A stretch of 48,902 nucleotides of DNA, taken from Acidobacteriota bacterium (GTDB lineage: Bacteria; Acidobacteriota; Thermoanaerobaculia; Multivoradales; JAGPDF01). The notes under the pieces were generated by a model that saw nothing but the letters and a program-made list of their open reading frames with translations, was not told the DNA's origin and did not search any database. The stretch covers positions 1 through 48,902 of the forward strand of contig JACTMI010000044.1 of NCBI GenBank assembly GCA_014584695.1, read 5' to 3'. Shown here in pieces: positions 1-48,902 of the stretch; within the stretch, counting starts at the first letter, position 1, and each line of letters begins with the position of its first letter. Made by a program: the position numbers and the translations under genes.

Positions 1-96
1 TCCTTCTCTGGTCCTTTCCTTCTCTGGTCCTTTCCTTCTCTGGTCCTTTCCTTCTCTGGTCCTTTCCTTCTCTGGTCCTTTCCTTCTCTGGTCCTT
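1..96. repeat. 16-bp tandem repeat, six copies
   Basis: Six consecutive identical copies of a 16-base unit (TCCTTCTCTGGTCCTT) begin at the first base of the window, so the array may continue upstream. A partial pyrimidine-rich tail follows to about base 108. The strand is strongly asymmetric: almost all C/T on plus with one GG per unit. No reading frame is apparent. The function is unknown; replication slippage would explain its growth. Confidence 0.95.
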
Positions 97-170
97 TCCC
101 TTTCCCGGCCCTCCTGGTTCGGGGGCGGTTGGGGTGGGAGGCGGGCCGCCTGTCGGTCGCCAGAAAGGCC

Positions 171-197
171 GAGAGCCGGGCGTGGTGCCCGGCTCTC
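171..197 (-). terminator. Rho-independent-type terminator of the secreted GWALD-repeat gene
   Basis: A perfect 11-bp stem (GAGAGCCGGGC / GCCCGGCTCTC) with a 5-nt loop lies 57 bases past the stop codon of the minus-strand gene at 254-1465. On the minus strand it is followed by GGCCTTTCTG, a short interrupted T-run, which fits an intrinsic terminator read leftwards. Confidence 0.7.
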
Positions 198-253
198 GGT
201 TCGGCAGCGGACCGGCCGGGCGCTCGGGCCCGGTGGTCGTGTGGTGATCGTGC

Positions 254-1465
254 CTACGGGACTTCGTTGCGGATGGTGAAGTACCGCTCGCCCAGGACCG
301 ACGATGCGCCCAGCTGGTCGATCGCCACCGCCTGGAGGTGGTGCTGGCCGTCGGAGGTCACCGTGGTGTCCAAATTGAATGTCCAGCCCGGCGCCGCGCT
401 GTTCGGATAGCCGGGGTAGTGCGAGGTGACGTCGGGCCGCAGCTGGCCGTAGGTCGCGGTGCCGACGAAGTGGCCGTCGAGGTAGATGCGCACCGAGGAG
501 ATCCCCTCGGCGTCGAGCGCCCAGCCCCGGACCGGCGTCACGCCGCTGACCAAGAAGCCATTGTGCGGCTCGTCGATGTAGCCGAACGAGCCTTCGTTGC
601 CGGTGAACTCCGTGCAGGTGAAGATGACCGGCATCTCGGCGACGTTGGCGACCTGACCGGCGATATCGCCCACCCGAATGGTCAGTTGATGGAAGCCGAT
701 CGAGTAGCCGAACTCGATCAGGTAGCCGACGTCGAGCACGAACCGGAAACGCGCGTGCGGCGAGTTGGCGATCGTCGGGAACAGCGACTCCACGTCGAGG
801 CTCGGCAGGCCGTAGCAATTGCTGTAGCCGCCGGTCACCGGCGAGAAGAAGCAGTTCAGGTGGGTGTTGGCGTAGATCGAGCCGTTGATCAACAGCTCGA
901 CGTACTTGACGCCGGTGTCGCCGATCTCGATCCCCTGGTCGAGCGCCCACCCTTCGATCACGCTGTAGCGGCGGGTCGGATCGTTGAGATCGCAGTTGCC
1001 GTAGAGCTCGGCGCTCGGGTTCGGATAGGTGATCTGCCCGAACGGCACCAGATTGTGGGTCGTGTTGTTGATCTGGATCTGCTTGCCTTCGAGCCAGGTC
1101 TGCTCGCCGGTGTTGCTGGTCACTCGTGCGGTGATCGTGTAGAGATCGTTCAGGTAAGGCGTCGAGTCGAGCAGGATGCCGAAGCCCGCCTTGCCCGCGT
1201 CCGGATAGCCGGGAAAGACGAGTTGCACGTCCGGGCGATTCTGACGAATGCCCGCGATCCCGGCGATCACGCCGTTCACGTAGATGTCGACCCGCTCGAT
1301 GCCGTCGTCGTCGAGCGCCCAACCGGTGAGCGGCAGGATGCCGCCGCCGGCGTTCTGGCCGCGGGGCAACCCCTCGAAGACTCCGAATGGCAGCGCCGCC
1401 TGTGCGGGGAGGGCCGCCACGGCGAGCAGAGCGATGCCGATTACCCAGCCTTTTTCGAGGCGCAT
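254..1465 (-). CDS. Secreted protein with three GWALD/Ig-like repeats
   Basis: This 403-residue protein has a clear signal peptide (about residues 1-23, cut after AQA). The ATG at 1465 is preceded by AGGAGA, which decides the start; the open frame continues upstream without purpose. Three repeats carry a GWALD motif (residues 48-52, 172-176, 314-318), each followed by a V-x-Y/L-x-NG or DG strand-turn pattern. Repeats 1 and 3 also share an RPDV...PGYP...LD segment. The strand-rich pattern suggests Ig-like or cadherin-like beta modules displayed outside the cytoplasm. No catalytic motif is seen. It has its own promoter and terminator, so it is monocistronic. The exact role is unknown; adhesion or surface structure is inference. 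Confidence 0.85.
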   Translation of the reverse strand: MRLEKGWVIGIALLAVAALPAQAALPFGVFEGLPRGQNAGGGILPLTGWALDDDGIERVDIYVNGVIAGIAGIRQNRPDVQLVFPGYPDAGKAGFGILLDSTPYLNDLYTITARVTSNTGEQTWLEGKQIQINNTTHNLVPFGQITYPNPSAELYGNCDLNDPTRRYSVIEGWALDQGIEIGDTGVKYVELLINGSIYANTHLNCFFSPVTGGYSNCYGLPSLDVESLFPTIANSPHARFRFVLDVGYLIEFGYSIGFHQLTIRVGDIAGQVANVAEMPVIFTCTEFTGNEGSFGYIDEPHNGFLVSGVTPVRGWALDAEGISSVRIYLDGHFVGTATYGQLRPDVTSHYPGYPNSAAPGWTFNLDTTVTSDGQHHLQAVAIDQLGASSVLGERYFTIRNEVP

Positions 1466-1493
1466 CAGGTCTCCTCCGTTCGAAAGCGTCCGT

Positions 1494-1522
1494 AGTGTGC
1501 GCTGGAGTGGGGAGAAAGTCAA
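1494..1522 (-). promoter_or_regulatory. Sigma-70-type promoter of the GWALD-repeat gene
   Basis: On the minus strand, TTGACT (1517-1522) and CACACT (1494-1499) are separated by exactly 17 bp. They lie about 30 bp upstream of the ATG at 1465, just past the end of the deacetylase gene. The -35 is near consensus and the -10 is weak. Confidence 0.5.
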
Positions 1523-1526
1523 GTGA

Positions 1527-2456
1527 TTACAGCATATTGCGAAGATATCCGCGGACCAGCTCGGGGAGCGCGGCGAGGTCGTAGCCGCCTTCGAGCACCG
1601 ACAGGACGCGGCCATCGCACCGGCGTTCGGCGAATGTGCGCAGCCGATCTCCCCACTCGGCGAAGCCTCCGGCGGTCACCCGCATGCCACCCAGCGGATC
1701 GCCCTGCCACGCGTCGAATCCGGCCGAGACCAGCAGCAGGTCCGGGGCGAAGCGGTCGAGCTCCGGCAGCAGCCGCTCGTCGAAGGCGCGTGCGTAGTCG
1801 GCGTCGCCGCTGCCAGCCGGCAGCGGCAGATTGAGCGTGGCACCCGCCCCGGCTCCCCTGCCCCGTTCGTTCGCCGCGCCCGTGCCCGGATAGAAGGGCC
1901 ACTGATGCAGACTGGCGTAGATGACGTCGGGCCGCTCCTCGAACAGGTGCTGGGAACCGTTGCCGTGATGGACGTCGAAGTCGACGATCGCGACGCGCTC
2001 CAGGCCGTGCCGCCGTCGCGCCCGCTCGGCGGCGATCGCCACCGTGTTCAGGTAGCAGAAGCCCATCGCCCGGTCCCGCTCGGCGTGATGCCCTGGCGGC
2101 CGAACCGCCGCGAAGGCCCCGTTCCCACGGTCCGCCAGCACGTGCTCCAGGGCGGCGAGAGTCGCCGCCGCGGCCGCTCGCGCAGCCCCCAGCGTTCCCG
2201 CGCCGAGCGGATTGTCGGCGCTGTCGAGGAGACCGTCGCCGCGCTCTACGGCACGAGCGAACCGTGCCAGATAGTCCGGATCGTGGACGGCCGCCAGCGC
2301 CTCGTCGAGCCCGTCCACCGGCGGTGCCGCGACGACGTCGATACCGTCGGCGCCGGTGAGCCCGGCCAGCACGCCGGCGACGCGCTCTGGACGCTCCGGG
2401 AAACCGGCCGGAGCGGGATGCTCCAGGCAGCGCGGGTCGGTGTAGACGCGGATCAC
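1527..2456 (-). CDS. Histone deacetylase family (AcuC/HDAC-like) amidohydrolase
   Basis: A 309-residue class of zinc deacetylase acting on acetylated lysine, polyamine or small-molecule amides. Family motifs are complete: RPPGHH with His123-His124, the zinc ligands Asp161 and His163 in DFDVHHGNG, Asp248 in SAGFDAWQGDP, and Tyr292 in LEGGYDL. The GTG start at 2456 lies 9 bp after the stop of the sigma-factor gene, without a strong Shine-Dalgarno, suggesting translational coupling. No signal peptide, so it is cytoplasmic. The substrate cannot be told from sequence: bacterial members include acetylpolyamine amidohydrolases and AcuC, which deacetylates acetyl-CoA synthetase. Length and motif spacing are normal. 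Confidence 0.9.
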   Translation of the reverse strand: MIRVYTDPRCLEHPAPAGFPERPERVAGVLAGLTGADGIDVVAAPPVDGLDEALAAVHDPDYLARFARAVERGDGLLDSADNPLGAGTLGAARAAAAATLAALEHVLADRGNGAFAAVRPPGHHAERDRAMGFCYLNTVAIAAERARRRHGLERVAIVDFDVHHGNGSQHLFEERPDVIYASLHQWPFYPGTGAANERGRGAGAGATLNLPLPAGSGDADYARAFDERLLPELDRFAPDLLLVSAGFDAWQGDPLGGMRVTAGGFAEWGDRLRTFAERRCDGRVLSVLEGGYDLAALPELVRGYLRNML

Positions 2457-2465
2457 CGCGGCAGT

Positions 2466-3140
2466 TTATCCGCGCCGGGCACCCGGCCGAACCGGACAGG
2501 CCTCGCCGGCCGCGAGCAGCCGGCGGCGCAACCGGTGCAGCAGGCAGTCGACCGCGCTGCGGGTCCAGCGACCGCCCATCTTCTCCGCCACTTCGGCGCT
2601 CGAGAGACCGCGCATCCAGGCGAGGCGGATGACGCGGCAGCGCTCTGGCGTTGCCCGCCGCCCGAGGATCTGCCGACACCGGCGCAGAAACCCCTGCGCC
2701 CGCTCACGCGCCAGGAGCCGGGCTTCGGGACAGGCCCGGCGGTCGGCGAGCCCCGCCGAGCCGTCGTGGAGATCCGCGAGCGAGGTGGGGTCGAGCGGGG
2801 GGCGCCGCTTGTGCGCCGCCGCGGCACGCAGCGCGTCGGCGACGACCGTCGCGGCGATCCGGCGCAGGTACTGCCCCGCCTCACCCTCCGAGGCGCCGCG
2901 AAAGATGGTCAGGGCTCGCCGGTCGCGTTCGAGCAGGCGGCAGAAGACCTCCTGCTCGAGATCCTCCGCGAGATCGCGCGCCGGGAAGGCGCCGGCGGCG
3001 AGGAGGGAGTTGCGAACAGCGGCTCGGATGCGCGGCGCCGCGGCGAGCAGGAACGCCTCCCACTCCACGGCCTCCGAGGGGGCCTCGGCACAAGCTCTCA
3101 GCAGATCCGGCGCGACATCGGGTTGAAATCTGGAATGCAC
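2466..3140 (-). CDS. Sigma-70 family RNA polymerase sigma factor (ECF-like)
   Basis: A 224-residue protein with two sigma modules. Region 2 is around EDLEQEVFCRLLERD, followed by the helix with YLRRIAATVVADALR. Region 4 is a C-terminal helix-turn-helix with SSAEVAEKMGG and RSAVDCLLHRLRRRL. The linker between them is short, as in ECF factors. I chose the GTG at 3140 because AAGGGAG lies 6 nt upstream; a longer frame starts with GTG at 3173 but has no ribosome site. No anti-sigma factor is adjacent. The next gene is a deacetylase 9 bp downstream, so the pair is one operon. Targets are unknown. Confidence 0.85.
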   Translation of the reverse strand: MHSRFQPDVAPDLLRACAEAPSEAVEWEAFLLAAAPRIRAAVRNSLLAAGAFPARDLAEDLEQEVFCRLLERDRRALTIFRGASEGEAGQYLRRIAATVVADALRAAAAHKRRPPLDPTSLADLHDGSAGLADRRACPEARLLARERAQGFLRRCRQILGRRATPERCRVIRLAWMRGLSSAEVAEKMGGRWTRSAVDCLLHRLRRRLLAAGEACPVRPGARRG

Positions 3141-3187
3141 TCTCCACTCCCTTCGAAAAAGGAGCGGAGGCACCGAGAATGCGCGAA

Positions 3188-3311
3188 GGGCCGGGCGAAG
3201 GCCCGGCCCGTTCAGCGACGGTGCCGGGCGAAGGCCCGGCCCGTTCAGCGACGGCGCCGGGCGAAGGCCCGGCCCGTTTCGAGACGAAGGGCCGGGCGGT
3301 GAACCCGGCCC
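3188..3311. repeat. Array of four tandem hairpins, 33-bp period
   Basis: Three hairpins repeat with an exact 33-bp period: 3188-3209 (9-bp stem GGGCCGGGC, loop GAAG), 3223-3240 and 3256-3273 (7-bp stem GCCGGGC, loop GAAG). They are separated by CCGTTCAGCGACGG-type linkers. A fourth, divergent hairpin follows at 3289-3311 (GGGCCGGG / CCCGGCCC, 7-nt loop). The array fills the gap between the amidohydrolase stop and the sigma-factor start. No T-tract follows, so simple intrinsic termination is uncertain. It looks like a small REP-type cluster. Confidence 0.9.
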
Positions 3312-3350
3312 ATCAGGACATCGTGAAGCTAGCAGGCCCGGAATCCGGGG

Positions 3351-4739
3351 TCAAGCGGGCCGGGAGAGAGCCGCTCGGCGCTCGACAGCTGCCGCCGCGC
3401 GGCTCGCCTCCCGTGCGATGGTCTCCAGGTCCAGCCGGGTCAGCCGGCCCCCGGAGACTTGCAGCTCGCCGTCCACCACCACGTCGCGGACCGCGGCGGG
3501 CGAGCCGCCCAAGACCAGCCGGTCGTGCGGATCGACCCCGGGCGCGACGACCAGCTCCGGGCGCTCGAGCGCCACGACGATCAGATCCGCTCTCTTGCCC
3601 AGCTCGAGCGTGCCGATCTGGTCGGCCAGACCGATCGCGCGTGCCCCCTCGGAAGTCGCCAACCGGAGCGTTTCGAGCCCGCCCAGGGAACCCGGGCCCG
3701 CCCGCAATGTCTGCAGGCGCAGCGCCAGGCGCATCTCCTCCCAGGCGTCGAGCCGGTTGTTGCAGGGGGCGCCATCCGCGCCGATACCGACGGGAATCCC
3801 GGCGCGAAGCAGGCCCGTGACCCGCGCGATACCGGAGCCCAGCTTCAGGTTGGCGCCCGGACAGTGGACGACGCTGAAGCGCCGACGGGCGAGGCCGGGC
3901 CAGTGCCGGGGCCGGAGCCAGACGCCGTGGGCGATGCGCAGGTCCTGGTCGAGCAGCCCGAGATCCCGGAACAATTCGATCTCGTCTCGCCCCTGATTGG
4001 CCCGCCGCACCGCCGCGGTCTCCTCGCGCTGCTCGAGCGCGTGGGTGTGGACCGGCAGCCCGCGGCTCTCGGCGAGCTCGCGGATGCCCGCGAAGAGTGC
4101 GGGCGAGCAGGAGAGGGCGAATCGGGGGTTGAGCAGGTAGCCGACCCGCCCGGCCGCGGCGCCGTGCCAGCGCTCGGCCAGCGCGGCGGTCTCGGCAAGG
4201 CAGTCGTCGGTCCGTTCGGCGAGCCGCGGCGGCAGCCCGTCGCCGGTGTCCATCAGGCACTTGCCCGCCAACGCCCTCAGGCCGGATTCGGCGATCGCCG
4301 CGAGCAGGGCGCCGGCCTCCGGCCCCAGACCGATGTCCTGGACGGTCGTGGTGCCACCGAGCAGACACTCGGCCGCGCCGAGCAGCCCCGACCAGTACGC
4401 GGACTCCTCGTCGTGCGCGGCTTCGAGCGGCCAGATCCGCTCGCGCAGCCAGGGCAGCAGCCGCCGCTCTTCGGCGAGACCGCGAAAGAGGGTCTGGCCG
4501 AGATGGATGTGCCCTTGAATCAACCCCGGCAGCACCAGGCAGCCGCGGGCATCGAGGATCTGGGCACCGGGCGGCGGCTCGATCGTGGCCGCGAGGCCGG
4601 TGATTCGCCGCCCTTCGACCAACAGGTCCCAGCCCGACCGCACCGAGGCCGCCGGATCGAGGGTCAGGATCGTGCCGCCGCGAACCAGCAGGGCGCCGGG
4701 AGGTTCGGCCGCCGGAGCGTCTCTGCTGCCCTGGCTCAC
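3351..4739 (-). CDS. Amidohydrolase-superfamily deaminase/hydrolase (SsnA/TrzN/MtaD-like)
   Basis: A 462-residue metal-dependent hydrolase of the ATZ/TRZ/guanine-deaminase branch. Metal and active-site motifs appear in order: GHIHLGQT (HxH), HTHALEQ, AHGVWL, HCPGANLKLGSG and GADGAPCNN with the catalytic Asp. An N-terminal and C-terminal beta-sandwich flank the barrel. Likely substrates are an aromatic base or aminated ring (guanine, thioadenosine or 8-oxoguanine type); the exact one cannot be named. The GTG start at 4739 follows a GGGGGAGGG ribosome site. It begins only 15 bp past the T-tract of the rpmG terminator, so it is transcribed separately from rpmG. Confidence 0.85.
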   Translation of the reverse strand: MSQGSRDAPAAEPPGALLVRGGTILTLDPAASVRSGWDLLVEGRRITGLAATIEPPPGAQILDARGCLVLPGLIQGHIHLGQTLFRGLAEERRLLPWLRERIWPLEAAHDEESAYWSGLLGAAECLLGGTTTVQDIGLGPEAGALLAAIAESGLRALAGKCLMDTGDGLPPRLAERTDDCLAETAALAERWHGAAAGRVGYLLNPRFALSCSPALFAGIRELAESRGLPVHTHALEQREETAAVRRANQGRDEIELFRDLGLLDQDLRIAHGVWLRPRHWPGLARRRFSVVHCPGANLKLGSGIARVTGLLRAGIPVGIGADGAPCNNRLDAWEEMRLALRLQTLRAGPGSLGGLETLRLATSEGARAIGLADQIGTLELGKRADLIVVALERPELVVAPGVDPHDRLVLGGSPAAVRDVVVDGELQVSGGRLTRLDLETIAREASRAAAAVERRAALSRPA

Positions 4740-4753
4740 TCCGCCCTCCCCCG

Positions 4754-4783
4754 AAAAGAAAAAGGCCCCGGCTGCCCGGGACC
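4754..4783 (-). terminator. Intrinsic terminator of rpmG
   Basis: On the minus strand an 8-bp stem (GGTCCCGG / CCGGGGCC, one T-G pair, 4-nt loop) is followed by TTTTTCTTTT. This is a textbook Rho-independent terminator 36 bp past the rpmG stop codon. Confidence 0.9.
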
Positions 4784-4818
4784 CTTCTCCGACCGCGGCC
4801 GCAGGCAGCGATCCGCTC

Positions 4819-4974
4819 TCAGCGCAGCTTCTCCTCGACGAACTCGACGTGCTTGCGCGCCTTGGGGTCGTACTTCTTGAGGCGGATCTTCTCGCTCGAC
4901 GTCTTCTTGTTCTTGGTCGTGGTGTAGAAGTAGCCGGTGCCGGCCGAGGAGACGAGCTTGATCTTGTCGCGCAT
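4819..4974 (-). CDS. rpmG: 50S ribosomal protein L33
   Basis: A 51-residue ribosomal protein starting MRDKIKL, with the L33 core [12 protein letters not shown] and [17 protein letters not shown]. It lacks the two CxxC pairs of zinc-binding L33 forms, so it is the zinc-independent type. The ATG at 4974 has AGAAGGG eight bases upstream; the open frame extends further but that part is not L33. It is downstream of tRNA-Val and tRNA-Asp on the same strand and followed by a strong terminator. The tRNAs and rpmG are probably one transcript. Confidence 0.95.
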
Positions 4975-5045
4975 GTCGTGAACCCTTCTCTTGCCTGCCG
5001 GCCGCGCCGGTTCCGGCGGCGGGGGCAACGTCCAGGAAGCGCTAC

Positions 5046-5122
<77 letters not shown>

Positions 5123-5203
5123 GCTGGCGACGCTTCCAATTCCGCGGCGGCCGGTCGGCCACCCTCGAAACCCTCTCCGAACGCCCGCCGACCCTGCGGT
5201 CGG

Positions 5204-5275
5204 TGGGAGGTGAGGGATTCGAACCTTCGACCCCCTGCGTGTAAAGCAGGTGCTCTACCGCTGAGCTAACCTCCC
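5204..5275 (-). tRNA. tRNA-Val (anticodon TAC)
   Basis: The minus strand gives a GGGAGGT / ACCTCCC acceptor stem. The D arm contains TAGCTCAGCGGTAGAGC, the anticodon stem is CCTGC / GCAGG with loop TTTACAC, and the T arm contains GGTTCGAATCC. Discriminator A is present; only CC of the CCA end is encoded. It is first in the tRNA-Val, tRNA-Asp, rpmG unit. Confidence 0.97.
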
Positions 5276-5291
5276 CGGCCCGAGCCGAAGG

Positions 5292-5321
5292 ATCGTATGC
5301 GACGCGAGACGGGCAAGTCAA
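5292..5321 (-). promoter_or_regulatory. Promoter of the tRNA-Val/tRNA-Asp/rpmG unit
   Basis: TTGACT (5316-5321) and TACGAT (5292-5297) on the minus strand are 18 bp apart. The predicted start site falls about 10 bp before the 5' end of tRNA-Val. This is a good sigma-70-type match. Confidence 0.6.
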
Positions 5322-5399
5322 CGGCGCACTGTCGGCTGCGGCCTGCCGCCGTGAGCTGGCGACGGGCCGCCATTCCGCAACCCGGTCCGCCGCCCGTCC

Positions 5400-5428
5400 T
5401 GGACACTTGCGGCGGCGATTGGCACAAT
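5400..5428 (+). promoter_or_regulatory. Promoter of the superoxide dismutase gene
   Basis: TGGACA (5400-5405) and CACAAT (5423-5428) are separated by 17 bp and lie 28 bp before the ATG. The leader carries the AAAGGAG ribosome site. Confidence 0.5.
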
Positions 5429-5455
5429 CAGCCACGACGCGAAAGGAGTCGTCTC

Positions 5456-6064
5456 ATGCACGAATTGCCCAAGCTTCCCTACGCTTTCGACGCGCTCGAG
5501 CCGCACATCGACGCGCGCACCATGGAGATCCACCACGGCAAGCACCACCAGGCTTACGTCGACAACCTGAACAAGGCCGTCGGGCAGGCGCCCGAGCTCG
5601 CCGGCAAGGCGGTCGAGGAGATCCTGCGCGGTTTCGCCGCGGTGGCCGAAGCGGTCAAGGGCGCGGTGCGGAACCACGGCGGCGGCCACGCCAACCACAG
5701 CCTGTTCTGGGAGGTGATGGGCCCGGGGGGCGGCGGCGCGCCGGCGGGTGACCTCGCCAAGGCCATCGACACCGAGGTCGGCGGCATGACCGCTCTCCAG
5801 GAGAAGCTGACCGCGGCGGCGATGGGCCAGTTCGGCTCCGGCTGGGGCTGGCTGGTGGTCGCCGACGGCAAGCTCGAGGTGATCGCCCGGCCCAACCAGG
5901 ACAGCCCGCTGATGGAGGGCAAGACCCCCATCCTCGGCGTCGACGTCTGGGAGCACGCCTACTACCTCCACTACCAGAACCGGCGCGCCGACTACCTCAA
6001 GGCCTGGTGGAACACGGTTCGCTGGGACAAAGTCGCCGCACGGTTCGCGGCGGCGCGGGGCTGA
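5456..6064 (+). CDS. sodA: Superoxide dismutase, Mn/Fe family
   Basis: A 202-residue cytoplasmic enzyme converting superoxide to oxygen and hydrogen peroxide. The four metal ligands are visible: His26 in IHHGKHH, His81 in NHSLFW, Asp163 and His167 in DVWEHAYY. Gln125 in the GQFGSGWGW segment is placed as in Mn enzymes, so Mn is favoured, but metal choice is not certain from sequence. The ATG at 5456 has AAAGGAG seven bases upstream; an upstream in-frame extension has no ribosome site. It has its own promoter and no operon partners. Confidence 0.95.
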
Positions 6065-6133
6065 CCCGCGCGGGCCGGCCGCCGCAGCTCCATCCGGCGG
6101 CGGCGGGGTCCCGAAGGAAGCCATCGTTCGCCG

Positions 6134-6139
6134 TATAAT
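6134..6139 (+). promoter_or_regulatory. Consensus -10 box upstream of the CAT-anticodon tRNA
   Basis: A perfect TATAAT lies 85 bp before the tRNA 5' end. No good -35 is seen at 16-18 bp upstream. If used, the precursor has a leader of about 78 nt. Confidence 0.4.
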
Positions 6140-6223
6140 GCGGCACTCCGCCCGGTGCGGTCCGGCCTCTTCGATGGTTGGCCGCGAGCGATCGGCCGAG
6201 CGCGCAAGGCCGTCACTCCATCC

Positions 6224-6299
6224 GGCGGTGTAGCTCAGGGGTTAGAGCGAGCGACTCATAATCGCTAGGTCGGTGGTTCGAACCCACCCACCGCCACCA
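6224..6299 (+). tRNA. tRNA with CAT anticodon, probably tRNA-Ile2 (lysidine-modified)
   Basis: The cloverleaf has a GGCGGTG / CACCGCC acceptor stem, a D arm with TAGCTCAGGGGTTAGAGC, the anticodon arm AGCGA-CTCATAA-TCGCT, a T arm with GGTTCGAACC, discriminator A and an encoded CCA. The CAT anticodon allows Met or Ile2. The CGACTCATAATCG anticodon arm resembles known bacterial tRNA-Ile2 more than elongator Met. TilS, which makes lysidine on tRNA-Ile2, is encoded 0.8 kb downstream. Identity as Ile2 is inference; the tRNA itself is certain. Confidence 0.93.
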
Positions 6300-6322
6300 C
6301 GACGATTTCCAGCACGAGGAAA

Positions 6323-6348
6323 GGGCCGGCCGTTGGAACGGCCGGCCC
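6323..6348. terminator. Strong hairpin between the tRNA and the IPTL-type gene
   Basis: A near-perfect inverted repeat (GGGCCGGCCGTT / AACGGCCGGCCC) lies 23 bp past the tRNA and 57 bp past the stop of the convergent minus-strand gene. On the minus strand it is followed by CTTTCC, a weak T-run; on plus there is none. It probably ends transcription in one or both directions. Confidence 0.6.
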
Positions 6349-6405
6349 TGGTGTGCGCTCCCTGGTGCGGCCCTAGGGCCGGCGTGGAGCTTCTCCGCTC
6401 GCGGA

Positions 6406-6984
6406 CTATCGCGTCAGCGACACCCGGCGGCGCGCGATCCAGATCGCCGCCGTCGCGCCGAGCAGGAGGATCATCGCGACCAGGCCCGTGCGGCCCATCG
6501 TCGGGATGTCGAGTAGCACGTTCTCGGCCGGGCAGACCGGCGCGGCTCCCGTGCAGATGTCGCTGATGTCCAGGTTGCCGTTCGAGTCGAAGGTGACCGT
6601 GGCCCCGACACCCAGCTGGTCCTCGAGGTAGACGCCCAGCCCGGCCGCTCCCTGCAACACGGGCTCGGTCTGCTGGTGGACCAAGCAGTAGTTGTGATTG
6701 CCGCCGTTCCCGGGGAAGCTGAGCGGATAGCCGCCGCGGTAATTGCCGTCGTCCCACATGTTGATCGCCGCGGTCACCTCGACCCCCACGTTCGGCGTGG
6801 CCACGGTGCCCATGATGAGCGCGTAGCAGCCGTTGACCACCAGGATCTCCATCGTGCCATCGGTGATCGTTGGCCCACCCTCCGGGCCCGCCGGGGCCAG
6901 CGGTCCCCGGTTCCCATCCGCTTGCACGGTCGGCGCGAGCAGCATGCTGCCGAGAACAGACGCCGCGATTACGAGCCTGCGCAT
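6406..6984 (-). CDS. Exported protein with IPTL-CTERM-like C-terminal sorting signal
   Basis: A 192-residue protein with an N-terminal signal peptide (about residues 1-22, ending VQA). Its C-terminal tail has a short DIPTMG motif, a hydrophobic segment (GLVAMILLLGATAAIWI) and a final basic RRR cluster. That tripartite tail is the layout of IPTL-CTERM sorting signals, here with Met in place of Leu. The middle is acidic, Gly/Asn-rich and has four Cys. The ATG at 6984 has GGAAGGAG five bases upstream. A TAGAAT box (minus strand, 7047-7052) could be its -10. No sortase-like enzyme is encoded in the window. The function is unknown. Confidence 0.85.
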   Translation of the reverse strand: MRRLVIAASVLGSMLLAPTVQADGNRGPLAPAGPEGGPTITDGTMEILVVNGCYALIMGTVATPNVGVEVTAAINMWDDGNYRGGYPLSFPGNGGNHNYCLVHQQTEPVLQGAAGLGVYLEDQLGVGATVTFDSNGNLDISDICTGAAPVCPAENVLLDIPTMGRTGLVAMILLLGATAAIWIARRRVSLTR

Positions 6985-7094
6985 ACGAACTCCTTCCTCT
7001 TCTGAGCGCCGAGCGCCCGACGGTACGCAACTGCTGATTTGCTCGTATTCTAGCTCATTCTCGGCGCTACGCGCCGGAGACCGAGCCCCGACCG

Positions 7095-8560
7095 ATGCCG
7101 CCGCCGCCGCCCCCCTGTTCAGAATTGGTCGCGGTTGCCCGCGCCGAGTTGGCACGGGGCTCGCGGGGACCCTGGCTCGTCGCCTTCTCCGGCGGACCCG
7201 ACTCGACCGCGCTCGCCACCGCGCTCGCCGGGGCAGATCCAGCGCTCGGCCTCGTTCTCATCCTGGTCCACGTCGACCACGGACTCGACGCCGAATCGTC
7301 CGAGCGAGCTGAGCGAGCGGCATCGATCGCGCGCCGGTTGCGCCTCCCCTTCCACCTCGAGCGGCGCGACGTGCGGGCGCAGCGCGGACGCGGCGAGAAC
7401 CTCGAGGCGGCGGCCCGGAGGGTGCGCTACGCCACGCTCGAGGCGATACGCCTCCGGCTCGGCGCCGACCGGATCCTCACGGCTCATCATCGCGACGACC
7501 AGGTCGAGACCGCGCTCATGCGGCTGCGCTCCGGCAGCGGGATCTTCGGACTGGCGGGGATTCAGGAGCGGTTCGGGGCGGTCTGGCGTCCGGCGCTCCG
7601 GCTCCCTCGCGCCGCGCTGCGCGCCGCGCTCGACGAGTCGAGCCCCGTGCCGATCGAGGATCCCACGAATCACGATCTCACCCGCGACCGCAACCGGATC
7701 CGACACCGGCTGCTGCCCCGCCTCCTGGCGGTGGAGCCAGAGCTCGAAGCCGCCCTCGCGGCCCTCGCCGAAGCAGCCGCTCGGGCTCGTCCGATGGTCG
7801 CGGGGCGGGTCCGGTCGAGCTACGAAATGCGCTCGAACGGCGCCTGGACAGAGCTGTCGGTGGAGGCACTTCGTCGCCACCCGCAGCCACTCAACCTGCT
7901 GGCGCTCCAGGTGCTCGAGGAAGAAGCCGGCTTCCCGACCCCGTCTTCGGCTCGGTCTCGCGCCGAGCTGATCCGCCAGGTTCTGGCGGCGACGGTCAAC
8001 GAGCTTTCGGGAGCCGGAGGGCGCCGGCTGCGCCGCCTCCAAGGAGGCCGCCTGGCGCTCGCGCGCCCGGGCGCACCCCCCGACTCTCCAGGTTCGTTCT
8101 CGTATACTCTGAGCGCGCCGGGTGAGGTCGCGGTGACCGAGCTCGGTGGGGTGATGCGGCTCACGCGTCGCGCGGTCGAACCCTGGATGTCGAAGGGCGA
8201 GCCGGATCGCGCGGCGCTCCGTTTGCCGGAGTCGGCGCCTCGCGGCCTCGAGGTGCGCAACCGCCGTCCAGGGGACCGGTTGCGACCGCTCGGAGCGCCG
8301 GGAATGCGGCGGCTCAAGGAGGTGTTGATCGACCGGAAGGTCGCGCGCGCGGAACGCGACCGGATTCCCTTGCTGATCGTCGACGGACGGATCGCCTGGG
8401 TGCCGGGGATCACGATCGACGACGCGTTCCGGCTCGCGGACCCGGTCGGGAACGCGGGGTCCGACTGCTGGGTCGCCGAGTGGCGATTCGACCATCAGCC
8501 GCCGGTTCCACGTAGTACATTCCAGCGGACGGCCTGCAACGGCCCGGAGGACGAAGAGAC

Positions 8561-8564
<4 letters not shown>
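7095..8564 (+). CDS. tilS: tRNA(Ile)-lysidine synthase
   Basis: A 489-residue N-type ATP pyrophosphatase that converts C34 of tRNA-Ile2 to lysidine so that it reads AUA. The PP-loop SGGPDST is at residues 32-38. The N-terminal domain has the typical [18 protein letters not shown] and RNRIRH motifs. The C-terminal part (about residues 365-470, with [11 protein letters not shown] and KEVLIDRKV) matches the tRNA-binding region of long TilS forms. It is first in the tilS-ftsH-folP-cdaA-cdaR-glmM operon. Its TGA overlaps the TTG start of ftsH by 4 nt, so the two are translationally coupled. Confidence 0.95.
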
Positions 8565-10507
<1,943 letters not shown>

Positions 10508-10598
10508 GCGCCTCGTCATCGCGCCCTCCCCGTGAGGCCCCTCCGGCGGTACCGGCGTGGCATCGTCTAGACTTGGCCTCGGCCGAGACGACCTCGCG

Positions 10599-11498
10599 AT
10601 GACCGCCCTCGACGCCCTCGACAGCCGCCTGACCTTCTCGCTCGCGCTGCCGCGGGGCCGGCGGTTGCCTCTCGAGGCGGGTCGGCCGGCGCTCATGGGG
10701 GTGGTCAACATCACGCCGGATTCCTTCAGCGACGGCGGCCGCTTCCTCGCTCCGACGCGAGCGGTCGAGCACGCGCTGCGGCTGGTCGACGAGGGCGCCG
10801 ACCTGCTCGACCTGGGGGCGGAGTCGACGCGACCGGGCGGTGGCGTCTACGGCACCGGCGCGAGCTGGATTCCCGCCGAGCAGGAGCTCGACCGGCTGCT
10901 GCCGGTGCTCGAGACGCTGCGCGCCCGGACGGCGGCCCCGATCTCCGTGGACACCCGCAAGGCGGCGGTGGCGGCGGCGGCGCTCACCGCCGGCGCCGAC
11001 CTGATCAACGACGTCTCCGCGCTGGCTGATCCGGCGATGGCGCCCCTCCTCGCTTCGGCGGGCTGTCCGGTGGTCCTGATGCACGCCCGCGGCGAGCTCG
11101 CCACCATGCAGCGCGACATCGCCTTCACGGACGTCGTCGCGGAAGTCACCCACGAGCTCGCCGAGGCCCGGGCCCGCGCCGTGGCCGCGGGGATCCCCGC
11201 GGACCAGGTCCTGCTCGACCCGGGACTGGGTTTCGGCAAGACCGCGGCGCAGAGCCTGCGGCTGCTCGCGAGCGTCGACCACCTGGCGGCGCTCGGTTCG
11301 CCGGTGGTGATCGGCGCCTCGCGCAAGAGCTTTCTCGGCGCGGCGAGCGGAGCGGCGGTCGAGGACCGCCTTCCCGCCAGTCTGGCGGCGGCGGCCGCGG
11401 CCGCCGGCGCGGGCGCCGCGGTGCTGCGCGTCCACGACGTCGCCGCCACCCGGCAGTTCCTGGCCGTCCGCCGCGTCCTCGCGGAGGCGCGGGAGTGA
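10599..11498 (+). CDS. folP: Dihydropteroate synthase
   Basis: A 299-residue folate-pathway enzyme joining p-aminobenzoate to hydroxymethyl-dihydropterin pyrophosphate. Motifs in order: MGVVNITPDSFSDGG (pterin/pyrophosphate loop), DLGAESTRPGG, VSVDTRK-type strand (ISVDTRK), DPGLGFGKT and SRKSFLG, ending with the RVHDV strand. The start is uncertain: I take the ATG at 10599; a GTG at 10557 is in frame and neither has a strong ribosome site. The stop overlaps the GTG start of cdaA (GTGA). FtsH precedes it; folP next to ftsH is a known bacterial arrangement. Confidence 0.95.
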   Translation: MTALDALDSRLTFSLALPRGRRLPLEAGRPALMGVVNITPDSFSDGGRFLAPTRAVEHALRLVDEGADLLDLGAESTRPGGGVYGTGASWIPAEQELDRLLPVLETLRARTAAPISVDTRKAAVAAAALTAGADLINDVSALADPAMAPLLASAGCPVVLMHARGELATMQRDIAFTDVVAEVTHELAEARARAVAAGIPADQVLLDPGLGFGKTAAQSLRLLASVDHLAALGSPVVIGASRKSFLGAASGAAVEDRLPASLAAAAAAAGAGAAVLRVHDVAATRQFLAVRRVLAEARE

Positions 11499-12292
11499 GC
11501 GTCCAGGAGTTCGCCGAGCTGGTCACCTGGCACGACCTGGTCGACATCGTGCTGGTCGCCATCCTCTTTTACAACCTCCTGCTCCTCATTCGCGGCACCC
11601 GCGCCGTGCAGATGGTCACCGGCATGTTCCTGGCGGCCGGCGTCTACTACCTGGCCCGGCTGGGCAAGCTGGTCACGGTCTCGACCATCGTCGAGAAGTT
11701 CCTGATCTTCCTGCCGTTCGCGATCATCGTGCTGTTCCAGCACGAGATCCGGCGCGCGCTGGCCAACTTCGGGCGCCAGCCCTTCTTCCGGGCAAACCGC
11801 CAGAAGCTCCAGGCCTCCCACAACGACGCGGTCCTCGCCGCCGCCACGCTCGCCTCGCGGCGCATCGGCGCGTTGATCGTCTTCGAGCGACGCGAGGGGC
11901 TGCGCAACTACGCCGAGAACGGCATCCCGCTCGACGCGCTGGTCTCGTTCGATCTGCTGATCAACATCTTCGCGCCCGACACGCCTCTCCACGACGGTGC
12001 AGTGATCGTGCAGGGGGAGCGGATCGCCGCGGCCGCCTGCTTCCTGCCGCTGTCCACGGATCCCGAGCTATCGAAAGAGCTCGGATCGCGCCACCGCGCG
12101 GCGCTCGGCATCAGCGAGGAGACCGATGCCCTCGCGGTGGTCGTCTCGGAGGAAAACGGCAAGATCTCCCTGGCGGTCGGCGGCAAGCTGCTCCGCGACC
12201 TCGATGCCAAGCGGCTGCGCGGCCATCTCCAGGAGTTGCTGGTGGAAGCGGCGGAATCCGCGCCCGCCGGCCGCGTGAAGGAGGCACCATGA
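11495..12292 (+). CDS. cdaA: Diadenylate cyclase CdaA (DisA_N/DAC domain)
   Basis: A 265-residue membrane enzyme making cyclic di-AMP from two ATP. Three N-terminal membrane helices (about 14-32, 36-55, 65-82) precede the DAC domain. The domain has the two key motifs: DGA (167-169, in LHDGAVIV) and RHR (199-201, in GSRHRAALGISE). The GTG start at 11495 overlaps the folP stop and has GGAGG seven bases upstream. Its stop overlaps cdaR (ATGA). The order cdaA-cdaR-glmM is the conserved c-di-AMP module best known in Firmicutes, where CdaR and GlmM modulate the cyclase. It implies c-di-AMP signalling in this Gram-negative-like organism. Confidence 0.95.
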   Translation: MSVQEFAELVTWHDLVDIVLVAILFYNLLLLIRGTRAVQMVTGMFLAAGVYYLARLGKLVTVSTIVEKFLIFLPFAIIVLFQHEIRRALANFGRQPFFRANRQKLQASHNDAVLAAATLASRRIGALIVFERREGLRNYAENGIPLDALVSFDLLINIFAPDTPLHDGAVIVQGERIAAAACFLPLSTDPELSKELGSRHRAALGISEETDALAVVVSEENGKISLAVGGKLLRDLDAKRLRGHLQELLVEAAESAPAGRVKEAP

Positions 12293-13002
12293 CCACCTCG
12301 ACGCAGCTCTGGGGCCTCCGCCTGCTGGCGGTCTTCGCGGCGGTGGTGGTCTGGTTCTTCGCGTCGGTCGGCAAGCGCGAGCGGCTGTCCGAGAAGCAGA
12401 TCGACGCCGCGCTCACCTACAACACGCCGCGGGGTCTGATCCTCCTCGATCCGGTCCAGTCGGTGAAGGTCCGGTTGCGTGGTCCGGATCGGAGGATTCG
12501 CAACCTGGCACCGTTCGTCGTCGACGTGATGGTCGACCTGACCGGCTACGAGCCGGGCGCGGCCGACATTCACCTGGCGCCGGAGAACGTGCTGCGGCCG
12601 GACGAGATCGACGTGCTGTCGGTCGAACCGAACAGTCTGCGACTGCGGCTCGACCGGGAAGGCAACCGCCAACTGCCGGTGGTCCCGCGCATCGTCGGCG
12701 AGCCGGCCGGCGGGGCGGTGCCGGGCACACCGCGGGTAATCCCCGAGCTGGCGAACCTGCAAGGACCGCAGAGCCTGCTGGCCGACTTGGCGTCGGTGAC
12801 GACCAGTCCCATCTCGCTCGACGGCCACGCGCTCAGCTTTTCGCAGACGGTTTCGATCGTCCCCCCCGATCCGCTGCTGCGGGTCCTGGAGCCCTCGGTG
12901 GTGACCGTCCAGATCCCGATGGTCACACCGGATGCCGACCAAGAGCCGGAGGAGGAGGAGTCCGGCCGGACGCGGACCGAGCGCTCGAGGAGCCCGTCCT
13001 GA
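12289..13002 (+). CDS. cdaR: YbbR-domain protein CdaR, regulator of CdaA
   Basis: A 237-residue protein with one N-terminal membrane anchor (about 8-27) and an extracytoplasmic part with two YbbR-like beta domains. Recognisable strands lie around TPRGLILLDPVQSVKVRLRG and PNSLRLRLDREGNRQLPVVP. Family members usually carry three or four YbbR repeats, so this is a short form. The tail is acidic then basic. Start ATG at 12289 with AAGGAGG upstream, overlapping cdaA; its TGA overlaps the proposed CTG start of glmM. It probably binds CdaA in the membrane and tunes c-di-AMP output. Confidence 0.85.
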   Translation: MTTSTQLWGLRLLAVFAAVVVWFFASVGKRERLSEKQIDAALTYNTPRGLILLDPVQSVKVRLRGPDRRIRNLAPFVVDVMVDLTGYEPGAADIHLAPENVLRPDEIDVLSVEPNSLRLRLDREGNRQLPVVPRIVGEPAGGAVPGTPRVIPELANLQGPQSLLADLASVTTSPISLDGHALSFSQTVSIVPPDPLLRVLEPSVVTVQIPMVTPDADQEPEEEESGRTRTERSRSPS

Positions 13003-14339
13003 GCGCGGCGCTGTTCGGCACCGACGGCATTCGCGGACACTTCGGTGCAGAGCCGCTGGTCGAGCCGACCGTGCGACGGATCGGCGCGGCGCTGGGCGAG
13101 TACCTGGCGCGGAGGGCTCCGGGCCCGCGCGTGCTGCTCGCCGGCGATACGCGGGCCTCGAGCCCGGCGCTCGCCGCCTGGATCGCCGCCGGTCTCGCCG
13201 CCCGCGGGGCGGTCCCCATCGACCTCGGCACCCTGCCGACCGCAGCCGTGGCGCGGCTGGTACCGGCGACCGGCGCCGCCGCCGGCGTGGTGCTCTCCGC
13301 CAGCCACAACCCGGCCGCGGACAACGGCATCAAGCTGGTCGGAGCGGATGGCTTCAAGTGGCGCCCGGAAGAGGAGACGGAGCTGGCGCGTCGGATCGCG
13401 GCGAGCTCGACTCCTCCGGCGCTCGCCGGAGCCGTGGAGATCGACTCCAGCGGTCGGCGGCGCTATCTCGAGGCGTTGCGCGCCGAATTTCCTGGGCGGC
13501 CGTTGACCGGCATGAAGGTGGCGTTGGATTGCGCGAACGGCGCCGCTTCCGGCCTGGCAGCGGAGCTGTTCGAGACGCTGGGCGCCAGCACGGAGACGAT
13601 CTTCGACCAGCCCGACGGCACCAACATCAATGCCGGTTGTGGCTCGACCCACCCCGACGCCCTGATCGAGCATGTTCGGGCGTCGCGTTTCGACCTCGCA
13701 TTCGCCTTCGATGGTGACGCCGATCGGGCGCTCCTGGTCGACGGCAACGGAGCTCTGCGCGACGGCGACGCGATGCTCTACCTCTGGGCGGCCGATCTGA
13801 TGCGCGCCGGCGCCCTCGAGCCCGCCACGATCGTCGCCACGTCGATGAGCAACCTCGGCCTCGAGCACGCGCTGGAACGGCTCGGCGTCGGCGTGATCCG
13901 CAGTGGCGTCGGAGATCGCGAAGTGGTGGCGACCCTGCTCGAGCGTGGCTTGCGCTTGGGCGGGGAGCAGAGCGGCCACCTGGTCGACCTGCGCCGCGCC
14001 ACCACCGGCGACGGCCTGCTCACGGCGCTCGCGATCGCCGATCTGGTCGCACGCTCCGGGCGGCCGGTAACCGAGCTGCTGGCCGGATTCGTTCGCTACC
14101 CACAGCGGATCGAAAACGTCCGGGTGGCGCGCAAGCCGGCCCTCGATTCCCTGCCGCGGGTCGTCGCGGCCGCGCGCGAAGTCGAGCGCCGACTCGGCCA
14201 CGACGGCCGGCTGGTGCTCCGCTACAGCGGCACGGAGCCACTCGCCCGCATCATGCTCGAGGGCCCGGAGGAGTCGCTGATCCGCTCCCTCGCCTCCCAG
14301 CTCGCGGAGGCCATCCGCGCCGAGATCGGCGCCCACTGA
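12999..14339 (+). CDS. glmM: Phosphoglucosamine mutase, with a CTG start codon
   Basis: A 446-residue enzyme converting glucosamine-6-phosphate to glucosamine-1-phosphate for peptidoglycan and LPS. Motifs: N-terminal LFGTDGIRG, active-site SASHNP with phospho-Ser102, metal site FDGDADRA, GGEQSGHL and phosphate loop RYSGTEPLARI. The essential FGTDGIRG lies upstream of the first GTG (13071), so that start would truncate the enzyme. The only plausible initiator is CTG at 12999, in a CTGA overlap with the cdaR stop, with GAGGAG six bases upstream. No ATG, GTG or TTG is available in frame before the motif. It ends the operon. Confidence 0.93.
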   Translation: MSAALFGTDGIRGHFGAEPLVEPTVRRIGAALGEYLARRAPGPRVLLAGDTRASSPALAAWIAAGLAARGAVPIDLGTLPTAAVARLVPATGAAAGVVLSASHNPAADNGIKLVGADGFKWRPEEETELARRIAASSTPPALAGAVEIDSSGRRRYLEALRAEFPGRPLTGMKVALDCANGAASGLAAELFETLGASTETIFDQPDGTNINAGCGSTHPDALIEHVRASRFDLAFAFDGDADRALLVDGNGALRDGDAMLYLWAADLMRAGALEPATIVATSMSNLGLEHALERLGVGVIRSGVGDREVVATLLERGLRLGGEQSGHLVDLRRATTGDGLLTALAIADLVARSGRPVTELLAGFVRYPQRIENVRVARKPALDSLPRVVAAAREVERRLGHDGRLVLRYSGTEPLARIMLEGPEESLIRSLASQLAEAIRAEIGAH

Positions 14340-14553
14340 CCGGCACGCCCGCCGCGCCAGGAGCTCTGGTGGCGAGAGAGGCGAGAAGACGATCCCCGAG
14401 CGGTGCGGCAGCGAGCCTCCAGGTGACGATTCCGCCCGCGGAAGCGTCGGGGACCGGCCGCCAACGCATTCCCGTCTCCGTCCTCTCTGCTCGGGGCGGT
14501 GGTTGCCCGGAAGCGTCGGCAGGAGCCGCGCGGCGAGAGGATCCGGAGCGCGA

Positions 14554-15288
14554 TCAGGCGCCAGGAGCCGGAGCCAGCGCGGCGAGGTAGGCGCGGACGG
14601 TGGCGGCGAGGCCGCGCTCGAGGGCGTCGGAGATCAGCGCATGGCCGATCGAGACCTCGGCGAGGCCCGGCAGGTGCGCCGCCAGATGGGGCAGGTTCTC
14701 GAGGTCGAGATCGTGGCCGGCGTTGATGCCGAGGCCGGCCGCGCGGGCGCTCTCGGCGGTCGCCCGGTAGCGCGCGAAAACCTCGTCTCGTCGAGAGGTC
14801 GGAAAGGCCCGCGCGTAGGCCTCGGTATAGAGCTCGATCCGGTCGGCGCCGGCCTCGACCGCGCCCGCGACCTCCGCCGGATCGGGATCGAGGAACAGAG
14901 AGACCCGGCAACCCGCCGCGCGCAGCCGCGCCACCACCTCCCGGAGCCAGGCCCGGTCGACGCGGGCGAAGCGCCAGCCGGCGTTCGAGGTCAAGACGTC
15001 CGGAGGGTCGGGCACCAGGGTCGCCTGCGCCGGCCGGACCTCCTCGGCCAGCGCCAGCCAGGGCTCGGCCGGATAACCCTCGATGTTCAGCTCGACCGGC
15101 AGCCAACCCGCCAGCTCGAGCACGTCGGCGCGCCGGATGTGCCGCTCGTCGGGCCGCGGATGCACCGTGATGCCATGACAGCCCGCGCCGATCGCGATCT
15201 CGGCCGCGCGCCGCACGCTCGGGCGGTCGCCACCGCGCGCGTTGCGCAGCGTCGCCACCTTGTTGACGTTGACGGAGAGCCGGATCAT
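14554..15288 (-). CDS. pdxJ: Pyridoxine 5'-phosphate synthase
   Basis: A 244-residue TIM-barrel enzyme, the usual family length, which closes the ring of pyridoxine 5'-phosphate from 1-deoxyxylulose 5-phosphate and aminoacetone 3-phosphate. Motifs: LSVNVNKVATLRNARG at the N-terminus, GITVHPRPDERHI, ELNIEGYP, and GINAGHDLDLENL near the C-terminus. ATG at 15288. It is convergent with glmM; the 214-bp gap between them holds an 11-base direct repeat (GGAAGCGTCGG at 14440 and 14509) but no clear terminator. Immediately upstream are a small hypothetical gene and a response regulator on the same strand. Confidence 0.95.
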   Translation of the reverse strand: MIRLSVNVNKVATLRNARGGDRPSVRRAAEIAIGAGCHGITVHPRPDERHIRRADVLELAGWLPVELNIEGYPAEPWLALAEEVRPAQATLVPDPPDVLTSNAGWRFARVDRAWLREVVARLRAAGCRVSLFLDPDPAEVAGAVEAGADRIELYTEAYARAFPTSRRDEVFARYRATAESARAAGLGINAGHDLDLENLPHLAAHLPGLAEVSIGHALISDALERGLAATVRAYLAALAPAPGA

Positions 15289-15331
15289 CGCTTCGAACCA
15301 CCGCGCGCCGGCGCGCTCCGGCCGGACGGGT

Positions 15332-15547
15332 TCAGCGTTCGACCTCGACCGAGAGGCCCGGAGTCTCCTCGAGCTCGGTCGACAGGACGAAGGTCTTGGC
15401 GATCGGCAGCAGCGCCCGCCGGGGACCGGCGGCGGTCTGGAGATTCACCTCGTAGTAGCCGTGGGGGCTGATCGCGAGCAGCCGCGCGCGCTTGGCTTCC
15501 CCGGCGATCTGATCGAAGTAGAGCAGCACCTCGGTCGGCGTTTCCAT
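15332..15547 (-). CDS. Small hypothetical protein downstream of the NtrC-type regulator
   Basis: A 71-residue acidic protein without signal peptide or membrane segment. It has alternating strand-like stretches (TEVLLYFDQIAG, YYEVNLQTAAG, KTFVLSTELEET), which suggests a small beta domain. The ATG at 15547 is preceded by GAGGAG, which is formed by the last two Glu codons of the response-regulator gene. The start lies only 6 bp after that gene's stop, so the two are coupled. I do not recognise the family. A partner of the regulator is possible but unproven. Confidence 0.65.
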   Translation of the reverse strand: METPTEVLLYFDQIAGEAKRARLLAISPHGYYEVNLQTAAGPRRALLPIAKTFVLSTELEETPGLSVEVER

Positions 15548-15553
15548 CCGCTT

Positions 15554-16963
<1,410 letters not shown>

Positions 16964-17017
16964 GACCGGCCATTCTGGCACAGGCCCGGGCCGACCGGAC
17001 GGCTGCGAGCCGCCTGA

Positions 17018-18736
17018 TCAGCCGCCCGGCGCTCCGCAGGGGAAGGCCGAGGTGTCGGTGACCGCCGGCGCGGCGGTCCCCAGCGCGTTCAGGTAGAGGC
17101 GCACCTCGCCGGTGGCGGTGTCGGTGACCCGCAGGCGGTATCCGACATCGGTCGTCGCGGCCGCGAAGAACCAGAATCGGTCGTTCAGGCCGCAGCCGTC
17201 GAGCACCTTGACCAGCAGCTCGAGGTTGGCCGGGGCGAAGAACCAGAACAGCCCCGAGTCGGCTCCCCTCGGCAGCGCACGGCCGCGCCCGGTTCCGCCC
17301 TGGAAATCGATCCACTCCACTTCGACCGCGAAGCGTCCACCCTGCAGGCAGAGCCGCTCCAGCGACGGGAAACAGCTCGCCGGGTCCGCCGCCAGGAATT
17401 CGTCGAGGCGGACGAGCGCCCGGTCCGCCTGCAACACGCCGTGGCCATAGATCGGGTCGAACCCCGGAGCGCCGCGATCGAGAGCCGATTCCTCGAGCGC
17501 GCGCCGAATCTGGTAGCGGTTCGCTTCCGGCCGCCGGGACCGCAGGAGCGCCGCGGCGGCGGCCACGTGCGGCCCGGCGAACGAAGTCCCCTGCCAGCGG
17601 CAGTAAGCGAAGGGGAGAGCCGGCAGGCAGATCCGGCCGAGCGTCTCCTGGAGGATGCCGTCGGGGTGGCCGTCGCCATCGCGATCGACCGTGGTATCCC
17701 CGCTCGGAGCGGCGAGCGACAGCGCGCTGCCCCAGCTCGAGTAGACGGCGCGCAGCAGTTGCGCGTCGACACCCGCGACACCGAGGACGTCGGGGTGATT
17801 GGCGGGGAACCCGATCCGATCCTGGGCGGCGTTGCCGGCGATCGCGACCACCACGACGTCGGCGGCGGCGGCACGCGCCAGCGCGTCGTTCTCGATCGCG
17901 GTCGAACACTCCGGCCAGTCCTGCCCCGGACAGGCGAAGCCGAGCGAGAGCGTGATCACGCCCGCCCCGCGCTCGACCGCCCAGTCGATCGCCCGGGCGA
18001 CGTCGGAAGCGGCGCAGGCGCCGTCGTCGGTGCACGCGCGCACGGCGAGCAGCCGGGCGCCGTGCGCCAGCCCCGCGGCCCCTTCGCCGTTGTCTGTGCA
18101 CTGGGCGACGATGCCGGCAATGAAGGTGCCGTGGCCGTGCCGATCGACGGCAGCCCCCGCGCCCTCGAGGTCCACCACCGCGTCGTACTCCCCCGCCAGC
18201 GGCGCGCAGCGCAGGTCCCGGCCGCCGGTCGAGATGCCGCTGTCGATGACCGCGACCGCGACGCCGGTGCCGCGGGAGAGCTCCCACGCCGCCTCCGCCC
18301 CGACTCGCCGGTGATGCCACTGCTGCGGGAAGAGCGGATCGTTCGGGGAGCTCGCGGTCGCCGCGGGCGCCCCGGGGGCCAGCTCCGAGAGAGCGGGCGG
18401 AGGTTCGAGCCAGTAGGTCCGGTCGCCCTCGAGCTGGTCGACGCCCGGCTTGCGAGCGAGGTGCGCCAGCGCTCCCTCCCGGCGATCGGCTGACGGCAGG
18501 GAGAGCCGGTACCAGTCGCCGAAGAGGTGCTCGACGCCGTCGCCCAGCACCGCGCGGAAATCGGCTCCCGGGGAGAGGCGGACGAGCACGCGACCCGCCG
18601 CGCCGGCTCTACCCTCGCCTGGAGCCGGAGAGCTCCGGTCCGGAAGCGCGGCGCTCTCGGCCCGGACGGCGGGGAGGACCGCCGGCGCGGTGGCGCCGAT
18701 CAGCGCGAGCGCCAACGCCCGAGTGCGCGCGTTCAC
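17018..18736 (-). CDS. Secreted subtilisin-like (S8) serine protease with C-terminal accessory domain
   Basis: A 572-residue exported protease. Signal peptide about 1-26, a propeptide-like segment to about residue 115, then the S8 domain with catalytic Asp165 (VIDSGIS), His202 (HGHGTFIAG), oxyanion Asn302 (IAGN) and Ser385 (GTSFAGP). Several Cys suggest disulfides. The last ~115 residues form a separate domain with LCLQGGRFAVEVEW, DSGLFWFFAPAN, KVLDGCGLNDRFWFF and VTDTATGEVRLYLN. I associate this module with secreted proteins of Acidobacteriota-type genomes, from memory only. The GTG start at 18736 lacks a good ribosome site. It begins 19 bp after fhs ends, so it may be read through from fhs. 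Confidence 0.92.
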   Translation of the reverse strand: MNARTRALALALIGATAPAVLPAVRAESAALPDRSSPAPGEGRAGAAGRVLVRLSPGADFRAVLGDGVEHLFGDWYRLSLPSADRREGALAHLARKPGVDQLEGDRTYWLEPPPALSELAPGAPAATASSPNDPLFPQQWHHRRVGAEAAWELSRGTGVAVAVIDSGISTGGRDLRCAPLAGEYDAVVDLEGAGAAVDRHGHGTFIAGIVAQCTDNGEGAAGLAHGARLLAVRACTDDGACAASDVARAIDWAVERGAGVITLSLGFACPGQDWPECSTAIENDALARAAAADVVVVAIAGNAAQDRIGFPANHPDVLGVAGVDAQLLRAVYSSWGSALSLAAPSGDTTVDRDGDGHPDGILQETLGRICLPALPFAYCRWQGTSFAGPHVAAAAALLRSRRPEANRYQIRRALEESALDRGAPGFDPIYGHGVLQADRALVRLDEFLAADPASCFPSLERLCLQGGRFAVEVEWIDFQGGTGRGRALPRGADSGLFWFFAPANLELLVKVLDGCGLNDRFWFFAAATTDVGYRLRVTDTATGEVRLYLNALGTAAPAVTDTSAFPCGAPGG

Positions 18737-18755
18737 CCTCGGCCCCGCGCGCTGT

Positions 18756-20390
18756 TCAGCTCATGCCGACGATCTTGCCGTCGACCAGGTCGAGCGACTC
18801 GGCGAGCGGCCGCTTCGGCAGGCCCGGCATGCGCAGGATCTCGCCGGTCAGCACCACCACGAACCCGGCGCCGGCGCTGATGTGAAGCGACCTCACGGTG
18901 ACTTCGAAGTCCTGCGGACGGCCGCGCAGCTTGGGATCGTCGGAGAGCGAGTTCTGGGTCTTGGCGATGCAGATCGGGAGCTTGTCGTAGCCGAGCCGCA
19001 CCAGATCCTCGAGGTCGCGTTCCGCCTGCTTGGTGAACACCACCTCACGCGCGCCGTACATCTTGCTCGCCACGGTGAAGATCTTGTCCGGGATCGACGC
19101 CTCGACCGGGTAGAGGGGCTCGAACGGCTTGTGATCGCTCTCGGCGAACTCAATGACCGCCCGGGCCAGCTCCTCCGAGCCCTCGCCGCCGCGGGCGAAG
19201 TGGTCCGAGAGCGCGAACGGCACGCCCAGATCGGCGCAGCGCCGGCGCACGACCTCGATCTCCTCGTCGGTGTCGGAGGCGAAACGGTTGAGCGCGACGA
19301 TCGGCTGCTCGCCGAAGTGCCGGATGTTCTCGACGTGCTTCTCGAGGTTCGGCAGGCCCGCCGCCACCGCCGCCGCGTCCGGCCGGGTGAGCGTCTCGAG
19401 CGCCGAGCCGCCGTGGAACTTGAGCGCCCGCACGGTGGCGACCAGCACCACCGCGGCCACGTCGAGCCCCGCCGACCGGCACTTGATGTCGAAGAACTTC
19501 TCGGCCCCGAGGTCGAAGGCGAATCCGGCCTCGGTCACCGCCCAGTCGGTGAGATGCAACGCCAGGCGGGTCGCGATGACGCTGTTGCAGCCGTGCGCGA
19601 TGTTGGCGAACGGGCCGCCGTGGATGAAGGCGGGCACCCCCTCGGCGGACTGCACGAGGTTGGGTTTGAGCGCGTCGGCGAGCAGCGCCAGCATGGCGCC
19701 CGAGCCGCCCAGGTCGCGCGCCGTGACCGGCTTGCCGTCGTAGGTGAAGGCGACCAGCGTGCGGTCGAGGCGGGCGCGCAGGTCGTCGCCGTTCTCGGCC
19801 AGGCAGAGAATGGCCATCACCTCGGAGGCCGCGGTGATGTCGAAGCCGGTCTCGCGCGGCACCCCCTCCTTGTGGCCGCCCAGCCCGATCACCGCGCGGC
19901 GCAGCGCCCGGTCGTTCATGTCCAGGCAGCGCCGCCACAGGATCCGGCGCGGGTCGATGCCGAGCGGATTGCCGAAGTAGAGGTGGTTGTCGATCAGCGC
20001 CGCCAGCAGGTTGTTGGCCGTGGTGATGGCGTGGAAGTCGCCCGTGAAGTGGAGGTTGATCCGCTCCGCGGGCTGGACGGTCGCCGCGCCGCCGCCGATC
20101 GCTCCCCCCTTCATGCCCAGGCAGGGACCGAGCGAGGGCTCGCGCAGCGCCAGCGCCACCGACTGGCCGAGGCGCGACAGGCCCTGTGCCAAGCCGATCG
20201 AAGTCGTGGTCTTGCCCTCGCCGGCGGGCGTCGGCGTGATCGCCGAGACCAGGACCAGGCGTCCGCGCCCCGGCCGTGTCCGGAGGCGGCCGAGCGCCTT
20301 CGGTTCGACCTTGGCCACGTGCCGGCCGTACGGCTCCCACTCCTCCTCGGCGAGCCCGAGCCGGGCCGCGATCTCCGCAATTGGTCGCAT
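18756..20390 (-). CDS. fhs: Formate--tetrahydrofolate ligase
   Basis: A 544-residue enzyme that forms 10-formyl-THF from formate, THF and ATP in one-carbon metabolism. The P-loop-like TPTPAGEGKTTT (residues 52-63) is intact, as are LREPSLGPCLGMKGGA, LHFTGDFHAITTANNLLAAL and GPFANIAHGCNS. Length is close to the usual 550-560. The ATG at 20390 has AGGGAGAG upstream. It is the only one-carbon Wood-Ljungdahl-type gene in the window, so it says nothing by itself about acetogenesis. It is preceded by a universal stress protein on the same strand (69-bp gap). Confidence 0.96.
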   Translation of the reverse strand: MRPIAEIAARLGLAEEEWEPYGRHVAKVEPKALGRLRTRPGRGRLVLVSAITPTPAGEGKTTTSIGLAQGLSRLGQSVALALREPSLGPCLGMKGGAIGGGAATVQPAERINLHFTGDFHAITTANNLLAALIDNHLYFGNPLGIDPRRILWRRCLDMNDRALRRAVIGLGGHKEGVPRETGFDITAASEVMAILCLAENGDDLRARLDRTLVAFTYDGKPVTARDLGGSGAMLALLADALKPNLVQSAEGVPAFIHGGPFANIAHGCNSVIATRLALHLTDWAVTEAGFAFDLGAEKFFDIKCRSAGLDVAAVVLVATVRALKFHGGSALETLTRPDAAAVAAGLPNLEKHVENIRHFGEQPIVALNRFASDTDEEIEVVRRRCADLGVPFALSDHFARGGEGSEELARAVIEFAESDHKPFEPLYPVEASIPDKIFTVASKMYGAREVVFTKQAERDLEDLVRLGYDKLPICIAKTQNSLSDDPKLRGRPQDFEVTVRSLHISAGAGFVVVLTGEILRMPGLPKRPLAESLDLVDGKIVGMS

Positions 20391-20459
20391 CGCTCTCTCC
20401 CTGGATGTTCCGTCCGTGCGCGCGATCCTCGCACGAGGCGCCGCGCCGGCAAAGGCGGG

Positions 20460-20873
20460 CTACTTGACCAGCAGCACAGGGCAGGGGGCCAGCAGCGCGA
20501 CCCGGTAGCTCATCGACAGCCCCTCGGCGAAGGGGCGTTGCGGGTCGACGCGATGGGAGGCGAGGACGACCAGCTCCGCGCCCTCGCGGTCGACGGCGGC
20601 GAGGATCTCCTCCACCCGCCGGCCGAAAGTCACTTCGGTGCGCGCCACGGCGCCGGCCGTGCGAGCCCGCTCCGCGAGCTCCGCCAACGCCGCCCGCGCC
20701 CGGCGCTCGAGCAGCGCGTAAAAGGCCTCGATCTCCGGCGCGTCGTCGTCGAGCTTCTCGACCACGTGCAGCAGCAGCAGCTCGCCACCCGCCGCGAGCT
20801 GGCGACAGGCACCCGCCACGGCGAGCTGGCTCTTCGCTGTCAGGTCGACCGGTACCACGATCCGATGGAACAT
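20460..20873 (-). CDS. Universal stress protein (UspA family)
   Basis: A 137-residue single Usp domain. It opens MFHRIVVPVDLT (strand 1 with the Asp after it) and contains LLLLHVVE, RVEEILAAVDREGAELVVLASH and a C-terminal YRVALLAPCPVLLVK. The classical ATP loop GxxGx9GS is not intact (SHRVDPQRPFAEGLSMSYRV), so it may not bind ATP. ATG at 20873 with AAGGGGG upstream; the open frame extends further but without similarity. It sits between fhs and the terminator of the MtrB-like gene. Confidence 0.88.
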   Translation of the reverse strand: MFHRIVVPVDLTAKSQLAVAGACRQLAAGGELLLLHVVEKLDDDAPEIEAFYALLERRARAALAELAERARTAGAVARTEVTFGRRVEEILAAVDREGAELVVLASHRVDPQRPFAEGLSMSYRVALLAPCPVLLVK

Positions 20874-20902
20874 CGCAGGCCCCCTTTCGCCCACAAGGAA
20901 GA

Positions 20903-20934
20903 CGGCCGCCGGTGCCCGAGGGCCCCGGCGGCCG
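20903..20934 (-). terminator. Terminator of the decahaem cytochrome/porin operon
   Basis: A perfect 10-bp stem (CGGCCGCCGG / CCGGCGGCCG) with a 12-nt loop lies 36 bp past the porin stop. On the minus strand it is followed by TCTTCCTTG, a weak T-rich tract. Confidence 0.6.
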
Positions 20935-20970
20935 CTGGACCGCGCCGACCTGTCGGGAGCGCCGCGCCCG

Positions 20971-23226
20971 TCAGAGACGGAGCTTGAAGCGGAGCCCCAC
21001 GACATTCGCCGTGTAGTCACCGTAGTTGCCGTTCAGCAACAGGGCGCCCGGCAGATAGTAGGTCAGGCCGCGGGTGATGAAGCTCGATAGCGAGTAGTCC
21101 TCGTAGCGGTAGTCGAGACCCGCCGAGAGGTTGGGCGTCAGCTCGTAGTCGAGCGCCATCTTGAAGCTCAGGATCTCGATGTCCTCGTAGTCGTCGAAGC
21201 CGACCGCGAGATTCGGAGCTCCCCCCGGCGGGCTGAACATGTCGGCCAGTCCGTCGGACTTGTTCCAAGTCCCCTTGAGGTCGAGCTTCCACTTGCCGGA
21301 AGTCATGTTGTAGCCGAGGCCGGCGGTGTCGTTGGCCTCCTCGAAGGTCACGTCCCAGTCGTCGAGCGGATTGGTCGAGGGTGTGGCTCCCGACTGCCGG
21401 GAGCGCTGGAAGACCTCGCGATCCGAGCGATGGTAGAAGACGTACAGATTCGACCCCTCGGCGATCGCGAACGACAGCTCGGCGTCGTACTGAATCAGCT
21501 CGTCGCCGACCAGGCCGAAGCGGCTCTTGGTGTAGTCGTCGTCGCGGCTGGTGACACCGAAGGCGAGGTCGACGCGGTCGCTGATCCACCAGTGACCCCG
21601 CACCGAGAAGGCGTCGTATTCGCGCGCCGCCTCGTCGTACTTGCGCAGGGCCGGCAGGTTGTTGATTCCCTCCGGATGGATGAAGGTGACTTCCTGGGCC
21701 TCGGTCGAATACTCGCCGATCGACTTGTCCCCCATCTCGTAGGCGAACCTCAGGTCGAGGCGTCCGAGCTTGGTGTCGTAAGTCAGCCGCAAGATGTCCT
21801 CGTCGCTGGTTTCGATCTCCCGGAACTTGCGGTCCCAGCTCTGCCGGGCGACCATCAGGCCGAGGCGGCCATCCTTGCCGATCGAGTAGCCGAGATCGGC
21901 CGAGTAGTCCTCGATCGTGTAGGCGTACGGCACGGTGACGCGGCCGATCTCCTCCCACACGCCGTGGTAGCGCACGTAGCCCGGGAAGCGGATGGTGGCC
22001 GACTTGTTGTCGTAGTCGTAGTACTTGACCCGGAAACCGAGCGTCCAGTTGTCGGCGAACCGGGTGTTGGCCGAGCCGGTGAAGGTCAGCACGTCGACCT
22101 TGCTGTCGGCGTTCGACACCGGCAGGGCGCCGCGCGAGGTCGCCGCGAAGGTCTGGCCGTTGAATCCGACGCCGACGATCGCGGTGTTCTCGGTGTAGGC
22201 CTGGAGCGGGTCGTTCTGCTCCATGGTGCCGAAGGAGAGCGCGCCCGAGAGGTTCCAGGTGCCCGCCTTCATCCGGCCATTGACGAACATCCAGCTCGCC
22301 TCGTTGTCCGGGGCGAGCGCCGCGAGCCCGATCGCCGAGCCACCGACCGACGCGGTGCCGGGTGCCTGGTAGGCGGAGGGATCGGTCGAGCTGGTGATCC
22401 GGAACGGGTTGTCCCAGATCATGGCGGCGAGATCGTTCTCGAACTTCGAGTAGCGGTAGCCGAAGGTGAGGCCGCCCTTCTTGCCCTTGAGCTCGCCCGA
22501 GATCTGGGCGTCCGAGGTCTTGTAGTCGATCGGCTCGGGCAGCTCGACGACGCTGCCGAAGCCGAACGCGGCTCCGTAGGGGCGGTTGCCGTACCGGTTC
22601 TCCTGCTTGTACTCGAGGTTCCAGGCCATCCGCCCCATCTTGCCGAGATCGAGCTTCGCCCGGGTGCGGTCCCGCTGCAGCCCCAGGTCGAGGGTGTTCG
22701 ATGCGGCGAGGAAGGGGCGCAGCAGGTTGTTCAGGTAGGCGTAGTTGATGGCGTTGCGGTTGGCCGCGAACTGGTTGACGAGCGTCGTCTGGAGCGCCTG
22801 CTGGATGGTGTCCGACAGCTCGAACCGGCCGGGAGCGGTCTCCGTCAGGAGCAGCTTCGCGTTGTTGCCGAAGTGGTGGGGGATCTTGTTGTAGTCGATC
22901 TGCATCCCCCACCGGCCGGAGACGCCGTAGTCCAGGGTGTAGCGGGCGTCCCGCCGGCCGACCCAGCTGGAGCGCAGCGACAGGTACCTGCCGGTCTCGG
23001 CGTCGCCGCCCGTGATCACCATCTTCGGAATGGCGAAGCCGGTCGTCCAGTCGGAATATTCGTTGAACTTCGAGGAATCGGTGTCGACGTCGACGTCGTA
23101 GACGGCGAGGTCGAGTCGGTCCAGGTTGAGCTGGAATCCCGTGGCCTTGTCGTCGGCGGCGAGCGGGCCGCCGAACAGAGCGAGGGCCGCGGCGAGCGTC
23201 ACGACGAAACGATGTTGCGCACGCAT
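20971..23226 (-). CDS. MtrB/PioB-family outer-membrane beta-barrel
   Basis: A 751-residue exported protein (signal peptide about 1-24, ending LAA) made almost entirely of alternating amphipathic strands with aromatic girdles, ending in VGLRFKLRL as outer-membrane barrels do. Length and pattern fit MtrB/PioB porins (about 700-800 residues), which sheathe a decahaem cytochrome and let electrons cross the outer membrane. No N-terminal CxxC pair is present, unlike MtrB of Shewanella. The ATG at 23226 has TAGGAG upstream; the frame is open far upstream but that overlaps the cytochrome gene. It lies 11 bp downstream of the decahaem gene, so they form one operon. Confidence 0.9.
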   Translation of the reverse strand: MRAQHRFVVTLAAALALFGGPLAADDKATGFQLNLDRLDLAVYDVDVDTDSSKFNEYSDWTTGFAIPKMVITGGDAETGRYLSLRSSWVGRRDARYTLDYGVSGRWGMQIDYNKIPHHFGNNAKLLLTETAPGRFELSDTIQQALQTTLVNQFAANRNAINYAYLNNLLRPFLAASNTLDLGLQRDRTRAKLDLGKMGRMAWNLEYKQENRYGNRPYGAAFGFGSVVELPEPIDYKTSDAQISGELKGKKGGLTFGYRYSKFENDLAAMIWDNPFRITSSTDPSAYQAPGTASVGGSAIGLAALAPDNEASWMFVNGRMKAGTWNLSGALSFGTMEQNDPLQAYTENTAIVGVGFNGQTFAATSRGALPVSNADSKVDVLTFTGSANTRFADNWTLGFRVKYYDYDNKSATIRFPGYVRYHGVWEEIGRVTVPYAYTIEDYSADLGYSIGKDGRLGLMVARQSWDRKFREIETSDEDILRLTYDTKLGRLDLRFAYEMGDKSIGEYSTEAQEVTFIHPEGINNLPALRKYDEAAREYDAFSVRGHWWISDRVDLAFGVTSRDDDYTKSRFGLVGDELIQYDAELSFAIAEGSNLYVFYHRSDREVFQRSRQSGATPSTNPLDDWDVTFEEANDTAGLGYNMTSGKWKLDLKGTWNKSDGLADMFSPPGGAPNLAVGFDDYEDIEILSFKMALDYELTPNLSAGLDYRYEDYSLSSFITRGLTYYLPGALLLNGNYGDYTANVVGLRFKLRL

Positions 23227-23237
23227 GGCCTTGGCTC

Positions 23238-24146
23238 CTAGTAACCCAGGTACGGGCTCGAGGGGTGGTTGCTGCCGTGGATCGTCGCGTGGCAATCCAG
23301 GCAGGCGCGGTTGAAGATCCGGTTGCTGCCGGTCTGCGGCGCGTCCGGGCCCGGCAGACGGGTGTTGTCGTACAGCGTACCGGGGTGCCGGGTGTTCGAG
23401 TGGCACTGCTGGCAGATGTACGGCACCGAAGTCTTCTGCAGCTTGATGTGGTTGGAGCCGTGCGGGGTGTGGCAGTTCAGGCAGTTCTCGCGCACCGGCG
23501 CGTGCTCCCACAGGAACGGCCCGCGCTTCTCCGCGTGGCAGCTGTAGCACATCTCGTTGACCGACTCGGCGGCGATCAGCTTGGCCGTCTGCGTGCCGTG
23601 CGGGTTGTGGCAGTCGGCGCAGGCGATCTTGCCCTCGCGGATCGGGTGGTGCGAGTTCTTCCACAGCTCGGCGCGCACGTTCTTGTGGCAGGACAGGCAC
23701 GACTCCATCGCGTTGCGCGAGCTGAGCAGCGCGACCTCGGACTTGGGGGCGTGGACCGAGTGGCAGTCGGCGCAGCTGACGCCCCGGGTCTGGTGCATGC
23801 TGCCGTGCCAGAAGAACTGCTTGCCGCCATCGTGGCAGCTCTGGCACATCGCGTCCTTGTCGGCCGCCTTCTTCCCGGCGAGCGACGGCCGCAGCGCCTC
23901 GTTGTCCGGATCGTCGGCGTGGGCCGAGCCCGGACCGTGGCAGCTCTCGCAGCCGTGAGCACTGAGTCGGCCGAAGGCCGGCGAACCGTGGGCGGTGCCG
24001 GCGACCTGGTCGACGACTTCCTCGTGGCAGGTGGCGCAGGTGTCGTTGCCGACGTAGGTCGCCCCGGGCGTCTGTGCGGTCGCCGAGACGCCCCAGGCCA
24101 GCGCGACCGCCGCGACGGCCACCGAGGTCCCGAGTCTCCAATTCAT
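23238..24146 (-). CDS. DmsE/MtrA-type decahaem c-type cytochrome
   Basis: A 302-residue periplasmic cytochrome with signal peptide (about 1-25, ending ATAQ) and exactly ten CxxCH sites: CATCH, CESCH, CQSCH, CADCH, CLSCH, CADCH, CYSCH, CLNCH, CQQCH and CLDCH. Size and haem spacing match MtrA/DmsE/PioA decahaems, which plug into MtrB-type barrels. The ATG at 24146 is preceded by AGAGGAGGG. It is first in the operon with the porin. The family name DmsE does not imply DMSO reduction: no DMSO reductase subunit is present. Confidence 0.95.
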   Translation of the reverse strand: MNWRLGTSVAVAAVALAWGVSATAQTPGATYVGNDTCATCHEEVVDQVAGTAHGSPAFGRLSAHGCESCHGPGSAHADDPDNEALRPSLAGKKAADKDAMCQSCHDGGKQFFWHGSMHQTRGVSCADCHSVHAPKSEVALLSSRNAMESCLSCHKNVRAELWKNSHHPIREGKIACADCHNPHGTQTAKLIAAESVNEMCYSCHAEKRGPFLWEHAPVRENCLNCHTPHGSNHIKLQKTSVPYICQQCHSNTRHPGTLYDNTRLPGPDAPQTGSNRIFNRACLDCHATIHGSNHPSSPYLGY

Positions 24147-24209
24147 GTGGTCCCTCCTCTGGATCCGATGTTCCCGGGGAATCGAGCGCGGAGGCGTTCG
24201 CCACCCTAT

Positions 24210-24264
24210 CTGGACTCTCGGATCTTCAAATGGGAGTCTAGGGTATCCGGGATTCGGTTGGCCA
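24210..24264 (-). promoter_or_regulatory. Possible promoter/operator of the decahaem-porin operon
   Basis: On the minus strand TGGCCA (24259-24264) and TAGACT (24235-24240) are 18 bp apart, a moderate promoter match. Overlapping the -10 is an inverted repeat, CTGGACTC (24210-24217) against GAGTCTAG (24234-24241), with one mismatch and a 16-bp spacer. It could bind a regulator shared by both divergent operons. Both readings are inference. Confidence 0.35.
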
Positions 24265-24323
24265 CCCCGTGGGGCGGGGCGGCGCGGTCTCGTCGAGCGG
24301 GATCCTCCAGACCACCCGGAGGG

Positions 24324-24351
24324 TTGCCCGCGCCGGCCGACCGCGTAGGAT
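24324..24351 (+). promoter_or_regulatory. Possible promoter of the monohaem cytochrome operon
   Basis: TTGCCC (24324-24329) and TAGGAT (24346-24351) are 16 bp apart, about 41 bp before the ATG of the cytochrome at 24393. It is a plausible sigma-70-type promoter in a 246-bp divergent intergenic region. Confidence 0.4.
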
Positions 24352-24392
24352 CGCGGCGCAGGGACCGGACTCGAACCAGAGGAGGCAAGACC

Positions 24393-24734
24393 ATGAGAAT
24401 GACGACCCGTTGGATCGCCGGCGCCGCCGGCCTCTACGCCTTCGCCGCCATCGCCACGGCCGCCCCCGCCGCCGACGGCAAGGAGGTCTTCCTGGCGCAG
24501 AAGTGCAATGTCTGCCACGCGGTCTCGACCGCCGGCATCGAGGCGACCACCAAGTCCGAGAAGATGAAGGGGCCGGACCTGGTCGGCACCATCCAGGCGC
24601 ACGGTGCCGACACCATGGTCAAGTACCTGAAGAAGGAAGTCGACCTCAACGGCAAGAAGCACCCCAAGGAGATGAAAGCGACCGACGAGGAGATCCAGGC
24701 GATGATCGCCTTCCTCGAGGCGCAGAAGAAGTGA
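24393..24734 (+). CDS. Small monohaem cytochrome c
   Basis: A 113-residue periplasmic cytochrome with signal peptide (about 1-24) and one haem site CNVCH (residues 38-42). A likely axial Met lies in HPKEMKATDEEI, followed by a C-terminal helix, the class I layout. ATG at 24393 with AGAGGAGG upstream. It is first in the plus-strand electron-transfer operon and is the natural soluble shuttle between the two inner-membrane cytochromes downstream and the outer-membrane decahaem encoded divergently. Confidence 0.93.
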   Translation: MRMTTRWIAGAAGLYAFAAIATAAPAADGKEVFLAQKCNVCHAVSTAGIEATTKSEKMKGPDLVGTIQAHGADTMVKYLKKEVDLNGKKHPKEMKATDEEIQAMIAFLEAQKK

Positions 24735-24831
24735 GCTCCCGAGCGCTGCGTCCGGCCGCCGGCGGTCTTTTCCGAGAGCATTCCGGCGGCCGGCGCGGCG
24801 CCGCCCGGACCTTCGGCTCGGAGGGTCTGCC

Positions 24832-26238
24832 GTGAGCGTGAAGAGCTTCTTCGCGGCGCTCACACGCCATCCCCTGAGCTTGACCGGCACGGCGATCGCC
24901 ACCGCCGCGGCGATCCTCTTCCTCTTCCTCTTCTCCCTCGACGCGCTCGGCCTGCACGGCCACCCCTACATCGGCATCCTGTCGTACCTGATCGTCCCGG
25001 CCCTGTTCGTCCTCGGGCTGGTGCTGATCCCGATCGGGCTGCGCCGCGCGCGCAAGAGGCACGGCGCGGCGGCGCCGCTGCCGGTGATCGACTTCAACCT
25101 CGAGGCGACGCGCAACCGCTTCCTGGTCTTCCTGGCGCTCACCGTGGTCAACGTGGTGATCGTCGCGCTGGCCACCTACAAAGCAGTCGAGGTGATGGAC
25201 ACCACCGCCTTCTGCGGCGAGGCCTGCCACTCGGTGATGGCGCCCGAGCACACCGCCTTCCAGCGCGGCGCGCACGCCAGCACGCGCTGCGTCGACTGCC
25301 ACATCGGCCCTGGCGCGGGCTGGTTCGTCAAGTCGAAGCTCTCCGGCTCCTGGCAGGTGGTCTCCGTCGCCCTCAACCTCTACCCGACGCCGATTCCGAC
25401 CCCGGTCCACTCCCTGCGGCCGGCGCGCGAGACCTGCGAGCAGTGCCACTGGCCGCAGAAGTTCGTCGGTGACCGTCTGCGGGTGATCACCAAGTACGAC
25501 GACGATGAGGCGAGCACCGAGCGCAAGACCGTCCTGCTCATGCGCGTGGGTGGCCTCGTCGGCCGGGCTTCGCAGGGGATCCACTGGCACGTCGATCCCT
25601 CGCACACGATCCGCTACCGCTCGGACGCGTCGCGCGAGACGATCTACGAGGTCGAGATGACCGACCTGCGCGGCGGCGAGGTGGTCCGTTGGTACGCCGA
25701 CGGCGCCGAGGAAGGGGGCGCGGAGGCGACCACCGGCATCTGGCGCACGATGGACTGCGTCGACTGCCACAACCGTCCGAGCCACACCTTCCGTCCGCCG
25801 GCGGTGGAGATCGACGAGGCGATCGCCACCGCGCGCATCGCGCGTGACCTGCCGTACGTCCGCCGCGAGGGCATGAAACTGATCACCGCCGACTACGCCG
25901 ACCGCGAGGCGGCGCGCCTCGCCATCCGCGACGGCCTGACCCGCTTCTACGTCGACGAGTACCCCGAGGTCGCCGCCGACCGCGCCGCCGACATCGACGC
26001 CGCGGCGACGGCTCTGTTCGAGGGCTGGGCGGGCAACGTCTTTCCCGGCATGAAGGTGAGCTGGGGAACCTACCCGAACCACATCGGTCACGAGCAGGCG
26101 CCCGGCTGCTTCCGCTGCCACGACGACGCCCACTCGACCCCCGAAGGCAAGGCGATCTCGCAGGATTGCGAGACCTGCCACTCGATCCTGGCGATGGAAG
26201 AGGTCGAACCCGAGATCCTGGCCACGCTCTCGCCCTGA
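24832..26238 (+). CDS. NapC/NirT-like membrane hexahaem cytochrome (ImcH-like)
   Basis: A 468-residue inner-membrane protein with three N-terminal membrane helices (about 17-38, 48-70, 97-118) followed by a periplasmic haem domain. Six haem sites: the first is the unusual CGEACH (CX3CH, residues 128-133), then CVDCH, CEQCH, CVDCH, CFRCH and CETCH. The HSVMAPEHTAFQ and CHIGPGAGWFVKSKLSG stretch is of NapC/NirT type, the family of quinol dehydrogenases. Classical NapC has one helix and four haems, so this long form is closer to Geobacter ImcH. GTG at 24832 with GGAGGG upstream. It probably passes electrons between the quinone pool and periplasmic cytochromes. Confidence 0.9.
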   Translation: MSVKSFFAALTRHPLSLTGTAIATAAAILFLFLFSLDALGLHGHPYIGILSYLIVPALFVLGLVLIPIGLRRARKRHGAAAPLPVIDFNLEATRNRFLVFLALTVVNVVIVALATYKAVEVMDTTAFCGEACHSVMAPEHTAFQRGAHASTRCVDCHIGPGAGWFVKSKLSGSWQVVSVALNLYPTPIPTPVHSLRPARETCEQCHWPQKFVGDRLRVITKYDDDEASTERKTVLLMRVGGLVGRASQGIHWHVDPSHTIRYRSDASRETIYEVEMTDLRGGEVVRWYADGAEEGGAEATTGIWRTMDCVDCHNRPSHTFRPPAVEIDEAIATARIARDLPYVRREGMKLITADYADREAARLAIRDGLTRFYVDEYPEVAADRAADIDAAATALFEGWAGNVFPGMKVSWGTYPNHIGHEQAPGCFRCHDDAHSTPEGKAISQDCETCHSILAMEEVEPEILATLSP

Positions 26239-26284
26239 GCGAGCGCTCTTGACGACCCGCCCGCGCCGACGGAGGATCGCCGCG

Positions 26285-28237
26285 ATGACCCCGCGCCCGC
26301 TCGCTTCGCTGGTTGCCGCTTCGGCCCTGGTGGCCACCCTGACCTGGTGCGCGCCGGCGAGCGCCCAGGAGGACTGCCTCTCCTGCCACGCCTCGGCCGA
26401 CGACGTCGGGGACGAGAAGCTCGCCGTCGCGCCGGCGGCCTGGGAGCGGACCGTGCACGGGGCCCTCGGGCTGGCCTGCTCCGACTGCCATGCGGGCAAG
26501 GAGGAGTACCCCCACGCCGAGAGCGACCCGAAGTCGACCTGCGCCGACTGCCACGGCGACGTGCTCGACGCCCTCGCGGCGAGCGCGCACGCGCCCGGTG
26601 GCGGCGGCGCCGAGCGGCCCAGCTGCTCGGCCTGCCACGGCTCCGTCCACGCCATGGTCGCCGCGGACGATCCGGCTTCGCCCATCCACCCGCTGCGCAT
26701 GACCCAGACCTGCGCCGCCTGCCACGCCGATCCGAAGCTGGGCGAGGCCGCTGGCCTCAAGCTGGTGCAGCCGATCGCCGCCTACGCTTCGAGCGCCCAC
26801 GCCAGGGCGGTCGAGCGCGGCGAGCACGCCGCGACCTGCACGGCTTGCCACGGCGGCCACGACATCCTCTCCGCGCGCGAGCCGTCGTCGCGGGTGAACC
26901 GCCAGAACGTCGCGGCGACATGCGGCGAGTGCCACGGCGAAATCGCCGAGGTGTTCGCCGCCAGCGTGCACGGCATCGCCTCCGCGCGCGGGATCCGCGA
27001 ATCCCCCACCTGCACCGACTGCCACGGCGAGCATCGCATCCTGGGTCCCGGGGACCGCGGCTCGCCGATTTTCGCCTCGAACGTCGCCAACATGACCTGC
27101 GGCCGCTGCCACGGCGATCTCCGGGTGACCGAGAAGTTCGGTCTCAAGGCGACGGCGGTCAGCGCGTTCCAGGACAGCTTCCACGGCCTCGCCGGTCGCG
27201 CCGGCAGCGTCTCGGTGGCCAACTGCGCTTCGTGCCACGGCGTGCACGACATCCTCCCCTCGACCGACCCGCGCTCGCACATCCACCCCGACAACCTGGC
27301 CGCGACCTGCGGCTCCTGTCATCCGGGGGCGGGCACGCGCTACGCCATCGGACCGGTTCACGTGCTGCCGCAGGACCGCGGTTCTGCCCACCCCGCGGTC
27401 TGGTGGGTGCGGATCAGCTACCTGTGGCTGATCTGGCTGACCATCGGCGGCATGGTGCTGCACAACCTGCTCGATCTCCGGCGCAAGGTGCTGTCGCCCG
27501 CGCCGCGGCCGGTCGTGCCGGTGGCGCAGCGGCGCCAACGCATGTCGCTCGGCTTCCGCATCGCCCACGCGGGGCTGTTCACCAGCTTCGGCGTCCTGGT
27601 CTGGACCGGCTTCGCGCTCAAGTACCCGGAGGCGACCTGGGCCGCGCCGCTGCTCGCCTGGGAGGAGCGCTTCGGCTTCCGCGGCTGGCTCCACCGCGGC
27701 GCCGCGATCGTCATGCTGGCGGCGTTCGCCTACCACGCCGTCCACCTGGTGATCGACCGCCGCGCGCGGGCCTGTATCGGCGGGATGATGCCGAACCGCC
27801 ACGACCTGCACGAGCTGCGCGAGAAGGTGCGCTGGTTCCTGGGCTGGCGCAAGGACATGCCGCAGGCCCCGCCGCTCGGCTACGCCGAGAAGGCGGAGTA
27901 CCTGGCGCTGGTCTGGGGCACCGTGGTCATGGCGGTGACCGGTTTCCTGCTCTGGTTCTCCAACTGGACGCTCACCTACTTCCCGAAGTGGGTCTCCGAC
28001 GTCGCCACGGTCGTCCACTTCTACGAAGCCGTCCTGGCGTCGCTCGCGATCGTGGTCTGGCACTTCTACTTCGTGATCTTCGACCCGCTGGTCTACCCGA
28101 TGGACACCGCCTGGCTGACCGGCAAGGAGGCTCCGGGCCGCACCCTGGAGCGGCTGGCCTCGGTCATCGAGCCGAAGCCGCAGGCGCCCAAGGTGGCCAA
28201 GAATTCCAAGCGCGACTCCGGCCCGGCCCCGGGCTGA
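26285..28237 (+). CDS. Eleven-haem c-type cytochrome fused to a cytochrome b domain (CbcL-like)
   Basis: A 650-residue protein with signal peptide (about 1-27), then eleven CxxCH sites over about 340 residues, then five membrane helices (about 375-397, 427-447, 472-490, 538-558, 581-599). His residues in the helices (HNLL, IAHAG, YHAVH, VVHFYEA, WHFYF) fit a di-haem b561/FdnI-type domain. The layout matches Geobacter CbcL, a quinone oxidoreductase with a multihaem head and b-type anchor, although CbcL has fewer c haems. ATG at 26285 has GGAGG nine bases upstream; a TTG at 26249 is less likely. It ends the operon. A weak GGCC hairpin with CTTTTG follows at about 28247. Confidence 0.92.
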   Translation: MTPRPLASLVAASALVATLTWCAPASAQEDCLSCHASADDVGDEKLAVAPAAWERTVHGALGLACSDCHAGKEEYPHAESDPKSTCADCHGDVLDALAASAHAPGGGGAERPSCSACHGSVHAMVAADDPASPIHPLRMTQTCAACHADPKLGEAAGLKLVQPIAAYASSAHARAVERGEHAATCTACHGGHDILSAREPSSRVNRQNVAATCGECHGEIAEVFAASVHGIASARGIRESPTCTDCHGEHRILGPGDRGSPIFASNVANMTCGRCHGDLRVTEKFGLKATAVSAFQDSFHGLAGRAGSVSVANCASCHGVHDILPSTDPRSHIHPDNLAATCGSCHPGAGTRYAIGPVHVLPQDRGSAHPAVWWVRISYLWLIWLTIGGMVLHNLLDLRRKVLSPAPRPVVPVAQRRQRMSLGFRIAHAGLFTSFGVLVWTGFALKYPEATWAAPLLAWEERFGFRGWLHRGAAIVMLAAFAYHAVHLVIDRRARACIGGMMPNRHDLHELREKVRWFLGWRKDMPQAPPLGYAEKAEYLALVWGTVVMAVTGFLLWFSNWTLTYFPKWVSDVATVVHFYEAVLASLAIVVWHFYFVIFDPLVYPMDTAWLTGKEAPGRTLERLASVIEPKPQAPKVAKNSKRDSGPAPG

Positions 28238-28344
28238 CCAGGCGAACGGCCTCCAGGCCCTTTTGCCCGTCCCGGCGGGGAGGAGCGCCGAGGCGATCGG
28301 CAAGTCACGAAGTGTAGGATCGGGGCCTCGTCCGGCCATCGATC

Positions 28345-30411
28345 GTGATCTACCGCTTCGACGGTTTCGAGCTCGACCCCGCGGAGAGCCGCCTCACCCG
28401 CGACGGTCGCCACGTCGAAGTTCAGCCGAAAGTCCTCGAGGCGCTCCGGTACTTCCTCGAGCGGCCAGGGCGCCTCATCGCCAAGGACGAGCTGGTGGCG
28501 GCGCTGTGGCCCGGCATCCATGTCGGAGACGAGTCGCTCACCCAGCTGGTACGCAAGCTCCGCATCGCCTTGGACGACGACAGCAAGACTCCGCGTTTCG
28601 TCCAGACCGTCCTGAAACGAGGCTACCGCTTCGTGGCGGCCGTCGATGCGGTCTCTCCGATCGCGCGCCGTCCAGCAGCTCATGGCCTCGGCACTCCGCT
28701 GGCCGGGCGCCGACTGGCGGCGCTCTTGGCGGTCGCCGTCAGTGGGTTCGGTCTCGTCCTCTACATCGTTCGCGACCGCGCTCGGCCGGAGCGAGGTACG
28801 GGCGCGGCGCTGGCGGGCTGGCGCGAAGTCCGGCTGACCACGACTCCGGCCCGCGAGAGCTACCCCGCGCTGGCTCCGAGTGGCCAGCGTTACGCCTTCG
28901 TTCGTCCTACCGAACCGGACGGTGAGTTCGATCTGTTCGTGGCCGACCTGGCCGGCGCCGAATCACGACTCACGGCGACCCCGGCGTCCGAGTTCGCGCC
29001 GCAGTTCTCGCCCGACGAGCGGTGGATCCTCTACTCGCACCGCGATCGCGTCGGCCCATCCGTCTGGCGGGTGCCGGCCCTCGGCGGCTCGCCGGAGCGG
29101 CTGTTCGACGACGGCGAGTGGGCGACCTGGTCACCGGACGGCGCGAGAGTCGCCTACATCCGGCGCGATCCGGGCCGGCGTTGGACCGTGCGTCAGCGCC
29201 GCCTCGCCGACGGCGCCGAGGAGTCGCTGTGGACGACCGCGGTTCCCCTCGAGGCGCTGGTCTGGTCTCCCGAAGGCTCGAAGCTGGCCGCCGTCGCGGC
29301 GGATCGGATCCTGGTCGGCGAAGCTCGTGCCCGCGCGGTGCCGCGACCGATCGGGCCATCGTTCGAGTACGTCCGCTCGCTCGCCTGGCAACCCGACGGC
29401 GCTGCTCTGGTGACGGACGGACGCTGGTCGGGGTCCGGTGGCAACCTCGTCCGGCTGCCCCTCGATGGCGGTCCGCCGGAGCCGCTGACCCGGGGCTCGG
29501 CGGGCCTCTTCCACCCCTCTCTGTCGGGAGACGGGAGCCACCTGCTCTATGCCGCCGAGCACAAGGTTCGCCAGATCTGGCGCTTCGATGCCTCGCTGGC
29601 CGCCGTGAAGGCTCTGCCGCTGCCGACCGGTATCGAGTGCTTCGACGTTGCCCCCGACGGCGAGCGGCTCGCCGCCTCCGACTGGCTGGCGGCGAGCGGC
29701 GAGACGCTCGCGCTCCTGAGTCTCGAGGGTGGTGGACGGTCGCCGCTCGGCGCCGGGCTCTGTCCCGTCTTCTCCCCTTCGGGCGGGCAGATCGCCTTCC
29801 TCGGTCATCGCGCCGGGGAGACGGGTCTGTGGCTGCTCGACCTCGCGTCGGGCGAGCGGCGTCGCCTCGCTGACGATCAGGGCGCCGTCGGTCTCACCGA
29901 GCGCAATTCGGCTCGCAAACCCGCCTTCTCGCCGAATGGCGAGCGCGTCGCCTTCGAGGGCACGACCGGCTCCGAGAGCGGAGTCTTCGTCGTGGAGCTC
30001 GCAGCGGGACGGAGGCGCCTGCTGGCGCCTCAGATCCTGGGCAACCTGGCCTGGTCGCCGGACGGCCGCTGGCTGGCCGTTTCCGGATCCGGTGACGCCT
30101 CGGGATTCGCCCTGATCGACGTTCTCCGCGGCGGCGCTCGGCGCGCTTTCGAAGGGACCTCGTTCCGCGCCAGCCCGGTCTGGATCGACGCGCGGCGCGT
30201 CGCGTTCCTGGTCGACCAGCAAGCGCGGCCGGCGCAGGTCGTCGTCGACGCCGAGACCCTCGTCGCCGAGCCACGCACGCCGATCGGCCGGGCACCAGAC
30301 GCGAGTTTCTGGGGGGTCTTCGAGCTGCTGCCCGACCGGCGGGGCGGCTGGATCGGCATCGTGGAGCGCTACGAGAGCGACCTCCACCTGTTGATCCGAG
30401 AGCGCCGTTGA
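28345..30411 (+). CDS. Membrane one-component regulator: winged HTH + TM + TolB-like propeller
   Basis: A 688-residue protein. Residues 1-98 are an OmpR/CadC-type winged helix (FELDPAESRLTRDG, LVAALWPG, LVRKLRIALDDD, KRGYRF). One membrane helix (about 124-142) follows. The periplasmic part of about 530 residues consists of WD40/PD40-like blades with repeated FSPDE/WSPDG/FSPNG turns. It senses something outside and acts on DNA from the membrane, as CadC does. The GTG at 28345 lacks a strong ribosome site, but the wHTH begins right there. Its neighbours are the electron-transfer operon upstream and a secreted repeat protein downstream on the other strand; either could be its target. Confidence 0.88.
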   Translation: MIYRFDGFELDPAESRLTRDGRHVEVQPKVLEALRYFLERPGRLIAKDELVAALWPGIHVGDESLTQLVRKLRIALDDDSKTPRFVQTVLKRGYRFVAAVDAVSPIARRPAAHGLGTPLAGRRLAALLAVAVSGFGLVLYIVRDRARPERGTGAALAGWREVRLTTTPARESYPALAPSGQRYAFVRPTEPDGEFDLFVADLAGAESRLTATPASEFAPQFSPDERWILYSHRDRVGPSVWRVPALGGSPERLFDDGEWATWSPDGARVAYIRRDPGRRWTVRQRRLADGAEESLWTTAVPLEALVWSPEGSKLAAVAADRILVGEARARAVPRPIGPSFEYVRSLAWQPDGAALVTDGRWSGSGGNLVRLPLDGGPPEPLTRGSAGLFHPSLSGDGSHLLYAAEHKVRQIWRFDASLAAVKALPLPTGIECFDVAPDGERLAASDWLAASGETLALLSLEGGGRSPLGAGLCPVFSPSGGQIAFLGHRAGETGLWLLDLASGERRRLADDQGAVGLTERNSARKPAFSPNGERVAFEGTTGSESGVFVVELAAGRRRLLAPQILGNLAWSPDGRWLAVSGSGDASGFALIDVLRGGARRAFEGTSFRASPVWIDARRVAFLVDQQARPAQVVVDAETLVAEPRTPIGRAPDASFWGVFELLPDRRGGWIGIVERYESDLHLLIRERR

Positions 30412-30509
30412 CCGGGCGCGCGGCGTTCGTCGTCCGCGCGAGCGGCAACTCGATCGCCACCTCTGCCAGCAGGAACTCCGCCTCCAGGTGCCGACCGCGG
30501 CTCGTGGGA

Positions 30510-31427
30510 TCAGGGACCGATCCTCCAACCGAGCAGCGTTCCGCTCTCGAAGCCCGACGAGAAGATCCCCCGCGTCACCAGCCGATGGAACCTGATGCCC
30601 AAGGGCATGTCCTCCAACGTTTCCAGGAAGATCGCTTGCTGGCCCACGGCTGGAAGCCACCGGATGCCGATCGGCTTGTTCAGGAAGGTCCCGGTGTACT
30701 CCGGTGTGACCAGCACATTCCAAGAGCTGTCGCCGAGGTTCAGGAAGGTATCCGGGCCCACGGTGTTGGCGCTGGTGCTGACGATCCAAATGTAGGCGGT
30801 CACGAACGGAAACATGGTGCAGCCCTGGAAGCAGACGAAGAACCGCAACCCGGCCGGCATCGTCGCTTGATCCTGCGTGAACACCGTCCAGCGCGCCGAT
30901 CCGGAGTCGTACCAGACTCCGAGGTAGTGGGGGAAGCCCACGGTCGGGGCGTTCAGAGTTACGCTCAGGTGCGCGCTCGGATTGCCGTTGAGGACGGGGT
31001 GGTCGAGGACGGTCAGATTGAGGACCACGTTGGCGCTCGTCGTCTCGTGAACGAAATAGGCCGGGATAGATGTGGTGACCTCGGGCACCCAGATGCCGAA
31101 GCCCGTGCCGAGTGCGTGCTCGCCGGCGTCCGCGTTCTCGATGAGCCAGCGGGATCCGTCGTACCAGACGTCGACCGGGTGCGGGTGGAGGGTCGGCGTG
31201 GCTCCCGGTGGATTGCGCAGATGCCTGACGAAGAAGATCGCTCCGGCTCGGTTGTTGAGCAGAGGGTGGTCGATGACCGTCTGCGCCGGATGGACCCGGT
31301 TGGCGACCGTGACGACATGGAGGAAAGCGGCAGTCTGTGCTTCGAGAGGCGCCGAAACCAGGCCAACGGCCCACAGACCGACCGCCACACCGAGCCAATC
31401 TCGTCGATACCTGAGCAGCGCGCGCAT
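30510..31427 (-). CDS. Secreted repeat protein with C-terminal GFESG motif
   Basis: A 305-residue exported protein (signal peptide about 1-31, ending LEAQ). It has three tandem repeats of about 85 residues, each opening TVxDHPLLNN/TVLDHPVLNG/TFLNLGDSSW, with conserved VWYDGSRW and VWYDSGSARW tryptophan strands in the first two. It ends IFSSGFESGTLLGWRIG. A terminal GFESG...W tail recurs in secreted proteins of several environmental bacteria, from memory. ATG at 31427 with GGAGGAGG four bases upstream. No enzyme motif. Function unknown. Confidence 0.85.
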   Translation of the reverse strand: MRALLRYRRDWLGVAVGLWAVGLVSAPLEAQTAAFLHVVTVANRVHPAQTVIDHPLLNNRAGAIFFVRHLRNPPGATPTLHPHPVDVWYDGSRWLIENADAGEHALGTGFGIWVPEVTTSIPAYFVHETTSANVVLNLTVLDHPVLNGNPSAHLSVTLNAPTVGFPHYLGVWYDSGSARWTVFTQDQATMPAGLRFFVCFQGCTMFPFVTAYIWIVSTSANTVGPDTFLNLGDSSWNVLVTPEYTGTFLNKPIGIRWLPAVGQQAIFLETLEDMPLGIRFHRLVTRGIFSSGFESGTLLGWRIGP

Positions 31428-31486
31428 CGAGCCTCCTCCTCCGGGACCGGAACCGGCGCCAGGATCCACGGCGGGCGAGCCTCGAG

Positions 31487-31526
31487 TCCTGATCGCTTCC
31501 TGATCCGAGCGTGAATTCTCGAGAAT
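31487..31526. promoter_or_regulatory. Direct repeat and palindrome between the secreted protein and the transporter
   Basis: TCCTGATC occurs twice (31487-31494 and 31498-31505), exactly 11 bp apart. Ten bases on is the perfect 12-bp palindrome ATTCTCGAGAAT (31515-31526). The site is in the divergent intergenic region, about 60-100 bp upstream of the secreted-protein start. It looks like a regulator site; the protein that binds is unknown. Confidence 0.4.
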
Positions 31527-31622
31527 CAGGCACGACTTCGGGCCGTTAGCCGGCCCTCCGGCCAAGGCGGCGCCTCCTTCGGGGCGAGGAGCGAAGGCCC
31601 ACGCAGCGAGTAAGATCCGCCG

Positions 31623-32852
31623 ATGCCGTCGCGTCGATTGCTGATCTGGGTTGCCGCGCTGTACGCGGCGCAGGGGCTTCCCTACGGCGTCACCTCGAAG
31701 ATCTGGCCGGTCTGGTTCCGGACGGCGGGAGTCTCGCTGACCGAGATCGGGCTGATGAGCCTGCTCGCGCTGCCCTGGTCCTGGAAACCGCTGTGGGCGC
31801 CGCTGGTCGACCGCTTCGGGGTCCGGCGCGCCTGGATCGTCCCCTGCCTCGGATTGCTCGCCACCCTGGCGGCGATCTTCCCGTTCCTGCCGGCGGATCG
31901 GGTCGGACCGCTCCTGGTCGCGGCCATGTTGACCTTCACCGTCGCCTCCGCGACCCAAGACATCGCGATCGATGCCTGGACGGTCGACGTCGCCGCCGGC
32001 AAGGACCTGGGCTGGATCAACGGCATCCGCGCTTCCGCCTTTCGCGTCGCCGTCATCGCCGCCGGCGGCATCGCCCTGCTGATCGCCGACCACTGGGGCT
32101 GGACCGCGGCGTGGTGGAGCATTGCGGCGCTGTTCGGCGTGCTCGGCGTCAGCGCGTATTTCCTGCCCGAACCCAGGCGGATGGCGGACGAGGAGGGGCG
32201 CGCCCGCCAGACCACCCGCGAGCTGCTGCGCGCCTTCTTCGCTTGGCTGCTACGGCCAGAAATGCTGCCGGTGGCCCTGTTCGCGCTCCTGTTCAAGATC
32301 GGCGACCAGGCGATGTCCCGCATGCTGGAGCCCTTCTGGGTCGACAAGGGGATGACCCTGACCGAGATCGGCCTGGTGTCGAACACTCTCGGCATCGGGC
32401 TGACCATCGCCGGCGCCCTTTCGGGCGGCGCTTTCATCTCCCGCTTCGGCCTCTTCCGGGGTCTCCTCTGGCTGGGCCTGGGCCAAGGGCTGTCGAATCT
32501 CGGCTACACGGCGGTGGCCGCCCTGACGCTGCCGCGCGAGTCGATCTACGTCGCCTCGGTCATCGAGTCCTACACCCAGGGGCTCGGCACGGCGGCGCTG
32601 CTCGCCTTCCTCACCGCCTGCTGCCGGCGCGAGAACGCCGCCACCGAGTACGCGCTGCTCTCGGCGTTGTTTTCCTTCTCGCGCGAGATCGCGGGCGCGG
32701 CCTCCGGCTTCGGCGCCGAGCGCCTCGGCTACGCCGGCTTCTTCTTCTTCACCACGCTGCTCGCGGCGCCGGCGCTCTCCCTGCTGCCCTGGCTGCGCCC
32801 CCAGATCGAGGCCGCCGCGCCCGCGCGGGCCACCGCTGCGCCGCCCTCCTGA
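31623..32852 (+). CDS. AmpG-like major facilitator transporter
   Basis: A 409-residue inner-membrane protein with about 12 hydrophobic segments. MFS/AmpG motifs are visible: YAAQGLPYGV in helix 1, KPLWAPLVDRFG in loop 2-3, and ATQDIAIDAWTVD in helix 4. AmpG members import anhydro-muropeptides for peptidoglycan recycling; related proteins carry acetyl-CoA or siderophores, so the substrate is inference. The ATG at 31623 has no ribosome site, and a TAAGAT box ends six bases upstream, so the mRNA may be leaderless. No ampD or nagZ is nearby. Confidence 0.85.
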   Translation: MPSRRLLIWVAALYAAQGLPYGVTSKIWPVWFRTAGVSLTEIGLMSLLALPWSWKPLWAPLVDRFGVRRAWIVPCLGLLATLAAIFPFLPADRVGPLLVAAMLTFTVASATQDIAIDAWTVDVAAGKDLGWINGIRASAFRVAVIAAGGIALLIADHWGWTAAWWSIAALFGVLGVSAYFLPEPRRMADEEGRARQTTRELLRAFFAWLLRPEMLPVALFALLFKIGDQAMSRMLEPFWVDKGMTLTEIGLVSNTLGIGLTIAGALSGGAFISRFGLFRGLLWLGLGQGLSNLGYTAVAALTLPRESIYVASVIESYTQGLGTAALLAFLTACCRRENAATEYALLSALFSFSREIAGAASGFGAERLGYAGFFFFTTLLAAPALSLLPWLRPQIEAAAPARATAAPPS

Positions 32853-32914
32853 AACGCGGCGCCTGCCGGCGCTGCTACACTGGTCGCGGGACCGACCCCC
32901 ACGGAGGCGCACCC

Positions 32915-33571
32915 ATGCAAGAGCTGTCTTGGCAGGCTGCGGTGGCGGCGATCGCCCCCTACGTGATCAAGATCTCGACCCCGGAGCACTCCGGCACCGC
33001 TTTCCTGTTCGCTTTCGCGGCCGAGGGGGGGATCTGCGGCTTCGCGACCGCCGCCCATGCCCTGGCGCACGCGAACCTCTGGGAGTTGCCGATCCGCGTC
33101 GAGCACTGCAGCAGCGGCTACACGCGGATGATCCACGCCCACGAGCGCGCGATCGTGATCGACGACGACACCGACACCGCGGCGCTCGTCTTCCTGCGCG
33201 ACGAGGCCCCGTTTCCGCGCGTGCTGCTCGACACCACGCCCGAGACGACCAACCTCCTGACCGGCCACGAGGTCGGCTGGGTCGGCTATCCCGGCGTCGC
33301 CGCCGCGCGGGACATGCTCTGCTTCTTTTCCGGTCGGATCAGCGCCTGGGTGCCGGCGAAAAAGGCCTACCTGGTCGATGGCGTCGCGATCAGCGGCGTC
33401 TCGGGCGGTCCCGCCTTCCACGTCGACGACGGCGGGCGCCCAGTGGTGATGGGCGTGGTCTCGGCCTACCTGCCGAACAAGGCGGCCGGCACGCCGCTGC
33501 CAGGCCTCTCGCTGGTGCAACACATCGGCGAGCTGGCCAACGTCGTTCGCGATCTCAAGGAGCTCAGGTAG
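32915..33571 (+). CDS. Trypsin-like (chymotrypsin-fold) serine peptidase domain protein
   Basis: A 218-residue protein without signal peptide. It has a chymotrypsin-fold triad pattern: His in GFATAAHAL (about residue 49), Asp in DDDTDTAALVF (about residue 87) and Ser in SGVSGGPAFH (about residue 164). No PDZ domain, so it is not an HtrA. ATG at 32915 with ACGGAGG upstream. It is cytoplasmic by prediction, which is unusual for this fold. A MITE-like element begins 27 bp after its stop. Substrate unknown. Confidence 0.8.
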   Translation: MQELSWQAAVAAIAPYVIKISTPEHSGTAFLFAFAAEGGICGFATAAHALAHANLWELPIRVEHCSSGYTRMIHAHERAIVIDDDTDTAALVFLRDEAPFPRVLLDTTPETTNLLTGHEVGWVGYPGVAAARDMLCFFSGRISAWVPAKKAYLVDGVAISGVSGGPAFHVDDGGRPVVMGVVSAYLPNKAAGTPLPGLSLVQHIGELANVVRDLKELR

Positions 33572-33593
33572 CCGGCGGCGGGCTCGTTCCGGG

Positions 33594-33780
33594 CTCAGCC
33601 CGGAAACCTCAGTTGGGTTCGTCGCGAGAGGCCGCAGCTGCCGGAGAGGACGGGCGCTCGCAGCCCCGAGAAGCCGAGGCGTATCCGACGATACGCCGCA
33701 GGCTTCGACGGGCGAGAACACACGTCAGCTCCGGCAGATCCGGCCTCGCAGTAGAAGCCAACTGAGGTTTCCGGGCTCAG
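33594..33780. mobile_element. MITE-like element: 177 bp with 18-bp perfect inverted ends and 5-bp target duplication
   Basis: The element proper is 33599-33775. Its ends are perfect 18-bp inverted repeats, CCCGGAAACCTCAGTTGG (33599-33616) and CCAACTGAGGTTTCCGGG (33758-33775). The interior is also an imperfect inverted repeat: CTGCCGGAG / CTCCGGCAG, GAAGCC / GGCTTC and, at the apex, GGCGTAT / ATACGCC around a 6-nt loop. The whole unit can fold as one long hairpin. CTCAG flanks it directly on both sides (33594-33598 and 33776-33780), as a 5-bp target duplication would. The right copy contains the purA stop codon. It encodes nothing. A structured RNA is the alternative. Confidence 0.75.
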
Positions 33781-35117
33781 CGCCGGCCGCGACCGGCGAG
33801 GACCGCGTCGTGGCGCTCCGCGGTCCAGCGGGAAAGGGCGGTCCCCTCGCGCACGATCGTCTCCTCGCGGCGCGGGCCGGTCGAGATGAGGGCGACCTGG
33901 GCGCCGACCAGCTCTTCGATCCGGGCGACGTAGTCGCGCGCCGCTCGGGGCAGATCGTCGTACTCGAGCAAGCCGACGGTCTCCTGCCGCCAGCCCGGCA
34001 CGGTCTGGTAGACGGGCTCGGCCCCTTCGAGCGTCTCGAGGCAGGAGGGGAAATCCTCGAGCACCTCGCCGCGGTAGCGGTAGCCGACGCAGACCGGGAT
34101 CTCCTCGAGGGTGTCGAGCACGTCGAGCTTGGTCAGCGCGAGCGCGGCCGGGCCGTTGACTCGCACTGCGTAGCGGACCGCCACGGCGTCGAACCAGCCG
34201 CAGCGACGCGGCCGGCCGGTGACGGTGCCGAACTCGTTGCCTCGCTGGCGCAGGTACTCGCCGGTCGAATCCGTGAGCTCGCCCGGGAAGGGCCCGCCGC
34301 CGACCCTCGTCGTGTAGGCCTTGACGATGCCGAGCACGCCGTCGATCGCGGTCGGCGGCACACCCGATCCGGTGCAGGCGCCACCCGAGGTCGGGTTGGA
34401 GCTGGTCACGAACGGATAGGTGCCGTGGTCGACATCGAGCAGCGCGCCCTGGGCACCCTCGAACAGCAGGCTCTTGCCCTCTTCGAGCCAGCCGTGCAAC
34501 AGCCGCTCCGTGTCCGTCAGGTAGGGCTCCAGGCGATCAGCCCAGAGGCGGCACTGGTCCGCCAGCCGCGACGGCTGCAGCGGCGCCCCGGCGCCGAGGG
34601 CCAACAGCTCGGGCTCGAGCCGCACCAGCTGGGACCGCAACCGGGACTCGAGCAGGGGCGAAGCGAGCTCCGATAGCCGCACTCCGAAGCGCGCGGCTTT
34701 GAGCTCGTACGCGGGCCCGATGCCTCGGCCCGTGGTGCCGACCATGCCGGAACCGGCACCCGCTTCGCGGGCCCGGTCGAGCTCGCCGTGCACGGGCAGG
34801 ATCGCCTGCGCCCGGTTGGAAACCGCCAGCCGGCCCTCGGTCCGGACGCCCGCCGCGTGCAGCTGATCGATCTCCTCGAACAGCGCGTCCGGGGCCACCA
34901 CCATGCCGTTGCCCATGACGCAGCGGGTGTCCGGGTGGAGAATGCCGGAGGGGATCAGCCGGAGCGCGAAGTGGTGGTCGCCGAACCTCACCGTGTGGCC
35001 GGCGTTGTGCCCGCCCTGGTAGCGCACCACGGCATCGAAGGCCGGGCAGAGCAGATCGACGATCTTCCCCTTGCCTTCGTCTCCCCACTGCATTCCCACC
35101 ACGACGACGTTGGGCAT
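33777..35117 (-). CDS. purA: Adenylosuccinate synthetase
   Basis: A 446-residue enzyme making adenylosuccinate from IMP, aspartate and GTP. Motifs: GMQWGDEGKGK (residues 8-18) with catalytic Asp13, the GGHNAGHTV loop with His41, TTGRGIGPAY, EGAQGALLDVDHGTYP and the TRVGGGPFPGEL Asp/GTP loop region. ATG at 35117 with AGGAG upstream; the frame extends further upstream without similarity. It ends at 33777 inside the CTCAG duplication of the adjoining MITE-like element, so its last codons are intact. Its start region is divergent from HMG-CoA reductase. Confidence 0.97.
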   Translation of the reverse strand: MPNVVVVGMQWGDEGKGKIVDLLCPAFDAVVRYQGGHNAGHTVRFGDHHFALRLIPSGILHPDTRCVMGNGMVVAPDALFEEIDQLHAAGVRTEGRLAVSNRAQAILPVHGELDRAREAGAGSGMVGTTGRGIGPAYELKAARFGVRLSELASPLLESRLRSQLVRLEPELLALGAGAPLQPSRLADQCRLWADRLEPYLTDTERLLHGWLEEGKSLLFEGAQGALLDVDHGTYPFVTSSNPTSGGACTGSGVPPTAIDGVLGIVKAYTTRVGGGPFPGELTDSTGEYLRQRGNEFGTVTGRPRRCGWFDAVAVRYAVRVNGPAALALTKLDVLDTLEEIPVCVGYRYRGEVLEDFPSCLETLEGAEPVYQTVPGWRQETVGLLEYDDLPRAARDYVARIEELVGAQVALISTGPRREETIVREGTALSRWTAERHDAVLAGRGRR

Positions 35118-35291
35118 CCGCCTCGCTCCTGGCACCCGGGCCGCCGCATCGTAGCACGCGCGCCGGCGCCGGCGGGTCGCCGCGCTGCGGCGCATCGCCG
35201 GTCCCGCCGCGGCTCTCCGGCGCCGGCCCGTGGGGGTCGGCGATCACGGTAAGCTCTGCGGCCACGCCACGAGTCCGGGGAGGTCGCGCGC

Positions 35292-36851
35292 ATGCTGTTC
35301 AAGATCCCGTCGCTCCTGCTCAAGCAGCTCTACACCTTCGGCAGCCTCGCCAACTCCGACGCCGGGGTCACCTTCGCGCTCAAGAACCGGCTGAGTGACG
35401 CGACTCTGGTGGGTGTGCGGCGAATCGCCGTCGACGGCGCCGAGGTCCCTCGCGACCGGATCCGGCTCTCTTTCGGCGCCGAGCCCCCGACGCCCGCGGC
35501 GCGGATTTCCCCCGAGCATCCCCTCGAGCTGCCGCTGCGCAGGGTCCTGACCCTCCACCTCGACGGTCTCGCGCCGCTCGCCAAGGGCAGCCACGAGATC
35601 GAGCTCGCCTTCGAGGCCAAGCCCTTCGGCGCCCTGGACTTCAAGGTCAACGACACGATCGGCGAGGACAACGGCGGCCGCATCAGGATCCCCTACGACA
35701 AGGAGAACGACCACTCGCGCGAGTGGGCGGCCAAGCGGCGTCAGTTCCTTTCCGAGCGCACGGGTGTCGAGCTCGAGCACGTCGACAAGTTCTCCTTCGA
35801 CCCGGCCACCACGCGCGGCAACGTCGAGAGCTTCGTCGGCGTCGCCCAGATCCCGATCGGCCTCGCCGGACCGCTGCTGGTCAAGGGCGAGCACGCGCAG
35901 GGCGAGTTCGTGATCCCGATGGCGACCACCGAAGGCACGCTGGTCGCTTCCTACAGCCGCGGCATGAAGGTCCTCAACCAGTCCGGCGGCGTCACCTGCA
36001 CGGTGATCGGCGACGCCATGCAACGGGCGCCGGTGTTCGTCTTCGATTCGGCGCGCGAGGCGCGGGAGTTCTCGGTCTGGATCGAAGACAATCTCGCCGC
36101 CATCCGCGAGAACGCCGAGGCCACCTCCTCGGTCGCGAAGCTGCTCTACATCGATACCTACCTGGCGTCCAAGTTCGCGTACCTGCGCTTCAACTTCGTC
36201 ACCGGCGACGCCGCGGGCCAGAACATGGTCGGCCGAGCGACCTTCGCCGCCTGCTCCTGGGTCCTGGAGCAGCCCTGGGTCAAGGAACGCTGCCGCAAGT
36301 TCTACCTCGAGTCCAACCTGGCCACCGACAAGAAGGCGTCCCAGGTCAACATCATGCGGACGCGCGGCAAGCGCGTGGTCGCGGAGGCGACGATCCCGCG
36401 CGACGTGCTGGTCCAGGTCATGCGGGTGGAGCCGGAGCAGCTCCACTACCACGCGCAGATCGCCAACGTCGGCGCCTTCCTGTCGGGCGCCAACAACAAC
36501 GGCGCCCACTCGCCCAACGGCATCACGGCGATGTTCATCGCCACCGGCCAGGACGTCGCCAACGTCTCCGAGTCCTCGGCAGGCATCGTCTATACCGAGC
36601 TGGGCGCCGACCGGTCGCTCTACATGTCGATCACGATCCCGTCGCTGATCGTCGCCACCCACGGCGGTGGCACCGGGCTCGCGACCCAGCGCGAGTGTCT
36701 CCGGATCCTGGGCTGCACCGGCCGCGGCTCGGTACGGAAGCTGGCCGAGATCACCGCCGGAGTGGCGCTTTCGGGCGAAATCTCTCTGGCTTCGGCGATC
36801 TCGTCGCTCGACTGGGTGTCCAGCCACGAGAAGTACGGGCGCAACCGCTGA
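35292..36851 (+). CDS. Hydroxymethylglutaryl-CoA reductase with N-terminal extension
   Basis: A 519-residue protein. Residues about 140-519 are an HMG-CoA reductase catalytic domain: FVGVAQIPIGLAGPL, MATTEGTLVAS with catalytic Glu214, FVTGDAAGQNMVGRA, LATDKKAS with Lys347, ANNNGAHSPNGITA, ATHGGGTG and the late His512 in SSHEKYG. The motif spacing is nearest to class I, the biosynthetic NADPH type. Residues 1-125 are an extra strand-rich domain, soluble, with no membrane helix. It makes mevalonate for isoprenoids if biosynthetic; no other mevalonate gene is in the window. ATG at 35292 with GGGGAGG upstream. Confidence 0.92.
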   Translation: MLFKIPSLLLKQLYTFGSLANSDAGVTFALKNRLSDATLVGVRRIAVDGAEVPRDRIRLSFGAEPPTPAARISPEHPLELPLRRVLTLHLDGLAPLAKGSHEIELAFEAKPFGALDFKVNDTIGEDNGGRIRIPYDKENDHSREWAAKRRQFLSERTGVELEHVDKFSFDPATTRGNVESFVGVAQIPIGLAGPLLVKGEHAQGEFVIPMATTEGTLVASYSRGMKVLNQSGGVTCTVIGDAMQRAPVFVFDSAREAREFSVWIEDNLAAIRENAEATSSVAKLLYIDTYLASKFAYLRFNFVTGDAAGQNMVGRATFAACSWVLEQPWVKERCRKFYLESNLATDKKASQVNIMRTRGKRVVAEATIPRDVLVQVMRVEPEQLHYHAQIANVGAFLSGANNNGAHSPNGITAMFIATGQDVANVSESSAGIVYTELGADRSLYMSITIPSLIVATHGGGTGLATQRECLRILGCTGRGSVRKLAEITAGVALSGEISLASAISSLDWVSSHEKYGRNR

Positions 36852-36878
36852 GAGGTGTCGCGCGGCGCGGCGCCGGCC

Positions 36879-38357
36879 TCAGGCCCGCGCGGCGCGCCGC
36901 AGCAGCTCGTCGAGCTCGGCGTGGTAGCCGTCGACGATTCGACCGGGGTCCGGCACGAGGACGGCGTCGGTCCCGACCCCCATCCGCACCTGGCCGTCGT
37001 AGCTGAAGATCGAGACGCCGAGCCCGAGTCGGCCGGCCTGAGGGACCCAGAAGTAGATGTCCCGGATCGGCTTGCCGGCGAACCAGATGGTCTGCCCGGG
37101 CCCCGGCACGTTGGTGAACACCGCCGTCGCCTTGGAACCGAAGATCTTCACCAGCAGCCGCTGGCCGGCCTCCGGGAGCCGGCCGGCCAATCCCAGCAGG
37201 CCGAGCACCACCAGCGGCTCGGCCGAGCTGCGCAACGCCATCGACCGCCGGCGGATCTCCTCCAGACGGCGCAGCGGATCGGCGACCCCGACCGGCAGTG
37301 ACAGGAAGACCAGGCCGAAGCGGTTGCCGAGCGCGGCCATCTCCTCGAGCGGGCGCAAGTTGACCGGCATGGCACAGCGGAAGGCCAGGCTCTCCGGCGG
37401 CTCGCCCGCGCGCGCCAGGTAGCGCCTCAGTCCGCCGGCCATGGCGGTGTTCAGCAAGTCGTTGAGCGAGCATCCGAGCCGCCGGGCGGCCGCCTTGATC
37501 TCCTCGACCGTCGTCGCCTCCGTCCACGCCACCCGCTTCTCGACCCCCAGCTCGCCCTTGAACGGGCTCTTGGGGTCGCGCGCCCTGCCGACCAGGCGGC
37601 CGAGCGCCGCGGTCGCGCCGATGCCGCGCACCACTGGATGGATCCGGCCGTAGGCCTCGACCGGCGCCACCATCAGCCGGAAGGTCTCGGGCAGCCAGCG
37701 CTCCGCCGCCGCGCGGGCCACTTCGAAGGCCGCCGCGCCCCGACTCTGCAGGATCTCGAGAAAGGGGTTCCCCGACGGCGCCTCGGTCGTCGTCGGCGTC
37801 TCGACCAGCGCCGGTCCACCCGCCGCGAGGTCGGTCATCGCGAGCAGGACCACCATCAGGGCGACGCCGTCGCCGATGGCGTGGTGGATGCGCGCGAAGA
37901 CGACCGTGTCGCGGCCGCGGTAGCCGCGCAGGAAGCGGAACTCCCACAGCGGCCAGCGCCGGTCGAAGGGGCGGCTCAAGTGCACCGCGATCGCGCGCGC
38001 CAGCTCACGATCGCCGCCCGGCTCCGGCAGCTCTTCGTCGACGATGTGGTGGGCGAGGTCGAACTCGGAGTCCTCCACCCAGACCGGCCCCTCCGGTCCG
38101 ATCGCGACGCGTTGGTGGAAGCGCGGGATCTGCCGCAAGCGGCCGCCGAGAATCGCGGCGCCACGCTCGCGGTCGACCTCGCCTTCCACCACCAGGACGC
38201 CGTGGATGTGCATCAGGTTGGCCGGATCGTCCATGCGCAGCCAGGCATGGTCGACCGCCGACAGCGGCGCGCCTCGCTCGCCCCGCCGGAGCGGGTGGAG
38301 CACGAACGGCGGCAGGCCGCCGCTCGCCACACCGCTGTTGGGCGTGCTTTCGCTCAC
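36879..38357 (-). CDS. Wax ester synthase/diacylglycerol acyltransferase (WS/DGAT) family
   Basis: A 492-residue acyltransferase of the WS/DGAT family, which makes storage wax esters or triacylglycerol from acyl-CoA. It has LSAVDHAWLRMDD near the N-terminus, the catalytic HHAIGDG (158-164), CSLNDLLNTAMAGGLRRYL and a late TNVPGP with NPxG-like region, in the usual order. I chose the GTG at 38357, which leaves 49 bp to the divergent methyltransferase; a longer frame would overlap that gene. It lies near the PhaR/phasin operon, suggesting an interest in carbon storage. Short-chain alcohols or other acceptors are possible. Confidence 0.88.
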   Translation of the reverse strand: MSESTPNSGVASGGLPPFVLHPLRRGERGAPLSAVDHAWLRMDDPANLMHIHGVLVVEGEVDRERGAAILGGRLRQIPRFHQRVAIGPEGPVWVEDSEFDLAHHIVDEELPEPGGDRELARAIAVHLSRPFDRRWPLWEFRFLRGYRGRDTVVFARIHHAIGDGVALMVVLLAMTDLAAGGPALVETPTTTEAPSGNPFLEILQSRGAAAFEVARAAAERWLPETFRLMVAPVEAYGRIHPVVRGIGATAALGRLVGRARDPKSPFKGELGVEKRVAWTEATTVEEIKAAARRLGCSLNDLLNTAMAGGLRRYLARAGEPPESLAFRCAMPVNLRPLEEMAALGNRFGLVFLSLPVGVADPLRRLEEIRRRSMALRSSAEPLVVLGLLGLAGRLPEAGQRLLVKIFGSKATAVFTNVPGPGQTIWFAGKPIRDIYFWVPQAGRLGLGVSIFSYDGQVRMGVGTDAVLVPDPGRIVDGYHAELDELLRRAARA

Positions 38358-38406
38358 GATCGTCGTACGATAGAACACAAGCCCGGCCGCTGACCCGGCA
38401 TTCCGC

Positions 38407-39177
38407 GTGCGCCCTCGTCCCGATCCCACCCACCGCTTCGCCGACCGCGTCGCCGACTACGAGCGCGGCCGCCCGGGCTATCCCGCCGCGATCCTCGACG
38501 CGCTCGAAGCGGCCGGCGCGCTGCGCCAGGGGCACCAGGTCGTCGATCTGGGCGCCGGCACCGGCCTCTCCTCCGAGCCCTTCCTCGCGCGCGGCTACGC
38601 GGTGACCGGGGTCGAGCCCAACGAGCCGATGCGCCGGGCCGCCGAGATCCGCCTGGCCGAATATCCGGGCTTCCGGTCGGTCAGCGGGCGGGCGGAGGCG
38701 ACAGGCCTCCCGGCGGCGAGCGTCGATCTCCTGGTCGCCGCTCAGGCCTTCCACTGGTTCGATGGCGCGGCGGTGCGCGCCGAAGCGCTGCGCATCGTGC
38801 GGCCGGGAGGCCACGCGGCGCTGATCTGGAACGCTCGGCGAGCCACCGGGACGCCGTTTCTCGCCGCTTACGAAGCGCTGCTGCTCGAGTTCGGCACCGA
38901 CTACCGGGAGGTGGGGCACCGCGGCGTCTCCCCCGCCCAGCTGGCGGGATTCTTCGGCCACCGGCCCGTGCACCGGCGTTTCGCCAGCTTCCAGTCGCTC
39001 GACGCCGCGGGTCTGCGCGCCCGGCTGCTCTCCTCGTCGTACACCCCGGGCGAGGGTGACCCCCGGCGCGCGCCCATGCTGGCGGCCCTGGACGAGCTCT
39101 TCGCGGCGCACGCCGAGCTCGGCCGCGTCACACTTCACTACGACACGGACCTGCACTTCGCACCCCTGCGCGGCTGA
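38407..39177 (+). CDS. Class I SAM-dependent methyltransferase
   Basis: A 256-residue Rossmann-fold methyltransferase. Motif I is VVDLGAGTG (45-53), followed by GVEPNEPMRR, the motif around AAQAFHWFD and the post-motif strand VRPGGHAALIWN. The N-terminal FADRVADYERGRPGYP is typical of the UbiE/Tam-like cluster. The start is GTG at 38407 without a strong ribosome site. The substrate is unknown. Its last codons and stop (CGC GGC TGA) lie in the first copy of a 26-bp tandem repeat. Confidence 0.88.
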   Translation: MRPRPDPTHRFADRVADYERGRPGYPAAILDALEAAGALRQGHQVVDLGAGTGLSSEPFLARGYAVTGVEPNEPMRRAAEIRLAEYPGFRSVSGRAEATGLPAASVDLLVAAQAFHWFDGAAVRAEALRIVRPGGHAALIWNARRATGTPFLAAYEALLLEFGTDYREVGHRGVSPAQLAGFFGHRPVHRRFASFQSLDAAGLRARLLSSSYTPGEGDPRRAPMLAALDELFAAHAELGRVTLHYDTDLHFAPLRG

Positions 39178-39259
39178 CCGCCAGGATCGATTTGCGCGGC
39201 TGACCGCAATGACCGATTTGTGCGGCTGACCGCAATGACCGACTTGTGCGGCTGACCGC
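39170..39259. repeat. 26-bp tandem repeat starting inside a stop codon
   Basis: Three full copies (39170-39195, 39196-39221, 39222-39247) plus a 12-base partial copy (39248-39259). Each copy opens with GCGGCTGACCGC, a small palindrome-like block, followed by a variable AATGACCGATTTGT-type half. Copy 1 overlaps the end of the methyltransferase gene and supplies its TGA. There are no unique spacers, so it is not CRISPR. Confidence 0.92.
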
Positions 39260-39282
39260 CGCGGGCGTGCCGCGCGGCGCGA

Positions 39283-40506
39283 TCAGCGCAGGAGGTTCGT
39301 GAGACGGTCGAGCGCGTCGTCGAGACGGGCCAGGGTCTGGTGTGCCGGCTCGCGGCGCGCCTCGGCGGGCAGCCCCACACCGCGCCAGAGATCGCGGTGC
39401 GGGTCCTCCAGAATCCGGCGGTTCAAGCGCACGCCGTGCCGGCGCAGCATCGGCTGCAGATCGTCGAAGCGGGCCAGGAGATCCCGGCGTGTCGCCTCGT
39501 AGGCGTGCGCCGCCACCGCCCGCCGCGCCGAGAAGCTGAAGATGTTGGTGAAGAACATCCGGTAGTCGTCGCTCGAGGGCTCGATCAGCACGACGTCGGC
39601 GTCCTTGTAGCGGGTCTCGTAAGCCGCCAGGCCGACCCGCAAGCGCGAGTGAATCAGCGTCCGGAACGTCTGCGAGAGCACGGTCGGGAGCCCTCGACGG
39701 ACCAGTTGGCGCTCCGTCAGGCCGCCCAGGCCCTCGGCGTTCGAGAGGTCGACCGGGACGATCGGGTTGATGCAGAACAGCAGCTTGGCGCCGGAATCGA
39801 GAGCGACCGAGGCGTGAAGCGTCTTGAGCAGGACGCCGTCGACGTAGAAGCGGCCGTCGATCTCGACCGGCGGGTAGACACCCGGCAGCGCGGTCGACGC
39901 CTGAACCGCGCGCGAGATCGGCACGTGGTCCCACCCCGGCTCGCCGAACCGGACGGCGCGACCCGAATCGAGCTCGGAGGCGACCACGAACAGCGGGTGC
40001 GAGAGCCGCCGGAAGTCGTCGGTCCGCCCCTTTATGGTGTAGATGCTGCGCAGGTAGCTGCGGATCGGCTCGTTGTCGAAAGCACCGACCGGCAGCGCGC
40101 GGGAGAGCCGGGTCAGCGAGTCGAGCAGGCTGCGGTCGTCGGGATTGCGCGCGAACTGGGCCAGGGCCTGGCTCAACAGGCGCGGCACCGAGAGACCCCG
40201 GCGGACGAACTCACCGACCGCCGGGGTGAAGAAGGTCTCGGGGACGAACGGGTGCTCGCCCGGCTCGTGCTTGACGATCGCGCGGCACATCTGCGCGGTG
40301 GTCAGGCCGTTGACCAGATTCGCGGCGATGAAAGCACCGGCCGAGACGCCGACATAGACCGCCAAGTCGTGGAGGTCGGCGCCCTCCAGGGCCTCGTCGA
40401 GGGCCCGCAGCGCGCCGATCTCGTAGATGGCTCCCTCGGGACCTCCCCCCGCCAGGGCGAGGCCGATCGAGCCCGACTTGCTCCGGCGCGCCGCGGGACC
40501 GGCCAC
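39283..40506 (-). CDS. Patatin-like phospholipase/acyl hydrolase
   Basis: A 407-residue patatin-fold serine hydrolase. The dyad is Ser55 in GVSAG and Asp223 in YVDGVL. The oxyanion loop reads GGGPEG (20-25) instead of the usual GGGxRG. No signal peptide, so cytoplasmic. The GTG start at 40506 lies 4 bp after the phasin stop without a ribosome site, so it is translationally coupled and belongs to the phaR-phasin-phasin operon. That context suggests it acts on lipid or polyester granules, perhaps as an intracellular depolymerase or lipase; this is inference. Confidence 0.88.
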   Translation of the reverse strand: MAGPAARRSKSGSIGLALAGGGPEGAIYEIGALRALDEALEGADLHDLAVYVGVSAGAFIAANLVNGLTTAQMCRAIVKHEPGEHPFVPETFFTPAVGEFVRRGLSVPRLLSQALAQFARNPDDRSLLDSLTRLSRALPVGAFDNEPIRSYLRSIYTIKGRTDDFRRLSHPLFVVASELDSGRAVRFGEPGWDHVPISRAVQASTALPGVYPPVEIDGRFYVDGVLLKTLHASVALDSGAKLLFCINPIVPVDLSNAEGLGGLTERQLVRRGLPTVLSQTFRTLIHSRLRVGLAAYETRYKDADVVLIEPSSDDYRMFFTNIFSFSARRAVAAHAYEATRRDLLARFDDLQPMLRRHGVRLNRRILEDPHRDLWRGVGLPAEARREPAHQTLARLDDALDRLTNLLR

Positions 40507-40510
40507 GGGA

Positions 40511-40966
40511 TCAGCGCGTCCGACGGGCGGCGGTGGTCTTCCGGGCGGCGGTCGGCGTGGACTTCTTGGTCCGCGACCGGGCGCCCTTCTTGGCCTTCGA
40601 CTCGACCAGCGCCGTCAACTCCTGGACGCGGCGCGTCAGGTGGGCGATCTCGTCGCGGCTCGGCACGCCGATCCGCTTGAGCGTCGCGGCGACCCGGTTG
40701 TCCCAGGCATCCTCGACCTTGTCCCAGGCACCCACCGCCTGGTGCTTGGCCTTGCCGGCCGCGTCGCCGATCTGCTCGCGCAGACCGTCCAACTTCCCCT
40801 TGGCCCGGCTCTCGTAGGCCTGACCCTTCTTGATCAGGCTCTTGAACACCTTGCCGCCCTCTTCCTCGGCTGCCGCTAGGGCCCCCAGGCCGGCCAACCA
40901 GACCTTCTGCGCCGACTCCTTGACGTTCTTCTGCAGTTCCTCGACGTCGAGCTTCTTCTTGGCCAT
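40511..40966 (-). CDS. Phasin family (PhaF/PhaI-like) granule-associated protein with basic tail
   Basis: A 151-residue protein. The N-terminal phasin region has KVWLAGLGALAAAEEEGGKVF, the usual start of polyhydroxyalkanoate-granule phasins, followed by a long amphipathic, coiled-coil-prone helix. Near residue 100 it has a GVPSRDEIAHLTRRVQELT segment. The tail is Lys/Arg/Thr/Ala-rich, like the DNA-binding tails of PhaF that tether granules to the nucleoid. ATG at 40966 with AGGAG upstream. It is third in the phaR operon. Confidence 0.9.
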   Translation of the reverse strand: MAKKKLDVEELQKNVKESAQKVWLAGLGALAAAEEEGGKVFKSLIKKGQAYESRAKGKLDGLREQIGDAAGKAKHQAVGAWDKVEDAWDNRVAATLKRIGVPSRDEIAHLTRRVQELTALVESKAKKGARSRTKKSTPTAARKTTAARRTR

Positions 40967-41018
40967 CTTCGTTCTCCTCTGTCCGCCTCGGCGGTTGTGA
41001 CCAGACTCGCCCGCGCCG

Positions 41019-41393
41019 TCAGCGCAGGCTGGCGGCGAGCGACTCGACGCGGCGGGTCAGCTCCTGCACCTCTCGACGCGTCGGCACGCCCAGGCGGCCG
41101 AGCACGGACGACACCTGGCCCTCGACCGCGGACTCGACCTTGGCGCCGACCTTCGCCGCGCGATGGCGAGCGCCGGCCAGAGCCTTCTCGGCCTCGGCGA
41201 CCGGAGCGAAACGCGACTTCTTGCCCTTGGCGACCATCGAGTCGAAAGTCTCCGTCGCCGTCTCCTCGACGGTGGCGACGACTCCCAGGCCGGCCAGCCA
41301 GAGCTGGCGTCCGAAAGCCGCGGCATCGCTGCCCAGGTCGCGGACCGAACCCGGCAGCTCGCGGAAGTTCTGCGGAATGTCGATGTGGATCAT
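41019..41393 (-). CDS. Phasin family protein, tail-less
   Basis: A 124-residue paralogue of the next gene. It has RQLWLAGLGVVATVEETATETF and a shared GVPTRREVQELTRRVESL near the C-terminus, but it stops before any basic tail. The pair may be a coat phasin plus a DNA-tethering phasin. Its ATG overlaps the phaR stop (ATGA), with AAGGGAG upstream, so translation is coupled to the regulator. Confidence 0.88.
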   Translation of the reverse strand: MIHIDIPQNFRELPGSVRDLGSDAAAFGRQLWLAGLGVVATVEETATETFDSMVAKGKKSRFAPVAEAEKALAGARHRAAKVGAKVESAVEGQVSSVLGRLGVPTRREVQELTRRVESLAASLR

Positions 41394-41902
41394 CGAGACT
41401 CTCCCTTCTTGCGCCGTTCACGGCGCGGGCGTTGGGTGGGGCTGGACTCTTCGCGCGACGCGGCGCGGGAGGCCGTGGACTTGGTGTTGCCGCGGTCGGA
41501 CTCGAGACGCGTCAGGGACGACTCGAGCTCCTCGAGCCGGCCCCGCAGGCGCTCCATCTCCTCGCGGGCGCGACGCACCGGGCCGAGCCGATCGATCGAA
41601 GCCTGGACGAAGCGGTCGACCTTGTGCTGAACCTGCTCGACTCCGCTTTCGACGGCCCGCTGGCCGACCCGCACCAGCTCGTGGAGCAGCTCGCTGGGGA
41701 GGAAAGCTGCCCCCCGGCGCCCCTCGTCGAGGATGATCTGGGTCAGGGTCTGGGCGGTCACGTCGGCACCGCTGGCATTGTCCAGGACCCGCACCTCGGT
41801 GCCCGTGCGAATCCACTCGGCGAGCTCGTCGAGGGAGACGTAGCGGCTCTCTTCGGTGTCGTAGAGCTTGCGGCTCTCGTAGCGCTTGATCAGACGGGCC
41901 AT
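41390..41902 (-). CDS. phaR: Polyhydroxyalkanoate synthesis regulator PhaR
   Basis: A 170-residue repressor. The N-terminal DNA-binding domain is the PHB/PHA accumulation regulator type (IKRYESRKLYDTEESRYVSL, ELAEWIRTGTEVRVLDN, DVTAQTLTQIILDE). The middle is a helical, granule-binding region and the tail is basic. PhaR represses phasin genes until it is titrated by nascent granules. ATG at 41902 with GAGGAG close upstream. It is first in the operon and its own promoter carries three palindromic sites, so autorepression is very likely. Confidence 0.93.
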   Translation of the reverse strand: MARLIKRYESRKLYDTEESRYVSLDELAEWIRTGTEVRVLDNASGADVTAQTLTQIILDEGRRGAAFLPSELLHELVRVGQRAVESGVEQVQHKVDRFVQASIDRLGPVRRAREEMERLRGRLEELESSLTRLESDRGNTKSTASRAASREESSPTQRPRRERRKKGESR

Positions 41903-41922
41903 GGTCTCCTCGCTCCGGCTCG

Positions 41923-41999
41923 TGCCGCACTGCGGCAGGCTCGCCCGCAGTATTCCGCGCTGCGGCAAGAAAGTCAAGACCTTGCCGCGATGCGGCAAG
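41923..41999 (-). promoter_or_regulatory. Three phased operators, likely bound by PhaR
   Basis: Three palindromes of the form TTGCCGC-N3-GCGGCAA: site 1 at 41923-41937 (TGCCGC-ACT-GCGGCA), site 2 at 41953-41968 (left arm TTCCGC, one mismatch), site 3 at 41981-41999 (CTTGCCGC-GAT-GCGGCAAG, perfect 8-bp arms). Centres are at 41930, 41960 and 41990, exactly 30 bp apart, which is close to three helical turns. Site 2 lies in the promoter spacer, site 3 just upstream of the -35, site 1 in the early transcribed region. Confidence 0.85.
41949..41977 (-). promoter_or_regulatory. Promoter of the phaR-phasin operon
   Basis: TTGACT (41972-41977) and AATACT (41949-41954) on the minus strand are exactly 17 bp apart, about 47 bp upstream of the phaR ATG. 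It is the best sigma-70-type promoter in the window. Confidence 0.75.
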
Positions 42000-42124
42000 A
42001 GCACCCCGGGGCGCCGTGCCGTCCGTCGCACGAGATTCCGACCGCCGAGTCCATCGCGCGCGCTCCGGTGCCGGGCCGCTGCGCCGGCTCGCTCGCCAGC
42101 GCCCGCGATCCGCTCCAACTCCCG

Positions 42125-42154
42125 TTGAGACGTCCCTGGGGGAGCCGCTACAAT
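42125..42154 (+). promoter_or_regulatory. Promoter of the ferredoxin gene
   Basis: TTGAGA (42125-42130) and TACAAT (42149-42154) with an 18-bp spacer, about 50 bp before the ferredoxin ATG. Confidence 0.6.
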
Positions 42155-42204
42155 GGCCGCGAGCGTCCGGCTCCAGTGCCCGGGCGGCGAAAGGACGGAG
42201 GGGA

Positions 42205-42459
42205 ATGACTCACATCATCACCGAGCCCTGCATCGGCGTGAAGGACACGGCCTGCGTGGATGTCTGCCCGGTCGACTGCATCTACGGCAAGAACGAGGAG
42301 TGGGAGCAGCTCTACATCCACCCGGAAGAGTGCATCGATTGCGGGCTCTGCATCGACGCCTGCCCGGTCCAGGCGATCTTCCCAGCCGAGGAGGTGCCGG
42401 ACAAGTGGAAGCAGTTCACCGCCAGGAACTACGAGCACTTCGGCCTGACCGCACCCTGA
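42205..42459 (+). CDS. fdxA: 7Fe-type (3Fe-4S + 4Fe-4S) ferredoxin
   Basis: An 84-residue cytoplasmic electron carrier. The first motif is C-x7-C-x3-C-x3-C (Cys9, 17, 21, 25); the second is C-x2-C-x2-C-x3-CP. The missing Cys between the first two is the position not used by the 3Fe-4S cluster in Azotobacter FdI, so a 3Fe plus a 4Fe cluster is expected. ATG at 42205 directly after GGAGGGGA. Its partner reductase is not in the window. Confidence 0.93.
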   Translation: MTHIITEPCIGVKDTACVDVCPVDCIYGKNEEWEQLYIHPEECIDCGLCIDACPVQAIFPAEEVPDKWKQFTARNYEHFGLTAP

Positions 42460-42472
42460 GGCGGCGCGTGGC

Positions 42473-42910
42473 GTGACACTCGCCCGGGCCGTCACCCTGG
42501 CGGGCTGGAGCGCGGCCGTGTTCGGCGTGCTCGGTTTCGCCGCCAGCCTCGGCCATGGCTGGCTCGGGCTGGCAACCGGGCTCGCCCCTTTCCTCCATCC
42601 ACTTCTCGGACTGCTCGGCGCCGCCGCCGCGGTCGCCGCCAGTCGCAGAACCGAACAGATCGATCGCCAGCGCTTCGAGATCGCGACGGCGCCCGCGGTG
42701 ACTCGCGGCGAGCGGGAGCTCGCGCACCGCGAAGCGGAGCGCCAGATTCGCACCGCGACGACCGCGCTCGTCGCCGCGCCCCTGCTGCTCGGCTACTGGC
42801 TCGCCTACGAGCTGCCCGCCGGCGTGGGCCCGTGGGGACGAGCCCTGCCAGCGACCGCCCTCGCCGGCTTCGCCGTGGCTTTCTGGCTCGGACGCAAGTC
42901 GGCGGGCTGA
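42473..42910 (+). CDS. Small four-helix membrane protein, unknown
   Basis: A 145-residue protein with four hydrophobic segments (about 8-30, 35-56, 94-110, 123-139) and a polar helix (residues 58-92, Arg/Glu-rich) between the second and third. The GTG start at 42473 lies 13 bp after the ferredoxin stop, so they may be co-transcribed. I do not recognise the family. A short CCCGC/GCGGG hairpin (42961-42975) lies between it and the convergent phzF-like gene, over that gene's stop codon. Confidence 0.6.
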   Translation: MTLARAVTLAGWSAAVFGVLGFAASLGHGWLGLATGLAPFLHPLLGLLGAAAAVAASRRTEQIDRQRFEIATAPAVTRGERELAHREAERQIRTATTALVAAPLLLGYWLAYELPAGVGPWGRALPATALAGFAVAFWLGRKSAG

Positions 42911-42966
42911 GCTCCCCGTGGACACGACCCCGAAGTCGATCCGCCGCCCCCGCCGCTGCGCCCGCT

Positions 42967-43788
42967 TCAAGCGGGGGCTTCGGCGGCCGGGGTGAGCTGG
43001 GCGACGAACACCGTCACCGCCCGGCCCGCCAGCACCACGCGGCGTCGATCCGGCTCGTGCCGGACCCGCACCACCCCGCCGCGCCGGGAGGCCTGGAATC
43101 CGGTCAGCTGCCGTCGCCCGAGGCGCTCCGCCCAGTAGGGCGCCAGGCCGCAATGGGCCGAGCCGGTGACCGGATCCTCCGCGATGCCCACCGCCGGCGC
43201 GAAGAAGCGCGAGACGAAATCGTGGGGCGCGCCTTCGTCCGCGCGCGCGGTGACCGTGACGCCGCGCGCGCCCACGGCCGCGAGCGCGGTGAAGTCGGGC
43301 GCGAGGGCGCGCACTGCTCCTTCGGTGGCGAGCTCGACCAGCAGGTCCTCGCCCGCGATGGCGGTGGCGATCGGGCGCGAGCCCAGCGCCTCGGCGAGCC
43401 CGTCGGGAGGTGCGCAGGCCTCCGGCGAACGCTCCGGGAAGTCGAGCTCGATCCAATCGCCGGCCCGCGTCGCCGTCAGGATGCCGCTGCGGGTAGCGAA
43501 TCGGATCGAGCTCGCGGCGTCGCTCTGCCCCGTCTCCCAGAGCGCGTGCGCCGAAGCCAGCGTCGCGTGACCGCACAGCGAGACCTCGACCGCGGGCGTG
43601 AACCAGCGCAATCGCCAGATCTCGTCCGATTCCGGCCACAGGAAGGCGGTCTCCGAGAGGTTCATCTCGGCGGCGAGCGCGCGCATCCACTCCTCGGGCC
43701 GGGGGCCATCGAGCAGACAGACCGCCGCCGGGTTGCCGCGGAACGGTCCGTCCGCGAACGCGTCGATCGTGAACAACGGGGTCGCCAT
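42967..43788 (-). CDS. PhzF-family isomerase
   Basis: A 273-residue protein of the PhzF/diaminopimelate-epimerase fold. Motifs: IDAFADGPFRGNPAAV at the start, MNLSETAFL with catalytic Glu46, CGHATLASA, and EDPVTGSAHCGLAPYW in the second half. There is no phenazine cluster here, so it is one of the many PhzF-like proteins of unknown substrate. ATG at 43788 directly after GGAGGGAGG. The LhgO-like gene ends 15 bp upstream on the same strand, so they are an operon. Confidence 0.92.
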   Translation of the reverse strand: MATPLFTIDAFADGPFRGNPAAVCLLDGPRPEEWMRALAAEMNLSETAFLWPESDEIWRLRWFTPAVEVSLCGHATLASAHALWETGQSDAASSIRFATRSGILTATRAGDWIELDFPERSPEACAPPDGLAEALGSRPIATAIAGEDLLVELATEGAVRALAPDFTALAAVGARGVTVTARADEGAPHDFVSRFFAPAVGIAEDPVTGSAHCGLAPYWAERLGRRQLTGFQASRRGGVVRVRHEPDRRRVVLAGRAVTVFVAQLTPAAEAPA

Positions 43789-43803
43789 CCTCCCTCCCTC
43801 CGT

Positions 43804-45012
43804 TCAGGCCTCGCCGGCCCGCCGGTGCCCGGCGCGCGCCGCGATCCGGGCGGCGATCGCGAGCGCCGCGGTCGCGGCGGGTGACGGTGCGTTCAGCACG
43901 TGGATCATCCCCTCACCTTCGGCGAAAACGAAATCGTCCACCAATCGGCCCGCGCGGTCCAGCGCCTGCGCGCGCACGCCGCAGCCGGCGCGCACCAGAT
44001 CGGCTTCGCCCACCGCCGGCACCAGGCGACGCAGCTCCGCCACGAAGCGGCGCCGGCTGAAAGCGCGGCGGTACTCGGCCCACCCGACGCGAGCGTATCG
44101 CGGCGCCATGCGCCAGAAGCCAGGATAGCCGAGTGTCGCCGCGGCGTCGCGCGCCGAGAACGAGAACCTGGAGTAGCCGGCCCGCTTCCAGGCCAGCACG
44201 GCGTTCGGACCCGCCTCGACCTCGCCATCGACCCGGCGGGTGAAATGAACGCCGAGGAAGGGCAGCTCGGGGTCGGGCACCGGGTAGACCAGGTGGCGCA
44301 CCAGCGCTCGGGCGGACGGTGCGAGGCGAAAGTAGTCGCCGCGAAAGGGGACGATCCGAACCGACGGTGCCAGCCCCGCTCGCCGCGCCACGCGGTCGCT
44401 TTCGAGACCGGCGCAGGCGATCAGGAGTTGCGCCGCCACCGCGCCTCGGCTGGTCTCGATGACGACCCGCCCGGGCGCGGCGCGGATCCGCCCCGCCCGG
44501 GCGTCGAGCCACACCTGGCCGCCAGCGGCGATCAGGTCGTCGTGGAGCGCCCGTGCGACCGCGCGATAGTCGACGATGCCGGTCTGCGGCACGTACAACC
44601 CCGCCGTGCCGGCGGCGCCCGGCTCGTGGCGTGCGAGATCCGTGCGATCGAGCCGCTCGAGCCCGGAGAGCCCGTTGGCACGCCCTCGTCGCTCGAGCTC
44701 CTCGAGCGCGGGCAACTCGCGCTCTTCGACCGCGACGACCACCTTGCCGCAGCGCTCGTGCGCGATGCCGTGCTCCGCGGCGTAGGCGAAGAGCGCCTCT
44801 CGCCCCGCGGCGCAGAGGGCGGCCTTGTCCGATCCCGGCCGGTAGTAGAGCCCCGAGTGCACGACGCCGCTGTTGCGGCCGGTTTGATGTTCGGCGATTC
44901 CGCGCTCGGTCTCGAGCACGAGCACCTTCGCCCGGCGCTCGACGGCGAAAGCGCGGGCGGTCGCCAACCCGACGATGCCCGCGCCGATGACGACGACGTC
45001 CGCGCCCCCCAC
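43804..45012 (-). CDS. lhgO: L-2-hydroxyglutarate oxidase-like FAD-dependent oxidoreductase
   Basis: A 402-residue DAO-family flavoprotein. FAD-binding GAGIVG is at residues 10-15 (DVVVIGAGIVGLATA), followed by VVHSGLYYRPGSDKA, GIVDYRAVARAL and RGDYFRL, all typical of LhgO, which oxidises L-2-hydroxyglutarate to 2-oxoglutarate and feeds electrons to quinone. I chose GTG at 45012 with GAGGA nine bases upstream; an ATG at 45066 would add 18 residues before the FAD strand. It is transcribed before the phzF-like gene and is divergent from bactofilin. Confidence 0.88.
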   Translation of the reverse strand: MGGADVVVIGAGIVGLATARAFAVERRAKVLVLETERGIAEHQTGRNSGVVHSGLYYRPGSDKAALCAAGREALFAYAAEHGIAHERCGKVVVAVEERELPALEELERRGRANGLSGLERLDRTDLARHEPGAAGTAGLYVPQTGIVDYRAVARALHDDLIAAGGQVWLDARAGRIRAAPGRVVIETSRGAVAAQLLIACAGLESDRVARRAGLAPSVRIVPFRGDYFRLAPSARALVRHLVYPVPDPELPFLGVHFTRRVDGEVEAGPNAVLAWKRAGYSRFSFSARDAAATLGYPGFWRMAPRYARVGWAEYRRAFSRRRFVAELRRLVPAVGEADLVRAGCGVRAQALDRAGRLVDDFVFAEGEGMIHVLNAPSPAATAALAIAARIAARAGHRRAGEA

Positions 45013-45057
45013 GGCTCGCCATCCTCGCACGCCCACCAGCTCGAATGCACTGCTCCA

Positions 45058-45088
45058 TTGCGGCATTGGCGGCCGGAAGTCGTACACT
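45058..45088 (+). promoter_or_regulatory. Possible bactofilin promoter
   Basis: TTGCGG (45058-45063) and TACACT (45083-45088) are 19 bp apart, about 60 bp before the ATG. It is a modest match. Confidence 0.35.
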
Positions 45089-45147
45089 CCCGGACCACGG
45101 ACCCGCGGCTCGACGCGGGCACGGTAAGCCGCGCCGAGGAGGTGGCC

Positions 45148-45648
45148 ATGTGGAAGCGAGACAACGAAACGGCGCCAGCGGGATCGGCGCCATCGCCGGC
45201 GCCCGCGTTCAGGAACGATCCCGAGCCCCCTCCCGCGCGGGGCGGCGAAGCGGGCGGCCGCGCGGTCATCGGGCCGTCGATCCAGGTCAAGGGCGAGCTC
45301 ACGGGCAGCGAGGACTTGCTGATCGAGGGCCGGGTCGAGGGCAAGATCGGGCTGGCGCAGAACGCCCTGACGGTCGGCACCAAGGGGCGGGTCACGGCCT
45401 CGGTCCACGCGCGGGCCATCCACGTCGAGGGCGAGGTCGAAGGCGACCTGACCGCGGAAGAGCTGATCCTGCTGCGCAAGAGCGCGCGGGTGCGCGGCGA
45501 CCTCACGGCGCCCCGGGTGGTGATCGAGGACGGCGCGCGCTTCAAGGGCGCCATCGACATGGAGGCGAAGAAGGGCGCTCCGGCCACCCCGCGGCCGGCG
45601 CCGGTGGCCGAAGCGAAGTCTGCGGAGACGCCCGCCAAGCTCGCGTGA
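45148..45648 (+). CDS. Bactofilin
   Basis: A 166-residue cytoskeletal protein of the bactofilin (DUF583) family. The central beta-helix (about residues 38-140) shows the regular hydrophobic/Gly ladder: SIQVKGELTGSEDLLIEGRV, GKIG, LTVGTKGRVTA, IHVEGEVEGDLTA and VRGDLTAPRVVIEDGARFKG. The disordered ends are Pro/Ala-rich. It polymerises without nucleotide and organises cell shape or envelope enzymes. ATG at 45148 with GAGGAGG upstream. It is followed after 7 bp by a methyltransferase-fold gene. Confidence 0.95.
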   Translation: MWKRDNETAPAGSAPSPAPAFRNDPEPPPARGGEAGGRAVIGPSIQVKGELTGSEDLLIEGRVEGKIGLAQNALTVGTKGRVTASVHARAIHVEGEVEGDLTAEELILLRKSARVRGDLTAPRVVIEDGARFKGAIDMEAKKGAPATPRPAPVAEAKSAETPAKLA

Positions 45649-45655
45649 GCGGCCC

Positions 45656-46375
45656 ATGAGCTGGCTGTACAGCCGTCGGCGGGCGGAGGCGGAACCGGCT
45701 CCGGCGCCACCCCCGCCGGCGCCCGAGCGGCACGCCGCGCCCGGGCTCCTGGAGGCCCTGGCGCGACTCGACAGCCGCCCGCGCCGCATTCTCGACCTCG
45801 GCCCGCCGCTGCGCGCCAACGTCGCCCGCCTGGCGCGCCTGACTCCGCGGCTGGCGATCGCCGACCTGCGCGCCGAGCTCACCGACGGCCTCGCACCAGC
45901 CGCGGCGGTGGATCAGGTCTTCACCCTGCTGCCGCCCGGCGGCGCGGCCGAGCCCTACGAGCTCGTGCTCGCGTGGGACCTGTTGGACCACCTGGGCCGC
46001 GAGACGCTTCCCCGCTTCGCCGCGCTGCTCGCTCCCCGCTGCGCCGAGCGGTGTCAGCTCCACGCGCTGCTCGCCACCGGCAAGGCGATGCCCGCGCTGC
46101 CCCGCCGTTTTCGGATCCTGGACGACGACACCCTCGAGCAGGAGACTTCGTCGGCCGAGGAGGTCCCGGCGCCACGCCTCCAGCCCGGCGAGCTGGACCG
46201 CCTGCTGCCCGGCTTCGTAGTGGAGAAGAGCCGCCTGCTGGCCTACGGCGCGCAAGAGGTCGTGCTCGCCCGCACCGACCACGCCGAGACACCGATCACG
46301 CGCGTCGCGCCGGTTCCTCGTTCTCAGCGGCGCACGCTGCCGCGCGGCCGGCAGCCGCTGCCGGGGCGCTCCTAG
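45656..46375 (+). CDS. Methyltransferase-fold protein, probably degenerate
   Basis: A 239-residue protein. It has a Rossmann-like pattern: RRILDLGPPLRANVARL in place of motif I, LAIADL as strand 2, and LVLAWDLLDHLGRETLPRF as the motif IV region. The glycine-rich SAM loop is not standard (LGPPLRAN), so activity is doubtful. The N-terminus is Pro/Ala-rich and the C-terminus is basic and disordered. ATG at 45656, 7 bp after bactofilin, so they are coupled. No family name is justified. Confidence 0.7.
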   Translation: MSWLYSRRRAEAEPAPAPPPPAPERHAAPGLLEALARLDSRPRRILDLGPPLRANVARLARLTPRLAIADLRAELTDGLAPAAAVDQVFTLLPPGGAAEPYELVLAWDLLDHLGRETLPRFAALLAPRCAERCQLHALLATGKAMPALPRRFRILDDDTLEQETSSAEEVPAPRLQPGELDRLLPGFVVEKSRLLAYGAQEVVLARTDHAETPITRVAPVPRSQRRTLPRGRQPLPGRS

Positions 46376-46406
46376 CCTGAACTTCTCACCAGCCTTCTAC
46401 CGCGGG

Positions 46407-47465
46407 TCAGGTCGCGGCGGAAGCGGCGCCGAGCCGCGCCTCTTCGGCGTGCAGCTCGGCGACTTTGGCGCGGATCTTCTGGTGGAGCTCGGCGGCGCAG
46501 AACTCCTCGGCGCGCCGGATGGCGCTGCGGACCGCTTTCGCGTTCGAGCGGCCGTGAGCGATGAAGCAGCCCCCCTCGACGCCGAGCAGGGGCACGGCGC
46601 CGAACTCCGTGTAGTCGGTACGGCGCTTGAAGTTGACGAACGCCGGCCGCGCGAGCCAGCCGCCGATCCGCGTCCTGGGATCGCGCAGCAGCTCCTCCCG
46701 CATCATTCCCACGATCAGCTCGGCCATCGACTCGGCCGCCTTGAGCAGGACGTTGCCGACGAAGCCGTCGCAGACCACCACGTCGGCGTCGCCGCTGAAG
46801 ACGTCGTGTCCCTCGACGTTGCCGACGAAGTTGAGCCCCGTGTTGGCGAGCGCCTGGAACGCTTCGCGGGTCAGCTCGGTGCCCTTGCCGGCCTCCTCGC
46901 CGATCGACAGCAGCCCGATCCGCGGCCGGCTGGTGCCGACGACCTCCTGGGCGTAAAAATGCCCCATCACTGCGAACTGGCGCAGGTGCTCGGGGCGCGA
47001 CTCCACGTTGGCGCCGACGTCCAGCACCACGGTGCGACCGTGGCGGTTGGGGAAGGTGGCCGCCAGAGCGGGCCGGTCGACTCCGGGAATGGCGCCGATC
47101 CAGAGCTTGGCCGCCACCATCGCCGCGCCGGTGTGCCCCGCCGAAACCATCGCCTGCGCTTCTCCGGCGCGGACCAGCTCGGCGCATCGCGCCACCGAGG
47201 ACTGCCGCTTCTTGCGCACCGCCGTCGCCGATTCGTCCATGGCGACGACCTCGTCGGCATGGACGATCTCCATCCGGCGCGGCAGCGCACCGAGCTTGGC
47301 GACCTCGCGCTCCAGGCGCTCCCGTCGGCCGACCAGGAGAATGTGAGAGCCGTCCTCCGCCGCCTGCCAAGCCCCTTGGACCACCGCCCGCGGCGCGAAG
47401 TCCCCCCCCATCGCGTCGACCGCGATACGGATGCGACCCGGAGACGACGTCGGGGCTCGACTCAA
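46407..47465 (-). CDS. plsX: Phosphate acyltransferase PlsX
   Basis: A 352-residue enzyme converting acyl-ACP to acyl-phosphate, the first step of phospholipid synthesis in the PlsX/PlsY route. Motifs: IAVDAMGGDFAP at the start, SAGHTGAAM, ATFPNRHGRTVVLDVGAN, GLLSIGEEAGKGTEL and VVVCDGFVGNVLLKAAE. The TTG start at 47465 has GAGG five bases upstream, and the conserved MGGD lies 17 residues in, so this start fits. It lies 25 bp downstream of rpmF; rpmF-plsX is a classic pair. Confidence 0.95.
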   Translation of the reverse strand: MSRAPTSSPGRIRIAVDAMGGDFAPRAVVQGAWQAAEDGSHILLVGRRERLEREVAKLGALPRRMEIVHADEVVAMDESATAVRKKRQSSVARCAELVRAGEAQAMVSAGHTGAAMVAAKLWIGAIPGVDRPALAATFPNRHGRTVVLDVGANVESRPEHLRQFAVMGHFYAQEVVGTSRPRIGLLSIGEEAGKGTELTREAFQALANTGLNFVGNVEGHDVFSGDADVVVCDGFVGNVLLKAAESMAELIVGMMREELLRDPRTRIGGWLARPAFVNFKRRTDYTEFGAVPLLGVEGGCFIAHGRSNAKAVRSAIRRAEEFCAAELHQKIRAKVAELHAEEARLGAASAAT

Positions 47466-47490
47466 CGGAACCTCGACGGGGCTGCGGGGG

Positions 47491-47676
47491 TCAGACCGTG
47501 GACTGGACGTCGATGACTTCGCGGCCCTTGTAGCTGCCGCAGCTCGGGCAGGCGCGATGCGCCAGCTTGCGCTCGCCGCAGCTCGGACAGAGCGAGCTGC
47601 CGGGAGCCACCAGAGCGTCGTGAGCCCGCCGCTTGTCGCGCCGGGCCTTGGAGTGGCGTCGCTTGGGATTGGGCAT
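47491..47676 (-). CDS. rpmF: 50S ribosomal protein L32
   Basis: A 61-residue ribosomal protein starting [20 protein letters not shown], the L32 signature, with two CPSC pairs ([10 protein letters not shown] and CPSCGSYKG), so it is the zinc-binding type. ATG at 47676 with AGAGGA upstream. It sits between yceD and plsX on the same strand. Confidence 0.97.
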
Positions 47677-47700
47677 CGTCGAATCCTCTTCCTTCGCAGG

Positions 47701-48288
47701 TCATTCGCCGGCCCGCGAGCCGGTCAGCTTCGATCGCAGCTCCGCGAGCCCACCCCACCGGGGATCGGCCGCGGGCGCCGGGCAGTCGCACGGCCCTGCG
47801 TTCCAGTTCTTGCCACAGCGCGGGCAGAGCCCGGCGCAGTCCTCCCGGCAGAGGGGATACGCGGGCAGGTTGAGCTGCACCTGCTCTTCGACCACCGGCG
47901 CGGTGTCGAGCGTCCCGTCAACGACCTCCAGGACGCCGAAGTCCTCTTCGGTCAGCTGGCGTTCCCCGCCGTCGGCAGCGTTCCGCTCCGCCTTCCGCGG
48001 CCGCTCCGGCCGCCCCTGCCGCTCCGATCGCGCGCGCACGATCAGCAGCTCGAAACCGCTCTCCACCTCGCCCTCGACCGGCGCCAGGCAGCGCGCGCAA
48101 GGCACCGTCTGCCGGTAGCTCAACCGCGCGGTCAGCCGGAAGTTGGGCGACACTGGCTCGAGCGTGCCGTGCAGCTCGATCGGCGAAAACCCCACGCCGT
48201 CTTCGAACGCCGGCTGGGCGGCGCGGATCGCGACCGTTTCCTGCCAGACGAAAGGCTCGAAGCGGGCGGAATCCAGGCGGATCTTCAT
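47701..48288 (-). CDS. yceD: YceD/DUF177 family protein
   Basis: A 195-residue protein of the YceD (DUF177) family, linked in other bacteria to 23S rRNA accumulation and nearly always upstream of rpmF. It has LHGTLEPVSPNFRLTARLSY, CARCLAP in the middle, an acidic stretch and a Cys-rich end (CREDCAGLCPRCGKNW). Four Cys there could bind zinc. ATG at 48288 with GGAGGGG upstream; the frame extends 19 codons further but without a ribosome site. It is first in the yceD-rpmF-plsX operon. Confidence 0.93.
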   Translation of the reverse strand: MKIRLDSARFEPFVWQETVAIRAAQPAFEDGVGFSPIELHGTLEPVSPNFRLTARLSYRQTVPCARCLAPVEGEVESGFELLIVRARSERQGRPERPRKAERNAADGGERQLTEEDFGVLEVVDGTLDTAPVVEEQVQLNLPAYPLCREDCAGLCPRCGKNWNAGPCDCPAPAADPRWGGLAELRSKLTGSRAGE

Positions 48289-48318
48289 CCTTCGAGCCCC
48301 TCCGAAGGGCCGCGGAAG

Positions 48319-48345
48319 GGTATCGGATTTCCGAAGAGGGGTCAA
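48319..48345 (-). promoter_or_regulatory. Possible promoter of yceD-rpmF-plsX
   Basis: TTGACC (48340-48345) and GATACC (48319-48324) on the minus strand are 15 bp apart, 31 bp before the yceD ATG. The spacer contains the palindrome TCGGA-TT-TCCGA (48323-48334), a possible operator. The spacing is short. Confidence 0.4.
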
Positions 48346-48902
48346 CGCGCGGTGGGTTGCCGGGTGTACGTCACGAGATTGAGGGGCTGGGAAGCGCGTC
48401 GGCGGGGACTGAGTTGTTGGCGACAGACCACCAGCTCGGCGAAACCTGAGTCAAGCGCTGTCGTCCGCCCGAGCGGATGGCTCGGCGATTCTCGAACTCG
48501 TCTTCTCCAGTCAGTACCGCCACCGCCGCAGCGCCGTCCCGCCCTCGGCCCCTTTCGCGATGACGAAGGCCTCCGGACGGGACGCGATGCCTCTCACGCC
48601 CTGCTTCAATCGAGTCTCAGCATGCACTCGCCGATCTTACGGATCCTGGTGAGCTTGGCCGCTACCACCGTCGGTAGCGTCGGACCGGCCCTCGGATCGC
48701 GTCCCCGCAGCGCAGCGCGAGGGGCCCCGCGCCGCCAGAAAAGAAATCCAGAGACCGCGGGGTGTCGCGGGCGCGAGGAGACCCGAGCCGAGGGCCGGTT
48801 CGACGCGGCGGCCGCCGACTTCCGTTCCCGTAACCTCGCGCGAGGGCCTCGTTTGTGGCCTGCGCCGCGCCGGGACGTGGCTCGCGCCGGCTCTCCTCGC
48901 GC
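48346..48902. other. About 560 bp without a recognised gene; several inverted repeats
   Basis: No recognisable protein is encoded in this end region. On the minus strand a frame open to the window edge ends at 48606, and a 38-codon frame (48511-48627) overlaps it in another phase; neither looks like a known protein. Inverted repeats cluster at 48661-48678 (GCTACC / GGTAGC, 6-nt loop), 48684-48695 with 48788-48799 (ACCGGCCCTCGG / CCGAGGGCCGGT, perfect) and, nested inside, 48703-48708 with 48757-48762 (CCCCGC / GCGGGG). This could be a structured RNA, a decayed gene or a long leader; I cannot tell. Confidence 0.5.

Follow-up and report, generated by a model that had tools for sequence, protein, structure and literature searches.

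A CbcL/MtoC-type protein with eleven c haems and a five-helix cytochrome b, encoded beside an ImcH-like cytochrome and a decahaem/porin pair in an Acidobacteriota bacterium

Homologues of CbcL, MtoC and MtrH carry 3 to 23 CX2CH motifs in their N-terminal part and a HydC/FdnI-like b-type cytochrome in their C-terminal part, with four to six, mostly six, membrane helices and conserved His residues as the b-haem ligands, as set out in passages of Zhong and Shi (2018, PMC6295460). According to the same passages, CbcL-type genes adjoin mtrAB in several species, imcH has no mtrAB beside it, and the ImcH homologues possess three N-terminal membrane helices, one CX3CH and 5-9 CX2CH motifs. In the texts consulted, ImcH and CbcL of Geobacter are regarded as two distinct routes out of the quinone pool, serving different redox potentials. 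The mto clusters (Gallionella ES-2 and Dechloromonas mtoABCD) are described, in a passage of He (2017, PMC5566968), as comprising mtoA, mtoB, a monohaem relay and the nonahaem MtoC, and PmcA, a small periplasmic monohaem cytochrome of Sideroxydans, has been shown to link the inner-membrane cytochrome and MtoA (excerpt of PMC13390432). No description of an operon of the ImcH/CbcL/MtrAB type was found in the literature searched (text only, mostly abstracts and passages).

The window, which is the whole stretch of DNA analysed here (48,902 nucleotides), is one entire contig from an Acidobacteriota bacterium; a plasmid search gave no match. The CbcL-like open reading frame has its ATG at 26285, its stop codon at 28235-28237 and a GGAGG-type ribosome site just 5' of the start. 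It follows a monohaem cytochrome c gene and an ImcH-like gene on the plus strand, 46 bases after the latter, and a decahaem cytochrome gene and a porin gene run divergently from these three on the minus strand. The features are as follows.

20971..23226, minus strand: MtrB/PioB-type outer-membrane porin, by family match; start taken from the translation
23238..24146, minus strand: DmsE/GSU2203-type (MtrA-like) decahaem cytochrome c, by family match; start taken from the translation
24399..24734, plus strand: periplasmic monohaem class I cytochrome c (PF00034), 111 aa, a likely relay
24832..26238, plus strand: ImcH-like cytochrome of the NapC/NrfH family, 468 aa, with 3 membrane helices, one CX3CH and five CX2CH
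26285..28237, plus strand: CbcL/MtoC-type protein, 650 aa, with 11 c haems and a b-type cytochrome, from the open reading frame, motifs, Pfam, model and alignment
26285..26365, plus strand: putative signal peptide, residues 1-27, with AxA before Q28
26366..27391, plus strand: periplasmic head, residues 28-369, with 11 CxxCH and 11 conserved candidate distal His
27392..27493, plus strand: TM0, the first membrane helix, residues 370-403, containing His393, from the model and alignment
27539..28126, plus strand: FdnI-like four-helix di-haem b domain, approximately residues 419-614, with His 428, 470, 578 and 593

With 11 CX2CH motifs, an FdnI-like b part, five modelled helices and six conserved membrane His, the protein fits the CbcL/MtoC/MtrH kind and is, by itself, ordinary for it. 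It resembles the CbcL of Geobacter sulfurreducens, with which it was compared by description (passages of PMC6295460), in having a multi-c-haem head N-terminal to an FdnI/HydC-like b cytochrome; it differs in carrying 11 haems where CbcL has nine, and its five helices (from the model) differ from the six of most homologues. The head-plus-anchor layout with more c haems than CbcL, proposed in a first-pass annotation, is thus upheld. The neighbouring 24832-26238 protein shows the helix and motif numbers of ImcH, likewise compared by description. The decahaem cytochrome belongs to the DmsE family (TIGR03508, 255 bits against a cut-off of 192.2), and the porin matches PF11854 with 322.7 bits (cut-off 23) and TIGR03509 with 236.4, just below the cut-off of 240.05.

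As regards gene content, some clusters of CbcL/MtoC/MtrH homologues include mtrAB or mtoAB as the present one does, whereas its combination of a CbcL-like gene with both an ImcH-like gene and a decahaem/porin pair is unlike the imcH loci in the passages of PMC6295460. The mto clusters are similar in bringing together an MtrAB-type conduit, a monohaem cytochrome and a CbcL-type MtoC, but nine haems are given for the MtoC of ES-2, and the passage on mto (PMC5566968) has no ImcH-like gene. In Desulfuromonas soudanensis, too, homologues of imcH and cbcL (DSOUD_0207 and DSOUD_0214; passages of PMC4914508) share a neighbourhood; these lie seven locus tags apart and are mentioned there without mtrAB, whereas the pair in the window are immediate neighbours.

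Of 396 genomes sampled from the phylum, 152 gave a match to the CbcL-like protein at E <= 1e-60, and relatives were also found in Gammaproteobacteria, KSB1, Omnitrophota, Ignavibacteria, Latescibacterota and in Calditrichaceae, Gemmatimonas, Planctomycetota and Syntrophaceae bins. Related loci were compared in a best-scoring, similarity-ranked sample of 80, some of them on short contigs. Complete fused genes in these loci encode mostly 11 haems (52 genes) or 13 (18), with 9, 10 and 12 haems in one, two and four genes, respectively, and a longer class of 17 (1), 18 (1), 19 (9) and 21 (1) haems; three further genes, cut by contig ends, were left out of the counts. The window protein was aligned with 64 fused relatives on named contigs, selected among 75 complete genes that encode 560-740 aa and 10-13 haems, giving 65 sequences.

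The eleven CxxCH motifs of the 650-aa protein far exceed those in its residue shuffles (n=5000; mean 0.05, maximum 2). Motifs 2-11 are kept in all 65 aligned sequences and motif 1 in 62, and, among the eleven candidate distal His, nine are kept in 65/65 and two in 64/65. The last c haem has its CxxCH at 342 and would be paired with His359, which is situated in the linker between head and b part and is present in all 65 sequences, although the model is among its least certain there (residues ~350-369; block means of 60-65). Thus, all eleven haems are predicted from the alignment to be bis-His and non-catalytic, since a conserved candidate distal His for each of them leaves no open catalytic site. 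The head contains ~31 residues and 3.2 kDa of peptide per haem. Multihaem cytochromes with <5 kDa per haem have been grouped as a 'peptide-minimised' electron-transfer class and catalytic ones have >7 kDa per haem (passages of PMC7096707), which places the head in the electron-transfer class.

In a structure search, residues 54-363 nevertheless matched chains of hydroxylamine oxidoreductase (HAO) and hydrazine dehydrogenase with Z up to 8.4, from which it might be supposed that the head is an octahaem enzyme of the HAO/nitrite reductase type and more than a wire. These matches (Z 8.0-8.4), to enzymes of a more compact build, are the best for the head, yet near the stated background of the tool. 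The enzyme reading is regarded as very improbable and was rejected on the grounds of the distal ligands and the peptide mass per haem; the HAO matches may instead hint at a folded arrangement of haems in the modelled head. A separate match was that of the distal haems (residues ~25-159) to PDB chain 28pb_A, a 278-aa chain named 'Cytochrome c' (E 2e-13).

The b part matches Ni_hydr_CYTB (PF01292) with 47.3 bits (cut-off 30.1). The AlphaFold2 model of the whole protein (pLDDT 85.9, pTM 0.69) contains five long helices, at residues 370-403, 422-446, 465-490, 533-557 and 568-599. A simple hydropathy scan raised only three of the five above its threshold, in addition to the signal peptide, so the count of five rests on the model and on the match to FdnI. 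The latter, the gamma subunit of Escherichia coli formate dehydrogenase-N (1kqf_C), is the best structural match of the membrane part (Z 14.4, rmsd 3.4 Å, 204 of 216 residues aligned; next-best cytochrome b, Z 10.9) and is also matched by sequence (E 1e-12); a Foldseek search with the entire model gave no match at E <= 0.001. FdnI shares the four-helix di-haem b fold, and four of its His, which we take to be its haem ligands, align with His428, His470, His578 and His593; it differs in being a separate subunit and in having neither TM0 nor a c-haem head. The eleven c haems and the five-helix cytochrome b read from the sequence at first pass are therefore both confirmed, and a quinone-linked role for the protein is likely.

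Six membrane His (393, 428, 470, 484, 578 and 593) are invariant in the 65 fused sequences. His393 and His484 (codons 27461-27463 and 27734-27736) are additional to the four aligned with FdnI, and may possibly serve a third b haem or form a piece of the quinone site.

It had further been proposed that this single polypeptide extends from the quinone far into the periplasm, bypasses the soluble carrier and docks on the decahaem cytochrome directly. By the published linear relation of haem number to length for the peptide-minimised class, ~27 haems are needed for a periplasm of 200 Å, and MtrA reaches ~30 Å into the periplasm (PMC7096707, in the passages on these points). The eleven-haem head is estimated from this relation at ~80 Å, so that a gap of ~90 Å would be left, and the protein by itself would probably fall short of spanning the cell envelope. 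Direct docking would agree with the low peptide content per haem of a wire-like head and with the adjacency of the decahaem and porin genes in the window, and the two lengths of ~80 and ~30 Å could suffice if the periplasm were narrow. A search of the genome with Pfam PF14522 also detected no stand-alone small c7 carrier, a result that counts against a diffusing carrier; outside the cluster it matched a tetrahaem protein encoded beside NrfD-like genes, an NrfHA-like pair and, in an ACIII-like cluster, a pentahaem protein, all three named here from gene order, length and sequence and not from family searches. A search of the genome with a haem-pair pattern gave no matches, the pattern being so tight that even the CbcL-like protein was missed. 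On the other side, the cluster itself encodes a monohaem cytochrome c, and such a gene occurs beside the CbcL-like or the ImcH-like gene in 26 of the 80 loci; a DmsE-type decahaem gene was found in only 12 of the 80, in the stretch examined per locus; and the proximal haems are, by a weak match, closer to the folded clusters of HAO than to an extended wire. Direct docking with no need of a soluble carrier is thus considered unlikely in any but a narrow periplasm, and the claims of reach, bypass and docking are not sustained.

The rarity of the decahaem gene near the relatives and a weak association of the porin suggest that, in many cases, a different protein may act as the outer partner. Within the host order, the association of porin and CbcL-like gene stands at 8 of 16 against 15 of 56 genomes (Fisher p 0.075). 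A custom porin HMM, which misses real porins, matched in 4 of the 80 loci. The 16 candidate porins beside DmsE-type genes include three that passed the PF11854 cut-off (L033, L046 and L071), two with weak PF11854 matches under it (L111 and L132) and two that passed other beta-barrel models (L042 and L048).

The ImcH-like gene is present in 41 of the 80 loci, and the CX3CH motif is found in all 51 ImcH-like proteins across all loci examined. The ImcH-like and CbcL-like genes are immediate neighbours on the same strand in 40 of these 41 loci, and the CbcL-like gene is present in 15 of 18 host-order genomes with an ImcH-like gene against 8 of 54 without (Fisher p 2e-7, kinship ignored). Such figures would be expected if the two proteins formed one complex, a 'two-gear' quinone enzyme in which two quinone sites supply one haem head or draw on it. 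Against this, 39 of the 80 loci, some on short contigs, lack the ImcH-like gene in the stretch examined, as do eight of ten further loci of the phylum chosen for their long contigs (it is adjacent in the other two); the gene order varies (CbcL first in 23, ImcH first in 18); and a shared operon is no proof of a complex. The pairing is therefore common but far from universal, and a complex of the two appears rather doubtful.

The CbcL-like protein is quite probably a reversible inner-membrane menaquinone:cytochrome c oxidoreductase of the CbcL/MtoC/MtrH kind, which exchanges electrons with the outside and is paired with a quinone enzyme of a different type. The domain make-up, the conservation of haem sites and ligands, the family matches and the gene order with its recurrence were observed directly; beyond them, we infer the type of quinone, the carrier, the direction and the joint work of the neighbours. 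The FdnI-like four-helix part would hold two b haems and a quinone site, at which quinol would be oxidised or quinone reduced. Electrons would cross by way of the two b haems, TM0 and the last c haem and then pass along the eleven-haem, all bis-His wire to a diffusing carrier, for which the simplest candidate is the monohaem cytochrome whose gene lies two genes upstream. The carrier would deliver them to the DmsE/MtrB outer-membrane conduit, and the same path may run inwards; outward flow is somewhat favoured. The ImcH-like neighbour would provide a second quinone entry, of the other type, into the same pool. The quinone site of FdnI is on the cytoplasmic side of the membrane. If that of the CbcL-like protein is placed similarly, outward flow would cost membrane energy and inward flow would store it. 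Neither would hold for an ImcH/NapC-type site at the opposite face; such differing energetics would explain why both types are kept together. The recurrent pair, here beside an outer-membrane conduit, offers a natural test of why two quinone enzymes are employed.

The source genome has the 11-haem form only. Longer versions with 21 and 23 haems occur in relatives from the host order, mostly beside the 11-haem gene; sister proteins that carry 21-23 c haems on this type of b anchor are listed below by locus and position.

L031, 9397-12363
L032, 5780-8677
L035, 6934-10026
L037, 6693-9596
L038, 6934-9846
L042, 10330-13212
L048, 9375-12242
L051, 4314-7238
L056, 7030-9858

Long and short forms occur together in 14 of the 80 loci. 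The two halves of the 21-haem head of L056 align at 162 bits, compared with 58 or less in 40 shuffles preserving the haem motifs, so that a tandem duplication is the most likely origin of the long head. A 21-haem head would measure ~150 Å by the same relation. The model of the L056 protein is poor (pLDDT 64.7, pTM 0.48); the membrane part resembles FdnI (Z 14.5), and weak resemblances of the proximal head to HAO and MtrA were found (Z 6.0-6.5). Since 11- and 21-haem sisters share one type of anchor, they allow head length to be tested against the need for a carrier. The same long-form, 11-haem and ImcH-like gene run is present in two Gammaproteobacteria (Woeseiaceae; L061 and L077) as in the Acidobacteriota, which suggests transfer between the phyla.

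Natural splits of the fused gene were found as 16 pairs in the 80 loci (L063-L135) and in L047 (8925-10933), their reading frames overlapping in many cases. In each of the 17, the head frame matches the CbcL-like protein up to residue 396-411 and hence includes TM0, and its partner is a four-helix cytochrome b; the head with TM0 is thus one module and the FdnI-like part another. His393 is not universal in the splits, another residue being seen by eye in L135.

Two features merit further attention: the head duplication in the sister gene and the repeated presence of an ImcH-like partner. A bolder idea, to which only a slight probability is attached, is that the ImcH-like protein and the CbcL-like one together make up a single quinone machine, with a periplasm-side and a cytoplasm-side site, one head and a Q-cycle-like step, the head being extendable by duplication to 17-23 haems and then nearly spanning the periplasm. 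If so, quinol electrons from one site would partly re-reduce quinone at the other, as a means of saving energy or changing gear.

In addition to the CbcL-like loci proper, a separate cluster was noted in L039 (11110-15550), L055 (1320-5352), L058, L059 and L093. Its genes specify two multihaem proteins, one of ~400 aa with nine haems and one of ~565 aa with 18 haems (the latter with a NapC-type N-terminus in L037), together with a cytochrome b-like protein that has 7-8 membrane helices; a gene of ~150 aa, which may encode a putative Rieske protein, is sometimes present as well.
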